A stretch of DNA of 53,148 nt from Clostridiales bacterium (lineage in GTDB: Bacteria > Bacillota > Clostridia > Christensenellales > Borkfalkiaceae), in the NCBI GenBank assembly GCA_015069505.1, contig SVIL01000002.1, positions 1 to 53,148 on the forward strand, written 5' to 3'. Shown here one piece after another: positions 1 through 53,148 of the stretch (its first letter is position 1; every line of letters begins with the position of its first letter). The notes below the pieces were generated by a model. That model searched no databases. It had not been told where the DNA came from and saw only the letters and a program-made list of their open reading frames with translations. The position numbers were made by a program, and so were the translations under genes.

Positions 1-639
1 GATAACCACGTTTGTTTCAATCTTAACGCCTAACTCTTTAAGCGTTTCAACTTCTTTTGCAACTATTTTCTTTGGCAAACGGAATTCAGGAATACCGTAA
101 ACCAACACGCCGCCCGCCGTATGCAAAGCCTCATATACGGTTACCTCATAACCCTTTCTTGCTAAGTCACCCGCACAGGTAAGCCCCGAAGGACCCGACC
201 CTACGATAGCAACTCTACGTCCGTTACTTTGCGGTTTAACGGGTGGTTTGGTAGCAAAATTGTTGTGCCAGTCGGCAACGAATCTTTCAAGCCTACCGAT
301 TCCAACGCTTTCGCCTTTAATCCCACGAATACACTTTGCTTCGCATTGTGTTTCTTGCGGGCATACCCTACCGCAAACTGCAGGCAACGAGGATGAATTT
401 GAAATTATTTGATAAGCCCCTTCAAAATCCCCTTCTTTAATTTTAGTAATAAATTCAGGGATATGTATTTTAACGGGACAGCCTTGAACACAAGGCATAT
501 TTTTACAGTTAAGGCAACGATTTGCCTCGTCAATCGCTTGTTCCTCGGTATAACCAAGTGCAACTTCATCAAAGTTGTGGGCACGAACTAACGGTTCTTG
601 CGTGGGCATTACGTTCCGTTTAAGAGACATATTAGCCAT
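1..639 (-). CDS. NfnB / GltD-like FAD-dependent NADPH oxidoreductase, N-terminal part (runs off window start)
   Basis: Minus-strand translation MANMSLKRN...CLNCKNMPCVQGCPVKIHIPEF...CGRVCPQETQCEAKCIRGIKG...VAIVGSGPSGLTCAGDLARKG: two 4Fe-4S Cys clusters and a GxGxxG FAD motif; adjacent to an NfnA-like gene. Confidence 0.85.
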   Translation of the reverse strand, partial: MANMSLKRNVMPTQEPLVRAHNFDEVALGYTEEQAIDEANRCLNCKNMPCVQGCPVKIHIPEFITKIKEGDFEGAYQIISNSSSLPAVCGRVCPQETQCEAKCIRGIKGESVGIGRLERFVADWHNNFATKPPVKPQSNGRRVAIVGSGPSGLTCAGDLARKGYEVTVYEALHTAGGVLVYGIPEFRLPKKIVAKEVETLKELGVKIETNVVI

Positions 640-640
640 A

Positions 641-1495
641 TCAGTTAACCTCCTTCTTGAAAAGATTACAACTTTCTTCGTAAGCGTGACGTTCAAAATC
701 AGAATACATTCTACCACGAGACATAGCTTCGTCAAAATCCACTTCGTACCCGTTAAAGTCAGGCCCGTCAACACACGCAAACTTGGTAACCTTTTTGCCG
801 TCAACGTTAAGCGTCAAACGACAACCACCGCACATACCCGTGCCGTCTATCATAATAGGATTCATCGAAACGGTAACGGGAACATCGAAAGGCTTTGCGG
901 TTGCAACGACGAATTTCATCATAATAAGCGGTCCTATCGTGATTATCATATCAAACTTTTCACCACCGTCAAGCATCTCTTTAAGCGGAACGGTAACGTT
1001 GCCGTGTCTTCCGTAACTACCGTCGTCAGTCATAACTATAAGTTTATCTGATGCAGCGGTAAATTCCTCTTCACAGATTAAAAGATCTTTGTTTCTAAAC
1101 CCGATTATGCTCGTAACCGAAGCACCTGCTTCATGCAAAGCCTCAGCGATAGGCATAGCGATAGCACAGCCAACGCCACCCCCAACTATACAAACCTTTT
1201 TAAGCCCGTCAAGATGTGTTGCTACGCCAAGCGGCCCAACGAAATCTTGAATATATTCGCCTTGCTCTTTATAAGAGAGTTTCTTTGTAGTGCCACCCAC
1301 GATTTGGAAAATAATCTTAACCGTGCCTGCGTTTTTGTTTACGCCCGCAACCGTTAACGGGATTCTTTCGCCGTCCTCGTCAACACGTAAAATGATGAAC
1401 TGACCCGGACGTGCTTTTGCTGCGACGAGCGGTGCTTCAATAGAGAGTTGCACTACCGTCGGATTTAAAATCTTTTTCTCAACAATCCTATACAT
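641..1495 (-). CDS. NfnA-like ferredoxin-NADP+ reductase subunit (FNR-like, 2Fe-2S)
   Basis: 284 aa; PGQFIILRVDEDGERIPLTVA flavin-binding region, GGGVGCAIAMPIAEAL nucleotide-binding motif, C-terminal DGTGMCGGCRLTL...FACVDGP iron-sulfur motif. Confidence 0.85.
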   Translation of the reverse strand: MYRIVEKKILNPTVVQLSIEAPLVAAKARPGQFIILRVDEDGERIPLTVAGVNKNAGTVKIIFQIVGGTTKKLSYKEQGEYIQDFVGPLGVATHLDGLKKVCIVGGGVGCAIAMPIAEALHEAGASVTSIIGFRNKDLLICEEEFTAASDKLIVMTDDGSYGRHGNVTVPLKEMLDGGEKFDMIITIGPLIMMKFVVATAKPFDVPVTVSMNPIMIDGTGMCGGCRLTLNVDGKKVTKFACVDGPDFNGYEVDFDEAMSRGRMYSDFERHAYEESCNLFKKEVN

Positions 1496-1576
1496 TTTTC
1501 ATCTCCATATTAATCAAAATAAGGGCTACCGAAAAAAATCGGTAACCATTATTTCAATTAGTTAGTTTATCTGTTA

Positions 1577-2794
1577 TTAGAAGTTAACTTCGGTATCGTA
1601 ATAACAACATTTAAGAAGTTTTTCCATTTCTTCAACGGAAATCTTGCGTGGGTTAGAACCCGTGCAAGCGTCTGCAACTGCGTTCTTAGCAATTTCAGGA
1701 AGTCTTTCAAGGAAAACTTTTTCAGGAACGAATCCGTTTTCCGTGGGAAGAGCGTCAAGACCATAGTTTTTAATGCATTGTGGAATATTCAACGCATCGT
1801 TCATACCACGAAGGTAAGCGATAAGGTTTGCAACCTTTTCGTCGTCGTTTTTGCCACCAAGACCCATATAGTCTGCGATTACGCCGTAACGTTTTTTAGC
1901 CGTTTCGTCTTTTGCGTTGAAAGCGATAACCTTAGGAAGGTACATTGCGTTTGCAGCACCGTGAATAATGTGTGCACCAAGATCTTCAAACACAGCACCG
2001 GTTTTGTGTGCCATAGAGTGAACGATACCGAGCAATGCATTAGAGAAAGCCATACCTGCAAGGCATTGTGCGTTGTGCATAGATGCACGCTTACTCATAT
2101 CGCCGTTGTAAGATGCAACGAGGTCGTCTTGTATCATCTTGATTGCAAAGATAGCAAGTGGGTCGGTAAATTCGCTGTTAGCGGTTGAAACGTATGCTTC
2201 GATTGCGTGAGTCATAGCGTCCATACCAGTATGTGCCGTAAGTTTTTTAGGCATCGTTTCAGCGAGGTCAGGGTCAACGATTGCAACGTCAGGTGTGATT
2301 TCAAAATCTGCAAGTGGGTATTTAATACCTTTCTTGTAATCGGTAATAACTGAGAAAGCAGTAACCTCGGTTGCAGTACCTGAAGTTGAAGGGATAGCAC
2401 AGAAACGTGCTTTTTTACGAAGTTCGGGAATACCGAATACTACGCACATTTGTTCAAAAGTAATTTCAGGGTATTCGTATTTAATCCACATAGCCTTCGC
2501 TGCGTCGATAGGCGAACCACCGCCGATAGCAACGATCCAGTCAGGTTGGAACTTAGCCATTGCTTCAGCACCTTTCATAACGGTATCAACAGAAGGATCC
2601 GGTTCAATACCTTCAAAAAGTTCAACTTCCATACCTGCTTCTTTTAAGTAAGCAACTACTTTGTCAAGGAAGCCAAATCTTTTCATTGAGCCACCACCAA
2701 CACAAACCATTGCACGAGTGCCTTTCAAATTTTTAAGTGCTTCTAACGCACCTTTGCCGTGATAGAGATCACGTGGAAGAGTAAAACGAGCCAT
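1577..2794 (-). CDS. Iron-containing alcohol dehydrogenase
   Basis: 405 aa; IGGGSPIDAAKAMW, GMDAMTHAIEAYVS, NALLGIVHSMAHKTGA...HGAANA motifs of type III Fe-ADH. Confidence 0.93.
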   Translation of the reverse strand: MARFTLPRDLYHGKGALEALKNLKGTRAMVCVGGGSMKRFGFLDKVVAYLKEAGMEVELFEGIEPDPSVDTVMKGAEAMAKFQPDWIVAIGGGSPIDAAKAMWIKYEYPEITFEQMCVVFGIPELRKKARFCAIPSTSGTATEVTAFSVITDYKKGIKYPLADFEITPDVAIVDPDLAETMPKKLTAHTGMDAMTHAIEAYVSTANSEFTDPLAIFAIKMIQDDLVASYNGDMSKRASMHNAQCLAGMAFSNALLGIVHSMAHKTGAVFEDLGAHIIHGAANAMYLPKVIAFNAKDETAKKRYGVIADYMGLGGKNDDEKVANLIAYLRGMNDALNIPQCIKNYGLDALPTENGFVPEKVFLERLPEIAKNAVADACTGSNPRKISVEEMEKLLKCCYYDTEVNF

Positions 2795-2941
2795 ATCTTT
2801 TCTCCTTTCAAAAAATTTATTTTATGGTTGCATTATAACACAATAAATATATCTTGTGAATAACCAAAAAGTTATATCGGTATTATACTTATCGATATAC
2901 CCCGTATTTATTTGAATTTTCTAGGGATTTTGTCCTAATTT

Positions 2942-3862
2942 TTACAAATATTTACGCCTTGACGTTATTAATGCCGTAATAAATTGTTTGTCAAGTTTGG
3001 TAAGATTATACCCGTTTTTATAAATTAAAACGTCTTTATATACTTTTTTATCGTCAACACACTTCTTTTGAACGAGTCCGTATCTGTCAAGCGTTTTTTG
3101 AGGCACGGCACTACCCCACGTAAACGTTTTGGTGTTCTCTGCTAAAAGTTCAAACCGACCTGCCCTTTCAAATACATATATACGTTTATCAATATCTTCT
3201 AAAAATTCGTCCTTAATGATTTTAGATACGGGCAAGGACGGAACGTACGGGTCGGCGTAAACAATCTCAATAAATGGTATTAAATCGTCAACGCAAACGC
3301 TCTCTCGCGAAGCGAGTGGGTTATCCTTGCTCATAATAAGCACCTTTGAAAACTCTGAAATCATCTCGTAACAAAGCCCCTTTTCTTCAAGAGTTTCCTT
3401 AAAAAATTTATCATACTTTTCTAAGTAGCGGATAATACCGAGTGCATAGTCGTTATTAAGCACGTTATTTATGACCTGCCCCGAATTAGTTTCGTTATAA
3501 TAAAACTCGGCAGGTTTATACGTAATATCCTTTGAAAACTCGGTAAACGCTTCTGAAATATAACAAGCACGGGGTACGGAAATGGAAAACTTTTGTTTTT
3601 TAGAATACCCGTCCTTATAAATCTTTTCAACCTGTTCAATCTGTTTTAATATGCCTTGTGCATACTCGATTAACTCCTCGCCCTCTGGGGTCAAAACCAT
3701 ACCTTTTGCCGAACGACTAAAAATAGTAATCCCAAGGTCGGATTCAAGTTCTTTTATAGAACGGCTTATATTAGGCTGAGCGGTAAGCAAGGTTTCCGCC
3801 GCCTTGTTTAGTGACCCAAGTCGTGCAACTTCTACCGCATATTTAAGGTGCAAAATATTCAT
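2942..3862 (-). CDS. LysR family transcriptional regulator
   Basis: N-terminal HTH LKYAVEVARLGSLNKAAETLLTAQPNISRSIKELESDLG. Confidence 0.93.
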   Translation of the reverse strand: MNILHLKYAVEVARLGSLNKAAETLLTAQPNISRSIKELESDLGITIFSRSAKGMVLTPEGEELIEYAQGILKQIEQVEKIYKDGYSKKQKFSISVPRACYISEAFTEFSKDITYKPAEFYYNETNSGQVINNVLNNDYALGIIRYLEKYDKFFKETLEEKGLCYEMISEFSKVLIMSKDNPLASRESVCVDDLIPFIEIVYADPYVPSLPVSKIIKDEFLEDIDKRIYVFERAGRFELLAENTKTFTWGSAVPQKTLDRYGLVQKKCVDDKKVYKDVLIYKNGYNLTKLDKQFITALITSRRKYL

Positions 3863-3954
3863 ACCGAGTCCACCCCCTTTTTACCTAATTGATTATACCA
3901 CAAAATTTTATACTATTCAAGCAGTTTTACATCATAAAAATACACCAAAATATT

Positions 3955-3983
3955 AAAACCCGACTTTGAAAGTCGAGTTTTAA
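3955..3983 (-). terminator. Intrinsic terminator downstream of aminotransferase gene
   Basis: Minus-strand AAAACTCGACTTTCAAAGTCGGGTTTT hairpin with T-rich tail. Confidence 0.6.
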
Positions 3984-4000
3984 CGTGGTTGCTTATTAAT

Positions 4001-5257
4001 TTACTTTAACGGATAGCGGTCACGAATAACTTGGAAGGCTTCTTTTGCGACCTCAACCGTCTCTTTAATATCTTCATCGGATAGCGATGCGTTAATAAAG
4101 TGGTTATGGTGGTTGGTAAAGAACACGCCGCGTTTAACGCACTCTGCTATCCATTGTTGGTGCATTACCAAAGACGGGTCGTCGGCGATTCGCAAATAGA
4201 ATAGTGACGGAACACCCGTTACGTGCAAGTCGAACCCGTATTCCTTAGCCGCGTCAATAAGCCCGTTTGATAAAGTCGTACCCTTTTCAATAAGCGTTTT
4301 GGGGCAATTAAGTTTTTTCATCTTTTCAATACAAGCAATCCCCGCAGCAAACGGTACTGCACTAAGCCAGTACGAACCCGTATAAGACATTGCGGAAACG
4401 GTGTTCTTTAAGAAATCCTTACCGCACAACGCACTCACGTTATAGCCGTTTGCAAGTGCCTTACAAAAACAGATAAGGTCTGCTTCAAACCCAAAATAAT
4501 GGTCTGACCCCGCAATATCCAAGCGGAAACCCGCTCTTACGTCGTCAACGATAAGCACCGTGCCCGACTGGGTACAAAGTTTTCTAACCTTTTGCCAAAA
4601 ATCCTTTGCGGGAAGTTCGTTATCCATAAAGTTGCCGTGCATATACGGTTGGCCGATAACTGCGGCGATTTGACCTTTGTTTTTCTCAAAGACCTCGGCA
4701 AGTTCATCAAAGTCGTTCCAGTCAACGTAAATATTATGCATAACGTCTTCTTCTATAACGCCCGTATAGTCTAACTTTTGCGTCCACGCAGAAACGCCGT
4801 GATAGTACCCCTTAAAAAACACTATCTTTTTACGGTGGGTATAAGCCCTTGCAACCCTAACCGCAAGCGAAGTCGTATCGTTGCCGTTCTTTGCAAAAAA
4901 CGCCCAGTCGGCAGATGCGACTGTGTCAACCAAAAGTTCTGCAAAGTCAATCATCTTGGTATTTGGCAAGGTCGTACAGTCCCCGATAGCACGTTGTTTT
5001 GCAGCGGCTTCGTCAACGTCGGGGTCGTTATAACCTAACACGTTAGGTCCGTACGCACACATATAGTCTATAAAGCGGTTGCCGTCCAGATCCCACAAAT
5101 AACTGCCCTGTGCCTTAGATGAAAACAACGGGAATGCCTCGATAGGCACGTAGCACCCTTCCGCAGGTCCTTGATGCCCGTAAATCCCCGACGGGATAAC
5201 CTTTACCGCACGCTCAAAGGCCTGCCTACTTTTAGTATAATCGTTTAACTTTCTCAT
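4001..5257 (-). CDS. Class III PLP aminotransferase / glutamate-1-semialdehyde aminomutase-like
   Basis: 418 aa; YLWDLDGNRFIDYMCAYGPNVLGYNDPDV, FAKNGNDTTSLAVRVARAYT, VLIVDDVRAGFR, FCKALANGYNVSALCG (PLP lysine). Confidence 0.85.
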   Translation of the reverse strand: MRKLNDYTKSRQAFERAVKVIPSGIYGHQGPAEGCYVPIEAFPLFSSKAQGSYLWDLDGNRFIDYMCAYGPNVLGYNDPDVDEAAAKQRAIGDCTTLPNTKMIDFAELLVDTVASADWAFFAKNGNDTTSLAVRVARAYTHRKKIVFFKGYYHGVSAWTQKLDYTGVIEEDVMHNIYVDWNDFDELAEVFEKNKGQIAAVIGQPYMHGNFMDNELPAKDFWQKVRKLCTQSGTVLIVDDVRAGFRLDIAGSDHYFGFEADLICFCKALANGYNVSALCGKDFLKNTVSAMSYTGSYWLSAVPFAAGIACIEKMKKLNCPKTLIEKGTTLSNGLIDAAKEYGFDLHVTGVPSLFYLRIADDPSLVMHQQWIAECVKRGVFFTNHHNHFINASLSDEDIKETVEVAKEAFQVIRDRYPLK

Positions 5258-5269
5258 AATCCTTACCCC

Positions 5270-6025
5270 CTACGCAAGATACACTGCAACTCTATCCAAA
5301 ATTCTGTTTAGGTTGTCCATTTGTGAAATCATACCGCAAATTCTAATCTTCCCTTCGCCCACGGCGACGAGTGAATTGATTTTGCCGTCGAAAAGGTCCC
5401 TCGCAACCTCAAAACTTCCAAACGTCATCTTTGAAAAGAAAGGTTCACTAACTTTATGCATAGTGGTAAGTTTATGGTCTTTCACACGGATACCTACCGT
5501 AACTTCGTCCGCAATAGACAAATGCACGTCCCCATCAACCATACTTGATGCGGAAACCTTAGAAACGTAATCGTGGTTACCGAGTTGCGTAGCCGCCGCC
5601 CCTATCACGTGAAGCATAAGGGTGGTGGATTTTCTATGGAAATCTTTATCCTCTAACCTTTCAGGTTCAGGGCGTAAATACGCCGTTAAAACGTCCGTCA
5701 ATTTGGTAAAGTTTTTGAGCAAAAATCCAAGGTGGAACAACCCTTTTACGGGCATCGGGGTCGCCGTGCCGTCAATAAGCCCGTTGAATTTTGCACAAGA
5801 CGAAAAGTAAAGGCGAATAGTACAACCTTTAAGCCCCTCTTTCATCTCCGCCTTACCACTTTCAAAAAACAAGGTTGCCTTGGGTCCGTCTTTAACGTCA
5901 AAACCTATGGAAATCTTTTTATCCCCGACGATAGTCCTTGCGGACTCGTCAAGTTCAAGTAGCGTTGGAATAGCCCCTAATATCGCAAACAAATTGCAAT
6001 ACGCTAATGCTTTCGTATCCTTCAT
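5270..6025 (-). CDS. SCP2-like (sterol carrier/lipid-transfer fold) protein with two repeats
   Basis: Two halves with similar pattern (KISIGFDVKDG..FNGLIDGTA..LTDVLTAYL and VTVGIRVKDHK..DLFDGKINSLVAVGEGKIRICGM..LNRILDRVAVYL). Start at 6025 chosen from RBS AAGGAGAGAATT-ATG. Confidence 0.5.
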   Translation of the reverse strand: MKDTKALAYCNLFAILGAIPTLLELDESARTIVGDKKISIGFDVKDGPKATLFFESGKAEMKEGLKGCTIRLYFSSCAKFNGLIDGTATPMPVKGLFHLGFLLKNFTKLTDVLTAYLRPEPERLEDKDFHRKSTTLMLHVIGAAATQLGNHDYVSKVSASSMVDGDVHLSIADEVTVGIRVKDHKLTTMHKVSEPFFSKMTFGSFEVARDLFDGKINSLVAVGEGKIRICGMISQMDNLNRILDRVAVYLA

Positions 6026-6165
6026 AATTCTCTCCTTTTTAAGCAATCGTAAATTTAGGTAGTTTTATTATACCATTTACACGAAAAAAATCAAGCGGTT
6101 TTTTAAAACGCCACGATTTTTTTGACAAGACTTTTTCCAACTTTCCCATTAGCAGGTCAGTTAAC

Positions 6166-6195
6166 TTGACATAATGGGGGTAATTAGTATATAGT
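6166..6195 (+). promoter_or_regulatory. Sigma-A-like promoter for 6248 gene
   Basis: TTGACA (6166-6171), 18-bp spacer, TATAGT (6190-6195). Confidence 0.6.
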
Positions 6196-6247
6196 ACCTT
6201 GTGTATTATGCGTAAATATCTTGCCCTTTTGATTAAAAAATAAAGGT

Positions 6248-8176
6248 GTGTGGGTAAAAATGACTAAAAAAGTAAAAATATTTTCTTTTATAGCGTTTAT
6301 CGTCGTTTTTATGGGGCTTTTGGTCTTTATGTTTTCGGGCGAAAATTTTGAGATTGTAAAAAGCCTTTTTAGGGACGATTTATCTGAATCGGAATTTAAA
6401 AGTTTATTGCAAAGTTTTGGAATCAAAGGCAGTATAACCTTATCTATACTTTCAATGCTTCAAGTGGTTTTGACCTTTCTACCCGCTGAACCGGTGCAAG
6501 TGCTTGCGGGAATTGGTTACGGGTTTTGGCACGGCGGGGCGATATGCTTAGTTGGCGTTATCTTGGGCAACACCGCAATATACGTCCTATTCAAGATTTT
6601 TGGGGACAGGCTTATCGATTATTTTAAGAAAAATATCGAAATTGATTTCAACAAACTAAAAACTTCAAGTAGGGTGGCGTTGATAATATTTATCCTTTAT
6701 TTTCTGCCAGCTATCCCCTACGGGCTTATTTGTTTTTTTGCGGCATCACTACAAATAAGATATCCACGATATATAATATTGACGACACTCGGGTCTATTC
6801 CGTCTATCCTGATAGGCGTTGGGCTTGGGCATTTGGCAATAGCGTCAAGTTGGATTCTGTCCCTTATCGTGTTCGGGGTTTTAGTCGTGATTTTGGTAAT
6901 CCTGGCCATATACAGAAAGCCACTATTCAAAAAGATGAACGCTTTTATAAACAACCTTCACAAAGAACACACCTCGGATACGACGGTTAAACGCCCCAAC
7001 CCGTTTGTTCTGTTCTTTTACAATTTGGGCGTAAGATTTTTTATCTCGACCAAAGTAAAACTTAAATACACTGAAAAGGTAAAACTAAAATCCCCGTCCA
7101 TAGTGCTTTTAAACCACCAAACGTTTTTTGATTTTATGTTTGCGTCAAAAGCGTTAAAGGGGAATAACGTCCACTTTATGATTGCAAGGCTTTACTTTTA
7201 TAAAAAGTTATTTGCAAACGCCGTAAAATCTTGTGGGCATTTTCCAAAAAGTATGTTTACCTCCGACGTGGAAAACGTTAAAAATTGTTTGACAGTTCTT
7301 AAAAACGGCGGAATCTTAGGGTTTATGCCCGAAGCAAGGCTTTCTACGGTCGGTAGGTTTGAAGATATCCAAGAATCCACAATTAAGTTTATTAAAAAGA
7401 TGGGCGTACCCGTCTATACTTTAAGGTTTAACGGCAACTATTTCGTCCGCCCAAAATGGTCAAAGGACTTCCGCAAAGGCGGGATTTCCGAAGTGGAAGT
7501 TTTTGAAGTCGCCACCCCTGAGCAGTTAAAGGATATGACCGACTTAGAACTTAGAGAAAGGGTGGAAACGGCACTTTATTACGATTCGTTTAAGTGGCTT
7601 GAAACAAAGCCTAATATCCATTACAAATCCAAAACCATAGCCGAAGGGTTAGAAAACGTGTTGTTTAGGTGTCCGTCTTGTGGCAAAGAACTTACGATTA
7701 AAACGGATAAAAACAGAGTGTATTGTTCAGAGTGCAACTTATCCGCCACCCTAAACGATAGATATTCGTTTGATAATCAAAAGCCATTTAGCAATTTTGC
7801 CGACTGGTACGACTGGCAAAAAAAGGTGTATGAATCCGAGATTTTATCCACTCCCGACTATACACTTTCCGAACACGTCAAACTCTTTCACGGGTGTAGA
7901 AACGGAAAGACCTTCGTTGAAGAAGTCGGCGAAGGACAATGCACTTTCAACCTAAACGGCTTGACCTATAAAGGGACGGATAACGGCGTAGAAGTGGAAA
8001 AGTTTTTCCCTATGACAATCGTTTACAGATTACTGTTCGGTGCGGGCGAAAATTTTGAAATCTACGACGGGAAACAAATATACTACTTCGTTCCTGATGA
8101 TAAAAGAAGTTGCGTAAAATGGTACGTCGCAAGTGAAATTCTAAAAAACCTAAGTGAAAAACAAATTCAAGGATAA
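6248..8176 (+). CDS. TVP38/TMEM64-type membrane domain fused to PlsC-like acyltransferase and C-terminal zinc ribbon
   Basis: 642 aa; N-terminal LPAEPVQVLAGIGYGFWHGGAICLVGVILGNTAIY (TVP38/DedA-like), NHQTFFD (HX4D) and GFMPEARLS acyltransferase motifs, CPSCGKEL...VYCSEC. Confidence 0.8.
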   Translation: MWVKMTKKVKIFSFIAFIVVFMGLLVFMFSGENFEIVKSLFRDDLSESEFKSLLQSFGIKGSITLSILSMLQVVLTFLPAEPVQVLAGIGYGFWHGGAICLVGVILGNTAIYVLFKIFGDRLIDYFKKNIEIDFNKLKTSSRVALIIFILYFLPAIPYGLICFFAASLQIRYPRYIILTTLGSIPSILIGVGLGHLAIASSWILSLIVFGVLVVILVILAIYRKPLFKKMNAFINNLHKEHTSDTTVKRPNPFVLFFYNLGVRFFISTKVKLKYTEKVKLKSPSIVLLNHQTFFDFMFASKALKGNNVHFMIARLYFYKKLFANAVKSCGHFPKSMFTSDVENVKNCLTVLKNGGILGFMPEARLSTVGRFEDIQESTIKFIKKMGVPVYTLRFNGNYFVRPKWSKDFRKGGISEVEVFEVATPEQLKDMTDLELRERVETALYYDSFKWLETKPNIHYKSKTIAEGLENVLFRCPSCGKELTIKTDKNRVYCSECNLSATLNDRYSFDNQKPFSNFADWYDWQKKVYESEILSTPDYTLSEHVKLFHGCRNGKTFVEEVGEGQCTFNLNGLTYKGTDNGVEVEKFFPMTIVYRLLFGAGENFEIYDGKQIYYFVPDDKRSCVKWYVASEILKNLSEKQIQG

Positions 8177-8182
8177 GTTTAT

Positions 8183-9631
8183 ATGAGAAATGAACCCCAA
8201 AACGTAAAAAAAGAAAAATCTTTTAGTTCTATAAATTTAAAGTCCTTTATTTTAGTAAGCGTGATTTTAGTGGTTATAGTTGCCATTGCGGGAATAATCA
8301 CCAACTTTATTCCGCAAGGACATTACCAGTACGACCAAGACGGCAAAATCATCCCCAACACCTTCGTTTACGGAAGCATACAAGGCATTGCATTTTGGCG
8401 TGTAATCACCGCCCCCGTGAGAGTTTTCGCCAGCGAGGACGCACTTACTATAATAATGATTTGCTTGTTCTTATTAGTTATGAGCGGTGTTTTCAATATT
8501 ATGGAAAAGACCAAAGGCGTTCAAGTTCTAATAAGCAAAAGCATAACTAAATTTTCACAAAAAAAGTTTTTGGTTATACTTATCACCGTATTCTTTTTTA
8601 TGGTGTTCGGCAGTTTTTTCGGGATGTTTGAAGAACTCGTTACCCTGCTACCTATAATACTTATATTTATGTTATCCATGGGTTTTGATACGTTAACGGG
8701 GCTTGGCGTATGTATGCTATCCGCTTGCTTTGGGTTTGCGGCGGCTATAACCAACCCGTTTTCGGTAGGGCTTGCGTCGAATCTTGCGGGCACACCCGTA
8801 TTTGAAGGCGTATGGCTCAGAATCATATTTTTCGTTTTGGTTTTTGCCATACTTTGCACCTTTTTACTCTTGCACGTAAAAAAGATTAGCCGTAACCCCG
8901 AAAAGTCTTTGACTTTTGAGATGGATAGAGAAAAATTAAAATCGCTAAACCTTTCAAATCAAAACATCCCCAACGAAGGCAAAATCTTTAAAACCTACGC
9001 AATATTTTTTAGCATACAATTAGTGGTGCTTATTTTGGTTGCGACTATCCGTGCCATATCCGACTACGCAATTCCTATTCTTGCCGTAACCTTTTTGGTG
9101 GGCGGAATAGTATCGGGGCTTATAGTCAGCGAGAAAAAATCCAAAGTGTTTATCGACTTTCTAAAAGGCACCGTTGGTATGCTTCCCGCAGTAGTTTTGT
9201 TAGCGGTTGCGTCCTCGGTCAAACTTATTTTAGTTGAAAGCAATATAATAGATACCATAATGTACACCGTAATAACCGCACTTAGCGGGAAAGACAAGTT
9301 CGTGTGCATCTTGCTTATCTATTTTTTAATACTATTCTTGCAAATTTTTATAGGTTCAGCATCGGCAAAGATAATGCTTATAATGCCCATAATCTTACCT
9401 ATCTGCACCTCGCTGGGGCTATCCCCCGCACTGGTAATTTTAACCTATTGTATGGCGGACGGCTTTACGGATATGATTATCCCCACCAACCCCATACTTT
9501 TATTAGGACTATCCTTTGCGGGCGTTTCTTACGGGAAATGGATAAGGTGGACGTGGCTACTGCAACTAATACTGTTCTTGACGACTATTTTAGTTCTATT
9601 CTTTGCGGTAAGCGTAGGATACGGGCTATAA
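8183..9631 (+). CDS. YfcC family / C4-dicarboxylate-type anaerobic transporter
   Basis: 482 aa polytopic; IIMICLFLLVMSGVFNIMEKTKGV, GFAAAITNPFSVGLASNLAG, IIPTNPILLLGLSFAGVSYGKWIRWTW. Confidence 0.8.
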   Translation: MRNEPQNVKKEKSFSSINLKSFILVSVILVVIVAIAGIITNFIPQGHYQYDQDGKIIPNTFVYGSIQGIAFWRVITAPVRVFASEDALTIIMICLFLLVMSGVFNIMEKTKGVQVLISKSITKFSQKKFLVILITVFFFMVFGSFFGMFEELVTLLPIILIFMLSMGFDTLTGLGVCMLSACFGFAAAITNPFSVGLASNLAGTPVFEGVWLRIIFFVLVFAILCTFLLLHVKKISRNPEKSLTFEMDREKLKSLNLSNQNIPNEGKIFKTYAIFFSIQLVVLILVATIRAISDYAIPILAVTFLVGGIVSGLIVSEKKSKVFIDFLKGTVGMLPAVVLLAVASSVKLILVESNIIDTIMYTVITALSGKDKFVCILLIYFLILFLQIFIGSASAKIMLIMPIILPICTSLGLSPALVILTYCMADGFTDMIIPTNPILLLGLSFAGVSYGKWIRWTWLLQLILFLTTILVLFFAVSVGYGL

Positions 9632-9682
9632 AAAACTTATATATAAATTACTACTATGTGTTTTTGGAAAGATAAAGTTTTT

Positions 9683-11059
9683 ATGAAAAAGGTTTTGCTT
9701 CTATCCGTGCCGATAGCAATCCAAAACCTTATAACCTCAATACTTAATATTTTTGACCAACTTATGGTCGGGTGGTTACCCACCAACGCCGACAACTGCT
9801 TGTCGGCGGTTCTTTTGTCCAACCAAATCGTCTTTATCTTCCAAATAATCCTTTTTGCGGCGAGCAATACCGCAATAATCTTTATAGCACAGTACACCGA
9901 AAGCAACAACTATAAAAAAATCCCACCGACTATGGGCTTTTTGCTAATAGTAGGCGGAATAATATGTTCGATATGCACGCTGCTTTGTACGGCTTTTCCT
10001 TCTCTCGTAATCAGTATATTTTCGCCGAGCGTAGAATATAAAGCCCTTGCTACCGAGTTTTTAAGCGTGGTTGGGTTCAGTTTTATACCTATGGCGTTTT
10101 CGGTTATGCTAAACTTTTCAATGCGTGGGATACGCCGTATGAAACTCGGGCTATTCTCTAACGTAGTTGCGGTAGTTTGCAACGTAATACTAAACTACCT
10201 TTTTATGTTCGGTGGCTTAGGAATCCCCGCAATGGGCTTCATCGGTGCTGCGTACGGCACTATTCTGTCGAGAATAATAGAGTTTATAATTATGATAGTG
10301 GGCGTAATAGTCCTTAAATACCCCCTACTTGCATCCCCAAAAAAGATGTTCTGCTTTACCAAAAAATTCGTAAAAAAGTACTTCAAAATGTTTTTCCCTA
10401 TACTCTGCAACGAAATCTTTTGGGTGCTTTCGGGAACGGTGTACCTATACGTGTATGACAAACTGCCCGATAGCGAAGTCGTTCTTGCCGCAATGAACAT
10501 CGCACAAAGCGTGGATAAAATCGTGTCCGTTGCGATGATAGGCGTAGGCAGTGCCGTAGGCGTGGTAATCGGCAACACCATAGGCGAACATAACGGCGAA
10601 AAGTTGCGTGACTACTCAAAAAAGAGTTGGTGGTTTTCGGTTGCGGTCGGAATTTTTGTCGGGCTTTTAACCTTTGTAGGTGCGTTTTTCGTCCCATCCT
10701 TCTTTACCGAAGTCAGCCCACTCGCCCGCCATACCTCAAAAATCCTCTTGTTCCTTTTCGGAATAACCGCCGTGCTTCGCAGTATAAGTTTTATGGCGGT
10801 GGTCGGAATTTTACGATCGGGCGGGGATACGACCTTTTGTATGCTTATGGAAACCCTACTCATATGGCTGGTTTCCGTACCGCTCGTATTCCTTTTCGGG
10901 CTTGTTTTCAAGTGGAATATATACGCCCTTTACGCACTGACGAACGTCAGCGAACTTCTAAAATGCATCGTCTTTACCTACCGTGTTAAAGGTGATAAAT
11001 GGATTAAATTCAAAGTGGATAAATCCGTCCCCGAAACACAACCCGCCAAACAAAATTAA
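9683..11059 (+). CDS. MATE family efflux transporter
   Basis: KKVLLLSVPIAIQNLITSILNIFDQLMVGWL; multi-TM; GMRGIRR-like loop. ORF opens at 9656; ATG at 9683 (MKKVLL) looks like the likelier start. Confidence 0.9.
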   Translation: MKKVLLLSVPIAIQNLITSILNIFDQLMVGWLPTNADNCLSAVLLSNQIVFIFQIILFAASNTAIIFIAQYTESNNYKKIPPTMGFLLIVGGIICSICTLLCTAFPSLVISIFSPSVEYKALATEFLSVVGFSFIPMAFSVMLNFSMRGIRRMKLGLFSNVVAVVCNVILNYLFMFGGLGIPAMGFIGAAYGTILSRIIEFIIMIVGVIVLKYPLLASPKKMFCFTKKFVKKYFKMFFPILCNEIFWVLSGTVYLYVYDKLPDSEVVLAAMNIAQSVDKIVSVAMIGVGSAVGVVIGNTIGEHNGEKLRDYSKKSWWFSVAVGIFVGLLTFVGAFFVPSFFTEVSPLARHTSKILLFLFGITAVLRSISFMAVVGILRSGGDTTFCMLMETLLIWLVSVPLVFLFGLVFKWNIYALYALTNVSELLKCIVFTYRVKGDKWIKFKVDKSVPETQPAKQN

Positions 11060-11070
11060 ACTAAACACAA

Positions 11071-11107
11071 ACCACCCTATCCTAAACGACGGATAGGGTG
11101 GTTTTTT
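11071..11107 (+). terminator. Intrinsic terminator after MATE gene
   Basis: accaccctatcctaaacgacggatagggtggtttttt. Confidence 0.85.
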
Positions 11108-11113
11108 ACAACG

Positions 11114-11446
11114 TTAATTTTTAGATTTTTCAATCCCAACAACACTTTCAACGGGCATAGAAAACGCTATGCCTTGCCCCTCGGTATTAAGCCCGCCCGA
11201 CTTATATATTGCGTGAAGTACGGCGTCTTTGATATCCTTTTTCACAAGTATCATAAGCACTTCTTTTTCAGGATGAACGTTTATATGGAAAAACTTTTCC
11301 GACTCAGGGTTAGCCGTGCCGTGTGCCTTAAAAACCGTTCCGCCCTTAGCACCGACCTCTTTTGCCGCATCCATAACCGTTTCGGCAAAACCTTCGTTTA
11401 TTATGCAAAATATAAGTTCAAACTGCAATTCATTATTTTCCGTCAT
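11114..11446 (-). CDS. P-II family nitrogen-regulator-like protein
   Basis: 110 aa; ELIFCIINEGFAETVMDAAKEVGAKGGTVFKAHGT...GIAFSMPVESVVGI ferredoxin-like P-II pattern. Confidence 0.75.
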   Translation of the reverse strand: MTENNELQFELIFCIINEGFAETVMDAAKEVGAKGGTVFKAHGTANPESEKFFHINVHPEKEVLMILVKKDIKDAVLHAIYKSGGLNTEGQGIAFSMPVESVVGIEKSKN

Positions 11447-11447
11447 A

Positions 11448-11861
11448 TCAATTCTCCTTTACCGTAAGCCTATTGTCGCTTAAAAACCCATACGCCAAAA
11501 CCCCGATTATACTCGATAGCGGCAAGGTATAAGCAATTCCCTTTCCGTTTTTAACCGTTCTAAACTTTTCCTCTAACACCGAACAAACTTCTGCAGCCAT
11601 ATCCTCTCTAATCGTGCTGAATATCACCGCCTTTTGAGAGCCTGCAAGCCCGAGCAATGAAAGCATCTCTGCATTAGCCGTCCCCTTTGCGGGAACGATG
11701 GTTTGCATATTAACCCCGTAGCCTTGAATCAAGTCAGCGTAATATTCCGCCTTGTTCCTATTCACAACGGTAACTAACAACTTCAACTTTTTAACGCCGT
11801 CAGTCGTGGGTTTTTGCTTTTTTAAGTTTTTTGGTTTTTCAACCTTTTTTCTATTCTCCAT
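11448..11861 (-). CDS. P-II-like protein with Lys-rich N-terminal extension
   Basis: KLLVTVVNRNKAEYYADLIQGYGVNMQTIVPAKGTANAE...GKGIAYTLPLSSIIGV. Start at 11861 (MENRKK) avoids overlap with the upstream CDS. Confidence 0.65.
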   Translation of the reverse strand: MENRKKVEKPKNLKKQKPTTDGVKKLKLLVTVVNRNKAEYYADLIQGYGVNMQTIVPAKGTANAEMLSLLGLAGSQKAVIFSTIREDMAAEVCSVLEEKFRTVKNGKGIAYTLPLSSIIGVLAYGFLSDNRLTVKEN

Positions 11862-11871
11862 ACTTCTCACC

Positions 11872-13398
11872 CTAACTAAAATCAATTATCTGCTCGTCGT
11901 CATCGGTTATTATCCGCTTCATAACGGCACGCTCTTTCATTTTAGCCTTGATAATTGCCCTAAACCCTAAACTTTGTATAGTTATAAGCGGGGTCATCGC
12001 TACCATCGCCACCACGCCAAACGCAAGACTTAAAACTTGTGACTCACCGCAAAGCGACATGCAAGCACCTATTACTAACGGCAGTATAAAACTCGACGTC
12101 AACGGCCCCGATGCAACGCCACCCGAGTCAAACGCTATCGCCGTGTAAATCTTAGGCACGAAAAACGATAACCCCAAAGACAATAGGTAGCCTGGCACTA
12201 TATAGTATAAAATCGAAAACCCAAATATCATCCTAATTATCGAAAGACCTATGGAAATTCCCACGCCGATAGACAGTGCAATCAACATCGCTTTTTTAGA
12301 TACCGAACCGCCCGTTACCCTTTCAACTTGTTTAGTAAGCACGTGTACCGCGGGTTCGGCAAGCACCACGACGCAACCTATCAAAACACCGAACACCACT
12401 AAAAGCACGGGGCTTTCTTTGGCGAGTGCCGTGCCAAGTTTATTGCCTATCGGCATAAACCCAACGTTTACGGCAAGTAGGAATATAACTAACCCAAAAT
12501 AGGTACAAATTATCCCGATTGTCATTTGTTTTAATTTCTTTTTAGGAAGTTTTAGCACGAATATTTGCAAAATGATAAAGAACAGTACTATCAACGCAAG
12601 CGAGATAAAGACTTCGCCAAAAACGCTTAGTACGGTTTTGGGAAGGTTTTCCCCGATAGCGGTGGATATAGAATAGTCAGGCGTGTTATACGACGGCGTG
12701 CCGTTAGAGAACAACGCCAAAAACACCACCGCAATTATAGGTCCTATTGAACAGAGAGCAACAAGCCCAAAACTGTTTTCGTTAGAGTTTTTGCCCCCGA
12801 CTACCCCTGCAATACCCACGCCGAGAGCCATTATAAACGGCACGGTTATGGGGCCCGTGGTAACCCCGCCCGAATCAAACGCAAGGGGTAAAAAGGCTTC
12901 TTTGCCGTTCTCAAAAAGAATTGCACACGTTGAGAATAAGGCTAAGTAAAAGAACAAAAGCAGCATAGAAAGGCTTTTATGAAAGACGATTTTTAGCACC
13001 GCCACGAGTAGCAGTACCCCCACGCCTACGCCTATGACGGCAGTAAGCACCGTTCCGTCGATAACCCCCGCCACTTGTGAGGCAAGAACGGTTAAGTCGG
13101 GCTCTGCAACGGTTATTAAAACGCCCATAATAAAGCATATGGAGAGCAGTACGGATACCTTTTTAGTCCTCGTTAAACCCGACCCGACTTGTTCGCCCAT
13201 CGGGGTCATTGAAAGTTCGGCACCAAGGTTAAAAAGTGCAATGCCCACCACAAGCATTAAAACGCAAACACCAAAAACCAACGTCTCGGTCAGCGTTACG
13301 TCAACCAAAGGCGTCAATGACAAAATAAATACTATTACCCCAACTGGCAGCACTGAAAACAATGCCTCTTTGAGTTTTGAAAGTAGTATATAGCCCAT
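11872..13398 (-). CDS. DUF1538 domain membrane protein (duplicated halves)
   Basis: 508 aa; LFNLGAELSMTPMGEQVGS, FDSGGVTTGPITVPFIMALGVG and FDSGGVASGPLTSSFILPLVIG repeats characteristic of DUF1538. Confidence 0.85.
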   Translation of the reverse strand: MGYILLSKLKEALFSVLPVGVIVFILSLTPLVDVTLTETLVFGVCVLMLVVGIALFNLGAELSMTPMGEQVGSGLTRTKKVSVLLSICFIMGVLITVAEPDLTVLASQVAGVIDGTVLTAVIGVGVGVLLLVAVLKIVFHKSLSMLLLFFYLALFSTCAILFENGKEAFLPLAFDSGGVTTGPITVPFIMALGVGIAGVVGGKNSNENSFGLVALCSIGPIIAVVFLALFSNGTPSYNTPDYSISTAIGENLPKTVLSVFGEVFISLALIVLFFIILQIFVLKLPKKKLKQMTIGIICTYFGLVIFLLAVNVGFMPIGNKLGTALAKESPVLLVVFGVLIGCVVVLAEPAVHVLTKQVERVTGGSVSKKAMLIALSIGVGISIGLSIIRMIFGFSILYYIVPGYLLSLGLSFFVPKIYTAIAFDSGGVASGPLTSSFILPLVIGACMSLCGESQVLSLAFGVVAMVAMTPLITIQSLGFRAIIKAKMKERAVMKRIITDDDEQIIDFS

Positions 13399-13458
13399 TT
13401 GCGTTTCTCCTTACCCATACATAATAACACAGTAAGTCTTGCAAAGCAAGTTTATAAA

Positions 13459-13488
13459 AAAATAAGGGAAAAAATCTTCCCTTAAAGT
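13459..13488 (-). terminator. Intrinsic terminator downstream of SGNH hydrolase gene
   Basis: Minus-strand AAGGGAAGATTTTTTCCCTTATTTTTTT. Confidence 0.65.
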
Positions 13489-13499
13489 TTTATTATTTA

Positions 13500-14135
13500 C
13501 TATTCGCCCAAACACTTTTTTATGGACCCCACCACCGAAGCCGCCAAAAGTTTATAACCATCCTCTAAAAAATGTACGCCGTCAAGGTTGCGGTTAGATA
13601 TCGGGATATCTTTAAGCACGCCAAAAAGGTCGTCCTTTTGCCAGCCGTACGTCACGCAGAGTTTATCCACCATCTCGTTACGTTCTTTGACCTTTATATC
13701 CCAGTCGGGGTTTTTTCTTTCCAACCCGTTAACGTAAACGTCGGTAACGGTCGCAAGAATTATTTTAGATTTATCGGCGTAGTTTATAAGCAAATCTTTA
13801 ATTCCGTCGAAGTAGTCAGTCCCGCTCAAAAAATAGCCGTGTAGCCCGTTGTTAAAGTGTATTATATCATAGTTACTGTCGCTTAAAAAGGCACTTACGC
13901 TACGCTTAAAGGTCTTGCTGTTAACCGTGTAAGAGGTCGCAAGATAATCCACGTACGCTCGCCCTTTAAGCATTTCCTTAACCATATTAAAATACCCTTC
14001 GGTTATAGAATCCCCAACCAAAGCCACCCTTTTAAGGTCTCGTCCGTTCGCATCCTCGCACCAAAGCCTAAGCCACTCGATATCTTCCTTTTCCGTCCTG
14101 TTTGACGGCGAAAAATCAAAAGTAATATTTCCCAT
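13500..14135 (-). CDS. SGNH/GDSL-family hydrolase
   Basis: RVALVGDSITEGYF (block I), FNNGLHGY (block III), LDGVHFLEDGYKLLA (block V). Confidence 0.85.
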   Translation of the reverse strand: MGNITFDFSPSNRTEKEDIEWLRLWCEDANGRDLKRVALVGDSITEGYFNMVKEMLKGRAYVDYLATSYTVNSKTFKRSVSAFLSDSNYDIIHFNNGLHGYFLSGTDYFDGIKDLLINYADKSKIILATVTDVYVNGLERKNPDWDIKVKERNEMVDKLCVTYGWQKDDLFGVLKDIPISNRNLDGVHFLEDGYKLLAASVVGSIKKCLGE

Positions 14136-14154
14136 AGTCCACCTCTTTTAGCGG

Positions 14155-14219
14155 AAAAGAAAACCCCACCGCCAAATATAAAATCTAGTTAAGATAATTA
14201 TATTTTAGTGGTGAGGATT
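14155..14219 (-). terminator. Intrinsic terminator downstream of sigG
   Basis: Minus-strand CCTCACCACTAAAATATAA...TTATATTTGGCGGTGGGGTTTTCTTTTC imperfect hairpin with T-tract. Confidence 0.6.
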
Positions 14220-14238
14220 TGTCAATTCTTTTTTTATT

Positions 14239-15015
14239 TTACGCCCTAATAAGGTCTTTAATTTCTTTTAACGCAGTTTTTTCTAAACGAGAAACTTGTG
14301 CTTGCGATATGCCAACCATATCGGATATTTCCGTCTGCGTTTTGCCCTCGTAATACCTAAGTTTGATAATCTTTTGCTCACGCTCGTTAAGTTTTGAAAG
14401 TGCGGTATTAAGTGCCACCCTTTCCGTCCAAGATTCGTCCGTGTTCTTTTCGTCGCCAAGCTGGTCAAGAAGCAAAAGTTCATCCCCCGACTTATTATAC
14501 ACAGGCTCGTAGATAGAAACGGTATCGGATATAGCGTCAAGTGCGTACACCACTTCGGAAAGTTTAACCTTCATTTCCTCGGCTATTCTTTCGATAGTCG
14601 CTTCTTTGTCCTGCTTTTCAAGTTCGCTCCTGGTCTTTAACGCTAGGTACGCCGTGTCCCGAATACTTCTTGCAATCCTAAGCGAATTCTCAGCCGAACG
14701 CAGGTGTTTTTTTATCTCACCTACTATTAAAGGCACTGCGTACGTTGAAAATTTAACCTCGTAACTTAAGTCAAAATTCTCCATCGCCTTGATTAAACCT
14801 ATGCACCCCGATTGAAACACGTCGTCAAAGTTAGTGCGTTTTGCCCAAAACCGTTTAATCACCGACAAAACCAGTCGCATATTCGCCACCACGAATTCCT
14901 CTCTCGCACGCTCGTCCCCCTCTTTAATACGCCTTAAAAGGCTTAAAGACGCTTCTTCTGTAATCCTTGGAAGACTGCTTGTGTCAATCCCGCAAATAAC
15001 TACTTTACTGCTCAT
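14239..15015 (-). CDS. sigG: RNA polymerase sporulation sigma factor SigG
   Basis: 258 aa; VVICGIDTSSLP...NMRLVLSVIKRF...FDLSYEVKFSTYAVPLIVGEIKKHLR...GISQAQVSRLEKTALKEI closely follows B. subtilis SigG. Confidence 0.93.
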   Translation of the reverse strand: MSSKVVICGIDTSSLPRITEEASLSLLRRIKEGDERAREEFVVANMRLVLSVIKRFWAKRTNFDDVFQSGCIGLIKAMENFDLSYEVKFSTYAVPLIVGEIKKHLRSAENSLRIARSIRDTAYLALKTRSELEKQDKEATIERIAEEMKVKLSEVVYALDAISDTVSIYEPVYNKSGDELLLLDQLGDEKNTDESWTERVALNTALSKLNEREQKIIKLRYYEGKTQTEISDMVGISQAQVSRLEKTALKEIKDLIRA

Positions 15016-15078
15016 ATTCCCCCCTTATTATGTACGGTAGGTGAATAAAGTATCGGCAATTAAAAAATTTTTATACAA

Positions 15079-15111
15079 AAAAATCCCCCAACGAAAAAGT
15101 GGGGGATAAAT
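15079..15111 (-). terminator. Intrinsic terminator at end of the SipW-type cassette
   Basis: Minus-strand TATCCCCCACTTTTTCGTTGGGGGATTTTTTT. Confidence 0.85.
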
Positions 15112-15123
15112 TTGATTTAGTTT

Positions 15124-16203
15124 TTATAGCCCTGCGATAATGTTATCAAGGGTATTATTTGTAGTTGAACGCCACGTATCGGTATCGAAAGACCCTGAAC
15201 CCATCCAACCGTCATATCTCTTAATAGTAGCCGTTCCAGCATACATATCGCCGAGTTGAACCCATATATCACCATCGTCGAAAGAGGTAAATACGGAAAC
15301 GTAAACCGGTGCTTTTGCCGTGCCGAACCAACTATTGTTTTCTAAGTCATCGGTCGTCATATAGATAGAGAGTTCATTACCCTCTGCGTCGCCCGTCGTC
15401 GTGTCGCCGTCGATGTTTTCGCGTTTAATAATAATTGTAACTTCCGTATCAACGCCGTCGATGTTAAGTAACAAGTTACCTTGGAACAAATCTTCAAGCA
15501 ATTCAATATCGTTTTCACTTGCACCGCCAACGTTTCCTATATAAGAATCGTCGTGACGGTCGTTGTTAGCATAGTCGTCCATTTGGTCTAACAAAATATC
15601 CAAAGTACCCTCTTGCGATATTTCATTGATAATATCGTTGAACTGACCTAACGCACCGCTTACCGCAACTTCTTCTAATTCAGGAAGTTCGTCTAACGGG
15701 GTAAACTCAAAAGTGACAATGGAATCCAAAACCTTATTCGACGAAACGTTCTTTTTATATCCGTAAGTCGCCTCAAATTCCAAATAACCATTAGGTTGGA
15801 TTTCATCCCCGTGCCTAAGGTCTGGCAAAGCGACGATTATATCTTGATTGCTATAATTTTCTGTAAAATATTTTACTGCGTTGAACGCATATATCTCTGA
15901 GGTTTTATTGTAAACAGTCAAATTAACCTTAGCATACGATTGAATATTGTTAGCAAGGGTTACTTTGGTATTAAAGTTTGTCTTTTGATACCCGTTAATA
16001 ACCATTACGCCACTGCTCTCGTTTAGAACGACAGCATCCGTTATATACACCCCGTCGGCAAGCGTCATTTCAACGCCAAAAGACTTGGTTATGTTTTCGG
16101 GCGGCAAGGCGTATTGCCACGTAGCGTAAACCCCGCCAACGGATAGCATGCATACGGAAATAATAAAAACAGAGAGTATGCGAAAAATCTTTTTACTTAT
16201 CAT
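15124..16203 (-). CDS. Secreted protein with SipW-dependent-type signal peptide (TasA/camelysin-like substrate candidate)
   Basis: MISKKIFRILSVFIISVCMLSVGGVYATWQYALP signal region; beta-rich Asp-rich exported domain. Start at 16203 preferred over 16239 (AGAGGTG RBS). Confidence 0.7.
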   Translation of the reverse strand: MISKKIFRILSVFIISVCMLSVGGVYATWQYALPPENITKSFGVEMTLADGVYITDAVVLNESSGVMVINGYQKTNFNTKVTLANNIQSYAKVNLTVYNKTSEIYAFNAVKYFTENYSNQDIIVALPDLRHGDEIQPNGYLEFEATYGYKKNVSSNKVLDSIVTFEFTPLDELPELEEVAVSGALGQFNDIINEISQEGTLDILLDQMDDYANNDRHDDSYIGNVGGASENDIELLEDLFQGNLLLNIDGVDTEVTIIIKRENIDGDTTTGDAEGNELSIYMTTDDLENNSWFGTAKAPVYVSVFTSFDDGDIWVQLGDMYAGTATIKRYDGWMGSGSFDTDTWRSTTNNTLDNIIAGL

Positions 16204-17416
16204 CTTGCACCTCTGATTTCGCCTCAGTAGGGTGTTCAAGTTGATAGAATTTTTGCTCTAAGACTTCAAGCACGCTTTGGGTATGCTTGTCCGAAATTAA
16301 CTTAAAACGCATAGGATAAAGTTTGTACCCTTTATGCCCTGACACGTCAAAGAACACGTATTTAGAGTACTTGTACTCAACGTGGTCGGTTGCGACGTAA
16401 ACCATAACCGTCTTACCCGTAATACGAATAATCGCCACGGGCTTGCCGTTTTGCTTGTACCTACGCTTTTCCATACTCTCTACGACTGCTACGCCGTCCT
16501 TAGACTTAATAAGCCCTTCGACAAGGTTAAACCTTGCAAACATCTCTTTAGAAAGCCCTTTGAGCCGCTGCTTAAAGTTAAGACGTAACTTTTTGCGTTT
16601 AATTTTAACGTCAACTTGGTCGTCAGCGACGGCAACCTGAAAACTTGGGCAAAGGATTAAAAATCTGTTATATCTTGCCTTAGAAATAGCGTTTTCAAGT
16701 AGTGGCGTGATAATCATTGCCGCTACGACAAGGATTATGCAAAGCCAACCTGCCGGGGATTGCATAAAAGTTATAAAACTACCTATCATAGGTATTCTTT
16801 GCCCGCGATAAATACCCTTTATTTGAGAATATCTAACGGGGAACCTATCCGGAGTTTCAACAGCGTCACCTTGGCAACGGAACCACCGCTCGTTTGGGTG
16901 GGCTTCGTTCGGCTCTTCAATCTGAACGATACGGTGAATAACGTGAACGCCGTCAACTTCATACACGACTATATCAAAAACTTTAAGATCAAACTCTGAC
17001 GGTGCTTGATATGTAAAAATCAAGTCGAAAGTTTGAATATGGTCGTTCAAATTATTTTCGACCAAATAGGTGTTCTTTTCGTGTTTTTTAGACATTGACG
17101 CACTGTTTACAACTTTTAGCGTTGGGACGCTTTCTGAAAAGATTTTGTCACGGAAACCTAAAGTTATAGAAAAAATGAAAACAACGCAAAGAATGCTACA
17201 CAAAAGTATGGACACTACAAAATCAATGCCCTTACATTTTTTAGCCTTTCCTTGTGTTGCTAAAAATTCTTCTTTAATTTTTTCGTCTTCCGTGCCTGAA
17301 TTAATCAGTTTAAAAGTCAATTTGACGATGCTTGTCAGCATAAACACTGACAAGCCCGTCAACATAATAAACACTATAAGGCACAGAATAAACGTATAAA
17401 CGTTATAACTGCTCAC
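16193..17416 (-). CDS. Signal peptidase I, SipW/ER-type (Ser/His), with C-terminal extension
   Basis: 407 aa; VVNSASMSKK (catalytic Ser), FDIVVYEVDGVHVIHRIVQIE (His in place of Lys), RCQGDAVETPDRFPVRYSQIKGIYRGQRIPMIG, C-terminal TM and ~150 aa cytosolic tail. Confidence 0.82.
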   Translation of the reverse strand: MSSYNVYTFILCLIVFIMLTGLSVFMLTSIVKLTFKLINSGTEDEKIKEEFLATQGKAKKCKGIDFVVSILLCSILCVVFIFSITLGFRDKIFSESVPTLKVVNSASMSKKHEKNTYLVENNLNDHIQTFDLIFTYQAPSEFDLKVFDIVVYEVDGVHVIHRIVQIEEPNEAHPNERWFRCQGDAVETPDRFPVRYSQIKGIYRGQRIPMIGSFITFMQSPAGWLCIILVVAAMIITPLLENAISKARYNRFLILCPSFQVAVADDQVDVKIKRKKLRLNFKQRLKGLSKEMFARFNLVEGLIKSKDGVAVVESMEKRRYKQNGKPVAIIRITGKTVMVYVATDHVEYKYSKYVFFDVSGHKGYKLYPMRFKLISDKHTQSVLEVLEQKFYQLEHPTEAKSEVQDDK

Positions 17417-17450
17417 GTCAATCCTAACCTAATCTAACAAGTAATCCCGA

Positions 17451-18104
17451 TTAAGCGTTTGGTTTGATGTTTGTAATCCTTAAACTGAAAGAAAGTGCTG
17501 CACCTTCGTGGGTTAAGCAACCCTTAAAATCATCAAAATCGTCATAAGTAGGAAGACTGAAAGTTCCAATCTTGATAGAGGTAAGCAAAAGTTGGGTTAT
17601 ATCGCAGGCGATCTTTTCATTTCCGCCGATAGTAATTTTTGAGAATACACCGTCACAAGTTTGGTCGGTAGAACCAATCTTACCGATTTTAAGTGCGTTT
17701 GCTGCACCGTTACCATCAACGTACTCGAAAATTTGAGTGTTGCCATACTTGTAGTTTGCAAGTGCGTCGCCGTCGGTAAAGTAGAAATAGGTATCAATAC
17801 CGTTTGCGTTGATGTCATCAGTAGAGTTTGCGTTTGGCGTAAATACCAAATAAATGTTGCCGTTAGCCCTTAAAACTGCGTCGTAATCGTTTTCTGCTTC
17901 TTGGTCAACCTTGAACGCTGTCAAAGTATCAGTCATTTCGATAGAGTATGAACCGACAGCACCAGAGAAGGTATAATCCATACCAACTGAAAGATTAACG
18001 TCGTGTTGGATTGCTGCGTCTATGTTACCATAAGACCAAGTTGCGTAAACACCGCCGATGGTTACGCAGAGTATCATTGCGATAAGTGCACTAAGTTTCT
18101 TCAT
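17451..18104 (-). CDS. Secreted protein with SipW-dependent-type signal peptide
   Basis: MKKLSALIAMILCVTIGGVYATWSYGNIDAAIQ; shares GGVYATW-Y with the 15124..16203 product; followed by beta-rich exported domain. Confidence 0.75.
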   Translation of the reverse strand: MKKLSALIAMILCVTIGGVYATWSYGNIDAAIQHDVNLSVGMDYTFSGAVGSYSIEMTDTLTAFKVDQEAENDYDAVLRANGNIYLVFTPNANSTDDINANGIDTYFYFTDGDALANYKYGNTQIFEYVDGNGAANALKIGKIGSTDQTCDGVFSKITIGGNEKIACDITQLLLTSIKIGTFSLPTYDDFDDFKGCLTHEGAALSFSLRITNIKPNA

Positions 18105-18146
18105 AATTTTTTCTCCTTCTAAAAAAGAATTTTTTAAGTGAGAAAA

Positions 18147-18175
18147 ATTATACCCCCCACCGCACTTTTTGTCAA
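18147..18175 (-). promoter_or_regulatory. Consensus sigma-A promoter of the SipW-type cassette
   Basis: Minus strand TTGACA (18175-18170), 17-bp spacer aaaagtgcggtgggggg, TATAAT (18152-18147); RBS AGAAGGAG upstream of ATG at 18104. Confidence 0.85.
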
Positions 18176-18250
18176 TAGTTTTTTATAAAAAAATTTATTT
18201 TTTAACGTAAGTTAATACCTATTCAATATATGCTTAACGTTAAAAGCCCG

Positions 18251-18958
18251 TTACACCATTTTTGAGAACTCTTTTTTAAGACGAGCGATAATCTTTTTTT
18301 CCAAACGAGATATATAACTTTGCGAAATCCCCATTTTATCCGCAACTTCCTTTTGCGTGAGTTCGTCTTTGCCGTAAAGCCCGTACCGCATAACCATAAT
18401 TTCACGCTCTCTGTCGTTCAGTTTTTTAAGGGCTTCTTTAAGCAAATCCATTTCCACGCCGTTCTCTATCTTTTTATACACCACGTCGTTATCCGTACCC
18501 ATAACGTCAGACAAAAGCAGTTCGTTGCCTTCCCAGTCGGTATTAAGCGGTTCGTCGAAAGAAACTTCGCTTTTAATCTTGACCGTACGCCTTAGGTGCA
18601 TTAAAATCTCGTTCTCAATACACCTTGAAGCGTACGTGGCAAGTTTTATATTCTTTTCAAGGTTATAAGACCCCACCGCCTTAATAAGCCCTATCGTGCC
18701 TACGGACACTAAGTCGTCAAGGTCCACCCCCGTATTCTCAAAACGGCGTGCGATGTACACCACAAGCCTAAGGTTGTGTTCTATAAGTTCGTCTTTAACC
18801 CCCGTCTCACCGCTACTAAGTCTTTCAAGCATTACCGATTCTTCTTCGGGGGTGTAAGGGCTTGGCAACGTTTCGCCACTGCCCATGTACCGAAGCATAT
18901 TCTCGGACAAAGAAAATTTGTTAAGAAACATTTTTATCGTCTCGGTTAAGTTTAGCAT
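18251..18958 (-). CDS. sigE: RNA polymerase sporulation sigma factor SigE (pro-sigma-E)
   Basis: [34 protein letters not shown]...[19 protein letters not shown]...[27 protein letters not shown]...[27 protein letters not shown]-terminal ~26-aa pro-region. Confidence 0.95.
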
Positions 18959-19742
18959 AATCCTTCTCCAACGCGGGGTGTAATATTACGCCGTAGCCCG
19001 TCCCCACGCTATTTTTTGCCACGCCAAGCGTTACCTTATTATATATATTCTCGTGGCCGTCGAAATATATCTTTATCGAATTAATCGTTATCGCCATCAT
19101 AGTACTCTTTCCGCTGACCGTAGAAAAGGTAATGCGTTTTATCTTTGGCAACGTATCACCGCTAAAAAGTTCTTTTGCCACCCGTTTATCGCACACTATC
19201 ACGGGTGTATCCCCATCGTATAACATATTCCCCGTGTCCATAAACCCGTCGGTCACAACCACTCTTCCCCCCAAAGAAAGTTCGCATTTATATACGTTTT
19301 GCACTACGGCTTTCCGTGAATAAATATACTTTATCACCGCAAGCACGATTTTTAGTATGGCGTAGGCGGGCAATATCATCAAGCCTATGGAAAGTTCTGA
19401 GGAATAGTTTAGCCCGATTAAGTTATACACGGCGATTATCCCACCGCCGGTTAGGGTGGTTAAACAAAAAAATATAAGCGTACACACGTAGTACTCTTTT
19501 TTGGTCTTAAACTTGCCCGAAATCAGCGTTAAAAGTAGCCCGAAAAGTATTTTTATAACCGCCGTCCCAACGCTACCTAAACGGATAAGCGGATATATTA
19601 GGGCGAAAACACTGCCCAAAAATGCACAAAATAAAAGCCTGCCCTTACTTGACGGAATATTTGTCAAGTGAAAGGTGGCTTTTAGAAACAGATAATCTAA
19701 AACGAAATTATCGATTAAAACGTATTCGATATATACCGTCAT
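18921..19742 (-). CDS. spoIIGA: Sigma-E processing peptidase SpoIIGA
   Basis: [52 protein letters not shown] and aspartic protease motif [22 protein letters not shown]; directly upstream of sigE. Confidence 0.92.
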
Positions 19743-19829
19743 CGTTAAGCCCCCGTGTCCATAAATGGTATCACAAAAAGCCTAACGCAAAAGGGGTTTT
19801 TTTGACGGATATGAAGTATTTTTTGGCGA

Positions 19830-20942
19830 TTATTTTAGCATAAACGCTAATATTATATCGTTCTGCACGTAAAGGTATTCGGGCTTAATTTTTAAGGTTT
19901 CGCCGTCAAAACTTAAAAACTGCGATTTGTCCTTTAAAGGCTTAGCGTACTTTTTACTAAATTCAACGTTAAATTCTTTCTCAAACTCTTTTACGCTTAT
20001 CCCGTTTTCAGTCCGCAACCCAAGCATAATAAACTCAAACTCTGCGTCCTCGCCCTCAATTTCGTCCGACGATATTTCGGGCATAACGTTTAGTATTACG
20101 GCGTTAACGTACTCGTCAATCTTAAAGGTGTTGGTAAATCTTCTGCCGTTGATAAACGACGAAGCCGAAACACCGCAACCGATATACTCACCACGCTTCC
20201 AGTAGTTTAAGTTATGCTTAGACTCGTAGCCCAGCATCGCAAAGTTAGAGACCTCGTACCTATTAAATCCTTTACCTTTAAGGTATTCAACTACCCCGTC
20301 GTAGACATCGGCAACCTCATCGTCGGATAGAAGTTCGCCGTTTAGGTAGTCGGTGTAAATGGGCGTACCCACCTCAGGTGTAAGTGCGTAAACGGACAGG
20401 TGTTTTGCCCCACCGCATATTGCAAGTTCTATGCTCTTTTTAACTTGGTCTATCGTTTGACCTTTTAGACCAAGCATAATATCCGCACTGATATTTTCGC
20501 CCTTCAAAAGGTTACAACACTCTAAAAAATCTTTTGCGGTATGCACTCTGTTAAGGTTTTTAAGTTGGTCGTCGTAACCCGTTTGCAAACCTATACTAAA
20601 CCTATTTATCCCCACGCTTTTATACGCTTCAATCTTCTCTTTATCGACCGTACCAGGGTTGATTTCAATAGTGATTTCCGCATCGGGGGTAAGGTTGAAC
20701 TGCTTTTTTACTTGACGCACCGCACCCAAAATATACTCGCTTTTAACAAAAGACGGGGTGCCACCGCCTATATATAGGGTGGAAAAGGTCTTGTCCTTTA
20801 ACTGCTTGCCCCGACCTTCAAGTTCACGGTACAGGCACGCAAAATAACTTTCCACCTTGCCCACTTCTTTCGGGTAAGACGCAAAATCACAATAGGTGCA
20901 TTTTTGTTTGCAAAATGGTACGTGTATATATATTCCACTCAT
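19830..20942 (-). CDS. hemW: Radical SAM family heme chaperone HemW
   Basis: MSGIYIHVPFCKQKCTYCDFAS (CxxxCxxC), FSTLYIGGGTPS, INPGTVDKEK, NRFSIGLQT. Start at 20942 preferred over 21047. Confidence 0.92.
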   Translation of the reverse strand: MSGIYIHVPFCKQKCTYCDFASYPKEVGKVESYFACLYRELEGRGKQLKDKTFSTLYIGGGTPSFVKSEYILGAVRQVKKQFNLTPDAEITIEINPGTVDKEKIEAYKSVGINRFSIGLQTGYDDQLKNLNRVHTAKDFLECCNLLKGENISADIMLGLKGQTIDQVKKSIELAICGGAKHLSVYALTPEVGTPIYTDYLNGELLSDDEVADVYDGVVEYLKGKGFNRYEVSNFAMLGYESKHNLNYWKRGEYIGCGVSASSFINGRRFTNTFKIDEYVNAVILNVMPEISSDEIEGEDAEFEFIMLGLRTENGISVKEFEKEFNVEFSKKYAKPLKDKSQFLSFDGETLKIKPEYLYVQNDIILAFMLK

Positions 20943-20943
20943 A

Positions 20944-22755
20944 TTAGTTATCGTTATCCGTTTTAAGAATTGATATAAACGCTTCGCTTGGGATTTCAAC
21001 CGTCCCGATAGAACGCATTTTCTTTTTACCTTCTTTTTGCTTCTCAAGAAGTTTCTTCTTTCTGGTTACGTCCCCGCCGTAGCACTTAGCAAGCACGTCC
21101 TTTCTAAACGCTTTGACCGTTTCTCTTGCTATAATCTTTCCGCCAACCGCCGCTTGTATAGGGATTTCAAACATTTGGCGTGGGATTACGTCCTTTAACT
21201 TCTCTGCAATTTGACGACCACGTTCGTACGCTTTGTCCTTATGCACGATAATAGATAGTGCGTCGCAAACCTCGCCGTTAAGTAGCATATCAAGTTTTAC
21301 AAGACTGCTCTTTTGGTATCCGCAAGGCTCATAGTCGAACGAAGCGTAACCCTTAGTGCGGGATTTAAGGCTATCAAAAAAGTCGTAAATAATCTCGTTA
21401 AGCGGCAAGATGTACTTTAATTCCACACGGGTCTTATCAAGGTACACCATATCCTTATAAACGCCACGCTTGTACTGGCAAAGTTCCATAATTTGCCCCA
21501 CGTATTCAGGCGGCGTAAATATGCTTGCCTTGATAATGGGTTCTTCCATATAATCGATTTCGGTCGTCGGCGGTAGCCTTGACGGGTTCTCAACCGAAAA
21601 CTGCTCGCCGTCAGTCTTATATACCTTATACGAAACGGACGGGGCGGTGGTTATGATTTCAAGGTCGAATTCTCTCTCAATACGCTCTTGAATAACGTCC
21701 ATATGCAAAAGCCCCAAAAATCCACACCTAAACCCAAACCCCAACGCTGCGGAATTATCAGGTTCAATGGATAGTGCGGCATCGTTCAACTTCAATTTAA
21801 GCAATGCGTCCTTTAAGTCGTTAAACTTGCTTCCGTCAAGCGGGAACACGCCTGAGAATACCATCGGTAATGCCTTTTTATACCCGTCAAGTGGTTCTTT
21901 TGCGGGTCTTGACGCTTCGGTAATGGTATCGCCGACCGCCGTGTCCTCAATGCTTTTAATACTTGCGGCAATGTACCCAACTTCACCCGCAGAGAGTTTG
22001 TCTTTTGCCGTCATCTTTGGCGAAAACACGCCCACTTCGGTTACGTCAAACTGCTTGTCCGACATAAACGTTTTAATCCTTGTGCCTTGCTTAACTTCGC
22101 CGTCCATAATCCTAACAAAGCATATTACCCCCTTAAAGTTGTCGTAGTAACTGTCGAATATTAGTGCTTTAAGCGGTGCCGAGTCGTCCCCTTTGGGGGC
22201 GGGGATTTTATGGATAATTTGTTCTAAAACGTCCTCAACGTTAAGCCCCGTCTTTGCCGAAATCCTCGGTGCGTCGGTGGCGTCTATCCCCAAAATTTCT
22301 TCAAGTTCCATCGCTGCATCGTCTGGGCGTGCGGATAAAAGATCCATCTTGTTTATGACGGGCATAATCTCTAAGTCGTTGTCGATAGCAAGGTATGCGT
22401 TTGCAAGCGTTTGGGCTTGTATGCCTTGGGTTGCATCCACTATAAGAATTGCACCCTCGCAAGCCTTTAACGACCTTGAAACTTCATAGGTAAAGTCAAC
22501 GTGACCGGGGGTGTCTATAAGGTTAAACGTGTATTCGTTGCCGTCTTTGGCTTTATAGAACATCCTAACGGGGGTAAGTTTTATGGTTATACCCCTTTCA
22601 CGCTCTAAATCCATAGAGTCCAAAAGTTGGTCTTCCATATCACGCTCAGAAACTTGACCCGTCTTTTCCATAAGGCGGTCGGCAAGCGTGGACTTACCGT
22701 GGTCGATGTGGGCAACTATACAAAAATTGCGAATTTTACTTTTATCAATTGACAT
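20944..22755 (-). CDS. lepA: Elongation factor 4 (LepA)
   Basis: 603 aa; [42 protein letters not shown]-terminal [32 protein letters not shown]. Confidence 0.97.
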
Positions 22756-22800
22756 AAATTACCTATTGTACTACAATAATTTTTAGAATACGATTTTTTC

Positions 22801-22831
22801 TTGTTTTTTAGTATATACTAAAAAGTATAAT
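22801..22831 (+). promoter_or_regulatory. Promoter-like region with 20-bp palindrome upstream of GDPD gene
   Basis: TTGTTT...TATAAT (22826-22831) with perfect palindrome TTTTTAGTATATACTAAAAA at 22805-22824. Confidence 0.5.
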
Positions 22832-22860
22832 TTTGCAAGCAAATTAAAAAAGGTGATTAT

Positions 22861-23574
22861 ATGAGAATTTCTAAAAACAGTTGGCTTATTAATCGCCCTA
22901 TCGCCCACCGTGGGCTTTGGGGGAACGGAATAGTTGAAAACACCCTTGCCGCTTATCAAAACGCTATCGACAACGGCTATCCCATAGAAATTGACGTTTA
23001 CTGCACCAAGGACGGACACCCCGTAGTGTTCCACGATAAAACGCTGGTGCGTATGACGGGGCAAGACGGGTTTATTTTTGACAAGACGTTAGACGAACTT
23101 AAAGCCCTAAAAATACTCGGCACTACTGAGTCTATCCCCACCTTTAACCAAGTGCTTGAACTTTGTGAAAACAAGACCCCCCTTCTTATCGAACTTAAAG
23201 ACCAACCAGACAAGTCGTACGTGGAAAGGGTGGTTAAACGGCTTAAAGAGTATAAGGGCGAATTTGCCGTGCAGTCCTTTAATCCGCTGATTATTAATAA
23301 AATCAGAAAACTTGCACCCGAATTTATTAGGGGGATTTTAGCCACCAACGTCGCAGAAGAAGAAAGCAAGTTTACGCAATACGTCGTAAAGAATATGCCA
23401 CTTAATTTTTTGATTAAACCCGATTTTATAAGTTACTACTACGGGGGTATCCCGCTTAAAAAAGGCAAACTAAAAGATAAACCGCTTATTTGTTGGACGG
23501 TTACCGATAAAGAAATTTACCAAAAAGTTAAGCCGTACGTAAACAATATTATTTTTGAAAATTTTATACCTTAA
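22861..23574 (+). CDS. Glycerophosphodiester phosphodiesterase
   Basis: IAHRGLWGNGIVENTLAAYQNAIDNGYPIEIDVYCTKDGHPVVFHDKTLVRMTG. Confidence 0.95.
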   Translation: MRISKNSWLINRPIAHRGLWGNGIVENTLAAYQNAIDNGYPIEIDVYCTKDGHPVVFHDKTLVRMTGQDGFIFDKTLDELKALKILGTTESIPTFNQVLELCENKTPLLIELKDQPDKSYVERVVKRLKEYKGEFAVQSFNPLIINKIRKLAPEFIRGILATNVAEEESKFTQYVVKNMPLNFLIKPDFISYYYGGIPLKKGKLKDKPLICWTVTDKEIYQKVKPYVNNIIFENFIP

Positions 23575-23581
23575 AACGAAA

Positions 23582-23609
23582 AACACGCTAAAACTTAGCG
23601 TGTTTTTGT
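23582..23609. terminator. Bidirectional intrinsic terminator
   Basis: aaaacacgctaaaacttagcgtgttttt. Confidence 0.8.
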
Positions 23610-23963
23610 CAATATGTCTATAAGCCTTTTCTTCACGTCGTCAAAAAGGTCGTAGATTTCCTTTATTATGTCTAATTCTTTGCCCGCAAAATCAATTTTA
23701 ATTACCGTTTCCGTTTTAGGGCTTTCGTCCCCGTTCAAAATATCTTCAATAACCTTTTTTACCGATTCACTTTTGGGTTTTTCTAAGCGTGGTCTTCCAC
23801 GGTTAGTAAATTGTGGGCTAACCACGTGGTTTGCAACGTTTATTATAGCCCCTATCAAATCCTCTTTTTTTAGCATAGTTGGTGCTTTTACACCTAAATT
23901 ACTGCCTATCTCTCTCAAATCCGAAAGTTTATAATCCCAAAGGTCGTAAATATTAAAATCCAT
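23595..23963 (-). CDS. Small protein with Rho_N/SAP-like N-terminal segment and AT-hook-like RGRPR motif
   Basis: MDFNIYDLWDYKLSDLREIGSNLGVKAPTMLKKEDLIGAIINV...NRGRPRLEKPK. Start at 23963; the longer 24038 start would run through a terminator hairpin. Confidence 0.6.
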   Translation of the reverse strand: MDFNIYDLWDYKLSDLREIGSNLGVKAPTMLKKEDLIGAIINVANHVVSPQFTNRGRPRLEKPKSESVKKVIEDILNGDESPKTETVIKIDFAGKELDIIKEIYDLFDDVKKRLIDILTKTR

Positions 23964-23972
23964 AATCCCCCA

Positions 23973-24010
23973 CATTAAAACAAAAAGTGCGTCAACCGAG
24001 GTCAACGCAC
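23973..24010 (-). terminator. Intrinsic terminator/attenuator hairpin just upstream of Rho_N-like gene
   Basis: Minus-strand GTGCGTTGACCTCGGTTGACGCACTTTTTGTTTTAAT. Confidence 0.7.
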
Positions 24011-24033
24011 AAAAACGCAAACCCCCATTAGTC

Positions 24034-24178
24034 GCCAAACCAATTTAATGTGAAAGGTGTTACCATATCTACATTTTAGGAATTTGCATTTTATCAAATT
24101 CAAATATAGACATAGCAATAAAAATATATTCCCTAAAAAAGAAAATACACCTTTTCACGTTTATTAAATTGATTTGGC
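24034..24178 (-). ncRNA. Candidate structured RNA (leader or small RNA): long terminal stem formed by ~30-nt imperfect inverted repeats
   Basis: Arms GCCAAACCAATTTAATGTGAAAGGTGT (24034-24060) and the reverse complement of 24147-24178, GCCAAATCAATTTAATAAACGTGAAAAGGTGT; inner TTTTAGG/CCTAAAA-type pairing and GAATTTG-8 nt-CAAATTC hairpin; own promoter immediately upstream. Confidence 0.55.
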
Positions 24179-24184
24179 ACAATC

Positions 24185-24213
24185 ATTATAGCACAAATAA
24201 AACTCTTTTTCAA
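24185..24213 (-). promoter_or_regulatory. Sigma-A promoter for candidate RNA / Rho_N-like gene
   Basis: Minus strand TTGAAA (24213-24208), 17-bp spacer, TATAAT (24190-24185). Confidence 0.75.
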
Positions 24214-24232
24214 GTTTTTCTGTAAATAAAAC

Positions 24233-24263
24233 GAAAACTCGGCTTTTATCAAGCCGAGTTTAT
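24233..24263 (-). terminator. Intrinsic terminator downstream of cupin-like remnant
   Basis: Minus-strand AAACTCGGCTTGATAAAAGCCGAGTTTTCGTTTT. Confidence 0.65.
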
Positions 24264-24298
24264 ATAGTTCAATAGTCGCAAAATTTAGTTTTTAGGGT

Positions 24299-24586
24299 TT
24301 ATAACATTTTTTCGATATCGGGGTTATAAGCGTAGTGTTTTAGCATTACGATAGGCTCGGTACTGCTTGTATTGACTATCTTAACACCCTTCTTTGCAGC
24401 CGTCTCGGTTACAAAAAATTCGTCGCTGGTAAGTTCGCCGTATCTGATAAGCGTAGGCGTTTCCATTTCCCAACCGTCTATCTTGCCCTTGCCTTGGATA
24501 AGAATAAAAATCTCCTTATCATTTGATTTAAAACATCATCTTTCCGCCCTTACGGGTGCAAAACCTTTCTGATATTTACCTTTATT
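24299..24586 (-). pseudogene. Degraded cupin-like ORF remnant
   Basis: Continuous minus frame GKYQKGFAPVRAER*CFKSNDKEIFILIQGKGKIDGWEMETPTLIRYGELTSDEFFVTETAAKKGVKIVNTSSTEPIVMLKHYAYNPDIEKML*, with in-frame TGA at 24536-24538 and no start/RBS upstream. Confidence 0.5.
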
Positions 24587-24698
24587 TTAGCACTTTATAT
24601 ACGATTGTCAATGTCTTGTCGTAAATAAAAACTGTATTTACGTTCATTTTGAAAAATAAGGTCAAAAATGATAAATTTTCCGTCAATTACGGTTTGTT

Positions 24699-25076
24699 TT
24701 AGGCTTTCACGTTGACGGATATCACACCTGCAATAAGCCCCACTACTCCGCCAAACGCTAAATCTATCAAAAACGAAAGACCCATATCCCAAGTTCCGCT
24801 CAGTAGCGAAAAAATCAAAAACACAAGCGTTAAACCGAGCGTGCCTATCAAGATGCCTTTAAGAAACCCCAACTTACCCCTAATCGAAAAAAAACACCCC
24901 AAAAACACCGCCAAAGTTTTTATAAACTGGTTTACCCCTTTGATTACACCGCTTTGCAGATTAGCCGTTTTTACCACGATAGAGAAAATAAGGACTGCCA
25001 CAAGGCTTATTATCAACGTCAAAAACGCACCCGAAAAAACGGTAGTAAAAAAACTTTTTTCCATATTTTTTTGCAT
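24699..25076 (-). CDS. TIGR04086-like small membrane protein
   Basis: FFTTVFSGAFLTLIISLVAVLIFSIVVKTANL...VNQFIKTLAVFLGCFFSIRGKLGFLKGILIGTL; four-TM pattern next to yajC. Start uncertain (25076 or 25064). Confidence 0.65.
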   Translation of the reverse strand: MQKNMEKSFFTTVFSGAFLTLIISLVAVLIFSIVVKTANLQSGVIKGVNQFIKTLAVFLGCFFSIRGKLGFLKGILIGTLGLTLVFLIFSLLSGTWDMGLSFLIDLAFGGVVGLIAGVISVNVKA

Positions 25077-25077
25077 A

Positions 25078-25120
25078 AAAAACCCCTGCATACTTTTTAC
25101 AACTAATGTATGCAAGGGTT
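25078..25120 (-). terminator. Intrinsic terminator downstream of yajC
   Basis: Minus-strand AACCCTTGCATACATTAGTTGTAAAAAGTATGCAGGGGTTTTTT. Confidence 0.75.
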
Positions 25121-25137
25121 TAATTTTTAAGAACTTA

Positions 25138-25557
25138 TTATTTATCGCTTTCAGTTTCAGCGGCGGGTTGTTCTTCTGCCTTTGGTGCTTCGCTTACGGC
25201 TTCCTTCTTTCCACCGTCAGCAGGTGCGGTTTGGTAAATTGCAACCTTGTCAAAACGGATATAGTCACTACTGTCGTCTAAGCCCGTTCTCAAAACGAAA
25301 GTGTTGTCAGAATCACGGATTTCAACGATAAACCCACAAATACCACCGATAGTCTTTACTCTATCGCCGACCTTTATAGAGTCAACCATATTTTGTGCTT
25401 CTTTTTGACGCTTTTTGTTGCTGATAGTTTGCCATATGAATAGCCCTATAATAGCAACGACCAAAACTATCATTATGATAATGGTGCCTATGTTGTTGCC
25501 CGCATCACCCTTGTCGGCTGAACCCGTTGCAACATCTTCTAATAAATTAAAAATCAT
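25138..25557 (-). CDS. yajC: Preprotein translocase subunit YajC
   Basis: TM followed by KKRQKEAQNMVDSIKVGDRVKTIGGICGFIVEIRDSDNTFVLRTG. Confidence 0.9.
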   Translation of the reverse strand: MIFNLLEDVATGSADKGDAGNNIGTIIIMIVLVVAIIGLFIWQTISNKKRQKEAQNMVDSIKVGDRVKTIGGICGFIVEIRDSDNTFVLRTGLDDSSDYIRFDKVAIYQTAPADGGKKEAVSEAPKAEEQPAAETESDK

Positions 25558-25625
25558 TTTTCTCGTCTCCTTTTTTATTTATTATATTCTAATCTAAAAC
25601 CGCCTTAAAATCAAGCGTTTTAGTA

Positions 25626-26753
<1,128 letters not shown>

Positions 26754-26856
26754 CTAAATCAAAATTGAAAATTAATTGAATTTTTTGTCAAATTTTATCG
26801 ACTTTTTTCTACAACCACAGTTGGTTTTAGAAAGGGTAACCGCAACATAATGAAGT

Positions 26857-27879
26857 TTATAAAATCAACATACTGTCGCCGAAAGAGAAAAACCTATACC
26901 TCTCTTTAACCGCCGTCTCGTAAAGTTCCAAAGTCTTTTCCCTTGACGACAATGATGAAACCAACATTATCAGCGTGGACTTCGGCAAGTGAAAGTTCGT
27001 GATAAGTGAATCCACGCACTTAAACTTATAGGGCGGATATATAAAAATCTCGGTATTAGCCTTTACGGGTGCAACAAATCCATTCTCATCCGCCGCACTC
27101 TCTAACGTCCTAACGCTCGTAGTACCGACGGCTATTATCCGCCTACCCTCACGCTTAGCACGGTTAATCTTCTCGGCGTTTTCCTCGTCAATCTCGTAAT
27201 ACTCAGAGTGCATATGGTGTTCGGTAATATCGTCGCTCTTTACAGGTCTAAACGTACCTAACCCCACGTGTAACAGCACGTCGGCAATCTCAACGCCCAT
27301 ACCTTTTAACTTGTCAATCAATTCGGGGGTAAAGTGTAGCCCCGCCGTGGGGGCAGCCGCCGACCCGTCCACCTTTGCATAGACGGTTTGGTAACGGTCT
27401 TTATCCTTTAACTTTTCGGTTATATAAGGTGGCAACGGCATCTCGCCAAGCCTATCGATAATGTCCTCAAATACACCCTCGTAAATAAACTTTACACGCC
27501 TACTACCCGCTTCTTCAATGATAGACTTAACCTCTAAACTCAAATCTTCGGATATAGTAAGTTTTGCACCCACCCTTGCTTTTTTGCCGGGCTTCACAAG
27601 GACTTCCCACTCGGTAAGGTCAAACCTTTTCAAAAGCAAAATTTCCACCTTCGCACCGTTCGGGGTATATGCAAACATACGTGCAGGCAAAACCTTGGTG
27701 TTGTTCCTAACCAAAAGGTCGCCTTCTCTTAAAAATTCGGCAATATCGCAAAAGTGTTTGTGATAAACCTTATCCGCCTTTCTATCATACACCAAAAGCC
27801 TTGAACTATCCCTTGGATATACGGGGGTTTGGGCTATCAATTCTTCGGGAAGATAATAATCAAAGTCACTTGTTTTCAT
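26857..27879 (-). CDS. queA: S-adenosylmethionine:tRNA ribosyltransferase-isomerase
   Basis: [26 protein letters not shown]...[16 protein letters not shown]...[11 protein letters not shown]. Confidence 0.97.
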
Positions 27880-27887
27880 CCAAATTC

Positions 27888-28898
27888 CTACTCCGTATCC
27901 TCTGGTGGCGTAAGCCCTACGTGCTTGTAGCCGTCTTTAAGAAGCACTCTGCCCCTCGGCGTTCTCGCAATAAACCCAAGTTGTAATAGGTAGGGTTCGT
28001 AAACGTCCTCAATGGTATTTGCATCTTCGTTAATAGTCGCCGCAATAGTATCAAGCCCACAAGGCCCGCCCTTAAATTTAGTCGCCATAGTGGTAAGAAT
28101 ATTTACGTCCGTTTGGTCAAGCCCAAGTTCGTCTATATCAAGCATTTTAAGGCTACCCTTTGCGTCCGACAATTCCACCGTTTTATGCCCTTTTACGATA
28201 GCGTAATCACGCACACGGCGAAGCAATCTGTTGGCTATTCTGGGCGTGCCACGGCTACGCTTTGCAACCTCAACAGCCGCACTTTCCTCTATCGGTATAT
28301 TAAGTTTTTGTGCCGAACGAGTGACTATTTCGGTAAGTTCTTCAATAGAATAAGTTTCAAGTTTCAAAAGCACCCCAAACCTATCCCTAAGCGGTGCGGA
28401 AAGCATGCCCGCCTTAGTGGTTGCCCCGACAAGCGTAAACTTTGGCAGTGGTAATTGAACGTTCCTTGCAGACGGCCCTTTACCTATGATAAAGTCCAAA
28501 GTATAATCTTCCATTGCGGGGTATAAAATTTCCTCAACGGTATGGTTTAACCGATGAATTTCGTCTATAAACAAAACGTCGTTTTCGTTAAGGTTAGTGA
28601 GAATTGACGCAAGGTCGCCAGACCTCTCTATCGCAGGGCCGCTGGTAACCTTTATTTGAGTACCAAGTTCGCTTGCTATAATATGTGCAAGCGTGGTCTT
28701 GCCAAGTCCTGGTGGGCCGTAAAGCAACACGTGGTCAAGAGCGTCTTTACGCATCTTAGCGGCGGTTATGCACACGGCAAGGTTGTCCTTAACCTTTTCT
28801 TGCCCCACGTACCCGTCCATAGACTTAGGTCTTAAAACGTTCTCGACTTCTACGTCGTAATCATTTTTCGTGCTTGTAACTAATCTTTCGTCTTCCAT
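27888..28898 (-). CDS. ruvB: Holliday junction DNA helicase RuvB
   Basis: [19 protein letters not shown]...[22 protein letters not shown]...[22 protein letters not shown]. Confidence 0.98.
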
Positions 28899-28905
28899 AC
28901 TTACC

Positions 28906-29502
28906 CTATTTGATATGCTTTAACGCATACGTCATAACTTCTTCAATCGTCTTAGAGCCGCTCGACAACGCCTCTTTTACCGCCCTAATGCACTCTGCCT
29001 TAGTAAAGCCTAAGCCCATAAGTGCAACTATTGCGTCTTGGTTGTCCGCTTCAAAATTCTTATCGGTATCAACCATAATAATCTCGCCCGTTTCCGTATC
29101 CACTTCGGTTATCTTTTCACGAAGTTCAAGTATGATACGTTCGGCGGTTTTTTTACCTAGCCCCTTTACCTTTGAAAGGCTTTTTACGTCTTGCGTAGCA
29201 ATGGCAAGTGAAAGTGACTTTAAGTCCATATTTGAAAGCACCGTTATGCCCATTTTGGGACCCACACCCGACACGGTTATTAGTTTTAGGAACATGTTTT
29301 TTTCTTCGGCATTTATAAACCCGTAAAGAAAAACCCCGTCCTCTCTAACCGCCATATAGGTATATACTTCACCCGCACCGTCGTTTACGAGTTTTGCGTA
29401 AACGGACGAAGAACAGTTGACCTCGTACCCCACGCTATTGACTTCCAAAAGCACCGTGCCGTTTGAGTGGCTTAAAACCTTTCCTTTTAAATATCCTATC
29501 AT
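28906..29502 (-). CDS. ruvA: Holliday junction DNA helicase RuvA
   Basis: [28 protein letters not shown]...[14 protein letters not shown]...[19 protein letters not shown]. Confidence 0.97.
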
Positions 29503-29512
29503 ATATCACACC

Positions 29513-30007
29513 TTAAATACTGAATAATTTACCGAATTTGTTAGTCTGTGCATGGCACAAAGCGACCGCTAATGCGTCAGCAGCGTCGTCGGGGCGAGGA
29601 ATACTGTTTAGCCTTAGCAAGGTCTTAACCATATGTTGTATTTGAATTTTTTCCGCCCGACCGTAACCCGTCAACGCTTGTTTTATTTGCAGAGGGGTAT
29701 ATTCAAAAATATTCCCACACTCTTTAACCGCCGTTAGAAGCACCACCCCTCTTGCGTGTGCCACGTTAATACCCGTAGTCACGTTCTTTGCAAAGAAAAG
29801 TTCCTCAATGGCGATTTGGTCGGGTTTATACTTTTCAATAATTTGCTTAACGCCCTTTTCAATCAAACAAAGTCTAACGGCAAGATTTTCCGTCTTAGGG
29901 GTGGACACTATGCCGTAATCAAGCATTTCGGCACGCCCACGTTTATCCGTTTGTATTACCCCGTAACCGAGCGTTGCAAGTCCAGGGTCAAATCCTACTA
30001 TTATCAT
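29513..30007 (-). CDS. ruvC: Crossover junction endodeoxyribonuclease RuvC
   Basis: MIIVGFDPGLATLGYGVIQTDKRG...IEELFFAKNVTTGINVAHARGVVLL...DDAADALAVALCH. Confidence 0.97.
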   Translation of the reverse strand: MIIVGFDPGLATLGYGVIQTDKRGRAEMLDYGIVSTPKTENLAVRLCLIEKGVKQIIEKYKPDQIAIEELFFAKNVTTGINVAHARGVVLLTAVKECGNIFEYTPLQIKQALTGYGRAEKIQIQHMVKTLLRLNSIPRPDDAADALAVALCHAQTNKFGKLFSI

Positions 30008-30067
30008 ACCTATACATTGTACTTTAATTTGCGATAAAAGTCAATAATTTCTTAACACACCTTGGTC

Positions 30068-30104
30068 AAAAGAAACCCCAAGACTTTTAATAAAGCCTTG
30101 GGGC
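30068..30104 (-). terminator. Intrinsic terminator downstream of HtrA-like gene
   Basis: Minus-strand CCCCAAGGCTTTATTAAAAGTCTTGGGGTTTCTTTT. Confidence 0.75.
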
Positions 30105-30122
30105 AATTAAACCGCAATTTAT

Positions 30123-31361
30123 TTATAGATAATAACCCGTATCACAGAAACGAACTTCTCTTATTGCAAGCGTTATCGTGGAATCATTAAATGCCCCGTA
30201 ATGCCTTACTACAAGCACCAAATTATCGCCGAACGAAAGCGAATTGTAAATTTCATTAAACGCTTCCATCGTGTTTACCGCCTGCCCGTTAGCCGTCTTG
30301 ATAACGTCGCCCTTTTGCAATCCGCAGTACGCCGCAATTCCACCACTAACAACACTCGTTACCTGTAGGTTATTTGAATTGTTGACCGCAAGGGTAAACC
30401 CTAAGGCTTGACGCCTACCCGAAACGTAACCATAGTTATACGGATTATCGTTTTTAGTGCCTATAAGTTGTTTTGCGATATTTATAAAACCCGTATCGGT
30501 CGTCTCGTCATCGGTGACTTTATACGGTATAGCGTAGTTAACGCCAGACCAACAAGTTTCGTCTTCCAAATCAAGGTCCATACCGCCGTTAGTTATGCCG
30601 ATAAGTTCGCCGTACATATTGAAAAGTCCACCGCCCGAACTGCCGTGCCATATATCAACGTTTATGCCAAATACGTTTACCGTGCCAAAAGAGAAGGTCG
30701 CTTCCCTATTGATGTATGCGATATGCCCCGCCGAGAAGTTCCCAGGTAATTTACCCGTGGGGTTGCCGATTGCAAAGACTTGTTCACCCTTTCTCACGCT
30801 ATAATTATTTGTCGGGGCAACCTTTGCCTCAACGATGTTTAAGTCGCTGTTTTGGGGCAATGTAAGTTTAAGCACCGCCACGTCGGACGCTTCGTCACCA
30901 CCAACGAGATTAACTGCGTTGCCCGTATATATCTTACTGCCGATTTCCCCCGTAAACGCATAGTCGGTATCGTAACCTTCGTCGGTAAAGTTAAGCCCCG
31001 CCTCGTCAGGGACGTAAACCGTTATATCACCCGTCGAACTTATAACGTGATGACAGGTTATAATGTAATATTCGTTGGGTTTATCGTCCTCAACTTCTAT
31101 AATAGTGCCCGAACCGTAGCCGGCAGTAGTGCCGTTGACTATCTTTATAGCCACCGAAGCCCTATCGACCACGGCAACGGCGTCGGCGTAAGAAGTATAA
31201 GGCGTTCTAGCCCCATCTACCATACCAAAAGAAACGTTCTTACCCGCTTGTAACGAATTATCAAGACGCCCTTTGCTACTAATAAATTGACAACCCGTAG
31301 CCATAACGCAAATAACCATTGCGATTACTATTGCTAATAACGAATTTCTTAACTTTTTCAT
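30123..31361 (-). CDS. HtrA/DegP-like lipoprotein serine protease with PDZ domain
   Basis: Lipobox VMATGC, catalytic-type ITCHHVIS, SDVAVLKL and WHGSSGGGLFN, PDZ VVSGGIAAYCGLQKGDVIKTANGQAVNTMEAFNEI. Start at 31361 from GGAGAATTTG-ATG. Confidence 0.87.
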   Translation of the reverse strand: MKKLRNSLLAIVIAMVICVMATGCQFISSKGRLDNSLQAGKNVSFGMVDGARTPYTSYADAVAVVDRASVAIKIVNGTTAGYGSGTIIEVEDDKPNEYYIITCHHVISSTGDITVYVPDEAGLNFTDEGYDTDYAFTGEIGSKIYTGNAVNLVGGDEASDVAVLKLTLPQNSDLNIVEAKVAPTNNYSVRKGEQVFAIGNPTGKLPGNFSAGHIAYINREATFSFGTVNVFGINVDIWHGSSGGGLFNMYGELIGITNGGMDLDLEDETCWSGVNYAIPYKVTDDETTDTGFINIAKQLIGTKNDNPYNYGYVSGRRQALGFTLAVNNSNNLQVTSVVSGGIAAYCGLQKGDVIKTANGQAVNTMEAFNEIYNSLSFGDNLVLVVRHYGAFNDSTITLAIREVRFCDTGYYL

Positions 31362-31507
31362 CAAATTCTCCTTCACGTAAAAATTTGTTATGTTTATTTT
31401 ACCACACTTTTCTTAATTTTTACTTAAAATAAAAAAAATTTTTTGGATTTATTTAAAATATTTATCTTTCTACTTAATTAGACCGTTTACCTTGCCGTTT
31501 TGTTGGG

Positions 31508-31552
31508 CAAAAACAAAAAAAAGGACAAAATTTATAAAAAACTTTGCCCTTC
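31508..31552 (-). terminator. Second intrinsic terminator-like hairpin in yebC-htrA gap
   Basis: Minus-strand AAGGGCAAAGTTTTTTATAAATTTTGTCCTTTTTTTTG. Confidence 0.5.
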
Positions 31553-31681
31553 TATCCCGTTAAAGCACGGGATAGATATTAATTGTATTTACTAAATACC
31601 ATTTATCTTACCGTACTTAAAACGGATTTATTTTAACGACGATAATTTTTTTGGTATTCTATACGATAATTTTCATTAAAA

Positions 31682-31732
31682 AAGAAATACCTTACCGCCG
31701 ATAATACTATTTTGGGCAAGTAAGGTATTTTT
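31682..31732 (-). terminator. Intrinsic terminator downstream of yebC
   Basis: Minus-strand AAAAATACCTTACTTGCCC...GGCGGTAAGGTATTTCTTTTTT. Confidence 0.7.
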
Positions 31733-31754
31733 ATGCAACTAAACAAAAAATTTT

Positions 31755-32492
31755 TTATTCTTCTTCGTCATCGGGCAAATCAACATTATGATATACGTTT
31801 TGAACGTCGTCCAAATCTTCTAACGCATCTACGAGTTTTTGGAACTTCACAAGGTCTTCACTGCTAAGCGTTATTTTATTTTGCGGAAGCATCTCTATTT
31901 GTGCTTCAAAGAAGTTAAGCCCCTTGCTTTCAAGATACTTTCTAACCGTCGAGAAGTCCGAAACAGACGTGTGTACTACGAAAGCGTCGTCTTCGGTTAT
32001 AAAGTCGTCCGCACCCGCTTCTAAAGCGTATTCCATGATAACGTCTTCTTCCATATCGGGCGTACGTTCAATAACGATTACGCCTACGGTAGAAAAGGTA
32101 AAGGATACGCAACCTGCGTTTCCAAGCGTTCCGCCGTGTTTACGCATTGCCGTACGAACGTAATCAACGGTACGGTTTTTGTTGTCGGTAAGTGCCTTGA
32201 TTATAACCGCACTACCGGACGGACCGTACCCTTCGTAAGTCAATTCTTCGTAATTATCACCGGAAAGTTCGCCCGCTGCCTTTGCAATACATCTTTTAAT
32301 GTTGTCGTTAGGCATATTAACGGACTTTGCCTTTGCAATAGCATCGGCAAGTTTAGAGTTGGTTTCCGGGTCGGGATTGTTTTTAGCCGCAACCGCAATT
32401 TCTCTACCAACCTTGGTAAAAATTTTGCCCTTTACTGCATCGGTTTTTGCTTTTTTTGCAGCGATGTTCGCCGCATGGCTGTGTCCTGACAT
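31755..32492 (-). CDS. yebC: YebC/PmpR family regulatory protein
   Basis: MSGHSHAANIAAKKAKTDAVKGKIFTKVGREIAVAAK...NMPNDNIKRCIAKAAGE...YEGYGPSGSAVIIKALTDN. Confidence 0.95.
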   Translation of the reverse strand: MSGHSHAANIAAKKAKTDAVKGKIFTKVGREIAVAAKNNPDPETNSKLADAIAKAKSVNMPNDNIKRCIAKAAGELSGDNYEELTYEGYGPSGSAVIIKALTDNKNRTVDYVRTAMRKHGGTLGNAGCVSFTFSTVGVIVIERTPDMEEDVIMEYALEAGADDFITEDDAFVVHTSVSDFSTVRKYLESKGLNFFEAQIEMLPQNKITLSSEDLVKFQKLVDALEDLDDVQNVYHNVDLPDDEEE

Positions 32493-32504
32493 TGAAATAT
32501 TCTC

Positions 32505-33236
32505 CTATCGTGAATTTTTTAAGTTATACATTATAATCCCCGCCGATACGGCAGCGTTAAGGCTTTCCATACCGTTTTCCATAGGGATTTTAACAGTTCT
32601 TGATGCAAGCGACCGCATTACGTCACTAACACCGTTTGCTTCGTTTCCGATAACCAGACAAAAATCACCGTCAATACGGGTGTTAAACACGTCCTCACCG
32701 TCCATATCCGCAATTATTATAGGCAGGTTTATAAGAGATTTTAATTCATCTCTACTACCTATATACGGCTTAATACGGAACAGCCCGCCCATACTCGATC
32801 TAACGGCTTTTGGATTAAACGGGTCGGCAGAATCCGCCAAATATATTTCAGTATATCCCGATGCCGCAGCGGTACGAATTATCGCACCCACGTTGGACGG
32901 GTCCGAAACGCCGTCTAAAAACACGCACGATTTTTTTGGGGGTTCTATTTTAATCACGGGCTTTTTTACAACCGCAAGCACCCCTTGTGGATTAACCTCG
33001 GTACTTATCGACGAAAACACGTCGTCGGTAGTAGATTCAATCCTGTCACAAGTGGCGTTTATCTTCGTTAAAGCCCTTTCCGTACCCACGATGCACAAAA
33101 TATCTTGACCGCTAAAAAAAGCCTCGTCAACCGACTTTATCCCCTCAACAACGTAGCGGGAAAGTTGGTCACGATTTTTTTTATCGCTAAGCGAACGGAT
33201 TTCTTTTATTAAAGAATTTTGCCTTGACGTTATCAT
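32505..33236 (-). CDS. TrmH/SpoU family RNA 2'-O-methyltransferase
   Basis: FLDGVSDPSNVGAIIRTAAASGYTEIYL...LVIGNEANGVS...VKIPMENGMESLNAAVSAGIIMY. Confidence 0.93.
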   Translation of the reverse strand: MITSRQNSLIKEIRSLSDKKNRDQLSRYVVEGIKSVDEAFFSGQDILCIVGTERALTKINATCDRIESTTDDVFSSISTEVNPQGVLAVVKKPVIKIEPPKKSCVFLDGVSDPSNVGAIIRTAAASGYTEIYLADSADPFNPKAVRSSMGGLFRIKPYIGSRDELKSLINLPIIIADMDGEDVFNTRIDGDFCLVIGNEANGVSDVMRSLASRTVKIPMENGMESLNAAVSAGIIMYNLKNSR

Positions 33237-33248
33237 CTTAATCGAAAT

Positions 33249-33274
33249 AAAGCCTACTTTTTATGGTAGGCTTT
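33249..33274 (-). terminator. Intrinsic terminator downstream of rplT
   Basis: Minus-strand AAAGCCTACCATAAAAAGTAGGCTTTATTTC. Confidence 0.75.
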
Positions 33275-33283
33275 AAATTAATA

Positions 33284-33637
33284 CTATTTCAAGTTTGCTT
33301 TTGCGGTTTCGCAAAGTGCTGCGAAAGCAGCTGCGTCGTTTACGGCGATATCTGCAAGAACCTTTCTGTTAAGGGTAATACCTGCGTTCTTCAAACCGAA
33401 CATAAACTTGCTGTATGAAAGACCTGAAAGTCTTGCTGCTGCATTGATTCTGGCAATCCAAAGTGAACGGAAATCTCTTTTCTTTGCCTTTCTGCCGATG
33501 TAAGCATATTTTTGTGCCTTCATTACGGCTTCTCTTGCAACTCTGTATCTCTTACTTCTACCGCCCCAGTAACCTTTAGCGAGTTTTAAAATTTTCCTAC
33601 GCTTCTTTACGGCGTTAACACCTCTTTTAATACGCAT
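33284..33637 (-). CDS. rplT: 50S ribosomal protein L20
   Basis: [67 protein letters not shown]. Confidence 0.98.
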
Positions 33638-33657
33638 AATTCAAATTCTCCTTTAGC

Positions 33658-33855
33658 CTATTTATTGTAAATCAGCGTTTGAATAGTCTTTTGCTGAGTC
33701 TTATCGACGTATGCACCGTCGCATAAATTGTTCTTTCTCTTTCTGTCTTTCTTGGTAAGAATATGGTTCTTGCCTGAGCAAGCCCTTTTAATCTTGCCGT
33801 TTGCGGTTACGTTAAAACGCTTTTTAGCCGCACTTTTGGTCTTCATTTTAGGCAT
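33658..33855 (-). CDS. rpmI: 50S ribosomal protein L35
   Basis: [44 protein letters not shown]. Confidence 0.98.
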
Positions 33856-33885
33856 TTGTTCACCCTCCGTTAGTTAATATTTAAG

Positions 33886-34398
33886 TTACGCTTTTTGAGG
33901 CACTAACATCATCCAAATGTTTCTGCCTTCGGTAAGCGGTTTCTTCTCCATAGTTCCGTAGTCTTTTACGATTTCATAAAAGCGTTCCATAACCTCAACA
34001 CCAAGGTTTGCGTGTGCCATCTGTCTGCCACGCATTCTTATAGAAACCTTAACCTTGTTGCCTGCCGCTAAAAACTTTTGCGTTTGCTTTGCTTTTACGT
34101 TAAGGTCACCCACGTCGATAGTCATCGATAACCAAACTTCCTTAATCTCAACTACTTTTTGGTTCTTTTTTGCTTCTTTCGCACGTTTAGTTTGTTCAAA
34201 CAAGAATTTGCCGTAATTCATTATCTTGCATACGGGCGGTTGTGCGTTGGGGGATATTTTAACCAAGTCTAACCCCTTGTCTTCAGCGATTTCAACTGCT
34301 TCCCTAGGACTCATTATCCCAAGTTGTGCACCGTCGTCACCGATTACCCTAATCTCTCTATCCCTTATTTCCTGATTGATTTGATGTTCTTTTTTAAT
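33886..34398 (-). CDS. infC: Translation initiation factor IF-3 (probable AUU start)
   Basis: INQEIRDREIRVIGDDGAQLGIMSPREA...GRQMAHANLGVEVMERF. Minus-strand AGAGAGG(34414-34408)-9 nt-ATT(34398-34396); the ATG at 34473 lies inside the leader hairpin. Confidence 0.85.
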   Translation of the reverse strand: MKKEHQINQEIRDREIRVIGDDGAQLGIMSPREAVEIAEDKGLDLVKISPNAQPPVCKIMNYGKFLFEQTKRAKEAKKNQKVVEIKEVWLSMTIDVGDLNVKAKQTQKFLAAGNKVKVSIRMRGRQMAHANLGVEVMERFYEIVKDYGTMEKKPLTEGRNIWMMLVPQKA

Positions 34399-34441
34399 GG
34401 TTTTGTACCTCTCTGGTAAATTTACGGGGCAACCCCGCTTA

Positions 34442-34476
34442 GAACAAAAAATGGTTGCTTTTAGATAAAGCAACCA
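34442..34476 (-). promoter_or_regulatory. Attenuator-like terminator hairpin in infC-rpmI-rplT leader
   Basis: Minus-strand TGGTTGCTTTATCTAAAAGCAACCATTTTTTGTT upstream of infC RBS. Confidence 0.7.
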
Positions 34477-34618
34477 CGATTAACACGAAAAATACCCCTA
34501 AAATAAGGAATTTTTGGTATTGAGCCGATTAGCGTTTGCCGTCGGCGAGAAGGGTTACTTCTTCTTTAAGCCATCTTATAATACAACTTTTTATCTTCTT
34601 TGTCAAACGTTTTTTCGT

Positions 34619-35824
34619 TTATTTTTGAATTTTTTTCTTACCCGTTTCGCTAAACTCAAAATCCCTAAACATTTCTACTATGGCGTTTTGAGTATCCTTC
34701 GTAGCACTATTAAACGCACTGATTTCAACGTTTGCTTTCTTTACGGACTTCTTTATCCCCTTTTTAAATAATAGCCCAAACCATCTTCTAACCTGATAAA
34801 ACGGGAAAAGTACGGGGCATTTTTTTAAGGACGGATAACTACAACACAATTCGTTATATGTCGGAAAAACTCTGCCGAGAATATATTTAAACTTACTCTT
34901 TTTGGTAGATGCCAAAGCTATTTTATTCTCTAATCCGCCGTATATAGACCCGTTAAAGATGTACTTTTCCATTTCCTTAACAATGTTCGTTTGCTCACAG
35001 TCATCAAACCAACTTCTTGAAAGCGTAATTGCCGAATAGCCGAACTCTTCAATTCCACACTCTTTAAGCGTTTTGTCAAGTTTGTCTTCATCGTATCCCA
35101 TTTGACTTTCAATAATCCAAAGATCAACAACAGACCTTACGCCACAGCCCCCTAAAATAAAATGCTTTGCCATATGGAATAGCATATACGCCACGAAAAC
35201 TTCTCTTTCCATTTCATAGCGATATCCTTTTGCTGTCGAACGTTCCCAAACGGACGCAAAAAACTTATCCGCTTTTGCCGTTATACCGTCATCTTCGTCT
35301 TTAAGTCTAAAATGCAACTCTAAATGGGTATTTGACGGCGAAAACAAAGATACATCGTGTGAATCTTCACTATGTTTTTTGTAACCTTTTTGCTCTATCA
35401 ATAATTTGGTAGCTTTTTTTACGTCTTGTTTTTTTACCAAAATATCGATATCGCAACTCGTACGCATTTCTGGGCGAGGGTAATACGCCCTAATAACCGA
35501 CCCCTTTAACGGCATATAAGGGATTTCATTTTGTTCAAAAAACTCACAAAGGGCGTTTAATTCATATTTTAAGCGTTCGTATCTAAACACCGCAAGGCTT
35601 TGTTGCTTTAAGAAAGCACCTTTGACTTCTGCCGATAATTCTACCTTGTTGCGAATAAGCGTATCACCTACGATATGTGCAACGTCATGTTTTTTAGAGA
35701 GAGAATAAACTTGCATTAAAATATCGGGCGTAAGTTTATTTTTTACGCCCGAATCAAGTTCGCCACCCACAAGTTCACACTTTAAGAGTGCTTTTATTAT
35801 GCCACTAACCTCTTCTCTATCCAT
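34619..35824 (-). CDS. Nucleotidyltransferase family protein (NTP_transf_5-like)
   Basis: IPYMPLKGSVIRAYYPRPEMRTSCDIDILVKKQDVKKATKLLIEQKGYK...THLELHFRL. Confidence 0.8.
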   Translation of the reverse strand: MDREEVSGIIKALLKCELVGGELDSGVKNKLTPDILMQVYSLSKKHDVAHIVGDTLIRNKVELSAEVKGAFLKQQSLAVFRYERLKYELNALCEFFEQNEIPYMPLKGSVIRAYYPRPEMRTSCDIDILVKKQDVKKATKLLIEQKGYKKHSEDSHDVSLFSPSNTHLELHFRLKDEDDGITAKADKFFASVWERSTAKGYRYEMEREVFVAYMLFHMAKHFILGGCGVRSVVDLWIIESQMGYDEDKLDKTLKECGIEEFGYSAITLSRSWFDDCEQTNIVKEMEKYIFNGSIYGGLENKIALASTKKSKFKYILGRVFPTYNELCCSYPSLKKCPVLFPFYQVRRWFGLLFKKGIKKSVKKANVEISAFNSATKDTQNAIVEMFRDFEFSETGKKKIQK

Positions 35825-35858
35825 TTTTCACCCTACTAACAACGTTTAAAACGTGCTA

Positions 35859-37058
35859 TTATTCCACTTCAACTACCGCCGTATAAGCAAAACGACGAAC
35901 GGATTCCAACGCACTTATGCAAGAATCCAACGAATCGTATGCTTCACCGATACAGATTACCGATTTTTGTGAATTGCGAAGTTTGTAATAAAACCTTCCA
36001 AACTTATCCTTGTCGATAATAAAATTACCGTCAAACGAATTCTTTTTAACCGACTCAATAGCCGTAGTAGCCGTCTTTTTAGTTGCAACCGCTTCCGTAG
36101 CAAGCATAAGTTGACCGTTAGATGCGTATAGTTTTGCCGAATACTTGCCGTCGTCGTTAGCCTCAACCTTCCACTTTCCGTTAAGACCCTTCTTAACTTC
36201 GTAGCCTTCAACCTTTAACGGGGTATATTCAATATATTTTGCACCTTCGCTAACACCTTGTGCAACGGGCGAATCCTTTGCGATACGCTTAACCGATTCA
36301 ACTGCCTTTAAGCACTGGTCGTTTGTCTTGTAAATTTCACCCACGCAAAGCAACCTATTGTTTGCGTTTTTAAGTTTGTAGTAAAAATTGCCTGCCTTAT
36401 CTTTATATATGATAAAAGTACCGTTTTCTACGCAATTTTTAATGGTTTCAACCCCTGCCCTTGCACCTTCTTCTGATGCGTAAATCTCACTTGACAACAT
36501 AACTTCACCGTTAGATGCAAGAAGTTTAGCCATATATTCTTTATCTTTTTTGAACTCAATAACCCATTTGCCAACAAGCCTTCTTGCGGGCTTTTCATCC
36601 GCTTTCTTGGGTGCGGGTTTACTAACTTCAGCCTTCTTCACTTCCGCCTTTTTGGTCGCTACGGGTTTAGCGGTTTCCTTTTTAACGGGCTCCGCCTTTT
36701 TCTCTTCAACGACTTTTTCTTCTTTAACTTCTTCCTGTTTCGGTTCTTCCACAGGTTCAGGTCTTCTCGGCGGATAAGAAAGCATAACTGCTTCGGGAAC
36801 GGGTTCTCTCTTAACCTCAACGACTTCTTCGGTAACTGCGGGTTCTTCTTCCTTTACGGCTACGGGTGTCGGTTCAACCTCAACCTCTGCCTTAGGGGTA
36901 ACTTCAACCTTATTCTTTTTAGTCTTTTTGCTAAGTACGACCGTCATAATTATAATAAGTACTAAAACGACTACACCGCCCACGATAACTAAAAACAATG
37001 GCAAGTTTGCCGAAATCCAACCTATTACACTGTTAAAAAATTGTGTTATTGCTTCCAT
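35859..37058 (-). CDS. Membrane-anchored protein with tandem DUF1508 (YegP-like) repeats
   Basis: N-terminal TM (LPLFLVIVGGVVVLVLIIIMTVVL), Pro/Glu/Lys-rich linker, repeats GKWVIEFKKDKEYMAKLLASNGEVMLSSEIYASEEGARAGVETIKNC / GKWKVEANDDGKYSAKLYASNGQLMLATEAVATKKTATTAIESVKKN plus FIIYKDKAGNFYYKLKNANNRLLCVGE / FIIDKDKFGRFYYKLRNSQKSVICIGE. Confidence 0.8.
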   Translation of the reverse strand: MEAITQFFNSVIGWISANLPLFLVIVGGVVVLVLIIIMTVVLSKKTKKNKVEVTPKAEVEVEPTPVAVKEEEPAVTEEVVEVKREPVPEAVMLSYPPRRPEPVEEPKQEEVKEEKVVEEKKAEPVKKETAKPVATKKAEVKKAEVSKPAPKKADEKPARRLVGKWVIEFKKDKEYMAKLLASNGEVMLSSEIYASEEGARAGVETIKNCVENGTFIIYKDKAGNFYYKLKNANNRLLCVGEIYKTNDQCLKAVESVKRIAKDSPVAQGVSEGAKYIEYTPLKVEGYEVKKGLNGKWKVEANDDGKYSAKLYASNGQLMLATEAVATKKTATTAIESVKKNSFDGNFIIDKDKFGRFYYKLRNSQKSVICIGEAYDSLDSCISALESVRRFAYTAVVEVE

Positions 37059-37079
37059 CTTCTTATATCCTCTCTAAAA

Positions 37080-37925
37080 TTATTCTCCATCGTTGAAATA
37101 AATAATGCCGAGCGTATTTTCACCGCAGTGACTGGTTACGGTTGCCCCTGCCGTTGCCTCGTAAACGTTCTTAAATCCGGCAGACTTACAAGCGTCGGTA
37201 GCTTCCTTAACCATCTCTGGCGTAGCCGACGAATAGGTAATAAGCACTCTTTCAAGGTCGGGGGTACACTTTTCCGCCAAAATCTCTTGACAGTACTGTG
37301 CGATAACCTTACTCATTGATCCACGGTATTTTTTATCCATACCCATCTTGCCGTCCTTTAAGGCAATCCTCGGGCGGATTTTAAGTATATTAGCACCCAA
37401 AAGTTGCAAACTTGAACATCTGCCACCCTTGAATAGATAATCAAGCCTTTCAACCACGAAAGATACTTGTAAATTTTCCCTTCTTTTTGCCACCTTTTCA
37501 GCAACTTCCTTAGCGGAAAGCCCTTGGGAAGCAAGTTCACGTGCATAGATTGCCAAAAGCCCTATACCCGTAGATAACGAAAGACTATCTACAACGTAAA
37601 CGTCTTGCAAGTTGTTTGAAGCCCTCGTTGCGTTTCCGCAAGAAGAAGATAACCCGCTAGACAAAGCAATGTGAACGACTGCGTCATAGTCCTTCTTTAA
37701 CGTCTCAAAATACTCGGTATATTCAAACTCGTTGAGAGCGGTGGTTTTTGGAAGAACGCCGGTTGCCTTAACGAATTCAAATATTTCCGAAGTAGAAATC
37801 GTGCCGTCTTTGACTTCGTTATCACCCAAAATAACGGTGTATGGGATCACCTTTATATCGTACTTTTCAAGCAATTCTTTTGGTAAATCGTTCGTTGACT
37901 CAACGGATACTGCAATTTTCATCAA
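37080..37925 (-). CDS. DegV family protein
   Basis: IAVSVESTNDLPKELLEKYDIKVIPYTVILGDNEVKDG...ALSSGLSSSCGNATRAS...VERLDYLFKGGRCSS. Confidence 0.95.
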   Translation of the reverse strand: MMKIAVSVESTNDLPKELLEKYDIKVIPYTVILGDNEVKDGTISTSEIFEFVKATGVLPKTTALNEFEYTEYFETLKKDYDAVVHIALSSGLSSSCGNATRASNNLQDVYVVDSLSLSTGIGLLAIYARELASQGLSAKEVAEKVAKRRENLQVSFVVERLDYLFKGGRCSSLQLLGANILKIRPRIALKDGKMGMDKKYRGSMSKVIAQYCQEILAEKCTPDLERVLITYSSATPEMVKEATDACKSAGFKNVYEATAGATVTSHCGENTLGIIYFNDGE

Positions 37926-38101
37926 TGACTCTCCTCATGTAGTTATTACTAATAAACGTAAGTATTTTATCATATTAAAAGAGTTAAGACAAGTTTTTTA
38001 TTAAAAAAAGACTAATAATAAAATAAAATTTTGCTTTTTACTTGCTTTAAGCGTACCATTTGTTGTATTATTTATAGGTAAAAAGTTTAGGAGAAGAACT
38101 T

Positions 38102-39439
38102 ATGGACAAAATAAACGGAAATTTAACCACTTCGTCCGTATCGTACGAAGATTTTAAGGCAAACGACGGCAAGGTCGTATCTATCCACGGCTATATCCAC
38201 AGAATTCGTGAGATGACGGGGTTTGCTTTCGTTATAATCAGAACGGCAACCGAAACCGTGCAATGCGTTTACGCACCTGAATTTTCGGACTATCGTTGGG
38301 ACGAACGCCTTTGCGAAGAAGCGTGCGTTAGAGTTACGGGTAAGGTCGTAGGTAGCCTTGACGCAAAAGGCAACGAAAGGTTTGAACTTCAAATCCACGG
38401 TATTGAGATTTTATCTTTACCCGCAGAAGGGCTTCCTATCGTCATCAATAAAAAACAACTTGACAATATCCAACTAAATACTATTTTGGACTTACGCCCG
38501 ATTTCTATGCGTAACCCCAAAGAAAGAGCGATATTTAAATTACAAGAAGGTATCCAACGTGGGTTTAGAGAGTATCTAATAAGCCAAAACTTTACCGAAA
38601 TCCATTCCCCCAAAATCAACTTTGCGGGTGCAGAGGGCGGTACTAACGTATTCAAACTCGACTACTTTGGCAAACAAGTTTACCTCGCTCAATCCCCTCA
38701 GCTTTACAAACAAGCCTTGGTCGGCGTTTACGAAAGAGTGTTTGAGATTGCCCCCGTTTTCCGTGCCGAACACCACGACACTTCAAGGCACTTAAACGAG
38801 TATATCTCTATGGACTTTGAAATGGGCTTTATCAACGGCTTTGAAGACATTATGAATATGGAAACGGGTGCGTTGAAATATATTATGAACCTTCTTAAAA
38901 CCGAATACAAAAAAGAGGTTGAACTTTTAAGAGCGGATATCCCCGAAATTACGGACATCCCCGCCATAAAGTTTATGGACGCAAAAAAAATCATCATGGA
39001 AAAGTTCAAGTATAAACCTACCGATATGAAGGACTTTGACCCCGAAGAAGAACAACTTTTGGGCAAGTATGCTAAGAAGGAATTTAACAGCGACTTTATC
39101 TTTATAACCCATTACCCGTCAAGGAAACGTCCTTTCTATACGATGGACGACCCGAGCGACCCCGAATACACGTTGTCTTTTGACCTTTTGTTTAGGGGTT
39201 TAGAAATTACGAGTGGCGGTCAACGTATCCACGACTACAATATGCAAGTGGAAAAGATGATTAAGTGCGGCATGAATCCCGAAGAATTTGAAACGTATCT
39301 TATGTTACACAAATACGGTGCCCCACCCCACGGCGGTCTTGGTCTTGGTCTTGAAAGACTTACCATGCACCTTTTGGGTTGCAAAAACGTACGTGAAGCA
39401 ACGATGTTCCCACGTGATATTAACCGTGTTACCCCTTAA
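38102..39439 (+). CDS. aspS: Aspartate--tRNA ligase, archaeal/eukaryal-type
   Basis: 445 aa; FRAEHHDTSRHLNEYISMDFEMGF class II motif 2, GLGLGLERLTMHLLGCKNVREATMFPRDINRVTP; lacks the bacterial GAD insertion. Confidence 0.93.
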   Translation: MDKINGNLTTSSVSYEDFKANDGKVVSIHGYIHRIREMTGFAFVIIRTATETVQCVYAPEFSDYRWDERLCEEACVRVTGKVVGSLDAKGNERFELQIHGIEILSLPAEGLPIVINKKQLDNIQLNTILDLRPISMRNPKERAIFKLQEGIQRGFREYLISQNFTEIHSPKINFAGAEGGTNVFKLDYFGKQVYLAQSPQLYKQALVGVYERVFEIAPVFRAEHHDTSRHLNEYISMDFEMGFINGFEDIMNMETGALKYIMNLLKTEYKKEVELLRADIPEITDIPAIKFMDAKKIIMEKFKYKPTDMKDFDPEEEQLLGKYAKKEFNSDFIFITHYPSRKRPFYTMDDPSDPEYTLSFDLLFRGLEITSGGQRIHDYNMQVEKMIKCGMNPEEFETYLMLHKYGAPPHGGLGLGLERLTMHLLGCKNVREATMFPRDINRVTP

Positions 39440-39452
39440 ACCTTACGTAAAA

Positions 39453-39486
39453 AAATTACACCCCCAAATTTTGGGGGTGTTTTTGT
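39453..39486 (+). terminator. Intrinsic terminator after aspS
   Basis: acacccccaaattttgggggtgtttttgt. Confidence 0.85.
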
Positions 39487-39521
39487 ATAAAATTTTACGT
39501 CAATTCCAAAACGCTTGGTAC

Positions 39522-39557
39522 GTAAAAAAAGAACACCTATTGTTTAGGTGTTCTTTT
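39522..39557 (-). terminator. Intrinsic terminator downstream of tRNA-Thr
   Basis: Minus-strand AAAAAGAACACCTAAACAATAGGTGTTCTTTTTTT. Confidence 0.8.
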
Positions 39558-39633
39558 TGGAGCTACTGAGCGGATTCGAACCGCTGACCTGCTGATTACG
39601 AATCAGCTGCTCTACCGACTGAGCCACAGTAGC
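39558..39633 (-). tRNA. tRNA-Thr (anticodon CGT), CCA encoded
   Basis: Minus strand GCTACTGTGGCTCAGTCGGTAGAGCAGCTGATTCGTAATCAGCAGGTCAGCGGTTCGAATCCGCTCAGTAGCTCCA; 7-bp acceptor, anticodon stem GCTGA/TCAGC with loop TTCGTAA, T-loop GGTTCGAATCC. Confidence 0.96.
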
Positions 39634-39724
39634 GTTAATACGGGCAACTTATTCAAGTTACCCGATTATATTAGCATAAATTAAAAAAAATATCAACGAA
39701 TTTTAAGATGTTTTTTATTTTTTA

Positions 39725-40513
39725 TTAGTCTTTTATAAGTTCTTTGATTTTTGGGGCGACTTCTTTGCCGATTTCATACCCTTTTTCAAACGCCATATCC
39801 ATACCCTTAAACTTCAACTGGTTCATATCACCGAGGTCTGGGAAAACCATAATGTCGGGTTTGTACTGTTTCATCTTATACTTTGACAACTGACTGTCCA
39901 TTATATCGTACGCCCTAAAAAGCATTGAAAACATATGGTGTTTTTTATGTTGGGGTCTAACCTTTCCAAGCACGTCCACGGCAACGATGACTTCCGCACC
40001 CATTTTTCTAACCTCTTTAACGGGTACGCGTGTGGTGACACCGCCGTCCACAAGCGACATATCGCCGATGTTGAAAGGCTCGAAAATCATAGGGATAGTT
40101 GAACTTGCCGCAACGTAATCCACCACGTTTTTGTCCCCACTAATCGCCAAAGGATTGCCCGTATTAAGGTCGGTAACTATCGCACTGAACGGAATTTTTA
40201 GGTCGTTAAAAGTTTTGTCACCCAAAAAAGACTTAAGCTTCTTTTTCATTCTCGTAGTACGGGACAACGCACCCTGCCCAAGCGGATTGAGAGTCAGCCC
40301 AAAAATCTCATTAAATTTAAGTTTCATTACTTCATTAAACATATCGTCAGGCTTCATCCCTGCGGCATAGCAAGACCCGACGACGCTACCCATAGAACTA
40401 CCCGCGATAAAATCGGGGACAATCCCCTCTTCGTCCATCGCTTTCAAAAACCCGATATGAGAAACGCCACGGCTTCCGCCTGCACCTAATGCAAAACCTA
40501 ATTTTTTTGACAT
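39725..40513 (-). CDS. Patatin-like phospholipase family protein
   Basis: LGFALGAGGSRGVSHIGFLKAMDEEGI...IAGSSMGSVVGSCYAAG (GxSxG), LVDGGVTTRVPV (DGG). Confidence 0.94.
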   Translation of the reverse strand: MSKKLGFALGAGGSRGVSHIGFLKAMDEEGIVPDFIAGSSMGSVVGSCYAAGMKPDDMFNEVMKLKFNEIFGLTLNPLGQGALSRTTRMKKKLKSFLGDKTFNDLKIPFSAIVTDLNTGNPLAISGDKNVVDYVAASSTIPMIFEPFNIGDMSLVDGGVTTRVPVKEVRKMGAEVIVAVDVLGKVRPQHKKHHMFSMLFRAYDIMDSQLSKYKMKQYKPDIMVFPDLGDMNQLKFKGMDMAFEKGYEIGKEVAPKIKELIKD

Positions 40514-40521
40514 TTTATAAC

Positions 40522-41376
40522 CTACCTTTCTAATACTTTTAATTTTAATCCCCTATTTTCTAACCATTGACAAGAAAGCACAAACCAGTTTTCGACGTGC
40601 GTGTTTATTAGGTCGGGTCTGTTTGGAAGAGCCGTCTTTAACTGTGCCAAAGATAGCCCGTGCGGACCGTTATCGAATACGTGAAGTTCAAACGGCACGT
40701 TCGCCTTCTTATATGCCATCGCCATATACAAACTGTTTTCACTTGGCACGATATTATCGTCAGCCGTACACCAAATAAACGCAGGTGGGCAAGATTCCGT
40801 AACCTTATATTCAAGAGAGAGATATTTCACAAGTTCTTCATTGCCACCACAAAGATTATGGAACGAACCCCTATGTGCCTTTCCGCCAGAAGTGAGTACC
40901 GCATACGATAAAACGACGGCATCGGGACGGCAAAGTTTTGCTCTTTCGCCTAACGCATCTTTAACCACTTGTTCGGCGTTTAACGTGGCAAGCATTCCAC
41001 ATAAATGTCCGCCAGCCGAAAAGCCGATAGCGGCAACCATATCCTTATCAACATAATATTTATCGGCGTTTTCTTTTATATACGCCATTGCCATACACGC
41101 TTCGATAAGTTGTGAAGGGTATTTTACGGGTGCAATCGAGTAATCCAAAGAGAAAGCGTTAAAGCCGTTGTTCATATACGCCAACGCAACCGGTTCTTTT
41201 TCACGGTCGGCAACCGCACCGTACCCGCCACCCGCTATAACGAGTATTGCAGGGCGAATTCTTTTAATACCTTCTTGACAAGTATCGTATTGAATATAAG
41301 TGTTAAGATAACCTTCGCCGTGTTCAGGACGAGTAAGCCCAAAATATTCGTATAAATCTATCCTTTCCGAATGCAT
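40522..41376 (-). CDS. Alpha/beta hydrolase (acetyl-esterase-like)
   Basis: RPAILVIAGGGYGAVADREKEPVALAY...VAAIGFSAGGHLCGML...PPAFIWCTADDNIVP...NGPHGLSLA. Start at 41376 (MHSERI). Confidence 0.9.
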   Translation of the reverse strand: MHSERIDLYEYFGLTRPEHGEGYLNTYIQYDTCQEGIKRIRPAILVIAGGGYGAVADREKEPVALAYMNNGFNAFSLDYSIAPVKYPSQLIEACMAMAYIKENADKYYVDKDMVAAIGFSAGGHLCGMLATLNAEQVVKDALGERAKLCRPDAVVLSYAVLTSGGKAHRGSFHNLCGGNEELVKYLSLEYKVTESCPPAFIWCTADDNIVPSENSLYMAMAYKKANVPFELHVFDNGPHGLSLAQLKTALPNRPDLINTHVENWFVLSCQWLENRGLKLKVLER

Positions 41377-41478
41377 AAATAATCCTCTCTTCTCTATTTT
41401 TCTAGTATTGTAGCACAAAAAAATTTGATTTTCAATAAATATGTTGAAAGTTTTTTTAGTTTATGATAAAATATTTTT

Positions 41479-42156
41479 ATGGCATATCATATTGACACAG
41501 GTCTTATAAAAGACAAGTTTAAGGTGGACTGCGAATGCCCACTTTGCGAGATTAAACAAATAGTAGAAGAACAGTTTTTGTACGAGTTTTTGAACGACGC
41601 CGTTATGGAAGAAAACACACGGCTTAAAGTCAACGCTTTGGGGTTTTGCGAAAAGCATTTTAATATGCTTTATTCAAGGCAAAACAAGTTGTCCGTGGCA
41701 CTGCAAATTTCCACGAGGGTGGATACCATTTTAAAAACCGTGCAAGAAGTCAAAAACGTAAAACACGCGGTTAAGCAAGCCGAGGCACTTGATAAAATGT
41801 CAAAGACTTGTATTATTTGCGACTTGGTGCAAGACAGTATGGTAAAATACTATAAAACCGTCGCCCAGATGTTTTCTAAGGAAGAAAACTTCTTTAAGAC
41901 GCTTATCGGCACGAAGGGTTTTTGCCTAAACCACTACGCCGAACTTTTAAGGTTTTCGTCTTATGCCGGCGGTATGGCAAAAGAATACGTTGAGGTTTTA
42001 TCTGGCGTTCAAAAACGGAATATGACGAGGCTTCAAGAGGAATTAAAAGGGTTTTGCTTAAAACACGATTACAGAAACGCTTTATCCCCACTCGGCAAAT
42101 CCGAAACGGCACTCCCCCGTATGAGCGTAAAACTCTACGGCAAAGAAGAAAAATAA
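41479..42156 (+). CDS. DUF6062-like protein with duplicated CxxC...GFCxxH modules
   Basis: CECPLCEIKQ...ALGFCEKHFNML and CIICDLVQ...TKGFCLNHYAELL repeat pattern. Confidence 0.7.
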   Translation: MAYHIDTGLIKDKFKVDCECPLCEIKQIVEEQFLYEFLNDAVMEENTRLKVNALGFCEKHFNMLYSRQNKLSVALQISTRVDTILKTVQEVKNVKHAVKQAEALDKMSKTCIICDLVQDSMVKYYKTVAQMFSKEENFFKTLIGTKGFCLNHYAELLRFSSYAGGMAKEYVEVLSGVQKRNMTRLQEELKGFCLKHDYRNALSPLGKSETALPRMSVKLYGKEEK

Positions 42157-42167
42157 CTAAAATATAT

Positions 42168-42205
42168 AAAAGACCTACGGAATTATCTTTCGTAGGTCTT
42201 TTTTT
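42168..42205. terminator. Intrinsic terminator between convergent genes
   Basis: aaaagacctacggaattatctttcgtaggtcttttttt. Confidence 0.85.
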
Positions 42206-42208
42206 GTT

Positions 42209-42799
42209 CTAAATATCCTCTTGTAAATGCACCGCTTTATCAATTATGTCAAGCAGTTGTTCTTTGCCGTAACCCGTTTCGGCACTGGTTGCGGTAATAT
42301 CGGCAAACCCCACCCTAAGTTCGGTCGCAATCTCTTTTACCCTTGGCTTAATCTTGGACTTGCCAAGTTTATCCGCCTTGGTTGCCACGAGTGTAAACGG
42401 GATTGCGTAGTGGTATAGATAGTTTATCATCATCTTATCGTCAGAGGTTGGGTCGTGCCTAATATCCACAAGGGATAAAAGCAAATTGATTTTTTGAGTA
42501 GCAAGAAAACTTTCCATCAAATTAGACCACTTCGCCTTTTCTTCCTTGCTAACCTTTGCAAATCCGTATCCCGGCAAATCGGCTAAAATAAACTCGCCAA
42601 AATCAAAATAGTTTATAAGCCTCGTCCTACCTGGGGTAACCGAAGTCCTTGCAAGTTTTTTTTGGTTTGCAAGCATATTTATAAGCGAACTTTTGCCCAC
42701 GTTAGACTTGCCCGCAACCGCAATCATCGGCTTATCCGTAGCCAAAAAGTTATTCGCACTCGCCACCGAAGTTATAAATTCTGCCTTGGTAATTTTCAT
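42209..42799 (-). CDS. engB: Ribosome biogenesis GTP-binding protein YihA/EngB
   Basis: IAVAGKSNVGKSSLINMLANQKKLARTSVTPGRTRLINYF...LADLPGYGFAKV...VATKADKL. Confidence 0.96.
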   Translation of the reverse strand: MKITKAEFITSVASANNFLATDKPMIAVAGKSNVGKSSLINMLANQKKLARTSVTPGRTRLINYFDFGEFILADLPGYGFAKVSKEEKAKWSNLMESFLATQKINLLLSLVDIRHDPTSDDKMMINYLYHYAIPFTLVATKADKLGKSKIKPRVKEIATELRVGFADITATSAETGYGKEQLLDIIDKAVHLQEDI

Positions 42800-42817
42800 A
42801 ATCGTTTAACCTTTATT

Positions 42818-45181
42818 CTAAAAATTTATCGCCGTCCTAAACACTAAGTCCACGTCGTCCGCCTTGATAAACTGTATGTCCTTGCGAATTTCTTCGGGGA
42901 TTTCAACGATATCCTTTTCGTTATCTTTTGGGATTATTATGGTCTTTATACCGTTCCTATACGCCGCAAGTGCCTTTTCCTTTAATCCGCCTATCGGAAG
43001 CACCTTGCCACGCAAAGTAATTTCACCCGTCATAGCCACACTCTTTTTAACCGACTTGCCTATGAACGCCGAAAGTATCGCAGTCGCCATAGTAATACCC
43101 GCACTCGGTCCATCCTTTGGCGTTGCACCTTCGGGAACGTGGATATGAATATCCGTGTTTTCAAACCTTGCGGGGTCTATACCGTACTTAACCGCGTTAG
43201 AGCGTATATAACTTATCGCCGCCCTTGCGGATTCCTTCATAACGTCGCCGAGTTTACCCGTCAAAAGTATTTCACCCTTACCGCTGTAAAGCCCGACCTC
43301 TATGGTCAAAGTTGTTCCACCGACCGCCGTCCAAGCAAGCCCCGTGGTTGCACCCACTTCGTCCTTTTCAAGCGTGATATCCCTAACGTGTTTCTTTACG
43401 CCGAGGTAAGAGAACACCGACTCTTTATCCACGACTTGTTTTCTAAGACGCTTATTTCCAGCGACTTTTGTCGCAACCTTTCTTACCACGCTACCTATTT
43501 CACGCTCTAAGTTTCTAACGCCCGCTTCCATAGTGTAACTTTCAATAATCTCTCTAATACCCTCGTCGGTAAACTCAACCTTCTTTTCAGTAAGCCCGTT
43601 GTTTTTAATCGCCTTGGGGATAAGGTACCTCTTTGCGATTTGCAACTTTTCCTCGTCGGTATAGCCGTTGAGTTCGATAACTTCCATACGGTCTAAAAGC
43701 GGGTACGGAATAGTATCCAAAGAATTTGCGGTCGTTATAAACATAACCTTTGAAAGGTCGTACGGGATTTCCATATACCTATCACGGAAAGTCGTGTTTT
43801 GTTCGGGGTCTAAGACTTCAAGCAATGCACTTGCTGGGTCGCCGTGCATATCAGAAGATAGTTTATCAATCTCGTCAAGCAAGAACACGGGGTTATTTAC
43901 GCCCACGTTTTTAAGCCCGTAAATAATCCTACCCGGCATTGCCCCTACGTAGGTACGCCTATGCCCACGAATTTCCGCTTCATCCTTTACGCCCCCCAAA
44001 CTCATCCTAACGAACTTTCTGTTAAGTGCCCTTGCGATACTCGTCGCAACCGAAGTTTTACCAACACCGGGAGGGCCGACGAAACAAAGGATAGGTCCTT
44101 TTATCTGTTTGGTAAGTTGAAGCACCGCAATATATTCTACGATTCTTTCCTTTACCTTTTCCAAACCGAAATGGTCGCTATCAAGCACGGCTTTTGCGTC
44201 ACTTAAATTATCCGTATCCACGGTACACTCGTTAAACGGCAGTTCTTTAAGCCAGTCAAGATAGTTTAAGATTATGGAATAATCGGGGGATGAAGGATTT
44301 ATTTTATCAAGTCTTGCGATTTCCTTTAACGCCTTATCTTCAATATCCTTAGGCAATTTTTTAGCCTTTATCTGCTCGATAAGTTCGTTACTCTCGTCAA
44401 TATCGTCGCCAAGTTCGGTGCGAATAGCCTTTATCTGCTCTCTTAAATAAAACTCTTTTTGGCTTTTGTCGATATTTTGACGAACGGTCGTGGAAATCTT
44501 TTTCTCTATCTTTGCGATTTCAAGTTCCTTTTCATAAAGTTTATCAAACGCTTTAAGCCTTTCAATAGTATCGTCAAGTTCCAAAATCTTTTGAACTTCT
44601 TCATCGTGCAAAGTCAAGGTGGATAATGCAGCGTCAACAAACCCGTTCGGGTCCTTGATATCTACTATCGCCGAAATCATATCCTTGGTTATGCGTTTAT
44701 CGAATAAAGAGTATTCGTAATAGGCGTTCTTTGCCACCCTAAAATAGGCTTCAACCTCGGTTTCCGTTGCGTCCGTCTTATACTCGCTACGCTTAACTTC
44801 CACCAAAAAATAGTCCTTGTTATCGTAAAACTTAGTTATTTTTGCACGGTACAACGCCTGCACGGTAACCTTGGTGTTTCCACCCGGCACTTTTGCCGTG
44901 CGGTTAAGTTTTACTACCACACCGACCTTACACACGTCCTTTCTCGTCGGCGTGTCGATAAACGGATTTATCTGTGCGGATATAAAAAGCCTGTTGCCGT
45001 AAAGTCCGCACGCTGATAGTGCGGCAAGAGAAACGGGTCTGCCCACGTCAAAATTAAGCACGGCGTTTGGCAATAACACCTTCCCCCTCAACGCAATAAG
45101 CGGCAAAGTTTCCGACTTTATCGGCTCTACTATTTCTTCAATTTCTTCTAATTCCGTTAGCCCTAATTCTTTATCTTCCAT
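42818..45181 (-). CDS. lon: ATP-dependent protease La (Lon)
   Basis: GPPGVGKTSVATSIARALNRKFVRMSLGGVKDEAEIRGHRRTYVGAMPGRI...VPEGATPKDGPSAGITMATAIL. Confidence 0.98.
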   Translation of the reverse strand: MEDKELGLTELEEIEEIVEPIKSETLPLIALRGKVLLPNAVLNFDVGRPVSLAALSACGLYGNRLFISAQINPFIDTPTRKDVCKVGVVVKLNRTAKVPGGNTKVTVQALYRAKITKFYDNKDYFLVEVKRSEYKTDATETEVEAYFRVAKNAYYEYSLFDKRITKDMISAIVDIKDPNGFVDAALSTLTLHDEEVQKILELDDTIERLKAFDKLYEKELEIAKIEKKISTTVRQNIDKSQKEFYLREQIKAIRTELGDDIDESNELIEQIKAKKLPKDIEDKALKEIARLDKINPSSPDYSIILNYLDWLKELPFNECTVDTDNLSDAKAVLDSDHFGLEKVKERIVEYIAVLQLTKQIKGPILCFVGPPGVGKTSVATSIARALNRKFVRMSLGGVKDEAEIRGHRRTYVGAMPGRIIYGLKNVGVNNPVFLLDEIDKLSSDMHGDPASALLEVLDPEQNTTFRDRYMEIPYDLSKVMFITTANSLDTIPYPLLDRMEVIELNGYTDEEKLQIAKRYLIPKAIKNNGLTEKKVEFTDEGIREIIESYTMEAGVRNLEREIGSVVRKVATKVAGNKRLRKQVVDKESVFSYLGVKKHVRDITLEKDEVGATTGLAWTAVGGTTLTIEVGLYSGKGEILLTGKLGDVMKESARAAISYIRSNAVKYGIDPARFENTDIHIHVPEGATPKDGPSAGITMATAILSAFIGKSVKKSVAMTGEITLRGKVLPIGGLKEKALAAYRNGIKTIIIPKDNEKDIVEIPEEIRKDIQFIKADDVDLVFRTAINF

Positions 45182-45189
45182 CTTTCACC

Positions 45190-45993
45190 TTATAAGCAAT
45201 ACTTTTCTATCAAAACTTTTATGGGATGCTTTTCAAACGGCACGGTAACTTCGTCCGCCACCGCTTTAAGTTCTTCACGACCGCTTCCCACGGCAACGCC
45301 GTACCACTCACCATCTACGAGTAATATATCGTTAGTGCTGTCCCCGACCGCCATAACTCTCTCTAACGGTATATTATAATACTCGGCGATAGCCCTGACT
45401 GCGTTACCCTTACTTGAAGTGGATTTTATAACTTCAACAAAGTTATTTACACCGCTGTTAAAGATAAGATCTTCGCCAAAAACGTTGGGGTACTCTTTCA
45501 TTATCCGTTCAACTTCGGGGTCTGTAGTAACACCACCGAGTTTTGAAATCGTCCCCTTGGTCGTTCTTAAAAACTCAACCATATCGTCAACTTTTACGCC
45601 TTTGATTTTCAAATCTTTTTCGTAAATATCCACGTACACGTTCCCTTCGTCATAATACAGCACGTCGTCCACGTCCGCACAGACGAGAGCACCGTCCTCT
45701 ACAAACTTTTTAGCAACGGCGGTTGCGGTAGCGTTGTCAATTCCGTCGTTAAAAATCACTTCACCCGTTGCCATATCTTTAATCATAGCACCTTGATATG
45801 CAGCGACAAGGCACTTTAAGTCGTACATATCGCACACAATCTTTGCCGAACACATCATTCTGCCCGTGGCAATGGCAAACTTTCCGCCCTTTGCCAAAAA
45901 CTTTTTTATAGCGTCAACAACGCTCGGGTCAATAATGTTAGGCACCACGCCAAGCGTTCTGTCAAAATCCGAAACAATCAAATCAAACTTCAT
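45190..45993 (-). CDS. HAD superfamily Cof-like hydrolase
   Basis: LIVSDFDRTLGVVPNIIDPSVVDAIKKFLAKGGKFAIATGR...SKGNAVRAIAEYYNIPLERVMAVGDSTNDILLV. Confidence 0.94.
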   Translation of the reverse strand: MKFDLIVSDFDRTLGVVPNIIDPSVVDAIKKFLAKGGKFAIATGRMMCSAKIVCDMYDLKCLVAAYQGAMIKDMATGEVIFNDGIDNATATAVAKKFVEDGALVCADVDDVLYYDEGNVYVDIYEKDLKIKGVKVDDMVEFLRTTKGTISKLGGVTTDPEVERIMKEYPNVFGEDLIFNSGVNNFVEVIKSTSSKGNAVRAIAEYYNIPLERVMAVGDSTNDILLVDGEWYGVAVGSGREELKAVADEVTVPFEKHPIKVLIEKYCL

Positions 45994-47817
45994 CTATCTT
46001 AAACCTTCTTTATTTAGTACTTCTATAATCGTATCCGCAAGTGCTTCGCCTATCCCCTCGACCGTAACCAACTGTTCTTTGGTCGCCAAGGCTATACCGC
46101 CCACGTCCTTAAACCTTTCAAGCAAGGCTCTTTTTTTAACCTTTCCAAGCCCTCTAACGCCGTCTAATACGGACGATAACGCTCGCTTGCCCCTAAGACT
46201 TCTGTGATAGGTTATCGCAAAGCGGTGGGCTTCGTCACGCAGTCTTATCAACATCCTCAAACAGTAATCGCTTTTTGATAGCACGACGGGGTCTTTTGAT
46301 TTTAAGGTAAAAATTTCTTCTTCTCTTTCTGCAAGAGAGATTAAGTCTATGTCACTGACACCTAGCCTTTCAAAGACCTCGCAAATAGCAGACAGTTGTC
46401 CCTTGCCGCCGTCTATAACCATAAGGTCGGGCTTGGGGAATTTTTCAGGGTCGGTTTTAAGCCTTTCAAACCTACGCTCTAAAACTTCTTTCAGACTCTT
46501 AAAGTCGTCCGCACCCTCAACGGTTTTAATCTTAAACCGCCTATAAGACTCTCTATCCGGCTCGCCGTCGTTAAACACGACCATACTGCCCACCTTATCC
46601 ACACCGCTAATGTTAGATATGTCGTAACACTCTATACGCTTGGGGTAGTTTTTAAGGTTAAGTATTTCTTTTAATTTTGCACAAGCCGATACGGTCATAT
46701 CGTCTTTATGCTTAATCTTATCGACTGCGACTTCAAGGTGTTCGGACGCGTTTACGCCAGCCATATCTAAAAGTTGCCGTCTTACACCCTGTTTTGCGTG
46801 TATAATCGTTAGGTCTTTATCAAACTTGTCCTTAAAATATTTTTCTAAAACAGACGAGTCGTCAAGTTCTACTTCGGTGATAACCTCTTCGGGGAAGTCG
46901 TCAGATTTGTCGTAATACCTTAGCATAAACTCTTTCAACGCTTCGGCGTCGCTCTCGTGGATACTGTTGAACGAAAAGTTTTTTCCGCCAAGCATCCTTC
47001 CGCTACGAACGACCAAAAGGCTAACCGCCATATAAATCCCGTTTGAACGGCAAGCGATAACGTCCGCCGATATAAACTTATTTAAAGCCGTCAAACGTTT
47101 AAGTGCAATCTTATCCAAACTAAAAAGATTTTCACGGTATTTTAAGGCGAGTTCAAATTCCTCGTTCATACTTGCGGAAAGCATTTTTTGTTTAAGCAAA
47201 TCCTTAGCAAGCGTTACGTCCCCCGCCAAAAAGTCCATCGCCCTATCCACGCTTTTTAGATACTCTTCTTTATCAACCGCCCCACTGCATGGTGCGGTAC
47301 ACTTTTTTATGTGATAGTTAAGGCAAGGTTTAAGCGGTTTTTTGGGGTCTAAAACCTTCTCGCAAGGGCGTACACCAAACGCAAGATTTAAAAGTTCAAT
47401 AACCGATCTAACCGAAACACCACCCATATACGGCCCAAAATATTTTGCACCGTCTTTTTTTATCTTTCTAGTAACCTTAAACGTAGGGAACGCTTCCCTT
47501 AAATCCACACGGATATATGGATAAGTCTTATCGTCTTTAAGTAAAATGTTATATCTTGGCTTATGTTTTTTTATAAGATTATTTTCTAAGGAAAGAGCGT
47601 CGATTTCACTCGGGGCGATTATATAGTAAAAGTCGGCGACGTTAGATACCATCGCCATAACTTTGTCGGTTTTTACACTATTAAAAAAGTATTGCCTTAC
47701 ACGGTTTTTAAGGTTTTTGGCTTTACCGACGTAAATTATTTGCCCGTCCTTATCAAGCATAACGTACACGCCGGGCTTGTCGGGTAATAGTTTTAACTTA
47801 TCATCTAAAACACTCAC
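45994..47817 (-). CDS. uvrC: Excinuclease ABC subunit C
   Basis: LPDKPGVYVMLDKDGQIIYVGKAKNLKNRVRQYF...CLNYHIKKCTAPC...ECYDISNISGVDKVGSMVVFNDGEPD; C-terminal HhH. Confidence 0.97.
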   Translation of the reverse strand: MSVLDDKLKLLPDKPGVYVMLDKDGQIIYVGKAKNLKNRVRQYFFNSVKTDKVMAMVSNVADFYYIIAPSEIDALSLENNLIKKHKPRYNILLKDDKTYPYIRVDLREAFPTFKVTRKIKKDGAKYFGPYMGGVSVRSVIELLNLAFGVRPCEKVLDPKKPLKPCLNYHIKKCTAPCSGAVDKEEYLKSVDRAMDFLAGDVTLAKDLLKQKMLSASMNEEFELALKYRENLFSLDKIALKRLTALNKFISADVIACRSNGIYMAVSLLVVRSGRMLGGKNFSFNSIHESDAEALKEFMLRYYDKSDDFPEEVITEVELDDSSVLEKYFKDKFDKDLTIIHAKQGVRRQLLDMAGVNASEHLEVAVDKIKHKDDMTVSACAKLKEILNLKNYPKRIECYDISNISGVDKVGSMVVFNDGEPDRESYRRFKIKTVEGADDFKSLKEVLERRFERLKTDPEKFPKPDLMVIDGGKGQLSAICEVFERLGVSDIDLISLAEREEEIFTLKSKDPVVLSKSDYCLRMLIRLRDEAHRFAITYHRSLRGKRALSSVLDGVRGLGKVKKRALLERFKDVGGIALATKEQLVTVEGIGEALADTIIEVLNKEGLR

Positions 47818-47874
47818 CCTTTAATTATAACCTATTTCCCGTGATTTTACAAGCAAATTTACAAATGCCTTACC

Positions 47875-48219
47875 TTAATACCCCAAAAACTCTACGCCCT
47901 TTAACAGCACGTCGTTAAGCGTTTCGCTTCTAAGCGAATAAAAAACCACCTTGCCCTGCCGTTTGGTCTTTACGGCGTTAAGGTTTTTTAATAACCGTAA
48001 CTGGTGCGAAACGGTGGTTTGGTTTAACTTTAACAGCGTCGATAGGTCGGACACACACATCTCGGATATAGCAAGTGCCGATATCATTTTAAGGCGTGTA
48101 TAATCTGAAAATATGGAAAAGAACCCCACCAAATCGTCAAGGATTTCCCCCTTAGGTACGTAATCGTCTATCATCGCTTGCAGTCTTTTGTCAAGTAAAA
48201 CTTCTTTCATTTTTTTCAC
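47875..48219 (-). CDS. ArsR/SmtB family regulator
   Basis: FSDYTRLKMISALAISEMCVSDLSTLLKLNQTTVSHQLRLLKNLNAVKTKRQGKVVFYSL winged HTH. Confidence 0.9.
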   Translation of the reverse strand: MKKMKEVLLDKRLQAMIDDYVPKGEILDDLVGFFSIFSDYTRLKMISALAISEMCVSDLSTLLKLNQTTVSHQLRLLKNLNAVKTKRQGKVVFYSLRSETLNDVLLKGVEFLGY

Positions 48220-48338
48220 CGTCCTTGCATATGATAATTGTGCATATATATTAACAAATAAATGGTGTAAATATTTTTAGAATAAAAGACTAAAAATGCT
48301 TTATTTTATTATATTTTGACAAAAAGGGGGTTTAAGAT

Positions 48339-48485
48339 ATGTTTTCAAACAATATTACGCTTATCGCATTGCTTTTACTACTGCTAAACAATAACACCAT
48401 AAACACTACGCAATTACTCTTGTTACTCGCCCTGCTTTCTACAACAGGCAACAACTGTTTTTGTAACGGAAACACAAATTTATAA
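48339..48485 (+). CDS. Small 48-aa Leu-rich hydrophobic peptide with C-terminal CxC (not in ORF track)
   Basis: ATG after AAAAAGGGGG RBS: MFSNNITLIALLLLLLNNNTINTTQLLLLLALLSTTGNNCFCNGNTNL*; followed by a terminator. Confidence 0.5.
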   Translation: MFSNNITLIALLLLLLNNNTINTTQLLLLLALLSTTGNNCFCNGNTNL

Positions 48486-48490
48486 TGAAA

Positions 48491-48529
48491 TAGAAAAAAG
48501 GCAGTTCAATTTGAACTGCCTTAATTTTT
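48491..48529. terminator. Bidirectional intrinsic terminator between small ORF and gap
   Basis: aaaaaaggcagttcaatttgaactgccttaattttt. Confidence 0.85.
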
Positions 48530-48544
48530 AACTTTTACGAAACC

Positions 48545-49567
48545 TTAGATTTCAGAGAAGAACTTAATCGTTCTAACCATTTGGCTGGTGTAAGAGTTTT
48601 CGTTGTCGTACCAAGATACAACTTGTACTTGATAGGTGTCGTCGTCGATTTTGCTAACCATAGTTTGGGTTGCATCGAAGAGTGAACCAAACTTCATACC
48701 GATAACGTCTGAAGAAACGATTTCGTCGGTGTTGTAGCCGAAAGATTCAGTAGCTTGTGCCTTCATAGCAGCGTTGATACCTTCTTTGGTTACGTCCTTA
48801 CCCTTAACGACTGCGATAAGGATGGTGGTTGAACCGGTAGCGGTAGGTACACGTTGTGCAGCACCGATAAGTTTGCCGTTGAGTTCAGGGATAACGAGAC
48901 CGATTGCCTTTGCAGCACCCGTGCTGTTAGGAACGATGTTCATTGCACCTGCTCTTGAACGTCTCTTATCACCCTTTCTTTGTGGGCCGTCAAGAATCAT
49001 TTGGTCACCGGTGTAAGCGTGTACGGTGGTCATGATACCTGATTGAATAGGAGCGTAATCGTTGAGAGCCTTAGCCATAGGAGCAAGACAGTTGGTGGTG
49101 CAAGATGCAGCAGAAATAATCTTGTCGTCAGCGGTTAAGGTGTTGTGGTTTACGTTGTAAACGATAGTGGGAAGGTCGTTACCTGCAGGAGCAGAGATAA
49201 CAACTTTTTTAGCACCTGCGTCAATGTGAGCTTGTGCTTTTGCTTTACTGGTATAGAAACCCGTGCATTCCAAAACTACGTCAACGTCGTATTGAGCCCA
49301 TGGGCATTCAGCAGCGTTTGCACACTTAGAAATTTTGATTTCCTTTCCGTCAACGATGATTGAATCTTCGGTAGATTCAACGGTGTGACCTTGTGCTACG
49401 TAGTTACCTTGCATGGTGTCGTATTTGAGAAGATGAGCGAGCATTTCAGGACTGGTAAGGTCGTTAATAGCTACGACTTCATAACCTTCTGCACCGAACA
49501 TTTGTCTGAAAGCCAAACGACCGATACGACCAAAACCGTTAATTGCAACTTTTGTTACTTTTGACAT
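48545..49567 (-). CDS. gap: Glyceraldehyde-3-phosphate dehydrogenase, type I
   Basis: [17 protein letters not shown]...[18 protein letters not shown]...[17 protein letters not shown]. Confidence 0.98.
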
Positions 49568-49651
49568 TTTAGATGTCCTCCAAATTTGTTTTTTTGATTT
49601 TTCCTAAATATTATATCCTTTTAACACTTTTAAGTCAAATATTTTTAAGAC

Positions 49652-50767
49652 CTATTTTAAATTTTCGGGGTTTAAGCACTGTAAATCGGCAGGAACGAAC
49701 AATCCGTCACGCCTAATAAGTTCATCGTCGATATAAATATCCCCACCGCCGTACTCTTTGGTCTGGATAAAAACCAAGTCCCAGTGCACTGCGGAAACGT
49801 TCCCGTTGTCGCAGTCGTCGTAGCAACAGCCCGGGGTAAAGTGTATCGACCCGGATATTTTTTCATCGAATAGTATATCCCCCATCGGTTTGACTATATA
49901 CGGGTTTACACCAAACGCAAATTCGCCGACGTACCTTGACCCCTCGTCCGTATCCAAAATTGCGTTTAATTTATCGGTATAGTTAGCCGAAGCCTCTATT
50001 ATCTTTCCGTCCTTAAACTTTAAGCAAACGTCTTCAAACTTTACGCCCTGTTCAACCGACGGTGCGTTGTAGGTTATAACCCCGTTTACGCTATTCTTTA
50101 CGGGTGCGGTGTAAATTTCGCCGTCGGGTATATTCCTTTCGCCCGAACACTTTTTACTGCCTATACCCTTAATTGAGAAGGTTAAGTCGGTATTTCGCCC
50201 CGTTATCCTAACCTTATCCGCCTTGTCAAGCCTTACTTTAAGTGCGTCCATCGCCCTATCCATTTTGGAATAGTCAAGGTTGCAAACGTTAAAGTAAAAA
50301 TCTTCAAAAGCGTCGGTACTCATCCCCGCTTGTTGTGCCATACCTTGATTGGGGTATCTTAGCACCACCCACTTGGTCTTTTTAACCCTTATCTCGTGGT
50401 GAACGGGGTGTGAATAAAACTCGCTTTCCACACGCATATTGTCCTTAGGCACGTCGGATAATTCATTGCAGTTTTCCCCGCCCCTAACGCCTATATACGC
50501 GTCCATTTGGGACATTCTTGCCCCGTCAAACTTAGCCCTGAGTTTTGCAAGACTTTCGGTCTGTCCCATCAAAAGTTCTCTCGTAACCCTATTGTCATAG
50601 AGTTCCACGAAAGGGTTCGCACCGACCTTGTACGCCTCTTTGATTAAGGCGTTTACAAGCATATAGTCAATGCCTTTGGCTTCGATAAGCAAGTTCTCAC
50701 CCGCTTTTAGCGAACAAGAGTAGTTTATGAGATTATAAGCGAGTTTGTCAATTCTAACGTCTTTCAT
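49652..50767 (-). CDS. Aminopeptidase, M29 family
   Basis: GENLLIEAKGIDYMLVNALIKEAYKVGANPFVELYD...NIPDGEIYTAPVKNSVNGVITYNAPS...HWDLVFI. Confidence 0.9.
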   Translation of the reverse strand: MKDVRIDKLAYNLINYSCSLKAGENLLIEAKGIDYMLVNALIKEAYKVGANPFVELYDNRVTRELLMGQTESLAKLRAKFDGARMSQMDAYIGVRGGENCNELSDVPKDNMRVESEFYSHPVHHEIRVKKTKWVVLRYPNQGMAQQAGMSTDAFEDFYFNVCNLDYSKMDRAMDALKVRLDKADKVRITGRNTDLTFSIKGIGSKKCSGERNIPDGEIYTAPVKNSVNGVITYNAPSVEQGVKFEDVCLKFKDGKIIEASANYTDKLNAILDTDEGSRYVGEFAFGVNPYIVKPMGDILFDEKISGSIHFTPGCCYDDCDNGNVSAVHWDLVFIQTKEYGGGDIYIDDELIRRDGLFVPADLQCLNPENLK

Positions 50768-50856
50768 TTATCACACCTATTTTTACAGTATTTTTAATTA
50801 ATTATACAACCAAATATAAAATTTATAAAGTATTTTTGATTAAATTTAAAATTTAT

Positions 50857-50897
50857 TTGCCATTTTGACAAAAAGGTTATATAATGTATTTGTCAAA
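50857..50897 (+). promoter_or_regulatory. fba promoter with 9-bp inverted repeat bracketing the -10
   Basis: TTGCCA (50857-50862)-17 bp-TATAAT (50880-50885); TTTGACAAA (50864-50872) and TTTGTCAAA (50889-50897). Confidence 0.65.
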
Positions 50898-50971
50898 GTT
50901 TGGACATATTCCCAAATTTTTTGATAAAAAGTTAAAAAAATTTTTTTATATATTATTGGAGGAGAACTACT

Positions 50972-51967
50972 ATGGCATTAGTAAACTCAAAGAAAATGTT
51001 TGAACAAGCCTACAAAAACGGCTACGCTATCGGTGCTTTCAACGTAAACAACATGGAAATCGTTCAAGGTATCACCGAAGCTTGTAAAGAAGAAAACGCA
51101 CCTGTTATCTTACAAGTTAGTAAGGGTGCAAGGGCTTACGCAAACCACACTTATTTAGTTAAACTCGTTGAAGCAGCTGTTATCGAATGTCCTGACATTC
51201 CGATCGTACTTCACCTTGACCACGGCCCCGACTTTGAAACCTGTAAGGCTTGTATCGACGGTGGCTTCACCTCTGTTATGATCGACGGCTCACACCTTCC
51301 TTTTGAAGAAAACGTTGCTCTTACCAAGAAAGTCGTTGACTACGCTCACGACGTTGCTGCAAGAGGCAGATATATCACCGTTGAAGGCGAACTTGGTACT
51401 CTCGCAGGGATTGAAGACGACGTTAAAGTTGAACACGGTGCTGAATCTTACACCAAACCTGAAGAAGTTGTTGAATTCGTTAAGAGAACGGGTGTTGACT
51501 CTCTTGCTATCGCTATCGGTACTTCTCACGGTGCTTACAAATTCAAACCTGAACAATGCACCAGAAACGAAAAAGGCATCCTCGTTCCACCGGCACTTCG
51601 CTTTGATATCTTAAAGGCTGTTGCTGCTGAACTCGGCGACTTCCCGATCGTTTTACACGGTTCTTCTTCCGTTCCACAAGACTACGTTAAGATGGTAAAC
51701 GACAACGGCGGTAAAATGCCCGACGCTATCGGCGTTCCCGAAGAACAACTTCGTGAAGCAGCAAAACTTTCAGTTTGCAAAATCAACATCGACTCTGACT
51801 TGCGTCTTGCTATGACGGGTACTATCAGAAAGTTCTACAACGAACACCCCGACAAGTTCGACCCCAGAGAATATTTAAAACCTGCACGTGCTAACATCAA
51901 AGAAATCGTTAGACATAAACTCATCAACGTTTTGGGTTGTGCTGGCAAAGCAGACGAATGCAAATAA
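50972..51967 (+). CDS. fba: Class II fructose-1,6-bisphosphate aldolase
   Basis: YAIGAFNVNNMEIVQGITEACKEENAPVILQVS...PIVLHLDHGPDFETCKACIDGGFTSVMIDGSHLPFEEN...AIGTSHGAYKF. Confidence 0.96.
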   Translation: MALVNSKKMFEQAYKNGYAIGAFNVNNMEIVQGITEACKEENAPVILQVSKGARAYANHTYLVKLVEAAVIECPDIPIVLHLDHGPDFETCKACIDGGFTSVMIDGSHLPFEENVALTKKVVDYAHDVAARGRYITVEGELGTLAGIEDDVKVEHGAESYTKPEEVVEFVKRTGVDSLAIAIGTSHGAYKFKPEQCTRNEKGILVPPALRFDILKAVAAELGDFPIVLHGSSSVPQDYVKMVNDNGGKMPDAIGVPEEQLREAAKLSVCKINIDSDLRLAMTGTIRKFYNEHPDKFDPREYLKPARANIKEIVRHKLINVLGCAGKADECK

Positions 51968-51986
51968 TCTTTTGATTAAACCCATA

Positions 51987-52023
51987 AACCCCCTTGGCAA
52001 AAAGCCAAGGGGGTTATTTTTTA
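51987..52023 (+). terminator. Intrinsic terminator after fba
   Basis: aacccccttggcaaaaagccaagggggttattttttag. Confidence 0.85.
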
Positions 52024-52032
52024 GACAAATAG

Positions 52033-52064
52033 AAAAGCATCTTGAAATTCAAGATGCTTTTTGT
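52033..52064. terminator. Second hairpin/terminator, convergent region
   Basis: aaaagcatcttgaaattcaagatgctttttg. Confidence 0.7.
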
Positions 52065-52065
52065 A

Positions 52066-52992
52066 TTAAAGTTTTTCAACCGTCAATTTTGTATAAATTT
52101 CTTCGTACTTATCTCTATGGAAAAGATTAGTTCCGCTCGTCGTAATAGCCGCAGTCCCCGCCGCAACGCTACGCTTTAACAGTTCACCCATAGGCACGCC
52201 TTTCTCTAACTGAACGCAAGTAGCGGCAACCATACAGTCGCCCGCACCTACGGTAGAGTTTACCGCAACGGACGCCGATTTACAATAATAACTTTCGCTA
52301 CCGTTAGTAAGCACCGCACCGTCGGCACCTAAGGAAACAAGCACGTTCTCCGCACCCGCGTTTACGTACTTTAACGCCGCCTTAACGATGTCCTTCTTAC
52401 TGCTAACCATTTGTCCTGAAAACTCTTCAAGTTCTTTAAGGTTAGGTTTAACAAGATATACGCCACCGCTCTTTAATGCGGATAGAACGTTATCCTTTTC
52501 TGCATCGACGATTTTTTTGACCCTCGACGGAATAACCGACAAGACTTCGTCATAAAACTCAGGGAACACGCCACTCGGCAAACTTCCACTCATAACCACT
52601 ATGTTGCAGTCTTCGGAAAGTTTTTTAACAAGGTCGATAAGTTCCAACTGTTTTTGCCTTGAAACGGTCTCGCCACGGTCGTTGATTTCAGTAAGCATCG
52701 ACCGCTTATCTATAATCTTGTAATTAACCCGTGCCGCACCGTGGTTGTAAACGAAGTTATGTTTAACGCCTTCCTTTTCAAGCGATTGCTCGAACATCTT
52801 TGCGTGGTCGTCAAACATAAACCCCGTAGTGGTTACCGATTCCCCTAATCTCGCTATTCCCTTAGCCACGTTAAGTGCTTTTCCGGAATAGGTTTCCACC
52901 TTGTTCCTTACCCTGTTAAGCATCCCCACGTTAAGGTTATCAAGTTCAATAGTACAATCGATGCTCGGATTAGGACAAATTGTAAGTATCAT
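52066..52992 (-). CDS. 1-phosphofructokinase (PfkB family)
   Basis: MILTICPNPSIDCTIELDNLNVGMLNRVRNKVETYSGKALNVAKGIARLG...VNSTVGAGDCMVAATCVQLEKG. Confidence 0.9.
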   Translation of the reverse strand: MILTICPNPSIDCTIELDNLNVGMLNRVRNKVETYSGKALNVAKGIARLGESVTTTGFMFDDHAKMFEQSLEKEGVKHNFVYNHGAARVNYKIIDKRSMLTEINDRGETVSRQKQLELIDLVKKLSEDCNIVVMSGSLPSGVFPEFYDEVLSVIPSRVKKIVDAEKDNVLSALKSGGVYLVKPNLKELEEFSGQMVSSKKDIVKAALKYVNAGAENVLVSLGADGAVLTNGSESYYCKSASVAVNSTVGAGDCMVAATCVQLEKGVPMGELLKRSVAAGTAAITTSGTNLFHRDKYEEIYTKLTVEKL

Positions 52993-53012
52993 TTATAAAA
53001 ACAACTCCTTTT

Positions 53013-53148
53013 TTAATCTTTCTTAGCATCCGCAATAATCTTGTCTTGTGCTGAGAAAGGCACTTCTTCGTAACGCAAGAATTCTGCGGTAAAACTACCT
53101 CTGCCTTGCGTCATACTGCGAAGATCAGTAGCGTATTTAAGCATTTCG
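53013..53148 (-). CDS. Elongation factor G-like protein, C-terminal end (runs off window)
   Basis: Minus-strand [44 protein letters not shown] matches the EF-G C-terminus. Confidence 0.88.

What the first reader, a model, noticed from the sequence alone, without database searches (positions are those of the whole stretch)
15079..18175. SipW-type signal peptidase cassette with two 'GGVYATW' substrates inserted between sigE and sigG
Seen: three minus-strand ORFs (17451-18104, 16193-17416, 15124-16203) share one consensus promoter and end at a strong terminator. The middle ORF has an ER/SipW-type signal peptidase pattern (SASM Ser, VIHR His). Both flanking ORFs begin with near-identical signal peptide ends GGVYATW[SQ]Y, as expected for a dedicated peptidase and its substrates. 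Established: SipW processes TasA/TapA amyloid-fiber proteins in Bacillus, and sigE and sigG are usually adjacent. Inference: this is an uncharacterised fiber/matrix or spore-envelope system embedded in the forespore/mother-cell sigma locus. The two exported domains do not read as obvious TasA.
Basis: partly seen in the sequence, partly recalled or inferred. Interest (0 to 1): 0.75.

Follow-up and report, generated by a model that had tools for sequence, protein, structure and literature searches.

The report
SipW export cassette with two substrates
A three-gene unit, in which a special signal peptidase sits between two secreted proteins bearing the same rare signal, is found in over 80 mostly ruminant-gut Clostridia; it resembles the operon that builds Bacillus biofilm fibres but its proteins are unannotated, and its place among sporulation genes looks incidental.

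Summary
Three minus-strand ORFs (SubA 17451-18104, SipW-like 16193-17416, SubB 15124-16203) form one operon with a 12/12 sigma-A promoter and a terminator, between true sigE and sigG. The middle protein is SipW/ER-type: all 21 aligned members hit SipW models, and Ser107, His161 and Asp184/190 are invariant. SubA and SubB share only their first ~45 residues (hhalign 97%), including G-G-V-Y-A|x-W-x-Y; the encoding pattern GVYATW occurs twice in the genome, both times here. SubA-SipW-SubB recurs in most of 80 named Clostridia MAG loci, so the cassette is real. The sporulation inference fails: only 12 of 80 loci have sigE or sigG within 5 kb, several genus relatives have sigE-sigG without it, and its promoters are sigma-A-like. 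Neither exported protein matches a known family (TasA/camelysin, BsaA). I judge it a new variant of the tapA-sipW-tasA kind. SubA is probably the filament subunit and SubB, with an Ig-like domain, a TapA-like initiator; polymerisation is inferred, not shown. An unforeseen ~108-aa repeat domain, probably cytoplasmic and absent from Pfam and PDB, is fused 1-4 times to SipW here and is also fused or adjacent to SipW in camelysin operons of relatives.

The parts
18147..18175 (-). Operon promoter, TTGACA-17-TATAAT
   Evidence: 12/12 match; >=11/12 promoters lie upstream of SubA in 49% of 69 loci versus 13% of other ORFs and 0.8% of shuffles
18113..18120 (-). Ribosome-binding site AGAAGGAG of SubA
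   Evidence: read directly
17451..18104 (-). SubA, 217 aa; signal peptide 1-21 (GGVYA|TWSY); mature all-beta domain; candidate filament subunit
16193..17416 (-). SipW-like ER-type signal peptidase, 407 aa: N-terminal membrane segments, catalytic domain about 95-215, C-terminal membrane segment, then a predicted cytoplasmic tail
   Evidence: NF046067 E=6.5e-11 and TIGR02228 E=6.7e-10, both below curated cut-off; all 21 aligned sequences hit both; Ser107, His161, Asp184, Asp190 invariant; membrane segments read from the sequence by eye
16259..16579 (-). RGK repeat domain (about 108 aa) in the SipW tail, one copy here
   Evidence: profile hit 7.5e-40 (this sequence was in the seed alignment); 1-4 copies in other SipW proteins
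15124..16203 (-). SubB, 359 aa; signal peptide 1-27 (GGVYA|TWQY); Ig-like domain about 50-170 plus conserved C-terminal domain about 180-359; candidate initiator/anchor
15075..15107 (-). Intrinsic terminator of the operon
   Evidence: folding, z=-2.98
18251..18958 (-). sigE (flank, not part of the operon)
   Evidence: TIGR02835 above cut-off
14239..15015 (-). sigG (flank, not part of the operon)
   Evidence: best NCBIfam model PRK08215 SigG, E=1.8e-102, slightly below cut-off

Best explanation
It is a self-contained SipW-dependent export and assembly cassette, of the kind of Bacillus tapA-sipW-tasA, expressed from a strong vegetative promoter. Both SubA and SubB enter the Sec route with the signal G-G-V-Y-A|x-W-x-Y, which the cassette's own Ser/His(/Asp) peptidase cleaves after the Ala (the specificity is inferred from co-occurrence and the shared motif). 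Cleavage exposes near-identical mature N-termini (TWSY, TWQY), as in TasA (AFNDI) and TapA (AFHDI), which act there as donor strands. Most likely SubA is the polymerising subunit, and SubB, which has its own Ig-like domain, starts or anchors the fibre (inferred). The RGK domain behind the last membrane segment of SipW is an accessory cytoplasmic domain, regulatory or substrate-handling (inferred). The site between sigE and sigG is one landing or exchange site, not a regulatory link.
For: SipW identity. Three-gene unit: of 80 named loci 61 hold all three labelled genes, 70 hold SubA+SipW, and 70 hold SipW+SubB; contig ends explain some gaps. Shared N-terminal 50 columns of SubA and SubB, hhalign 97.4%, E=1.4e-11, nothing aligned beyond them; W at +2 in 97-98% and Y at +4 in 92-94% of 66 SubA and 51 SubB. 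Promoter enrichment. General Lys-type SPase I elsewhere. TasA donor strand uses F29 at mature +2, and TapA shares AFHDI/AFNDI with TasA (PMC9674648; PMC10151520). SubB Ig-like: FixG-like 2r39 prob 1.00, VAP-MSP 1z9l prob 0.99. Low-confidence mature N-terminus of SubA, residues 34-37 below 50. The clostridial sipW-bsaA operon makes filaments (PMC7395162).
Against: No sequence link of SubA or SubB to TasA/camelysin (PF12389) or BsaA (TIGR04090) beyond the signal region; SubA's model has no PDB match (best E=0.59) and only moderate confidence (pLDDT 75.6). No jelly-roll was recognised. The conservation of W and Y could serve peptidase recognition alone. Polymerisation, cleavage site and expression are untested.
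Confidence: 0.55

Rival explanations
1. Same dedicated peptidase, but SubA and SubB are independent secreted adhesins or surface antigens that never polymerise.
For: SubA mature part diverges fastest (24-41% identity when SigE is 74-79%), as for exposed antigens; SubB has at least two types; no fold match of SubA to fibre subunits.
Against: The shared mature N-terminal motif and the fixed gene order resemble TapA/TasA; sequence data alone do not separate this from the fibre model.
Confidence: 0.28
2. Spore-envelope system run by sigE/sigG.
For: Position between sigE and sigG in this genome and in 6 named loci with both genes nearby (L104, L105, L110, L114, L118, L158); B. [quoted passage not shown]
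Against: 12/12 sigma-A promoter with the same preference across loci; no sigma-E enrichment (0 of 69 near-perfect, 1% of other ORFs), sigma-G 6% versus 2%; 68 of 80 loci lie elsewhere; sigE-sigG adjacent without the cassette in L085, L087, L089, L091, L095, L098.
Confidence: 0.07
3. Merely a divergent tapA-sipW-tasA or sipW-bsaA operon, homologous throughout.
For: SipW homology and operon logic; one SubA member touches BsaA TIGR04090 at E=0.033.
Against: hhalign of SubA and SubB against relatives' camelysin proteins aligns only the signal (14 and 21 columns, prob 14% and 7%); same-genus genomes carry PF12389 proteins in separate operons.
Confidence: 0.07
4. A housekeeping signal peptidase that happens to lie between two secreted-protein genes.
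For: ER-type peptidases can be general (own knowledge).
Against: A Lys-type SPase I above cut-off is present; the trio recurs in dozens of different contexts; the GVYATW pattern is unique to the cassette.
Confidence: 0.03

Closest known systems
Bacillus subtilis tapA-sipW-tasA operon
   Same: SipW-type peptidase flanked by its two substrates, near-identical mature N-termini in the two substrates, aromatic residue at mature +2, one Ig-like partner.
   Different: SubA and SubB have no detectable sequence or fold match to TasA or TapA; motif is GGVYA-x-W-x-Y; SipW may carry RGK repeats; here the Ig-like partner comes last in the operon.
Clostridium perfringens sipW-bsaABCRSD (PMC7395162)
   Same: Clostridial SipW operon for secreted proteins; BsaA needs SipW and forms filaments.
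   Different: No two-component genes in the operon here; only one SubA member touches the BsaA family, at E=0.033.
Camelysin (PF12389) SipW operons in the same genus (L184-L191)
   Same: SipW plus substrates with a glycine-rich alternate signal; some have the same RGK domain fused to SipW or in a separate gene beside it.
   Different: Signal G-x-T-F-A-x-F-T-D instead of GGVYA-x-W-x-Y; substrate domains unrelated; separate loci.

Membership tests
SipW / ER-type signal peptidase | Homology to the SipW / TIGR02228 catalytic domain | tested here: met
   21 of 21 sequences hit NF046067 (best 7.7e-20) and TIGR02228 (best 9.5e-15); the window protein itself is below the curated cut-offs (42.1 vs 190; 39 vs 51.85 bits), so it is a member of the superfamily, not of the Bacillus equivalog
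SipW / ER-type signal peptidase | Ser and His catalytic residues, no Lys base | tested here: met
   S107, H161, R162, D184, D190 invariant in 21 sequences
SipW / ER-type signal peptidase | Cleaves its cognate substrates | not testable with these tools
   needs protein work
SipW-cognate signal peptide TIGR04088 | Match to the 34-position model | tested here: not met
   no match in the own genome at E<=10 while control genomes ring
TasA / camelysin (PF12389) | Match to the family profile | tested here: not met
   no match in 66 SubA or 51 SubB members, nor in the own genome
TasA / camelysin (PF12389) | Jelly-roll fold | tested here: inconclusive
   SubA model of moderate confidence without PDB match; SubB Ig-like, no camelysin among the best 50
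TasA / camelysin (PF12389) | Donor-strand fibre | not testable with these tools
   only the motif parallel is available
BsaA (TIGR04090) | Match to the family profile | tested here: not met
   one of 17 members at E=0.033; none at 0.01 in 66
sigE/sigG sporulation regulon | Sigma-E or sigma-G type promoter | tested here: not met
   against simple consensus strings recalled from general knowledge
sigE/sigG sporulation regulon | Conserved synteny with sigE/sigG | tested here: not met
   12 of 80 loci; the linked state changes at least 7 times on the SipW tree

The most novel reading that the evidence does not exclude
A further, unrecognised class of SipW-dependent extracellular fibre, widespread in ruminant-gut Clostridia, with subunits unrelated in sequence to TasA or BsaA, its own signal code (GGVYA|xWxY) running beside a camelysin/SipW pair of another code in the same cells, and a new cytoplasmic repeat domain that couples SipW to its cargo or to regulation; the cassette is swapped between conserved flanks such as sigE and sigG.
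Probability: 0.4. Interest if true: 0.68.

Novelty: new variant of a known kind. Interest (0 to 1): 0.52.

Why it matters
If true, it identifies a strongly expressed candidate surface or matrix fibre for uncultured gut Clostridia, and a case of two SipW/substrate pairs with different signal codes in one genome, which would make SipW specificity testable. The RGK domain, linked to SipW in two unrelated substrate systems, offers a handle on what the cytoplasmic part of SipW does.

Tried and rejected
Pfam, NCBIfam, PDB sequence and profile searches of SubA and SubB: no credible family. The weak SubA profile hit to the CFA/I subunit CfaE (E=0.013, 32 residues) was not relied on. Foldseek for SubA: nothing; SubB against the viral library: only weak partial beta-domain matches. 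Sigma-E/F/G promoter idea: no enrichment for sigma-E or sigma-F, at most a slight one for sigma-G. RGK as a SipW-only domain: rejected, it is common in the genus, so the SipW link is recurrent but not exclusive. RGK has no Pfam or PDB match. Literature searches found no account of this cassette, in an open-access library only.

Full report
OBSERVATION. The operon has a perfect sigma-A-type promoter (18175-18147), a good ribosome site for SubA, a 34-nt gap before SipW, an 11-nt overlap SipW/SubB and a terminator at about 15107-15075. Flanks are spoIIGA-sigE and sigG. The DNA pattern for GVYATW occurs twice in 1.33 Mb, both in the cassette, with no match for the reversed pattern. The genome is an 81%-complete assembly; the closest named loci are Clostridia MAGs, largely from ruminant guts.

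PEPTIDASE. NCBIfam gives SipW (NF046067) 6.5e-11 and TIGR02228 6.7e-10 for the window protein, below curated cut-offs, but all 21 aligned sequences hit both, and a profile touches human SEC11A/C weakly (0.018). Ser107, His161 and Asp184/Asp190 are invariant. The genome has its own Lys-type SPase I on another contig (MSGSSMSP...WLIKRVIAM), so general secretion does not need the SipW-like protein.

SUBSTRATES. In 66 SubA and 51 SubB sequences the positions around the expected cleavage site read G-G-V-Y-A|x-W-x-Y, with W at +2 in 97-98% and Y at +4 in 92-94%. Profile comparison of SubA with SubB aligns the first 50 columns (97.4%, E=1.4e-11) and nothing after. The mature parts differ: SubA is a fast-diverging all-beta domain (24-41% identity to the window's where SigE is 74-79%); SubB comes in at least two types with a partly shared C-terminal half. 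No Pfam or NCBIfam family fits. AlphaFold2: SubA pLDDT 75.6 with an ill-defined mature N-terminus, no PDB neighbour; SubB pLDDT 86.6, N-domain Ig-like (FixG-like 2r39, prob 1.00).

THE UNIT. A pattern scan of GTDB species genomes gave 106 relatives, 80 kept. Of these, 61 hold all three labelled genes, 70 SubA+SipW and 70 SipW+SubB; gaps are partly contig ends. The search was seeded from SipW alone, so the recurrence of SubA and SubB beside it is independent support.

SIG LOCUS. Twelve of 80 named loci have sigE and/or sigG within 5 kb. Of 44 genus genomes looked at (G000-G043), 17 including this one carry the cassette by my count, and 11 of those are linked to sigE or sigG. Other genus members have sigE directly followed by sigG without it (L085, L087, L089, L091, L095, L098). 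On a SipW tree the linked state needs 8 changes, at least 7 forced by well-supported branches, although it is more clustered than chance. I read this as repeated gain, loss or exchange at a favoured site; the tree cannot tell these apart. Promoters of at least 11/12 sigma-A match precede SubA in 49% of loci, against 13% for other ORFs and 0.8% of shuffles, and none precede SipW; sigma-E and sigma-F consensus matches are not enriched, sigma-G at most slightly (6% versus 2%). The consensus strings for E, F and G are my own knowledge.

MECHANISM. TasA fibres form by an N-terminal donor strand with F29, at mature position +2 (PMC9674648; mature start AFNDI). TapA, whose Ig fold is complete, starts them with a near-identical N-terminus, AFHDI versus AFNDI (PMC10151520). 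The cassette shows the same logic: TWSY and TWQY, one partner with an Ig-like domain, peptidase in between. Shown: shared motif, gene unit, SipW class. Inferred: cleavage specificity, fibre formation, roles of SubA and SubB.

RGK DOMAIN. A ~108-aa domain at SipW residues about 280-386 is repeated 1-4 times in 26 distinct SipW sequences held here and absent from the others. It has no Pfam or PDB match. Independently, loci fetched by PF12389 (camelysin) show it fused to SipW (L184, L190, L191) or in a membrane-anchored neighbour gene (L187, L189); L025 shows the latter too. It also occurs elsewhere in the genus, so it is a general domain repeatedly recruited to SipW. Its place after the last SipW membrane segment suggests the cytoplasm. 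[quoted passage not shown] not read) makes a regulatory role plausible.

VERDICT. A real, widespread and unannotated variant of the SipW-substrate operon; ordinary in principle, new in its substrates, signal code and SipW tail. A sporulation role is not supported.

Noticed in passing
L184 255-1439; L187 694-1437; L189 2207-2854; L190; L191; L025 2087-2875: The RGK domain is fused to SipW, or encoded by a membrane-anchored gene beside it, in separate camelysin-type operons of relatives.
   Followed up: partly
L002 1174-1926 (G000:C67): A stand-alone protein with membrane segment, acidic linker and RGK domain near groEL; similar-sized open frames with the domain occur in many genus genomes.
   Followed up: partly
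window 11114-13398 and L081 8050-10425: A DUF1538 (UmpA/B-like) gene followed by two small genes lies just beyond sigG here; its homologues lie directly beside the cassette in L081 of another genus.
   Followed up: no
sigE-sigG gap in L064, L084, L086, L102, L103: Other unrelated genes also sit directly downstream of sigE in relatives, as if this gap tolerates or attracts insertions.
   Followed up: no
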